Source: a virus
Length of the DNA: 23,589 nucleotides
Reading direction: 5' to 3' (one strand)
IMG/VR virus record: IMGVR_UViG_3300009502_000207
Location: 1 to 23,589 of that record
The notes under the pieces were generated by a model. That model saw only the letters and a program-made list of their open reading frames with translations, ran no database searches and was not told the origin of the DNA. Positions 1 to 23,589 of this stretch are shown here, one piece after another (positions within the stretch are counted from its first letter, which is position 1; each line of letters opens with the position of its first letter). Made by a program: the position numbers and the translations under genes.

Positions 1-1861
1 ATTTAGACATACCGGTTAATGTTTCACCCCAGTTAGTCCCGGCCTTATTCAATTCATAAATATATTTTGTAACATCCTTAATCTTTTCAACTCCTACAGA
101 ACCTGCAAAATCTTCTCCCTTCGATCCAATGATCAATTTATTTAATTTGGTCATTGATTCTTGCTGAGTCTTTGATGATTCCTCAATAACACTATCAATT
201 TCATTCATCCTCGATTTGATCGCAATGCTTTTTATCAGGCCATTATTTACAAGATTTTGAGCTTTTTCAATATCAGCAAGCGATGATTTTTCTGTTAATA
301 GATGGGGAAGATATTCACCATATAATTCATTTATTTTTGAAATTGCAGCTTTACGTACTTCAGTATTTTCATTCAAATTTTTTGCAGTATCAAAAAGGCT
401 TGTCATAGTTGATTGTTCCTTTTTTATATTTCCGTAAAATTCAGCACCGGCAACCGTTGCACCTTTCAGGTTATTCCAATAAAGTAATAGAGCAGATCCA
501 GCCATCGCAATCAAGCTGATTATTGCACTCCACATATTTCCTTTATTTGCTGCATTTAAGGCTTTAGTTTCAGCTGTTGCTACCTCAGTAGCTTTAGAAT
601 AAAGATTTGTAACTGTTATATAAGCAGTTCTTACACCTGTTGCAATTTTTTCAATATTGGTAATTAGAAACATTGTGCCTTTATAAGCAATCAATCCGAT
701 TGATAAGGTTGCAATTGCCTTAACAAAGAATATTACCGTACCCAGATTTTCTCTTAAAGCTTTGAGAAATGATGTTGCTCCGGTAATAGATCCGGTAAAA
801 TAATTTGAATTGGTAAATATTTCACCGACAGATCTTCTCAATCCTTTCCATGCTTTTTCAAGAAGATTTAATTTTCCTTCTTGCTGCTGCATTTCATTTT
901 CTGCTATATTTTTATACTTTTTACCAACAATATCAATGGCTTCACCTGAATATAATTGTTCTTTTGTACAATCTTTGAAAGCTTTTTCAATCTTACCAAG
1001 TCCTTTGCCTAATTTTCCTTCCATAGTACCATCAAGCATTTTCACTGCTTCGTCGAATGAACCTCCCATAAGAGTTGCAAGTTCTGTAGCGGCTACAATG
1101 GTTTTTCTTATTTGTTCCGGACTACGCTTCTGGATGGCAAGAAACTTCTCTCCATCTAATATTTCCATACGCGAATACATTGTATGAGCTGAACGTTCAT
1201 CAGCCAGGGCGATGAGTTCTTTCTGTACTTTTTTATTACCTTCCAGTTCTACCAGGAGCAATCGTTCAGCATCTTTCATCTTCATGGCGGCCGATATTCC
1301 TTCTTTCACATAACCCACTATTTCTGATACTGCAAATGCCGCCAGAATAGCAGCCCCGAATTCCTGTATCTGCTTTTTCAATCCTCCGAAAAATCCCGAG
1401 AAAACACTTTTATGCCCGGCCATATCATCAGCAGTTTTTTTGAGGTTAGAATTCAATTCTTTAGTCCGGTTATTGATTTCGGCAAGTTCTTTCTCCAGGG
1501 TTTTAAATGCCGCACTGTTGGGATCCATGTGCTGCCTTAACATATTGAGTTCGCGCTGATGTTGCACCAGTTCTTTCAATGTCATATTACCAATGCCAAT
1601 GGAACGGTAAACATTATCAATTTGTGTTTTTTTAGCCTTTATCAGTTCAATGTTTCGCAACATTTCCTGAGCCTCGGTATTGCCAAGTTTTGCGGCAGAT
1701 GCAATTTCGGCTTCTGTTTTACCTTTGAATGATGTATTTTTAAGCCGGTTTACCGATTTTTCCAGTTCCTTTATATCATCATTCAACACTCTTATCTGTT
1801 TACGGTTTTGATCATTATTAATAATAATGTCAAGTTGAACGCGGTCAATTTTTAAACTCAT
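1..1861 (-). CDS. Phage tail tape measure protein, N-terminal part (cut by window edge)
   Basis: Tape measure proteins set tail length and line the tail lumen before DNA ejection. The frame is open from the ATG at 1861 to the window edge, giving about 620 residues without a stop, so the C-terminal part is missing. The first ~160 residues are charged, heptad-like helix, a typical start for this family. Hydrophobic segments follow near residues 165-185, 375-407 and 440-460, separated by amphipathic helical stretches rich in Lys, Glu, Ala and Leu. The start overlaps the stop of the upstream gene as ATGA, which implies translational coupling. I assign it from size, helix content, membrane-like segments and its place behind a small tail-type gene, not from a single motif. 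The promoter at 2309-2343 serves this pair. Confidence 0.85.
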   Translation of the reverse strand, partial: MSLKIDRVQLDIIINNDQNRKQIRVLNDDIKELEKSVNRLKNTSFKGKTEAEIASAAKLGNTEAQEMLRNIELIKAKKTQIDNVYRSIGIGNMTLKELVQHQRELNMLRQHMDPNSAAFKTLEKELAEINNRTKELNSNLKKTADDMAGHKSVFSGFFGGLKKQIQEFGAAILAAFAVSEIVGYVKEGISAAMKMKDAERLLLVELEGNKKVQKELIALADERSAHTMYSRMEILDGEKFLAIQKRSPEQIRKTIVAATELATLMGGSFDEAVKMLDGTMEGKLGKGLGKIEKAFKDCTKEQLYSGEAIDIVGKKYKNIAENEMQQQEGKLNLLEKAWKGLRRSVGEIFTNSNYFTGSITGATSFLKALRENLGTVIFFVKAIATLSIGLIAYKGTMFLITNIEKIATGVRTAYITVTNLYSKATEVATAETKALNAANKGNMWSAIISLIAMAGSALLLYWNNLKGATVAGAEFYGNIKKEQSTMTSLFDTAKNLNENTEVRKAAISKINELYGEYLPHLLTEKSSLADIEKAQNLVNNGLIKSIAIKSRMNEIDSVIEESSKTQQESMTKLNKLIIGSKGEDFAGSVGVEKIKDVTKYIYELNKAGTNWGETLTGMSK

Positions 1862-2304
1862 GATTGCTGATTTATGTATTCAAATCGTTGTTTAAGGAAA
1901 GCAATTACTTCGTCAGAATATTCGTACATCAAAATCCCGATCAGGCGGTTGAGCGATCCGTATGCATTACGGGCATACCAGCGGGCATCCTTCATCTTCT
2001 TTCGCCTGGGGGCGTTTCTCATTCCCCATACTATTGAATTTGTACTGGGAGCCTTAAATTTTGTTGTGTTTTTAGAATTGAGCCTGATTTCGATAGCACG
2101 GCCGTAACTAAGAAAACTCATTGAAAGCTTGGGATTAATACCTTCTTTCGTTACCTTGTAATCAATGCTGTTAAGAAGATCCTCCGATTTCACCAGTCCT
2201 TTACGTTCAATCTCGGCCATGAAAAGTTCCTGCAGGAAATCTCCATGCTGATAGAGAACATCATCAATAAACGCCAGTTGTAACTCATCGAATTTACCTT
2301 CCAT
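1858..2304 (-). CDS. Putative tail or neck protein upstream of the tape measure gene
   Basis: This 148-residue basic, helical protein has no motif I can name. It is the first gene after a late promoter. Its ATG lies only 4 nt beyond the -7 box (TAATATTG, then TAAC, then ATG), so the mRNA should have little or no leader. Its stop overlaps the tape measure start (ATGA). In siphophages this slot usually holds tail chaperones, tail completion proteins or HK97 gp10-like proteins. The central basic stretch (APRRKKMKDARW, about residues 97-108) and mixed helix pattern would suit a virion morphogenesis protein, but that is inference from position. I see no slippery site near the end that would suggest the usual G/GT tail-chaperone frameshift. 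Confidence 0.75.
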   Translation of the reverse strand: MEGKFDELQLAFIDDVLYQHGDFLQELFMAEIERKGLVKSEDLLNSIDYKVTKEGINPKLSMSFLSYGRAIEIRLNSKNTTKFKAPSTNSIVWGMRNAPRRKKMKDARWYARNAYGSLNRLIGILMYEYSDEVIAFLKQRFEYINQQS

Positions 2305-2308
2305 GTTA

Positions 2309-2343
2309 CAATATTAACTCCGGTAAATTCTGCATGAAAGGAC
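2309..2343 (-). promoter_or_regulatory. Late-type promoter for the tape-measure unit
   Basis: On the minus strand GTCCTTTCA (2343-2335) precedes TAATATTG (2316-2309). There are exactly 19 nt between TTTC and the -7 box. The same element and spacing occur at 12766-12800, 18952-18986 and 22940-22974. The ATG of the first gene starts 5 nt beyond the -7 box, so the transcript is probably leaderless or has only a few 5' bases. Confidence 0.75.
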
Positions 2344-2373
2344 ACAAAAAAAGCCACCCGGATGGAGTGGCTT
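2344..2373 (-). terminator. Rho-independent terminator ending the small-gene unit
   Basis: On the minus strand AAGCCAC and GTGGCTT form a 7-bp stem (2373-2367 with 2357-2351) around a 9-nt loop, followed by a run of T. It ends transcripts coming from the 2405-4208 genes. The T-run is directly joined to the GTCC of the next promoter, so terminator and promoter form one compact switch point. Confidence 0.75.
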
Positions 2374-2404
2374 CTGAAAGAAAACCTATAGGTTAATTAA
2401 TGAT

Positions 2405-2746
2405 TCAATCCTTTCTTACAGCATTAATTTTAAACTCAAGAAATAATTTTCCTCCAGGCATATCTCCATATGTAAAATCAATCAATTTATTATCAATCAT
2501 ACTATTAATCATAAATGGAATACTTTCCATGATTAATTTATTAACAAACTCTTTCAAATATTCTGAATTCGTTGGATTCTCCAATGCTTCCATAATTATT
2601 GGCTCTTTACGGGTTTCAGTTCTGAAAATTACCGGAACAATTTTTGCATCTTTGGATATTATTCCAAGTTGATCTATCCGAGGAATTGGAATAGACAATA
2701 TCCTACTCACCATTCTTAATATTCTGTATTTAGTTTCTATTTTCAT
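2405..2746 (-). CDS. Hypothetical protein, last gene of the small-gene unit
   Basis: A 113-residue protein I do not recognise. It is mostly helical, with a basic N-terminus (first ~15 residues) and a short Gly-rich turn (YGDMPGGKLF, about residues 93-102) leading into a final strand. It lies 20 nt after the ASCH-like gene, in the same direction, and a terminator follows it, so it closes the operon. Its base composition is AT-rich, like the ASCH-like gene and unlike the more GC-balanced small genes from 3260 to 4208. No membrane segment or signal peptide is visible. Confidence 0.6.
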   Translation of the reverse strand: MKIETKYRILRMVSRILSIPIPRIDQLGIISKDAKIVPVIFRTETRKEPIIMEALENPTNSEYLKEFVNKLIMESIPFMINSMIDNKLIDFTYGDMPGGKLFLEFKINAVRKD

Positions 2747-2766
2747 AAAATTAACTTTTAAGTGAA

Positions 2767-3249
2767 TTAATAATTTACTTTATCAGACCAACAAATGATC
2801 TGTCCTTTAAATGGCAGTTTTTTAATAAACCAATCTCTGAAATCATTATGAGAAAGGCCATCATTTTGAGCAAGAATATTTAAATTTTCACTACCAAATG
2901 ATCCATAAAAACTACCATTTATAAATACCTCATATGTTTCCAAAATTGAAATATCAAATACTTTTTTAACCTCAATATCATCGCAAAAACTTTGTTGTTT
3001 GCTTTTATAAGGTTTATCAGACCATACTCGTGGACTAAAATAATCACCTTCTTTAAACCTGTTTCCGACTCTTATTGTATGATATTTTGGAGAAGATATC
3101 ATTGCGGTTAAAAATGGATCTGCATTAATTGCAATAATTGGTATATAAGGATAAACTCCCTGACAAATCATTTGTGGAAAATATGTTGGTTCACCGGCTC
3201 TTGGATGATAAGGAGGAAATTTTTCAGAAAACGTTATAACTTTTGCCAT
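2767..3249 (-). CDS. ASCH/PUA-like domain protein
   Basis: About 160 residues from the chosen ATG at 3249. The stretch HTIRVGNRFKEGDYFSPRVW, followed by S-D-K-P-Y-K-S-K-Q, resembles the TIRxGxRWKxGDxxxLRxWSGKPYxSKQ pattern of ASCH-like (PUA-fold) proteins often carried by Bacteroidota phages. The ASCH fold is associated with RNA or nucleoside binding; the target here is unknown. An upstream in-frame ATG at 3279 would overlap the preceding gene by 20 nt. I prefer 3249 because it leaves a 10-nt gap and begins the ordinary MAKVITF start. A second Trp-containing segment (residues ~148-156) fits the closing strand of the fold. It is the only gene of the 2.4-4.2 kb unit with a recognisable domain. 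Confidence 0.65.
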   Translation of the reverse strand: MAKVITFSEKFPPYHPRAGEPTYFPQMICQGVYPYIPIIAINADPFLTAMISSPKYHTIRVGNRFKEGDYFSPRVWSDKPYKSKQQSFCDDIEVKKVFDISILETYEVFINGSFYGSFGSENLNILAQNDGLSHNDFRDWFIKKLPFKGQIICWSDKVNY

Positions 3250-3259
3250 GATTACAAAT

Positions 3260-3547
3260 TTAACAAAAAAATGATTCAAATACTGAGTTTCCGGTTAGTA
3301 TGCTTACCGATTGTATTAGATCGCATATACATTCCCTGTCGTATTGCATAATAATTTCATTAGCTTCGGTATCATTGCGGTAATAACACAATTCATCCAG
3401 ATAAGTTACAATGGCGGGAGTATCCGGGTTACAATGGTTATCCGTGTTTTTAAGGAAAGTTTCGGCTTCATTTATGGAAGTATTGATGTGTTTCAACAGC
3501 CATTCTTTGCTGCATAACATCGGATCCCAATTAATGTATGGTTCCAT
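3260..3547 (-). CDS. Hypothetical small protein
   Basis: A 95-residue protein of unknown function. I take the ATG at 3547 (MEPYINWDPML), which overlaps the end of the preceding gene by 17 nt. A longer reading to 3607 would lie deep inside that gene and adds a basic stretch with no support. The sequence is acidic and helical, with several Cys residues (CSKEW, HCNPD, CYY, ECICD). These could bind metal, but the spacing fits no motif I know. Tight overlap with its neighbour implies coupled translation. Confidence 0.6.
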   Translation of the reverse strand: MEPYINWDPMLCSKEWLLKHINTSINEAETFLKNTDNHCNPDTPAIVTYLDELCYYRNDTEANEIIMQYDRECICDLIQSVSILTGNSVFESFFC

Positions 3548-3725
3548 TGGCTTCGGATTTAAAGTTTTCTTTGTTCTCCTCGTAGCTAACGGTAATAAAA
3601 GCATCATCGTCTACCAGGCGGAGCCGGGTGTCCATGTCGGTAAGTTCCCATAAGGATTCCGGATCTATGATTTCGTCTCCAACGGAAACCATTTCCTTGT
3701 TCCTGAAAAATTTACGGCCGATCAT
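3531..3725 (-). CDS. Hypothetical small protein (64 aa)
   Basis: A short acidic protein with no recognised domain. The start at 3725 is chosen because its ATG overlaps the stop of the upstream gene as ATGA, the pattern seen repeatedly in this window. The alternative ATG at 3776 lies 50 nt inside that gene. The middle (SVGDEIIDPESLWELTD) reads like a small beta-rich fold. Its 3' end overlaps the next start by 17 nt. Confidence 0.6.
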   Translation of the reverse strand: MIGRKFFRNKEMVSVGDEIIDPESLWELTDMDTRLRLVDDDAFITVSYEENKENFKSEANGTIH

Positions 3726-3961
3726 CCCCGCCTCCTTTCCTGCACCGGCTCGTTGATAATGCGGGTACATTCGCACACAAATTCGTTTGCTTTAAAATCG
3801 TAGTTCACATAAATGCTGAGCATGATGTCGCGTTTACCATCGTAAATATCTACGAGGTTTTCCTGAAGATGTTCGCGGCTTATCCGGGTAATTTCGGACC
3901 CGCGCCGGAGCATAACGGCAAGCTGTACCATTACACTCATGAATAGCCTGATGCGTTTCAT
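3722..3961 (-). CDS. Hypothetical small protein with hydrophobic N-terminus
   Basis: A 79-residue protein beginning MKRIRLFMSVMVQLAVMLRR, a basic start followed by a 12-13 residue hydrophobic stretch and another basic patch. This could be a short membrane anchor or signal-like helix, but it is short for a full membrane segment. The C-terminal half is predicted beta (MLSIYVNYDFKANEFVCECT) and ends in a basic tail. The chosen ATG at 3961 lies 4 nt beyond the upstream stop; the longer option at 3985 overlaps the upstream gene by 20 nt. The end overlaps the next start (ATGA). Confidence 0.6.
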   Translation of the reverse strand: MKRIRLFMSVMVQLAVMLRRGSEITRISREHLQENLVDIYDGKRDIMLSIYVNYDFKANEFVCECTRIINEPVQERRRG

Positions 3962-3965
3962 AATT

Positions 3966-4208
3966 TTATTTATGAAGCTCGGCAATGATGTTGATTAAAA
4001 AATACTGCAAATCAAAAAACTCTGGATCCACAGCTTCGCGCGAAAAGCATCCTTCGGCCGCATTCATGGCGATAACGCCTTGCGAAATGGTACAAATGCT
4101 TTCGAGAGCGGGTTGTTGTTTGATTTCTTTAAGGATTTCGATCAGGTTACTGGTAAGGTGTAATCCTTCTACTTCAATTTTTGGTGAATTTTTGTCATTG
4201 TGTGACAT
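3966..4208 (-). CDS. Hypothetical protein, first gene of the small-gene unit
   Basis: An 80-residue, mostly helical acidic protein of unknown function. It is the first gene behind the folded leader RNA at 4228-4347. Its ribosome binding site is unusually clear for this genome: AGGAG lies about 10 nt before the ATG and directly follows the U-run of the leader stem. A leader structure that changes access to AGGAG, or ends transcription at the U-run, would control the whole unit down to 2405. The pattern of one Cys pair and several Ile/Leu heptads suggests a small helical bundle. Confidence 0.65.
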   Translation of the reverse strand: MSHNDKNSPKIEVEGLHLTSNLIEILKEIKQQPALESICTISQGVIAMNAAEGCFSREAVDPEFFDLQYFLINIIAELHK

Positions 4209-4227
4209 TGGTTGTATCTCCTAAAAA

Positions 4228-4301
4228 AGGAAGTTCCTCTGGCGTTACCGGTGATCAGACCGTCACCAACCCTTGCGGGTGGCGAACCAGAGGAACTTCC
4301 T
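4228..4301 (-). ncRNA. Structured leader RNA: three-way junction with GNRA tetraloop and U-run
   Basis: On the minus strand a perfect 15-bp stem (arms 4301-4287 and 4242-4228) encloses two hairpins. One is ACCC-GCAA-GGGT (4280-4269), which has a GNRA tetraloop. The other is GGTGA/TCACC (4267-4263 with 4254-4250). The outer stem is followed at once by six T, then AGGAG and the first gene. The leader's 5' end contains GCGTTAC (4347-4341), complementary to GTAACGC in the junction (4248-4242). It also has a second copy of GATCACC (4335-4329) that could compete for GGTGA. These pairings allow alternative folds. The GNRA loop forms only on the minus strand, which argues for RNA function in the sense of the operon. 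I do not recognise a known riboswitch class; an attenuator or a small stable RNA are both possible. Confidence 0.55.
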
Positions 4302-4349
4302 CTATTAAGATTAATGGTTGTCAACATGGGTGATCGTTAAGTAACGCTG

Positions 4350-4382
4350 CAAATATACAAACAATGAAATAGCAAATGCAAA
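4350..4382 (-). promoter_or_regulatory. Host-like promoter of the small-gene unit
   Basis: TATATTTG (4357-4350) matches the Bacteroidota -7 consensus TAnnTTTG. TTTG at 4382-4379 could be the -33 element, with a 21-nt spacer. It lacks the GTCCTTTCA element of the late promoters. The expected start near 4343-4347 gives a leader of about 135 nt before the ATG at 4208. A short inverted repeat (CGTTA/TAACG, 4335-4346) sits at the start point and could be an operator or part of the leader fold. Confidence 0.5.
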
Positions 4383-4384
4383 TA

Positions 4385-4867
4385 TTATTTCAAATATTTT
4401 TCAATACATGATAAATCTTTAATAAGAATATTTTTTGAATCCTCTGAAAATGAATATTCAAATAATAATTTAATTCCAGTAATTTTAACTTTCCCCATTT
4501 TATTAAACATCTTCGGTGTCAATGCGACTATAACAAAAACTTGAAATTTTTCATCATATTCATTATATTTTGAATAAAAAGGGATTATAAATGAATATTT
4601 TAATATTTCCTTATCATCAAATAACATATATAAAGTATCTGTTTTATAAACTGTAAATGCAGAAGGTTGATCTAATCGTAAATACATATATATGTTATTA
4701 CCATCAACAGTAAATTTATATTTGCCATTGTTAATTGTTTGATATTCAGTTTCGATTGTTTTTTGTTTTGTATATTCATCAGTAGTAATTTGAACATTGC
4801 AATCGTTAATCTGCCCCATACCAATTACCGGCAGGGATAAGAATAGAAAAAGGATTATATTTTTCAT
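4385..4867 (-). CDS. Secreted hypothetical protein with signal peptide
   Basis: A 160-residue protein with a clear Sec-type signal peptide: a short basic start, a hydrophobic core (IILFLFLSLPVIG) and a likely cleavage after about residue 18 (GMG-Q). There is no lipobox Cys at the cleavage site. The mature part is beta-rich, with many Tyr, Thr and Lys residues, and I do not recognise it. It stands alone: a terminator lies just upstream (4892-4929) and the next unit has its own promoter. Strong AT bias and an export signal suggest a cargo gene that acts on the host envelope or outside it, perhaps in lysogenic or superinfection contexts. That is inference. I could not find a convincing -33 element for it; a TATCTTG near 4890-4884 is the only -7-like sequence. 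Confidence 0.65.
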   Translation of the reverse strand: MKNIILFLFLSLPVIGMGQINDCNVQITTDEYTKQKTIETEYQTINNGKYKFTVDGNNIYMYLRLDQPSAFTVYKTDTLYMLFDDKEILKYSFIIPFYSKYNEYDEKFQVFVIVALTPKMFNKMGKVKITGIKLLFEYSFSEDSKNILIKDLSCIEKYLK

Positions 4868-4891
4868 TGTTTAAAATTTTGTGCAAGATAC

Positions 4892-4929
4892 AAAAAAAAC
4901 AAAAAACTCCCGAACATTCGCCCGGGAGT
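4892..4929 (-). terminator. Rho-independent terminator ending the long portal/lysis unit
   Basis: ACTCCCG (4929-4923) and CGGGAGT (4912-4906) form a 7-bp stem around a 10-nt loop, followed on the minus strand by a long T-rich run. It lies about 45 nt after the stop of the 59-residue gene, and so marks the end of the transcript that begins at the 12766-12800 promoter. Confidence 0.75.
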
Positions 4930-4974
4930 CGGAGAATTACATTAAATCTTTTAGCAATGACAATTGTAAAATTA

Positions 4975-5154
4975 TTATAATTTATCTACATAATCAGCAA
5001 CCATATCTTTAGCTTTTACAAGTAAAGTTACTGCTTCTGTTAATTTAACATCTGCACCAAGTTCCTCTACTTCCTGTATTGCTTCATAAATTGCTTTTTC
5101 AGCTGGTGTATTTAGATCCAGTCGATTTCTTCTTGGAATTTCTGTTGATATCAT
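4975..5154 (-). CDS. Small helical protein (59 aa), possibly Acb2-like hairpin
   Basis: A small gene running from the ATG at 5154 to TAA at 4977-4975. The protein starts MISTEIPRRNRLDLNTPAEK and continues as two amphipathic helices (about residues 16-32 and 38-58) with a short GAD turn. The helix-turn-helix hairpin with the LTEAVTLL pattern in helix 2 recalls the small Acb2/Tad1-type hairpin proteins of phages, which bind cyclic-nucleotide signals of CBASS and Thoeris. The similarity is a visual impression only, and other two-helix phage proteins would look alike. Coding status is supported by the intact frame, its fit between the upstream gene (16-nt gap) and the terminator, and even codon use. 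Confidence 0.6.
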   Translation of the reverse strand: MISTEIPRRNRLDLNTPAEKAIYEAIQEVEELGADVKLTEAVTLLVKAKDMVADYVDKL

Positions 5155-5170
5155 TTATTTTATTAAATAT

Positions 5171-5383
5171 TTACTCTTTTTTTTCTGCATAGCAATGTTT
5201 TGCTATTACAATCAGGCTTTCTTTCTTCATGTGGCATAAGTGTTCCTGTGAATAGTCACAGATGTGTTTTGCCTTTTCTTCATCCAGGTCATACTGTCCG
5301 TTTTCCATCGGGAAAACATTCCCGGAATTCAGGTCGATCACGCTGCCCAGTTCCGGAATTTCAAAAAACTTACTTTTCGACAT
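5171..5383 (-). CDS. Hypothetical small protein (70 aa)
   Basis: An unrecognised acidic protein. The N-terminal half looks beta-rich (FFEIPELGSVIDLNSGNVFP), and the C-terminal half is helical with three Cys and several His residues (HICDY, EHLCHM, KHCYAEKK). That Cys/His set could hold a metal, but no standard zinc-finger spacing is present. The gene lies 20 nt after the glycosyltransferase gene and 16 nt before the 59-residue gene, in the same transcript. Confidence 0.6.
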   Translation of the reverse strand: MSKSKFFEIPELGSVIDLNSGNVFPMENGQYDLDEEKAKHICDYSQEHLCHMKKESLIVIAKHCYAEKKE

Positions 5384-5403
5384 AGTTGTATATATTAAGG
5401 TGA

Positions 5404-6141
5404 TTAATTTGCCGTTCCCAAATAGCGGTAACTCAGATTAAATTGCAATAGCGGCATCCCGAACATCCGGATAACCTGAAAATTCAGTTTAGAAACAGAT
5501 ATCGGAATATTAAGTTTCTTCAGATAGCGATGATAAATGAATTCAGTATGCGGGTTCTTATCCGGGTTCATGAACACATCGTGGTCGATGTGCCAGTAAA
5601 AGTCCGCAACTTTATCAATCAGGTCCTGAGTCCCATGTTCCCATATATCAGAACATGCTCCCTGGTCGAGAAACTGCGAATGTGGTGAAACATACAGCCT
5701 GTCGCTTTGATATTCCCATGGATCGAACTTTGAAATATAATTCAGATCCATCCTGCACACAAATATACGGTCATACGGTCCATATTTCTTTGCCAGGTTC
5801 ACCGACTTGCGGCAGCTCTCAAATGCGATCTTAAGGCAGTAAGGATTATGCCCCCTGTTCCATCCGGGTATCGGTAAAACGCTTCTCTGGTGTTCTACCA
5901 GCATATCCTTTGGCTTGTATATGCGGATGATCTCTTCCTGGTTGATGGGTTTGCGTGCTTCTTCAAGAAGTTTATTATTGCCTTCCATTTTCACCCACCA
6001 GCTGTCATTTGTATTCGACGTCTCACTCCATGTATGGATGAAGATATCACCAGGTGCCTGGTTGAATACATTATTAAAAAAGTTCTGATAAGTTTGCTTG
6101 TACGTGCGTACGTGGCCGAGAAAACAATATGCAATTTTCAT
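5404..6141 (-). CDS. Glycosyltransferase-like protein
   Basis: A 245-residue soluble protein with the layout of a small nucleotide-sugar transferase. It opens with MKIAYCFLGHVRTY, like the ISGHLRT start of an exopolysaccharide-type family. DIFIHTW follows at residues 32-38 and RMDL at 130-133; the latter occupies the usual position of the acidic metal/nucleotide-sugar motif. HTEFIYHRYL lies near residue 204. No membrane segment is seen, so it should act in the cytoplasm. It lies directly after the lysis genes and may glycosylate a virion protein or alter a host surface glycan. The acceptor and sugar cannot be read from the sequence. The family call is moderate; the transferase reaction is inferred. 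Confidence 0.65.
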   Translation of the reverse strand: MKIAYCFLGHVRTYKQTYQNFFNNVFNQAPGDIFIHTWSETSNTNDSWWVKMEGNNKLLEEARKPINQEEIIRIYKPKDMLVEHQRSVLPIPGWNRGHNPYCLKIAFESCRKSVNLAKKYGPYDRIFVCRMDLNYISKFDPWEYQSDRLYVSPHSQFLDQGACSDIWEHGTQDLIDKVADFYWHIDHDVFMNPDKNPHTEFIYHRYLKKLNIPISVSKLNFQVIRMFGMPLLQFNLSYRYLGTAN

Positions 6142-6143
6142 GG

Positions 6144-6329
6144 TTATAGATCTTCAAGTTTTTCCTTCAGCTGATCATAATCTTTCTTCAATTCTTTTAG
6201 TTTTTCTCCGGTATATGATTGTTCACGGCCTACCATTGTACCTCCCACGGTAACAGAATCTTTAATAACAACTATTGGTATTTCTGCCACTGATAATGTT
6301 GTCTTTATTATTTTACCAAGTATTCCCAT
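6144..6329 (-). CDS. Small conserved phage protein (61 aa)
   Basis: The first ~25 residues are moderately hydrophobic (MGILGKIIKTTLSVAEIPIV), followed by a Gly-rich turn (TVGGTMVGRE) and a charged C-terminal helix of Lys, Glu and Leu heptads. The composition resembles short phage proteins that often sit beside endolysin and spanin genes and have no proven function. It starts 8 nt after the spanin-like gene and ends 2 nt before the glycosyltransferase ATG. A role in lysis or as a peripheral membrane protein is possible from position alone. Confidence 0.6.
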   Translation of the reverse strand: MGILGKIIKTTLSVAEIPIVVIKDSVTVGGTMVGREQSYTGEKLKELKKDYDQLKEKLEDL

Positions 6330-6337
6330 ATAATGAT

Positions 6338-6931
6338 TTATTTAACTGCTTTAAATGGAGTCCAGTATAGCGAAACAAAATGCCGTTTATCGAGTACCTC
6401 ATATTGGTACCCGAATGCAATTGATTTCTTCGTTACGAATAACGCTGACGGTCCGAAATCAAATTTCTTTGCATTACCTCCTGCAATAGCGCCAATGAAA
6501 AGCCTGTTTCGGGGCTTATCTGCCGGCATATATGTATTGATTACCGTATATCTGCGATTCTGAAATATGAGTAACCGCTTCTGCAGCTCATTCATAAATA
6601 CTGTATCACCTATAACTATCAATGCCGATGTGTCATTTTTCAAAGTATCACGGTAAATAGTCCTGGTATAAAACAGTTTGATCAGCTTCATCATCTCGGC
6701 GGTATCGGGTTTCAGGAATATAAGATGAGTTTTGCCTGTGTCAATATAATGATTCACCGGTACCGGCTTAGTTGTGATCACTTCATAAGGGATACTGTCG
6801 CCCGGGATAGTGTCCCTTATGATTTTTATATCGGGAGTACGTTTGCAAAACTGAGTATAACAGCAAAAAACAATAATCAGCATGACACCACAGCATCCAA
6901 AGCCTATAATGTCTTTCAAATATTTTTTCAT
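6338..6931 (-). CDS. Membrane-anchored periplasmic protein, spanin-like position (DUF6808-like)
   Basis: A 197-residue protein with one N-terminal membrane segment (about residues 9-28, rich in Cys, Val and Ile), then a periplasmic domain. The middle part has short charged strands with repeated Asp-Thr (IRDTIPGDSIP, YRDTLKNDTS). The end (RLFIGAIAGG to SLYWTPF, about residues 143-192) alternates like outer-membrane beta strands. This matches my memory of the DUF6808 proteins of Bacteroidota phages and mobile elements. Coming right after the M15 endolysin gene, with an ATGA overlap, it is a good candidate for the outer-membrane disruption step (spanin function). That role is inferred, not shown by a motif. 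Confidence 0.6.
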   Translation of the reverse strand: MKKYLKDIIGFGCCGVMLIIVFCCYTQFCKRTPDIKIIRDTIPGDSIPYEVITTKPVPVNHYIDTGKTHLIFLKPDTAEMMKLIKLFYTRTIYRDTLKNDTSALIVIGDTVFMNELQKRLLIFQNRRYTVINTYMPADKPRNRLFIGAIAGGNAKKFDFGPSALFVTKKSIAFGYQYEVLDKRHFVSLYWTPFKAVK

Positions 6932-7347
6932 AGATGTAAAATTTGTTTCTTAACATTGTTTTTATCATAGCTTACATGCACCCATGAATAATTTTTTTCA
7001 TCGATCAGCTGGCAAAATGGGAGATTGAGATCTATTATTTTATTAAAAAGAATTTTGGACATATTTTGGCCATTGATATTTAATATTATATCTGCTGCTT
7101 TCCCTTCCAGGTGCTGGCTCGATTTAACCCCTCCGATCATATCATTTAATCTCACGCATCTATATCCGGATGTAATCTCTATTGATCGTCCTGCAACATC
7201 CCTAAGGGGCTGTAATACATTCTGACAAAGTAATTGGAGATTATCAATTACTTCCTGTGGCGGATTATCCTGTTCTTCAAAACCAAACTTTGCTGCAGAC
7301 GGACTCTGGCAAAATTCTTTCAGGTTGAAATTTTTACTCAGTTGCAT
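6928..7347 (-). CDS. M15-family peptidase, putative endolysin
   Basis: A 139-residue single-domain zinc peptidase of the D-Ala-D-Ala carboxypeptidase-like group (Peptidase M15A). Visible active-site parts are SGYRC (residues 60-64), SSQHLEGKAAD (76-86, with ligands H79 and D86) and WVHVS (122-126, third ligand H124). Such enzymes cut peptidoglycan peptide bonds and serve as endolysins in many Bacteroidota phages. There is no signal peptide, which fits release through a holin. It overlaps the preceding small membrane protein gene by 14 nt and the following spanin-like gene by 4 nt (ATGA), so the lysis genes are translationally linked. Confidence 0.9.
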   Translation of the reverse strand: MQLSKNFNLKEFCQSPSAAKFGFEEQDNPPQEVIDNLQLLCQNVLQPLRDVAGRSIEITSGYRCVRLNDMIGGVKSSQHLEGKAADIILNINGQNMSKILFNKIIDLNLPFCQLIDEKNYSWVHVSYDKNNVKKQILHL

Positions 7348-7555
7348 CTTTTTTCACTGTTAAGTTCGTTGCAATCTTAACGATAACCATTAATACAATG
7401 GTTACAACATACTTGTAATCATTCCATTTAGGATTACCGAAAGTAACTGAAGGTAAATATGCAGTAACTATAGTCCCTGCAACCAACACGGCATCACCCA
7501 ATTTCTTTGACCATATGGCGGTAGGTGCCCAGTATCTTTTCCAAAGTTTTTTCAT
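7334..7555 (-). CDS. Small two-helix membrane protein, possible second holin
   Basis: From ATG at 7555 the product is 73 residues, with a basic N-terminus (MKKLWKRYWAPT) and two likely membrane helices (about residues 18-36 and 48-66) ending in a charged tail. The start at 7555 follows the upstream stop as TAA-T-ATG; a longer reading to 7576 overlaps that gene and adds nothing recognisable. Size, two-helix topology and position between a holin and an endolysin suit a small holin or antiholin. Which of the two membrane proteins sets lysis timing cannot be decided here. Confidence 0.7.
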   Translation of the reverse strand: MKKLWKRYWAPTAIWSKKLGDAVLVAGTIVTAYLPSVTFGNPKWNDYKYVVTIVLMVIVKIATNLTVKKDATE

Positions 7556-7556
7556 A

Positions 7557-8033
7557 TTATATTTTTTTATCGTCATTATTTTTCATAAAAAATTCTTTCA
7601 GCTTATCGTAGATATCTCCAAATAATGGATTCCCGGTGATTTTACCCGCATTTATTAAAAAACTGTGTATCTCATAAAGAGATATAAGTCCGCATGTGAA
7701 CGTAGTGAGGTATTTAGAGCATATCCCAAATTCACCAATGATATATTTTTCAAATAAAAAAATGATGGTAATTGCTAATACATAGAATATCAATCGCAGG
7801 AGAAACGTCTTGAATTTTACGAATGAAAACTTTTCTCCCCTTTTAAAATCTTCCGTAACGCCCGCAATGAAGTTAATAATAACAAAAAACACGATTATAT
7901 GGTAAAAGGTTTTTATCGGGCAAAGACACGAAAGTATCACAGAAATCAGAACATAAATTCTATTCCATACCGTTTCAAAAAAGGAGATAATTACGTAAGC
8001 CATTTTTGAGTGTTTTAAAGTATTAAAATCCAT
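7557..8033 (-). CDS. Phage holin family protein
   Basis: A 158-residue membrane protein with about four hydrophobic helices (roughly residues 12-38, 43-60, 78-98 and 106-125). A conserved-looking C-terminal part follows (YEIHSFLINAGKITGNP), typical of the phage holin family often named toxin-secretion/lysis holin (PF05105-like). Holins permeabilise the inner membrane to release the endolysin. I choose the ATG at 8033, overlapping the upstream stop by 11 nt, because the ORF extension to 8117 lies inside the upstream gene. The charged C-terminus (KKNDDKK-type tail) is usual for holins. Confidence 0.75.
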   Translation of the reverse strand: MDFNTLKHSKMAYVIISFFETVWNRIYVLISVILSCLCPIKTFYHIIVFFVIINFIAGVTEDFKRGEKFSFVKFKTFLLRLIFYVLAITIIFLFEKYIIGEFGICSKYLTTFTCGLISLYEIHSFLINAGKITGNPLFGDIYDKLKEFFMKNNDDKKI

Positions 8034-8478
8034 TGGTTTTAAAATTGAAAGAGAGGCTCCATCCATCGCATCCCAGGAAGTCATATTCAGGATCCATGTG
8101 CATGCTAGGCAAATCAAGTTGAGTCATCTCAGTAACAGTATTACTTTGACAATCATCAACCATTTTCTGCTTCACGTTATTCATCACACTCTGTGTCCGG
8201 CCGAGTACCTGCAGCATTTCACTATCATCATAACTTTTCCGGTCCACTTTGTTCACGATATAGATCAATCCTGCGTTCATATCCCCGCGGTTATCGGCAT
8301 TCATGGCATTCACATCAGCAGAAGGAATCACGGCAATCATAAACAGTTCGTCATCATCAATATCCTTGATAACCTTTGCCAGATGGCTTTCGTTGATGAC
8401 GAGTAATACCCGTTTGATACGGATATCCGTTCTCATCATACCTTCAAAATATGCCTTATACTCAGTCAGTGGTATCAT
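8023..8478 (-). CDS. Conserved phage protein of the connector/tail region
   Basis: A 151-residue protein resembling an uncharacterised group common in Bacteroidota phages. The part that feels conserved to me is MNAGLIYIVNKVDRKSYDD (residues ~67-85) and the end, MDPEYDFLGCDGWSLSFNF. It looks alpha/beta with no membrane segment. It follows the 470-residue protein with a 17-nt overlap and precedes the holin. Its place after portal and DUF6712-like genes suggests a neck, tail-completion or minor virion protein. I cannot assign a specific role. Confidence 0.65.
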   Translation of the reverse strand: MIPLTEYKAYFEGMMRTDIRIKRVLLVINESHLAKVIKDIDDDELFMIAVIPSADVNAMNADNRGDMNAGLIYIVNKVDRKSYDDSEMLQVLGRTQSVMNNVKQKMVDDCQSNTVTEMTQLDLPSMHMDPEYDFLGCDGWSLSFNFKTNGF

Positions 8479-9874
8479 GCTTCAGATCGGCTAATTGTTT
8501 TTTATTGTCGATGGTAACCTGGTACAAGCGTGCCATAATATCCCATAATCCCTGTTTGTCGGTTTCTTCCACGTTGCCGAATACTTTACTCTCTGCCATT
8601 GAGAACAGCAGGCCGGTCATTCCTATACCCGGAAACTTATCATTTTCAGTCTCATCATTTCCTTCATACAAAACATTCATGTCGCATTCCGTTCCGCCGA
8701 TCACAATCTTACCACTTCTGAGGTGCTTTTCGATGCTGTAGAAAAACAGCATGATACCGTATTTCACGGAATAATCCAGCTTTGAAATCATTTTTGCCCT
8801 CAAGTTCATTAATGTGGGATTTGTCATGGCTTTAACGGAATCCCTGATATCGCCGTCAAAGGATTTCATTCGCTTTCTGATAAAATAAAACAGTTTCTTT
8901 GGCCGGTATAGTACGGCAATCATTCTATCGAGAGCGCTTTCATCTCCCGATGTAATATATTCCCTGAAATATTCGTGAGCTGTGCGGTATTCGTAAAAAC
9001 TGCAATTTTGCATCAGATCATCGGGACCATAATAATGCAGTACCTTTTTGATGATACATTTTGTCGTCTGAATATCCAAGGTTAGCTGTTCTGTGCCTTC
9101 CACGGTTTCTTTCTTGAAAAAACTATCCATCAAAGCAGCGAGCCGTTGTAAATTGTCGGTGGCAAACAATCCTTCCTGATCATCTTCTGTTACCTGCCTG
9201 TTAAATTTCCGTGTCAGCTTGATGTTGGCAAGTTTCAGCAGCATCAGATATTTGAATGTTTCGCTGTTAATTTCTCCGTTTTGATTTTTGAGATACAGCT
9301 CTATAAAATAGATATACTCCTGTTGTGAGAGTTCTTCCAGGCATGAGGCAAAATTCCCTCTATAAAAAAGATCAGGTATTTCGAAAGTATGCATAAAGTC
9401 TCCGATTTTTGATAAAACAATTTGAATAGCAATATTTTTCGGGTTAATATCACGTTTGTAACCCTTGGCAATCTGTCCGGGAAGATCCTCATCAATTGTA
9501 AAATTGAAATCTTCCTTCAGTATACTCATAATGCGGTTAACCCAGCAGAGAGCCCTGTGTGATTCAATATGTTTTTCAGCAGATTCTTTAAATGCGTTGA
9601 AATTATAGCGCATAATACGCAGTCTTTTATATGCACTTTTGCAATATGCCCGCCATCCCCAGTTTAAATCATCCATCCTGATCATCACCTGGGGATCAAT
9701 CAGGATATCTCCATCCAATTCCACAAAGTTTGCATTTTTGAAATCGATGAATTTTTTCATCAGTTCATTGAGCAGATCCTCGGCGCGTTTATCCTCCCGC
9801 CTGGTAGTTCTGTCTCTTTTGTCAGTTACTGATTCAGATTCGTTTTCCTTTTGATTATTTTGCTCTTCAGTCAT
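8462..9874 (-). CDS. Large conserved phage protein of unknown role
   Basis: A 470-residue soluble protein with a highly charged, disordered N-terminus (residues 1-35, rich in Glu, Lys and Arg), then an almost all-helical body. No catalytic motif is visible. In Bacteroidota phages a protein of about this size lies between the DUF6712-like connector protein and the next small protein, as here. The size and genomic slot suggest a virion or assembly component, possibly a minor capsid protein. The start at 9874 leaves a 10-nt gap from the preceding gene and is the only good ATG near it. Confidence 0.6.
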   Translation of the reverse strand: MTEEQNNQKENESESVTDKRDRTTRREDKRAEDLLNELMKKFIDFKNANFVELDGDILIDPQVMIRMDDLNWGWRAYCKSAYKRLRIMRYNFNAFKESAEKHIESHRALCWVNRIMSILKEDFNFTIDEDLPGQIAKGYKRDINPKNIAIQIVLSKIGDFMHTFEIPDLFYRGNFASCLEELSQQEYIYFIELYLKNQNGEINSETFKYLMLLKLANIKLTRKFNRQVTEDDQEGLFATDNLQRLAALMDSFFKKETVEGTEQLTLDIQTTKCIIKKVLHYYGPDDLMQNCSFYEYRTAHEYFREYITSGDESALDRMIAVLYRPKKLFYFIRKRMKSFDGDIRDSVKAMTNPTLMNLRAKMISKLDYSVKYGIMLFFYSIEKHLRSGKIVIGGTECDMNVLYEGNDETENDKFPGIGMTGLLFSMAESKVFGNVEETDKQGLWDIMARLYQVTIDNKKQLADLKHDTTD

Positions 9875-9884
9875 GTGTAAAAAT

Positions 9885-10904
9885 TTAGAGGTTTAAATAT
9901 TTGTTATCGGGATCCATATAAGAATTCATGTCTGATATATCGAGGTCCCCGGCAGCTGTACCGGGAAATAATTTGCGTATGAGTTTTTGCAGTTGCCCCA
10001 TTTTCTCTTTGGCTTCCTGCTCTATCATTTTCGATAATTGTTTCCGATCGCCAACCGGTGCCGGATCCTTGCGCCTTCCGGGAGTGCCCAGATAATTCTG
10101 AAACACTCCATCAGGAAGGACTTCAATGGAAAGTCTCATACAAGCTTTCGACATTGTATATGATGCTAAAGCATCGCGCATCAGTTCAACTATTAATGCA
10201 TTATTGGCCGTAACGTCACCATCAATGAGCTGTTCTTTTATTTCAGCAAATAAATCAGCTGTCAGACTTGGCTTAATGATGGAGGCTTCAACTTTTACCA
10301 GGTCGGGTATCAATGCAACGAATAATCTGCGTGATTCATTGATATAATAATGATCATTGAATATTTTGGCACTGGGTATGAGTAATTTCTTTGATTTCAG
10401 ATAAGAATCTGATTCAGTCCAAGATGAAAGTACATATTGATCATCATCATTGGTAATATCCTTGTTTTCGTCAAGAAATTCGAGTAAAAGGTCCACGAAT
10501 TTGTGATAAAGCTCCAATAAATTCCAGTCATCACGCTCAAGCATCCACTCAAATGGCAGTTTTTGACCTTCAGGAACATCCATTTTCCTGCCGGTAGAGT
10601 CATGAGAGAGGTCGTTCCCGGGTGCAAAAAGCCTGTAAGCATTCAATGCCAGTGGCATTTGCATGTTATTTACAAGCTTATCGAGCAATAAAAGAGCCTG
10701 ATCATCCTGATCTTCTGTTTGAAAATCATCAGAATCATAGTGATTCTGGGCTGTTTTTATGATTTCTTTACCAATAATTTGGGTTAAATCACGCTCTGCA
10801 AGAGCAATATATGACTTCATGTCATCAAATTTGAGGGATTTATAAATAAACCCTATCAAACTCTTGAACTCTTCGGTTCCTTTACTGTCTTTATTAAAAA
10901 GCAT
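9885..10904 (-). CDS. DUF6712-like phage protein, probable head-tail connector component
   Basis: A 339-residue helical protein. The N-terminal pattern (MLFNKDSKGTEEFKSLIGFI) and the segment around residues 110-125 (PEGQKLPFEWMLERDD) match what I recall of DUF6712 proteins, found next to portal genes in Bacteroidota phages. The middle part (about residues 215-262) has regular helices, and the final 60 residues are basic and helical (EQEAKEKMGQLQKLIRKLF). It starts 2 nt after the portal stop, so the two are co-translated. A connector or adaptor role is likely by position, but no experiment or motif proves it. Confidence 0.65.
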   Translation of the reverse strand: MLFNKDSKGTEEFKSLIGFIYKSLKFDDMKSYIALAERDLTQIIGKEIIKTAQNHYDSDDFQTEDQDDQALLLLDKLVNNMQMPLALNAYRLFAPGNDLSHDSTGRKMDVPEGQKLPFEWMLERDDWNLLELYHKFVDLLLEFLDENKDITNDDDQYVLSSWTESDSYLKSKKLLIPSAKIFNDHYYINESRRLFVALIPDLVKVEASIIKPSLTADLFAEIKEQLIDGDVTANNALIVELMRDALASYTMSKACMRLSIEVLPDGVFQNYLGTPGRRKDPAPVGDRKQLSKMIEQEAKEKMGQLQKLIRKLFPGTAAGDLDISDMNSYMDPDNKYLNL

Positions 10905-10906
10905 GA

Positions 10907-12475
10907 TTAATCATTTTGGGTTACTATTGCGCCGCATCTGGGACAGTTCACATGTCCCAAGCCCGATACAGATACAGAATTATAATCGAATCGCAGATGG
11001 CAATCCAGGCATCCAACAATATTATCTTCTGTTCGTGTATTAATATCCAATATTATTTTATCTACTGCTTTTGTATTAATCGGTTTTTTGGATATATTCA
11101 CCTGGTTCCCTTTATTGGCTGTTCTGTCTGCAGGTGCTGTCTGGCTTTCTGTTATCACAACATCATGATAGAAACCTACCCGGTATTCAGTATCTGGGAA
11201 GTTTATCTGAATAGCGTCATTTAAGTCTTTACAGATAATGCTTTCAGGGATATCAATACCGGTCATCAGGTAGAGCTTGAAAGCATAAAGCTGTTCAGAT
11301 CCCGATGGTAGGTTTCCTTCAAGTGTAATATTGGAAAGGGCTGCATGTAAACCAAGCCCGGCTGTTGCTTCAAATAATGCATGTTTGGCTATATTGATTT
11401 GTGCATCAATAAAATCCTTAACCTTTTGATCAAGAGGTGTAAATTTCCATCCAACATATTCACCATTCAAACCTGCATTTATATCAAACATAGTTTGAGT
11501 ATGAACAAATTTTCCTGCTTTTTCTATCCCGGAAAGTGCGTTTGCAATTTTCTTTAAAGTATCATCGATAACTTTTTCAAGCATCTTATCATTATATTCC
11601 TTACCCAGGGATTCGCATTTAGCTTGTAATTCACCTTTTTTAATTTCCCAATAAGCTGCCGGTGATTCAATATGCCATTTGATAGCTGCAGAATTTATAT
11701 TATAATTCATCAGCAGGATGGCAATGGAAGAAGCCAATTTTATCCAGTTTATACTGCCATGAAATGATGATCTGGCATAATCTTCTTCAAAATTCATGGC
11801 AAAATTGTAAAGATTGCTATATCTCATTGCCACTGGGAAAGCAAATGGATTATGTTTATCCCATATAGGATATGAAGTAAGTCCATATCTCCATGATTCC
11901 TGGTAATTTCCGGTAATAATATGGTTAATATTACCATAATCATCAGGCCATTCAAGGCGTGCACGGCGATTGCTCACCATTTTTAATTCAGTAATTACGC
12001 CTTTTTGTCCCAGTCTGACACCCCTGTTGCGGTAAAATTTCGTATAATAACCCTCCATTATGGAGTATTCGATGTTTACCCGCCTTAGGTATTCTTCCCA
12101 ATCCCACGTTTTAAGCCATGCCATGATGTCTTTATTCTCTTCAAAATACCGGCTACGGTTGCCATCCTGATGGACAATCTTATATAATGCTGGTCCCTGA
12201 CCCCATAAAAGGGATTGTTTTTTCTTAAGTAATTCAGGAGTGAGGTTATTATCATCAAGAATTTTACGAAGTTCAAGCGGATAGTTATTTTCTTCACCCA
12301 TTGGGATGATATTGAATCCGCCTATCTGCATCGGCATAAGAAGGGTATTCTGAGTATAAAACGGCAATACCGCAGGCTGTGCAAGTTTATCAAATGCAGC
12401 AATATCGAATGTATATACCCCTACAGAAGTTTCTATAAAGCCCTTTGTTCCGGATCGGGTTATTTTTTCAGTCAT
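10907..12475 (-). CDS. Portal protein with C-terminal zinc ribbon
   Basis: A 522-residue protein with features of the portal family in Bacteroidota phages: an N-terminal beta region, a long central helical part, and LDQKVKDFIDAQINIAKHAL (about residues 357-376), which resembles the crown-side helix. Portals form the dodecameric DNA gate at one head vertex and bind the terminase. The last ~35 residues carry CLDC (C489, C492) and CPRC (C511, C514), a four-Cys zinc ribbon absent from classical portals. It may be a small docking or DNA-contact module. The gene starts 1 nt after the stop of the small gene before it, a tight coupling. Confidence 0.8.
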   Translation of the reverse strand: MTEKITRSGTKGFIETSVGVYTFDIAAFDKLAQPAVLPFYTQNTLLMPMQIGGFNIIPMGEENNYPLELRKILDDNNLTPELLKKKQSLLWGQGPALYKIVHQDGNRSRYFEENKDIMAWLKTWDWEEYLRRVNIEYSIMEGYYTKFYRNRGVRLGQKGVITELKMVSNRRARLEWPDDYGNINHIITGNYQESWRYGLTSYPIWDKHNPFAFPVAMRYSNLYNFAMNFEEDYARSSFHGSINWIKLASSIAILLMNYNINSAAIKWHIESPAAYWEIKKGELQAKCESLGKEYNDKMLEKVIDDTLKKIANALSGIEKAGKFVHTQTMFDINAGLNGEYVGWKFTPLDQKVKDFIDAQINIAKHALFEATAGLGLHAALSNITLEGNLPSGSEQLYAFKLYLMTGIDIPESIICKDLNDAIQINFPDTEYRVGFYHDVVITESQTAPADRTANKGNQVNISKKPINTKAVDKIILDINTRTEDNIVGCLDCHLRFDYNSVSVSGLGHVNCPRCGAIVTQND

Positions 12476-12476
12476 T

Positions 12477-12761
12477 TCAGTTCAATTTAATTTTCTTACC
12501 ATTAAAATACATGATCAGAACCTGCCATGCATTACGTGGCTTCCCCAACTGATCATCGAAATAAAATAGTTTTTCATCGGCATTGATGATTGAATCTTCT
12601 TTAGCTGCTGGCCTTAACCAGGCTCTGGACACTGTGCGAATACCGTCTGTACTTCTATGCTCCTTATTATAAGTAGCATGTACAAAGCTGAAAGACTTAC
12701 CCTGAGCTGTGAGTTTTCTCATTTCTCCTATAGCCTCATAAAGTCCGATTGTTTCGCTCAT
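12477..12761 (-). CDS. Small conserved phage protein preceding the portal gene
   Basis: A 94-residue protein. Its start pattern, LYEAIGEMRKLTAQGKSFSF, and later VSRAWLRPA plus the Trp-containing end match a small family commonly located directly before portal genes in Bacteroidota phages; its function is unknown. The ATG at 12761 lies only 4 nt beyond the -7 box of the late promoter, so translation probably begins on a leaderless mRNA. A second in-frame Met at residue 14 is possible, but the LYEAIGEM segment before it looks conserved, which favours the first start. Confidence 0.7.
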   Translation of the reverse strand: MSETIGLYEAIGEMRKLTAQGKSFSFVHATYNKEHRSTDGIRTVSRAWLRPAAKEDSIINADEKLFYFDDQLGKPRNAWQVLIMYFNGKKIKLN

Positions 12762-12765
12762 GAAA

Positions 12766-12800
12766 CAAACTTACACCACACCACTTTGGAGTGAAAGGAC
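12766..12800 (-). promoter_or_regulatory. Late-type promoter for the portal/lysis unit
   Basis: GTCCTTTCA (12800-12792) and TAAGTTTG (12773-12766), with exactly 19 nt between TTTC and the -7 box. The -7 box fits the Bacteroidota consensus TAnnTTTG perfectly. Transcription from here would cover about 7.9 kb down to the terminator at 4892-4929. Confidence 0.75.
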
Positions 12801-12844
12801 AAACAAAATACCCTCTCAAATTGTGTCGACAGCTTTCTTTTTTG

Positions 12845-12879
12845 CTTCTTTTTTCTTAGCGTGTGAAAGAAAAAAGAAG
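12845..12879. repeat. Perfect 13-bp inverted repeat of homopurine/homopyrimidine arms
   Basis: CTTCTTTTTTCTT (12845-12857) and AAGAAAAAAGAAG (12867-12879) flank a 9-nt spacer. It lies between the terminator of the RadC-like gene and the late promoter of the portal unit. No T-run follows on either strand after the hairpin, so it is not a clear terminator. A cruciform or protein-binding site, or a second transcript stop, is possible. Confidence 0.6.
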
Positions 12880-12884
12880 TCCGC

Positions 12885-12918
12885 ACAAAAAAAGCCCCAT
12901 CCCTCGCGGGGTGGAGCT
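12885..12918 (-). terminator. Rho-independent terminator of the RadC/ArdC-like cassette
   Basis: A G/C-rich hairpin (AGCTCCACCC paired with GGGATGGGGCT, one bulge, 5-nt loop; 12918-12893) is followed on the minus strand by seven T. It sits 20 nt after the stop of the RadC-like gene and shields the portal promoter from cassette transcription. Confidence 0.75.
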
Positions 12919-12938
12919 ACCCAAAAATCAATATTGAA

Positions 12939-13415
12939 TTACATCATTCCCTGATCTGCAAAACTATAATATAATTCATCGGTTACAATTAAATGATCAT
13001 GCAATGAAATATCTAGCAATTTCGCACCATCTTTAATTTTCTGAGTCAATTTTATATCTGCCTCACTTGGTTTCTCGTTCCCGCTTGGGTGGTTATGGCA
13101 CATTATAATAGAAGGGGCGTTTGCTTTGAGTGCAATTTGAAAAACTAGTCTGGGATCGCAGACCGTTCCCGCTATTCCTCCCAGACCTATAAGGGCATAG
13201 CCTAATATTTTATTAGCTCTTGAAAGCATAAGACATATCATAGATTCGCGGTGATTAATGCCTTTGATGATGCCATTATTAACAACATAATTATAAACAT
13301 CACTTGAACTGTGAACGGCAGGCAAAAGAGAATTTTTTATTTTTTGGCTGTAATTAATAGTTAGTTCGCAGACTTGCGAAATTGTAACATCATTCATCAC
13401 GTTAGTTTTTTTCAT
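12939..13415 (-). CDS. RadC-like JAB-domain protein
   Basis: A 158-residue protein consisting mainly of the JAB/MPN+ metalloprotease-like domain of RadC. The signature HNHPSG (H107 and H109) and S117-E-A-D120 are intact, with a candidate upstream Glu near residue 57. The N-terminal helix-hairpin-helix part of full RadC is absent; this short form is usual on Bacteroidota mobile elements. RadC is no longer thought to be a confirmed DNA-repair enzyme, so the role here is open: anti-defence, DNA maintenance or proteolysis. It has one of the few strong ribosome binding sites in the window (AAGGAG about 8 nt before ATG). It is the last gene of a three-gene cassette closed by a terminator. Confidence 0.85.
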   Translation of the reverse strand: MKKTNVMNDVTISQVCELTINYSQKIKNSLLPAVHSSSDVYNYVVNNGIIKGINHRESMICLMLSRANKILGYALIGLGGIAGTVCDPRLVFQIALKANAPSIIMCHNHPSGNEKPSEADIKLTQKIKDGAKLLDISLHDHLIVTDELYYSFADQGMM

Positions 13416-13427
13416 TTGCGTATCTCC

Positions 13428-13757
13428 TTATATTACCTGAGTATCTGCAAACAAATAACATATCGGAAAATACTGAAAATCTTGTTCTTCCTCAGCTTTT
13501 ATTGGGTCGGGATGCTTTATTTTAGTAGGTTGCGCCCATATTATAAACGCTTTACTCCCTTTTTTTATGGTCCTGCCAAGTTTTTTCCACTGGTTAAACG
13601 TGTTAAATTCTTTTATTTCGGGGTTTTCTTTCTTATAAAGTTCTAAAACTCCTTCGTTTACCGTGTCTAATGCTCCTTCTTTTACTAATAATCTGAGGGG
13701 CTGACTGATTGCAATTAAATTTTTTCTGTTTTCTTCATACTTTTCATTCTTTTTCAT
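13428..13757 (-). CDS. ArdC N-terminal-like (ssDNA-binding) small protein
   Basis: A 109-residue protein whose central part, FNTFNQWKKLGRTIKKGSKA (about residues 51-70), followed by FIIWAQP, resembles the ArdC N-terminal domain (DUF1738-like). In that domain a TxxQWxxLGxxVKKGxKG pattern is followed by a hydrophobic strand. ArdC-type proteins bind ssDNA and include antirestriction factors; the metalloprotease half of full ArdC is missing. The N-terminus is basic and helical. It lies 12 nt before the RadC-like gene, a pairing frequent on Bacteroidota conjugative and mobilisable elements. An antirestriction role is inferred from this association only. Confidence 0.65.
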   Translation of the reverse strand: MKKNEKYEENRKNLIAISQPLRLLVKEGALDTVNEGVLELYKKENPEIKEFNTFNQWKKLGRTIKKGSKAFIIWAQPTKIKHPDPIKAEEEQDFQYFPICYLFADTQVI

Positions 13758-13776
13758 AGCTTTGTACTGTTAATTC

Positions 13777-13792
13777 GTTAGACAATTAATAA
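13777..13792 (-). repeat. 16-bp leader repeat, copy 1
   Basis: TTATTAATTGTCTAAC on the minus strand, 19 nt before the ATG of the ArdC-N-like gene. An identical copy lies 14 nt before the first cassette gene (14226-14241). Shared placement before two genes suggests a common operator, translation enhancer or RNA-processing site. Confidence 0.7.
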
Positions 13793-13796
13793 ATTT

Positions 13797-13830
13797 ATCC
13801 CCCCTTAGTAATGCTGTACTTCGGGGGGAT
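13797..13830. terminator. Intercistronic hairpin, possible attenuator
   Basis: ATCCCCCC (13797-13804) and GGGGGGAT (13823-13830) form an 8-bp stem with an 18-nt loop between the first and second cassette genes. On the plus strand the stem is followed by TTGTTTTTT, so it could stop antisense transcription. On the minus strand it is followed only by ATAAATTT, a weaker terminator. It may reduce expression of the downstream genes relative to the first gene. Confidence 0.5.
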
Positions 13831-13836
13831 TGTTTT

Positions 13837-14211
13837 TTACATTACAATTTCTTTTTCAAGTTCTGAAACTTTCACCGCAATTTTTGCATTAATGAAATTT
13901 AAAAATTCTTCAATTAAATTAATGTTGTTAACGCTGATGGCTTCTTCTTCTCTGTAGCTGAGTTTTGAACAAAGTTTAATATAAAAAACATCTGTTTCCG
14001 GGCTGTTCTTTGCTTTTTCTTTTTTCAGGCTTTCGGCAAAGTCTTTTAACCTGGTTTGAGTAGTCATAAACCTGTCCCGGAATGAAATTTTTTCTTTCAG
14101 GTTTGCAAACTTTTTAAGCTGTTCATCGAGTAATTTTTTCATTTCGTCAATTGCGTTGACTTCTGAAACTTTTGTTTTTGGTACTTCTGCACCTTTTTTT
14201 TCTGTTATCAT
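13837..14211 (-). CDS. Hypothetical coiled-coil protein, first gene of the accessory cassette
   Basis: A 124-residue, strongly helical protein. Residues ~20-70 form a long Lys/Glu/Leu-rich helix likely to be a coiled coil, followed by a helical pair with an acidic turn (SYREEEAISVNN). No known domain is recognised. Proteins of similar make-up sit before ArdC- and RadC-type genes on Bacteroidota mobile elements, and this one heads such a set. Its leader carries the 16-bp repeat also found before the next gene. A host-like promoter candidate lies about 40-75 nt upstream. Confidence 0.65.
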   Translation of the reverse strand: MITEKKGAEVPKTKVSEVNAIDEMKKLLDEQLKKFANLKEKISFRDRFMTTQTRLKDFAESLKKEKAKNSPETDVFYIKLCSKLSYREEEAISVNNINLIEEFLNFINAKIAVKVSELEKEIVM

Positions 14212-14225
14212 GTCTTTAAATTTTA

Positions 14226-14241
14226 GTTAGACAATTAATAA
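14226..14241 (-). repeat. 16-bp leader repeat, copy 2
   Basis: Second identical copy of TTATTAATTGTCTAAC, 14 nt before the ATG of the first cassette gene. See the copy at 13777-13792. Confidence 0.7.
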
Positions 14242-14252
14242 TTAATGAATTA

Positions 14253-14284
14253 CAATATAAATTTACAAAAAATATTAATACAAA
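14253..14284 (-). promoter_or_regulatory. Candidate host-like promoter of the accessory cassette
   Basis: TTTG (14284-14281) and TATATTG (14259-14253) lie 21 nt apart on the minus strand, the same spacing as the promoter candidate at 4350-4382. The surrounding sequence is so AT-rich that chance matches are likely. No GTCCTTTCA element is present, so this unit seems outside the late promoter group. Confidence 0.35.
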
Positions 14285-14631
14285 GTACATTTAAACGCTT
14301 AAAAATCAATAATATAACTATTTTTAACCCTTATAAATAATTGTATTTCAATACATTACAACTATAAAATAATTTATTTTTAATCTAAATAAATATAAAT
14401 ACCTTAATATCAGCATACTAAAACCAATAAAATTAACTTTAAATTAAAAAAATTCAACTTTCAAGCATTTATACGGGTTTGGAATCATCAAAAATCTAAA
14501 AATCAGGATGAACCCCCTCAAAAAATCAGGGCAAAAAATCAAAATGTGTACATTAACAACGACCCGCTCAGATCTGTATGTGCGACCGCACCCCCTCCAA
14601 AAGCGGATATATGAGAAATCCCACACGTACC

Positions 14632-14649
14632 ATCCCGACCCGTCGGGAT
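14632..14649. repeat. Short palindrome ATCCCGAC-CC-GTCGGGAT
   Basis: A near-perfect palindrome with 8-bp arms in the gene-free stretch. It resembles the short GC-rich palindromes common between genes in Bacteroidota genomes. There is no adequate T-run on either strand for a strong terminator. Confidence 0.6.
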
Positions 14650-14773
14650 ACCTTTTCCAACATATAAATCAATCTCATGCCATGCTAATGGCATACAGTT
14701 TAATATTAGAATCACATGCATTAGGGATTGAAATGGCATCCTTTTAAAGTAAAAGATATAATGTAAAGCCCGG

Positions 14774-14790
14774 CTCAGTCATGGACTGAG
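14774..14790 (-). terminator. Weak candidate terminator after the large terminase gene
   Basis: CTCAGTC and GACTGAG form a 7-bp stem with a 3-nt loop about 9 nt after the TerL stop. Only CCGGGCTTT follows on the minus strand, so termination would be inefficient, or the hairpin protects the mRNA 3' end. Confidence 0.35.
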
Positions 14791-14798
14791 AATGCCAT

Positions 14799-16508
14799 TT
14801 ATAAAATACTTACTGAACCTGAATACTGTGGCGTTGACGAATTTGAAATAACCTGTAAATAGTTTCTTCTACACATAAGATACTTAAATGCATCGGACAT
14901 ATTAGTACTGTGCATAGGCAGATCAGATAACTTCTTTTTCTCACTGGTCTTAACCTTAATTAAAACCTTCTTGCCTGCTTTCATTACTGTCTTGGCTTCT
15001 GCTAATTCAAGACTACTCTTAAGTTCCTTACATTCATAAGAACAGATCTTAAGTATCGGTAATCGCTTCTCTTTACCACTCATAAGAACTGTCATGAAGT
15101 TATATTCAACTGCCATTGATATATCTCCTTGTCCTATACTCATAAGGTTAACTTGCCATCCAGTCTTCCTACCTTCAACATTAAACTCTATTGATGCTTT
15201 AAGTTCAGATGCCCAGTCTTTCTTTGCCTTACGATAGTTATTTGCTGCTCTATCATAATAAAGGTTTAATACCTTAGTCTTATGTTGTGCAAAGAAATCT
15301 ATAAACTTATCAGCCAGCTCACGTATCCATTCAGGAGATAGTGTATGCAAACATTTAAATACTCTATAAACACTGCCCTGTTCCTGTCCGAATACCAGGC
15401 TCATCATATTACCACCATCATAACCGGCATCTATCGGCTTTTCTTTTACAATGTATCTAAGATCAAAGCTGGTATGTACAAATTCTTTGATACCCATAGA
15501 ATCAGCCCTATCATAATTATAAGAATCCTGATAAAAATGATCATTATTTAAATTAGTATAGAACCGTTGACCACGTTCCAATGATGGCTTACAGCTTAAT
15601 ATAGCCGTTTTAAACTCCTCATAAGAGAGAGATTGATAGTTGTTGATCAGATAATCAAACGTCAATATATCAATGTTAACAAGAGCACTGGCAATATAAT
15701 AAAAGGTAGACCTACGCCTGAGTAAATTAAATTTATATTTCCATCTTTCCAATTTGTCTTTAATCAATTGAATTTCCCGTGGTGGTATTTCATTTTTTAT
15801 AGCTTCATATAATTCATATTCAATCTCATTAACCATGAGACCGAACTGGAATAAATTATAATTCAATTTTTTATCAGCATTGAATTCCATCTGTGTCATC
15901 CAGTCAAATTCTCCGTCAGAAAGATTGGGTAGATCACTTGTGAACGTGGTACCCATAAAATATGGAGAATTGCCAAATTCATTTCTATCGCCGCGCAAGG
16001 TGGGAGCTGTTTTTTTTATTTTCTGTTCACGAAAATATTTTGTTTCATCACCAAAACGATGCAGCACGGATATCCCCGCATTCATTGAAGGCCTATCAAG
16101 GCTTTTAAGAAGGAATAAACATCCATTGTATGTACTGATTGTGCGATTATAATCAGTAAGCCTGAGATCATTCTTTTTGAATTCAACAGGAGGCTTTTTA
16201 TCCAATATGAAATGACCTGGTAATGTATCATGCTCAAGCCATCCATTACGTTTCCATCCAATTATAATGTTAGGTATGATATTAGTTAGAGCATTTATGA
16301 AAGTATCTGCAACAAAAGAAAACACACCTCCTGGCATTTCTTTGCAAACATCCTGAGTACGGTGAGCCAATATAGATTGAGTTTTCCCACCACCCCGTGC
16401 AACATAAATATATAAATTTTTTGGCTTCATGATATTTATCATCATGTCTAGCCAATTCATATATCTTAACTGAACGGCTTCCGGATCATATTTCATTTTA
16501 GTTTTCAT
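14799..16508 (-). CDS. terL: Terminase large subunit
   Basis: A 569-residue packaging motor. The ATPase half shows Walker A (VARGGGKT, residues 36-43) and Walker B with its catalytic carboxylate (ISVLHRFGDE, D154/E155). The nuclease half shows the acidic residues of an RNase H-like fold: DAGYD (D360/D364), LYYDR (D419) and SDAF (D539). TerL translocates DNA into the prohead and cuts concatemers. I choose the ATG at 16508 because AGGA lies 5 nt before it; ATGs at 16520 and 16496 are alternatives. The start overlaps the TerS gene end by 11 nt. Homology is plain in the motifs, though the spacer between the two halves (about residues 200-340) is long and divergent. Confidence 0.93.
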   Translation of the reverse strand: MKTKMKYDPEAVQLRYMNWLDMMINIMKPKNLYIYVARGGGKTQSILAHRTQDVCKEMPGGVFSFVADTFINALTNIIPNIIIGWKRNGWLEHDTLPGHFILDKKPPVEFKKNDLRLTDYNRTISTYNGCLFLLKSLDRPSMNAGISVLHRFGDETKYFREQKIKKTAPTLRGDRNEFGNSPYFMGTTFTSDLPNLSDGEFDWMTQMEFNADKKLNYNLFQFGLMVNEIEYELYEAIKNEIPPREIQLIKDKLERWKYKFNLLRRRSTFYYIASALVNIDILTFDYLINNYQSLSYEEFKTAILSCKPSLERGQRFYTNLNNDHFYQDSYNYDRADSMGIKEFVHTSFDLRYIVKEKPIDAGYDGGNMMSLVFGQEQGSVYRVFKCLHTLSPEWIRELADKFIDFFAQHKTKVLNLYYDRAANNYRKAKKDWASELKASIEFNVEGRKTGWQVNLMSIGQGDISMAVEYNFMTVLMSGKEKRLPILKICSYECKELKSSLELAEAKTVMKAGKKVLIKVKTSEKKKLSDLPMHSTNMSDAFKYLMCRRNYLQVISNSSTPQYSGSVSIL

Positions 16509-17418
16509 CTGGATCCTCAATTATGGTAAATTCAGCATCTTCTATAAGAGCATCACGGTTAAATCTGTTTTTATCTTCCTCAGAGAGATCAGGAAGCGAA
16601 TAAAGCCATTGAATTAATCTGTTTCTATCTTCTCGTTTAACTTTGACAATTTCCGGATCCATGACATAGAATACCGGTTTATCATTATAAAATCCTTCAG
16701 GGAGTTCCATAGGTTTATCTTTACCAACACCACGCATTTCGGCAGCATCCTTAATAATTCGCCTGTAAGTTTCAAAATCATTCATTTCAAGGCATATTGC
16801 AGCTGCATTATCAAGCCGGTCAGCATAAATATTACCCCAGGCTTCAACCTTAACTTCTTTATTCAGATTAAAAAAGTTCAATGAGTCTGCATAAATCTCA
16901 TATGCCTTAGTTCTGGATAATGATTTATAAGATTTGAGCAGCGCTGAAATGATGAAACTTTTACTATTGTTTTTATTGAACAGGCACCGGACCATATCCC
17001 ATTGTTCATACAATTGGATTTCTGATTCCGGAATATTTCCAACCTTTCCATTTTCGATATATTCCCGGATGCGATCAGATGTAGATATTTCCATATCCAT
17101 CTGGAGCCGTTTCTTAACATTATCAATTCTCTGAAAAAGGGCCTGTTTTAAATACTGTTGATAGGCAGTGATATTACCGCCTTTTGCTGCTTTAACTAAT
17201 TCTTGATCTGATTCAGCTTGTACTGCCAATGCACCTTTTTCATAATGAAACCGTAATTCAGAATCGGGATCCATCCATAATTGAATGAATCTTTGTTTAT
17301 CCTTTCCCAGGTACATGGCAATCTTCTCAGGCGAATAATTTAGACCGGCCAGTCTTTCTATCTGATCAAATTCATCATTTGATAATTGCAGATCGTATAC
17401 ATCCAATTCGGAAGTCAT
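16498..17418 (-). CDS. Putative terminase small subunit
   Basis: From the ATG at 17418 the protein has 306 residues. An N-terminal helix-turn-helix (LNYSPEKIAMYLGKDKQRF, about residues 26-44) is followed by the pattern HYEKGALAVQ and AAKGGNITAYQQYLK (77-91), which recurs in small terminase subunits. TerS binds the packaging site and regulates TerL. It is longer than most TerS proteins; the extra C-terminal ~180 residues are helical and of unknown role. The start overlaps the preceding gene by 44 nt. Longer readings to 17547 would overlap it by over 170 nt, so I reject them. Position directly before terL strengthens the call. Confidence 0.7.
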   Translation of the reverse strand: MTSELDVYDLQLSNDEFDQIERLAGLNYSPEKIAMYLGKDKQRFIQLWMDPDSELRFHYEKGALAVQAESDQELVKAAKGGNITAYQQYLKQALFQRIDNVKKRLQMDMEISTSDRIREYIENGKVGNIPESEIQLYEQWDMVRCLFNKNNSKSFIISALLKSYKSLSRTKAYEIYADSLNFFNLNKEVKVEAWGNIYADRLDNAAAICLEMNDFETYRRIIKDAAEMRGVGKDKPMELPEGFYNDKPVFYVMDPEIVKVKREDRNRLIQWLYSLPDLSEEDKNRFNRDALIEDAEFTIIEDPDEN

Positions 17419-17965
17419 ATATTTGTTTTGATTTAAGGAAAACATATTGTTCGTTGCGGGAATTTTCTGACCAATTTCCGGATCCTTCGATGACATAATA
17501 ATTTTCAGAACATTTGACCAGTGTGATTTTGCTATGATTCCAGCCATAAGTAACTGAAATCACATCTTTTCTGGATAATACCAATGATTCAAGATGATCG
17601 ACAACTGCAGGCATCCGGGAATGCAGGGAATCGGATATCAATAAAGTTACATGATCAATGTTCCCCTTATCGATGTATTTAATGAGAGAGTCAACAATTC
17701 TTGAATTTATGCTATAGGTTGAAAGTGTTAATGAATCAATCTTACCCTGATATTTTATCAGGTAAGGTATAAAAGTAAAAGCATTAAAGCTGTTTAGGGT
17801 CCAAATGAATATTATTTCATTTTCATTTGGAAGATATCCCACAAGATCTTTAATGCTTTCTATTTTGCGCTCGTGAAATGTAAGAAACTGCTCGCGGATT
17901 AATTTTGACTTATCCTCTTTTTCTTTCTTGCCTAAATCATCCAGTGAAAAGAAAGGATTAGCCAT
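17375..17965 (-). CDS. PLD-like domain protein
   Basis: A 196-residue protein with one phospholipase D-like half-domain. The core is NHSKITLV (H144, K146) followed by GSGNWSENSRNEQY (161-174), which matches the HxK...GSxNxxxxxxxNxE pattern. The Asp usually found five residues after the Lys is replaced (Lys here), so activity is uncertain. PLD-type proteins of this size act as dimers and are often nucleases. It lies between a conserved unknown and TerS, so a role in DNA packaging or processing is a reasonable guess. The rest is alpha/beta with no membrane segment. Confidence 0.7.
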   Translation of the reverse strand: MANPFFSLDDLGKKEKEDKSKLIREQFLTFHERKIESIKDLVGYLPNENEIIFIWTLNSFNAFTFIPYLIKYQGKIDSLTLSTYSINSRIVDSLIKYIDKGNIDHVTLLISDSLHSRMPAVVDHLESLVLSRKDVISVTYGWNHSKITLVKCSENYYVIEGSGNWSENSRNEQYVFLKSKQIYDFRIGCIRSAIIK

Positions 17966-17968
17966 ATA

Positions 17969-18916
17969 TTATTTTTTCTGACCCCTGCGCTTAATTTCTT
18001 TTGCTACTTCAGATAGTTCATAATTTTTGGCCTTAAGGGAAAGGGTTCTTGATTCGGTCAAATGTGGCTTATCTTCATCAGTAAGCTGCTTATTCACTCG
18101 TGAAATAGCCTTTTTCAATGTATCATCGCGTTTAATGAGATCTTCCAATGATAGATCTGCTATCTGAATCTTTTGCAGTTTTAATTTGAATATGGGATGT
18201 GTACCAAGAATTTCACCGGTTTGCTTATAATGGTTAAGTTCATCCCAGATCTCACGGTTTTCAAGATAATTTTCCACTGTATCCTGGCAAGACTTCAATA
18301 ATTCTTCATCTGTACTGGCGCTAAATAAAGCTTCATGAGATTCTTTATATTTTTCATAAGCAGTGATCATATCACTGACAAGTATTTTAAACTCATCAGG
18401 GCACGATGGATCCTTCAGGAATGGAAACTCTTCACGAAGTTTAATACTCTTCTTTACCGGCTCAGAAATAAGCTCAGGATCATTGAAGATATTGAATTGA
18501 TTCATCAATTGCTGATATTTATCATCAATCTCTTCGGAATCATCATGCAAAACTATTGCATCATTGAGCAAATCCCGTGTTTTAAGATAATCACCGGCAT
18601 TGAATGCGGCCTGTGCCTGTTCAAATAATGAAATTTCTTTCTCAATTTTATTTTTTTCCGGTTCAGCTGCTGTATTTTCAGCAACAACGGCAACTTTAAT
18701 TTTAACAGAATTTTTCATCATTACCCTGAATTCATTCATTGAAATACCTGCCATTTCACGCAGTTCTTCAAACAAAACACCGCGCAACATATCACTCTCC
18801 GGAATAACATTGATTTGCCTTTTCAGGGAGTGTTTGTTACCATATTGATGATATAACTGGACTGCTTTGGCATAAGTCCGGTCAAATTTGAAAAATTCAA
18901 TGATTATCTTTTTCAT
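17969..18916 (-). CDS. Conserved phage protein heading the packaging unit
   Basis: A 315-residue helical protein with a recognisable N-terminal pattern, FFKFDRTYAKAVQLYHQYGN, then SLKRQINVIPES and LFEELREMAG. I associate this with uncharacterised proteins near terminase genes in Bacteroidota phages. The middle (about residues 75-125) has an Ala/Glu-rich helix pair, and the C-terminus is basic and helical. The gene lies 35 nt downstream of the -7 box of a late promoter and leads into the PLD-like, TerS and TerL genes (3-nt gap to the next). A role in packaging or head maturation is inferred only from position. Confidence 0.65.
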   Translation of the reverse strand: MKKIIIEFFKFDRTYAKAVQLYHQYGNKHSLKRQINVIPESDMLRGVLFEELREMAGISMNEFRVMMKNSVKIKVAVVAENTAAEPEKNKIEKEISLFEQAQAAFNAGDYLKTRDLLNDAIVLHDDSEEIDDKYQQLMNQFNIFNDPELISEPVKKSIKLREEFPFLKDPSCPDEFKILVSDMITAYEKYKESHEALFSASTDEELLKSCQDTVENYLENREIWDELNHYKQTGEILGTHPIFKLKLQKIQIADLSLEDLIKRDDTLKKAISRVNKQLTDEDKPHLTESRTLSLKAKNYELSEVAKEIKRRGQKK

Positions 18917-18951
18917 GAATAAAATGTTTACTTATTAATAAATTGTAGATA

Positions 18952-18986
18952 CAAACATAAATACTGCTATTTCGCTATGAAAGGAC
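18952..18986 (-). promoter_or_regulatory. Late-type promoter for the packaging unit
   Basis: GTCCTTTCA (18986-18978) and TATGTTTG (18959-18952), with 19 nt between TTTC and the -7 box. The T-rich tail of the preceding terminator ends 1-2 nt before GTCC. Confidence 0.75.
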
Positions 18987-18987
18987 G

Positions 18988-19016
18988 AAAAGCAAAAGGC
19001 ACCCCAATGGGATGCC
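18988..19016 (-). terminator. Rho-independent terminator ending the head-gene unit
   Basis: GGCATCCC (19016-19009) pairs with GGGGTGCC (19005-18998; 8 bp with one G-T pair, 3-nt loop), followed by TTTTGCTTTT. It lies 30 nt after the stop of the 19046-19861 gene. Confidence 0.75.
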
Positions 19017-19045
19017 CTTGCCATATGCAAACTATTCAAAAGGTT

Positions 19046-19861
19046 CTAAGAACGGCTTTGTTCGATAAATTTCCATGCCACAGGTGATGTACCTGTTTTG
19101 ATTGCTTTCACTGTTAAAACAGCTCCGGCAATGCCTGTCCATGAAGTTCCATTTCTCAAAACAAAGTCGATACCGGCGATTACTGAAGGATGAGAACCAC
19201 CACTACCCAGGATGCTGTACATATTTCCATCAACGGCATTTGTCATTGTTGTAATTGTAGCAGCATTTGTACCACCATCAGTTAACTGATAACGGCCTTC
19301 ACCATTTGTAACATCAATTACTGTGGCATCTGCATCAACTGTATCGGTTACTGCATCATAAGTGAGTGTTCCATTATAATCAGCATGTACCGGTCCTTTA
19401 AGGAGTGATTTATATTCCATCGTTTTCTTTTTCTTATCCTTATCATTCACTCCTTTGGAGGTTAACTGCAGCGGAGCTTCAGGGGCTCCGTGCAATGTTT
19501 TTGCAGCTGTTGTCATTTTTTCAATGATGATACCACAGTTCCTGTTTTTCCAATTTTCAATGAACTCACGTATTTCAGTTGAATCACCGGGATGATCAAA
19601 AGCTACTGTCTGAATTGTTGATTTTGCATCCGGATCACCATCTGTATCATCATTTACTGCAATGCTTGTGATTTCAGCATAGAGGGTTATCATATAAGCA
19701 TTCGGCTTGAATATGATATTATCGTTGATTACAATACCTTTGGAATCGCGTGCGGGATATGTTAACACGTCATCGAGATCGAAAACGGTTATTTTGTTCT
19801 TCTTGTCTCCACCGGTTCCGGGATTGGCATCGGCTTTTGCGACTGATACTTTTGTATACAT
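19046..19861 (-). CDS. Virion structural protein sharing a C-terminal domain with the capsid protein
   Basis: A 271-residue protein with two parts. Residues 1-~165 form a beta-rich domain with VFDLDDVLTYPARDSKGIVI near the start and FDHPGDSTEIREFIENWKNR in the middle. I have seen this type in Bacteroidota phage structural clusters, without a firm function; tail tube and decoration protein are both plausible. Residues ~185-271 carry a domain with ITTMTNAVDGNMYSILGSGG, SHPSVIAGIDFVLRNG and an end WKFIEQSR. This matches the two tandem C-terminal units of the neighbouring capsid protein. The gene follows the capsid gene by 26 nt and ends at a strong terminator, implying high co-expression with it. 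Confidence 0.75.
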   Translation of the reverse strand: MYTKVSVAKADANPGTGGDKKNKITVFDLDDVLTYPARDSKGIVINDNIIFKPNAYMITLYAEITSIAVNDDTDGDPDAKSTIQTVAFDHPGDSTEIREFIENWKNRNCGIIIEKMTTAAKTLHGAPEAPLQLTSKGVNDKDKKKKTMEYKSLLKGPVHADYNGTLTYDAVTDTVDADATVIDVTNGEGRYQLTDGGTNAATITTMTNAVDGNMYSILGSGGSHPSVIAGIDFVLRNGTSWTGIAGAVLTVKAIKTGTSPVAWKFIEQSRS

Positions 19862-19887
19862 GATAATTTAATTTTAAAGATTAATAA

Positions 19888-22011
19888 TTATCCCCTGGCA
19901 ATTTCATAGAATTTGTCATCAACTTCCGATTTCTGCAAGTCGATATAAACACCGCTGGTGAGTGTTATATTAGCAGTAAGTACAAAGTTTCCTGCATTTT
20001 CTATAACAGTAGGATTGGTATCGCTTCCGCCATAGATTCTGTACACTTTGCTGTAAACGGCTTCATCTAACGTAGTAATCTTAACATCAGCCAGAGGTGA
20101 TGTAGTATTGGGACTGGTTACGAAAATACTTCCATCACTTACATCAGGAGTGGTATCATTAGCTGGAATTACAATGGCATCTGATGTTGAATTGATCCTT
20201 GCCAATTCTATAAATTTGCCATCAGAACGTTTTTTCAGGATAAGAATATCATTCAGATCCGGATTCCATGCTGCAGACAACAGACTGAATTTAGCGGATT
20301 GTGCTATTGTAGGTGCATTGGTTACATTACCACATTTTAAGCGGACTTCTTGTCCAACGGCACAATCTGTGATATCAGTAATTACAGTGGCCTGTGAGTT
20401 GGCTACAGAAACTAAAGAAGTATGATTCAACACACTTGGCGTAGTATCATTCTTAGTCATCGGGATGTAATAATCGGCAGGTTCGTCTACATCATTAGTA
20501 AAGATCATCTGGGTTGAATAATCATCAGGCATTTCAGCGGCAGATGCAAATTTCTTACCTGTCATGATTGCCCATACAGATTCTTTCCAATTACTCCATA
20601 CCTTGATGGTCCAGTCCTTCAGTTCAATTTTAAACCTGGTCATTTCTCCGGGCTGATCTTCGAACAGGCGGATATTCCCATCAATGGTCCAGATCATTCT
20701 CTGAGATTCATTCATACCCGGTATTGGAATGATTTTTACCTGAGGATATTCAGCAACATACATCAAATCGGCTTTATAATCCTGATTCAAACCATATAAA
20801 GTTTCACGGTTTTTGTGATATTTCACCAGGGCAGCCGGCGACATATATAATACAATATTTCCGGAATCTCTCAAAACTGCAGGGATCATACCGGTTGCTG
20901 TATAAATATAATTGGAAATTGTGGAAGCAGTCCATTCTCCGATGGCAAATGGTTTTACTTTGAAAAGAGCAATCTGATTCTTAATGAACTTTCTTAAACC
21001 ATTGGCAGCTTCCATGGCGGTTCCGGCTACATTTGCTGTAGGGTTTTTCCTTACACCATTAATACGGCGGGTCTGTTGTTCATTGAGTAATACCTTAGCT
21101 GTTTCAACCAAGATATATTCAATGAAACTCATTTTTATAGGATCAGATCCTTCGCGGTTAAGATAACCAATCCATGTTTTTTCCAATGTTTTCAGATCGC
21201 GGAAAACTTTGGCAAACATTACATCATACATCTGAAGGATTTCAGGTTCGAGCTTGTATTCACCTTTGGAAACGTTTTCAAAATCACTTATGATGGTATT
21301 GTCTGCCTGCGAAAATTCACCCATGAATAAATTCACGAGCACGGCCTGATCCTGGTAATTGGATTCCAACGGGAAAATGGTTTCAAGGTTCGGAAGGCTC
21401 TGAACAAAACTCTGAATACGATTCTGTTTCCTTACCCTGTAATATTCACCCAGGTCGGTTTTCAAAGATTCATAATCAATATCGGTTGCGGCCGGTACCG
21501 TGTGAATCATTCCTTTTCTTGACATTATGGATGCATAAGCCCTGCGGTTATATGCATGCTTTTCATCAATGGCCATGAAAGGTTCTTTAATTCCCAAAAG
21601 AAATTTATCATCCATTTCATTGATTTGCGGATCCGAACCGGCACCACCACGACCACCTGCAGGGGGATCATTTTCGCTTCTTCCTGCAAGCGTATTTACA
21701 GCTCCCTGGAGAGTTGTGATTGTGGCCTGCATCTGTGTGATGCTTGTCTGTGTTGCCGTGCGATCACTTTGCAATGAAGTCAACTCAGCCCGGGCAGTAT
21801 TGAGTTGCTGAACCAGATTCAGATATTCTCCCGCCATGTTATCATCGCCACTACTTTCTGATTTTCCAAGAAGCTCAACAAAACGTGCGGTAAAATCTTC
21901 ACCGAACTGGGCGGCTACTTTTGCACGCTCTTCATCCGTGAGGTACTCCTTTCCTTCGGGTGTTTTGGCGAAAGCCTGGATGACTAAAAACGCTAAGATT
22001 AATTTTTTCAT
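19888..22011 (-). CDS. Major capsid protein with N-terminal scaffold part and duplicated C-terminal domain
   Basis: A 707-residue protein, long for a capsid protein. Residues 1-~130 are scaffold-like: a hydrophobic start (MKKLILAFLVIQAFAKTPEG), a coiled coil (about 60-110) and a Gly/Pro-rich hinge (PPAGGRGGAGSDP), probably removed by the S49 protease encoded just upstream. The middle (~130-510) fits an HK97-fold capsid core. The C-terminus holds two related ~85-residue units (521-605 and 618-707), both starting NDTTPxV and ending KFxEIAR, probably surface-exposed beta domains. The start resembles a signal peptide, but the following residues are charged helix and export is unlikely. HK97 identity is inferred from size, scaffold-protease context and position. 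Confidence 0.82.
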   Translation of the reverse strand: MKKLILAFLVIQAFAKTPEGKEYLTDEERAKVAAQFGEDFTARFVELLGKSESSGDDNMAGEYLNLVQQLNTARAELTSLQSDRTATQTSITQMQATITTLQGAVNTLAGRSENDPPAGGRGGAGSDPQINEMDDKFLLGIKEPFMAIDEKHAYNRRAYASIMSRKGMIHTVPAATDIDYESLKTDLGEYYRVRKQNRIQSFVQSLPNLETIFPLESNYQDQAVLVNLFMGEFSQADNTIISDFENVSKGEYKLEPEILQMYDVMFAKVFRDLKTLEKTWIGYLNREGSDPIKMSFIEYILVETAKVLLNEQQTRRINGVRKNPTANVAGTAMEAANGLRKFIKNQIALFKVKPFAIGEWTASTISNYIYTATGMIPAVLRDSGNIVLYMSPAALVKYHKNRETLYGLNQDYKADLMYVAEYPQVKIIPIPGMNESQRMIWTIDGNIRLFEDQPGEMTRFKIELKDWTIKVWSNWKESVWAIMTGKKFASAAEMPDDYSTQMIFTNDVDEPADYYIPMTKNDTTPSVLNHTSLVSVANSQATVITDITDCAVGQEVRLKCGNVTNAPTIAQSAKFSLLSAAWNPDLNDILILKKRSDGKFIELARINSTSDAIVIPANDTTPDVSDGSIFVTSPNTTSPLADVKITTLDEAVYSKVYRIYGGSDTNPTVIENAGNFVLTANITLTSGVYIDLQKSEVDDKFYEIARG

Positions 22012-22029
22012 AATTGTTCGTATTTGGTT

Positions 22030-22923
22030 TTAAAATTTATTTCCGTATGTTTTAATTGAATTAACAATACCCATGTTATAAGCCGTTTGAAGTGCATTTT
22101 CAAAAGTTCCTATAGAATGTGCCAGGCCAAGTTCAATTGCTTTTGGTGCATAATACATTTTACCTGAAAATACTTCTGAATCAGCAGCTATATCTAACTG
22201 ATCACGAATGACAGAATGAAACATTTCATTGATATAATCAAGCTGATCCAGCAATGGACCAGTTCTTTCTTCGGGTGTAAGAGTCAGATCCTGCAGCAAT
22301 CTGGATATCTCATTTTTGTTCGTTGATAACCTGGCATAAAAATCTTCCTTAGTGATTCCAAGTTTTTCAGATAAAAGTTTGGTGAAATCCATATAGGTTG
22401 TCATCACGCCGATGGATCCGAACTGATCGAGAGGGGAGGATGCTATAATCTTATCTGTATTTGCAACAAACCACATGGCAGCAGAAGCAGCCATCTGTAA
22501 TACATATGATACTGACGGTTTTTCACTGTTGGCATTTGTATTGCCCAGGATGTCAGTATAGAAAACCATCCCCCCCGGAGAATTAACCAGGAATAATTTT
22601 GAAATTATATTGGGATTAGCATCAGCTTGCTTTATGAATTGTTCCAGCTCCATACTCTTCCACCCGGTAAGAACTCCCTGAACGGGAATAACTGCCACAC
22701 TGTTTTCCTGAATATCAGGAGAAGTAAGATCATATTTTCCAACAGCACCGATCAGGGAAGGATTAATGGCATATGGTTTTACCTTATCTTTTTCACTTAT
22801 GAAATCACCCGGGGCGATCTTATATCCATTCATGAAAGCAAACAACAATGGAAGGTAATTTAAAACTACCTCCATGTTTATGAGCCATCTGGCGCTGAGA
22901 ATTTCGATTATACGTTCTAACAC
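22030..22923 (-). CDS. S49-family serine peptidase, probable prohead protease
   Basis: A 297-residue SppA/ClpP-fold peptidase. Visible parts are VIPVQGVLTG (residues 78-87), NSPGG (114-118, oxyanion region), and MAASAAMWF with the likely nucleophile S147, followed by DQFGSIGVM (166-174). The usual ASGGYY around the Ser is changed to ASAAMW, as in several phage S49 enzymes. It should cleave the scaffold part of the capsid protein encoded next. The start codon is GTG at 22923; I prefer it to the ATG at 22875 because ARWLINMEVVLNYLPL looks like the conserved N-terminal pattern of the family. The leader is only about 12 nt from the expected transcription start. Confidence 0.85.
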   Translation of the reverse strand: MLERIIEILSARWLINMEVVLNYLPLLFAFMNGYKIAPGDFISEKDKVKPYAINPSLIGAVGKYDLTSPDIQENSVAVIPVQGVLTGWKSMELEQFIKQADANPNIISKLFLVNSPGGMVFYTDILGNTNANSEKPSVSYVLQMAASAAMWFVANTDKIIASSPLDQFGSIGVMTTYMDFTKLLSEKLGITKEDFYARLSTNKNEISRLLQDLTLTPEERTGPLLDQLDYINEMFHSVIRDQLDIAADSEVFSGKMYYAPKAIELGLAHSIGTFENALQTAYNMGIVNSIKTYGNKF

Positions 22924-22939
22924 CTTACATAATTTGATA

Positions 22940-22974
22940 CAATATTATATACTGTACCAAATCAGTGAAAGGAC
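22940..22974 (-). promoter_or_regulatory. Late-type promoter for the protease/capsid unit
   Basis: GTCCTTTCA (22974-22966) and TAATATTG (22947-22940), with 19 nt between TTTC and the -7 box. Unlike the other three it has no terminator hairpin just upstream; the preceding gene ends 10 nt before GTCC, so transcription may also read in from that gene. Confidence 0.75.
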
Positions 22975-22983
22975 TATAAATGT

Positions 22984-23433
22984 TTAAACCTGTAAAATAT
23001 AGGCAGGTTGATTGGCATTTTTATAAAAAGAAATGGTGCTGCCTCCATCATTCGATGAATAATTGAGTGAGAATTTGCAAGGATTTACTTTTGTACCTAT
23101 AAGGTATTGATCACCATTTGAATATTTGAACTTTACCAGGAACCTGATATTTTCATAATTATCAAAATCAGATTTATCAGTAAGGTCGATACCCGGGAAA
23201 AACAAAGTAAGATTCTGTTGCCATATTCTTCCGGCGCTGGAATCTGTAATGGGTTCCTCAAAACTTATTTTACCGGGAGTAAAATAAATATTCGACCATA
23301 CAGCTCCATGATTAAGATTTACAATTCTTGATTTTGGAAGGCTACCGAAATCAATTGTTGATACATCTGCTAATTTCACGTAATTAATTTCAATAATTGC
23401 GGGAGCTAAATTTGTATTTTTTTTATGACTCAT
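22984..23433 (-). CDS. Hypothetical virion-type protein
   Basis: A 149-residue beta-rich protein. It has alternating hydrophobic strands, with a pattern near residues 51-60 (FTPGKISFEEP) and a middle PGIDLTDKSDFDNYENIRFL, then FKYSNGDQYLIGTKVNPCKF. I recall similar small proteins in head or tail clusters of Bacteroidota phages, without a proven role. It begins 1 nt after the stop of the upstream partial gene (TAA-A-ATG), so the two are co-translated. The first residues are basic (MSHKKNTN), with no signal peptide. Its end abuts the late promoter. Confidence 0.65.
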   Translation of the reverse strand: MSHKKNTNLAPAIIEINYVKLADVSTIDFGSLPKSRIVNLNHGAVWSNIYFTPGKISFEEPITDSSAGRIWQQNLTLFFPGIDLTDKSDFDNYENIRFLVKFKYSNGDQYLIGTKVNPCKFSLNYSSNDGGSTISFYKNANQPAYILQV

Positions 23434-23434
23434 T

Positions 23435-23589
23435 TTATAAAAATGTTAGGTTGCTGGTTGAGGGACAATACAGGGACATTTTATGGTTATTTGTACCTGA
23501 AATTTCTTTTAATTTTTCGCGTTCGATTTTCTCACGATAATATGCCTTTTTGAGTAAATCATATAAATCGGAATTATAAGAAAGATTAA
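23435..23589 (-). CDS. C-terminal end of an upstream gene (cut by window edge)
   Basis: The minus-strand frame from the window edge to TAA at 23437-23435 encodes 50 residues. They start with a charged helix (LYDLLKKAYYREKIEREK) and end in a flexible Ser/Thr tail. Of the other two frames, one has a stop at once and the other runs 26 codons. Tight coupling to the next ATG (1-nt gap) supports a real gene. Its function cannot be read from this fragment. Confidence 0.6.
   Translation of the reverse strand, partial: NLSYNSDLYDLLKKAYYREKIEREKLKEISGTNNHKMSLYCPSTSNLTFL

Follow-up and report, generated by a model that had tools for sequence, protein, structure and literature searches.

In translational attenuators of the erm and cat type, a leader ORF precedes a main gene whose Shine–Dalgarno (SD) sequence is hidden in a stem, and the 5′ arm has an alternative hairpin. 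We know of no attenuator of this type with a docking pseudoknot. In the control of the plasmid gene repZ, a loop pairs with a partner that lies directly upstream of the main gene (PMC8383071). Upstream reading frames (uORFs) can act either way: in M. tuberculosis, metE is repressed by one such frame and ppe2 requires another (PMC11260477).

Here, we describe an RNA leader of a gene in a Bacteroidota phage that, by analogy, would work like the repY/repZ or erm leaders, outside those families. It lies in a window of 23,589 nucleotides, the whole stretch of DNA analysed (IMG/VR record IMGVR_UViG_3300009502_000207). Like ColIb-P9 repY–repZ, the leader has a reading frame of its own, a U-turn loop that would form a pseudoknot with a distant strand, and a downstream gene whose translation would be controlled, and the loop motif UUGGCG occurs in several members of the new family. 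Unlike the plasmid system, the new family belongs to phages, a strand of a three-way junction takes part in the pseudoknot, and the partner of the loop in the window (4335–4331) lies 5′ of the uORF, 123–127 nt before the main ATG. We saw no antisense promoter in the phage leaders and claim no sequence homology. We consider repZ control the closest apparent working analogue, not a system to which the leader belongs, given its different geometry, and the likeness of its U-turn loop to plasmid copy control is likely convergence. With the erm/cat attenuators, the window leader shares the leader ORF, the stem-hidden SD and a 5′ arm that can fold into an alternative hairpin, but its uORF crosses the whole stem and overlaps the main start, and there is no antibiotic link.

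Results

The minus strand of the window carries, in order from 4382 to 4208, a promoter, a leader of ~141 nt, an AGGAG SD sequence and an 80-aa ORF; the leader (4349–4209) thus lies between a Bacteroidota-type promoter and the ORF. All features of the leader given below are on this strand. The promoter, TTTG-N21-TATATTTG (4350–4382), is the only exact match in the window, with 1.3 expected by chance. The main gene (3966–4208), the first of the tail-region genes, encodes an 80-aa product that matches no Pfam or PHROG family. The terminase of the phage is related to those of Flavobacterium phages such as 6H and of Cellulophaga phage Ingeline (Duneviridae). Elsewhere in the window, just past the terminase gene and on the opposite strand, positions 14716–14779 (plus strand) match the Rfam Flavo-1 RNA at 44.2 bits (threshold 42). 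Positions 4355–4366, in the promoter region, are complementary at 11 of 12 bases to 4206–4217, in the region of the main start; a transcript from further upstream may pair these segments, and the match may be due to chance.

The leader has a minimum free energy of −60.1 kcal/mol, as compared with −35.3 ± 3.95 for shuffled sequences (z −6.3; 0/200). Its predicted fold is the three-way junction of the original prediction, the elements of which are all present: a perfect 15-bp stem (4301–4287 with 4242–4228) enclosing a GCAA-capped hairpin and a second hairpin, then U6 (4228–4223) and AGGAG (4222–4218), with two copies of GATCACC and stem arms that are each near-palindromes. In the predicted fold, the 5′ arm T5 (AGAGGAAGUUCCUCUGGU, 4286–4303) pairs with the 3′ arm T3 (GCCAGAGGAACUUCCUUU, 4226–4243). 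Between them lie hairpin 1 (4263–4285; tetraloop at 4276–4273), hairpin 2 (4249–4262), whose loop CUGAUC has a YUNR sequence of the U-turn type, and the junction strand GUAAC (4244–4248), which is left unpaired. T5 can also form a hairpin of its own (−6.6 kcal/mol versus a shuffled mean of −1.15). The stem extends outward beyond the part first described, with UCUUAA (4305–4310) pairing with UUAGGA (4224–4219), so that most of the main SD (4218–4222) is itself paired in the predicted fold (probability of being unpaired, 0.02–0.06 for AGGA).

Eleven related leaders were found in phage contigs and Bacteroidales genomes, the window making twelve. The first homolog, L126, came from the intergenic gaps of terminase relatives. 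R1, a covariance model of the window alone, recovers L126 (34.3 bits) and finds L066 (21.9 bits) and L166, from a Prolixibacteraceae MAG contig (40.2 bits). A docking-first descriptor scan added L182 and L222, and a pattern made from the two stem arms and the SD alone added L255, L256, L257 and L262, of which L256 and L262 are close relatives counted separately among the twelve. R2, a model of five leaders with the window left out, matches the window at 39.6 bits (E 5e-6) and found L274 and L275 in Bacteroidales genomes. A direct DNA search of phage records with the leader returned nothing relevant, and protein searches with the 80-aa product, the L126 product and the neighbours gave no new relatives. 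An initial palindrome pattern gave, in a comparison run, matches with no leader similarity beyond the pattern itself; only one of the 34 matches of a further search was real, L147, on the same contig as L126; and the candidate L276 was not confirmed as a further member. A genome search with R1 gave no match even in a genome that holds a member, and this negative result was discarded; genome searching loses weak matches, and the twelve leaders are no estimate of frequency in genomes.

All twelve leaders share one order of elements: a −7 box, docking part a, a linker of 2–6 nt, docking part b, the uORF start, the 5′ arm, hairpin 1, hairpin 2, the junction strand, the 3′ arm and the SD. The −7 box (TAnnTTTG) lies 51–89 nt upstream of the 5′ arm in each. 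The 5′ arm can form its own hairpin in 12/12 leaders (−4.9 to −6.8 kcal/mol versus shuffled means of −0.8 to −1.9), and YUNR occurs in the hairpin-2 loop of all ten leaders scored. In the six predicted folds examined, the SD is paired, wholly or in part, with the base of the stem; in L166 and L182 this pairing is only partial.

The original prediction turned on whether homologous loci show compensatory changes in the stems, and such changes are present. In the alignment A10, 96.2% of cells are paired when the docking helices are included in the structure, and 18 pairs are changed on both sides, as compared with 6.8 in shuffles (0/500); sliding the partners by 1–3 columns lowers pairing to 42–56%. 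Five of the six pairs of the hairpin-1 helix covary. In docking part a, each of the five pairs has changes on both sides; most of part b is constant within A10, with variation between more distant leaders. Conservation of unpaired sequence is almost confined to the 5′ arm, the hairpin-1 tetraloop and the U-turn loop. No family of Rfam 15 reaches its gathering threshold at the window leader or at L256, in agreement with the earlier impression that the RNA belongs to no known class. HDV-like, twister, tRNA-like, 6S-like and mobile-repeat readings were dropped on topology, the models run being those of Rfam and a tRNA scan. The structure and the family are well supported, and comparison of the twelve leaders points to an undescribed family of translational switches.

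The 5′ end of the leader had been noted, correctly, to be complementary to the junction (GCGTTAC, 4347–4341, with 4248–4242), which was taken to imply mutually exclusive folds. Since the three-way-junction fold, obtained with programs that do not model pseudoknots, leaves GUAAC and the hairpin-2 loop free, pairing with the 5′ strand need not exclude the junction. Docking part a, GUUAC (4341–4345), can pair with the junction strand (4248–4244), and docking part b, GAUCA (4331–4335), with the hairpin-2 loop (4257–4253). Judged by sequence comparison, the competing pairing is better described as a conserved docking pseudoknot, mainly compatible with the junction; it is the conserved local hairpin of the 5′ arm that provides a true alternative fold.

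Both docking contacts can form in 12/12 leaders, with compensatory changes. Across ten leaders, the leader's own docking strand gives 10–13 matched bases, a level that shuffled leaders reach in 0–8 of 2000 trials (the window scores 10; 1/2000), and docking in L274 and L275 reaches a score of 12 in each. When leaders and cores were swapped, the mean docking score was 2.4. A score of at least 9 was reached by 9/90 combinations, eight of which joined leaders with a common GCG core in the hairpin-2 loop. Because the window and L126 served to frame the docking rule, the first statistics are partly post hoc. L066, L166, L255, L256, L257 and L262 were fetched by queries without the docking strand; R2, which fetched L274 and L275, includes this strand as unpaired sequence; and L182 and L222, having been selected by docking, are no independent test of it.

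A feature absent from the original prediction is the uORF, which in the window encodes 52 aa (4169–4327), spans the whole structure and runs past the main start in a different frame. Counterparts of 37–68 aa occur in 12/12 leaders, each open through the entire structure and overlapping the main start. They begin after the docking strand in every leader (1–5 nt 3′ of part b in the ten scored) and end 4–82 nt beyond the start of the main gene, always in a frame other than that of this gene, so that tight coupling is not uniform across leaders. The other two frames are closed in all leaders except for one frame in L255. In dinucleotide shuffles, six leaders have a joint chance of such openness of 2.4e-5 and the other six one of 2.8e-4, figures that close relatives make optimistic. 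The start codon is AUG in ten leaders and UUG in L257 and L275; in L275, where no AUG lies near the docking strand, the UUG ~15 nt away was read from the sequence and the choice of start is our own. Frameshifting between the uORF and the main ORF was rejected because their relative frame is not constant among leaders.

The genes behind the leaders vary. The small proteins downstream of L182 and L166 are similar (27% identity), and those of L126 (18%) and the window (13%) are too distant for a claim of homology. A protein with a P22_AR_N antirepressor domain is encoded by the first gene in L256 and L262 and by the second in L274; a similar reading frame downstream of L066 and L255 was judged by eye rather than by domain scan.

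Related phages also carry leaders of another type, S1-A-S2, in which, after a Bacteroidota promoter, the RNA 5′ end repeats the first codons of a small gene further downstream. Both the 5′ end and these codons are complementary, over up to 18 nt, to an internal antisense segment. Sixteen sites reach the score threshold, versus 0–4 in shuffles of 14600 sites; they include L087 5935, L099 4970, L100 5172, L096 6154, L076 19722, L077 12485, L089 5878 and 6245, L098 12752, and L121 38297 (Cellulophaga phage Ingeline_1). These leaders resemble that of the window in promoter type, in a 5′ strand that pairs with a segment inside a long stem and in the small gene downstream; they differ in the additional complementarity of their internal segment to the first codons of the gene, and a search of the window for such an antisense to the main start codons found none. 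Both leader types seem to be present on contig G026 (L182 at 19826–19904 and L221 on the minus strand). L190 (14688–14820) and L191 carry a further antisense-to-start leader, in which the 5′ strand contains GCTTACACAAC, the stem includes the complement of this sequence and the gene has ATGCTTACACAACC. In L088, positions 5922–5988 (minus strand) match the Rfam DUF3800-VIII RNA, just past an ORF that ends at 5914.

Discussion

We propose, as somewhat more likely than not, that the leader is a cis-acting translational attenuator of a phage gene: docking would block the uORF, and translation of the uORF would open the SD-hiding stem. The transcript would begin just before 4347, the three-way junction would form, and the base of its long stem is predicted by folding to pair the SD of the main gene. 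The 5′-proximal strand would then dock onto the junction strand and the hairpin-2 loop, stabilizing the closed state and occupying the site where ribosomes land for the uORF, the start codon of which is a few nucleotides downstream. When the strand is undocked, ribosomes would translate the uORF through the long stem and open it; the 5′ arm could refold as its own hairpin, the main SD would be exposed, and the main gene would be translated by coupling or by reinitiation near the uORF stop. Comparison of the leaders shows the junction, the docking helices and the conserved open uORF; we infer an OFF role for docking, an activating role for the uORF and a signal to which docking responds.

The same RNA may be wired differently, which we hold to be a minority possibility: docking might activate, like the pseudoknot of repZ, uORF translation might repress by occupying the main start, or the U-turn loop in hairpin 2 might be the target of an antisense RNA acting in trans. 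The ColIb-P9 repZ switch works through U-turn loops and a pseudoknot (PMC8383071), and UUGGCG, present in several hairpin-2 loops, is named in the title of a ColIb-P9 paper, which appears as a reference entry in PMC10724649. However, the docking partner is 5′ of the uORF, far from the main start, and from the 5′ arm to 120 nt into the main gene no TAnnTTTG box for an antisense RNA occurs on the opposite strand in the 12 leaders. It is improbable that the uORF is instead a real small-protein gene and that the RNA structure acts in messenger stability or pausing, with no part in switching. The open frame is kept in 12/12 leaders and some of the peptides look alike, but their similarity follows the conserved arm sequences, they are otherwise divergent, and docking and SD pairing would be left without a role.

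A transcription attenuator or terminated small RNA, which the original prediction had offered among its readings, has in its favour the long stem followed by U6 in the window and a switch predicted by prefix folding between 110 and 115 nt. However, the window alone has a U-run ahead of the SD: in the 11 relatives it is not kept, their Us sit inside the stem and the stem continues into the SD, which makes termination very unlikely. A terminator scan found none either, though its loop limit of 8 would miss a loop this large. The suggestion of a riboswitch-like attenuator fared better in part, as covariation bears out a folded cis-regulatory leader of an undescribed class. Its ligand-binding component does not fit: a compact junction with a pseudoknot in a leader is what a metabolite-binding riboswitch might look like, yet the little conserved unpaired sequence, the varied phage cargo genes and the lack of an Rfam match make one most improbable. 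That the locus is a DNA element (an operator or repeat) is hardly credible despite its near-palindromic arms, since the contig contains one copy of the structure, conservation is of pairing and not of sequence, the strand and the positions of promoter, uORF and SD are fixed, and the covariation in the docking helices contradicts it.

Building on the translational attenuator reading, we suggest, tentatively and with more doubt than confidence, a new kind of phage RNA switch of modular design: a plug strand at the 5′ end would dock into a three-way junction and thereby gate a leader ORF and, via this ORF, the phage genes downstream, some of the P22_AR_N antirepressor type, in response to translation capacity or a phage signal. 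To our knowledge, little post-transcriptional control has been described in Bacteroidota phages. The leaders add to these phages a structured regulatory RNA family that is absent from Rfam 15, and the device, compact and present in several phage and MAG contigs, would drive different cargo genes, including some with an antirepressor-type domain.
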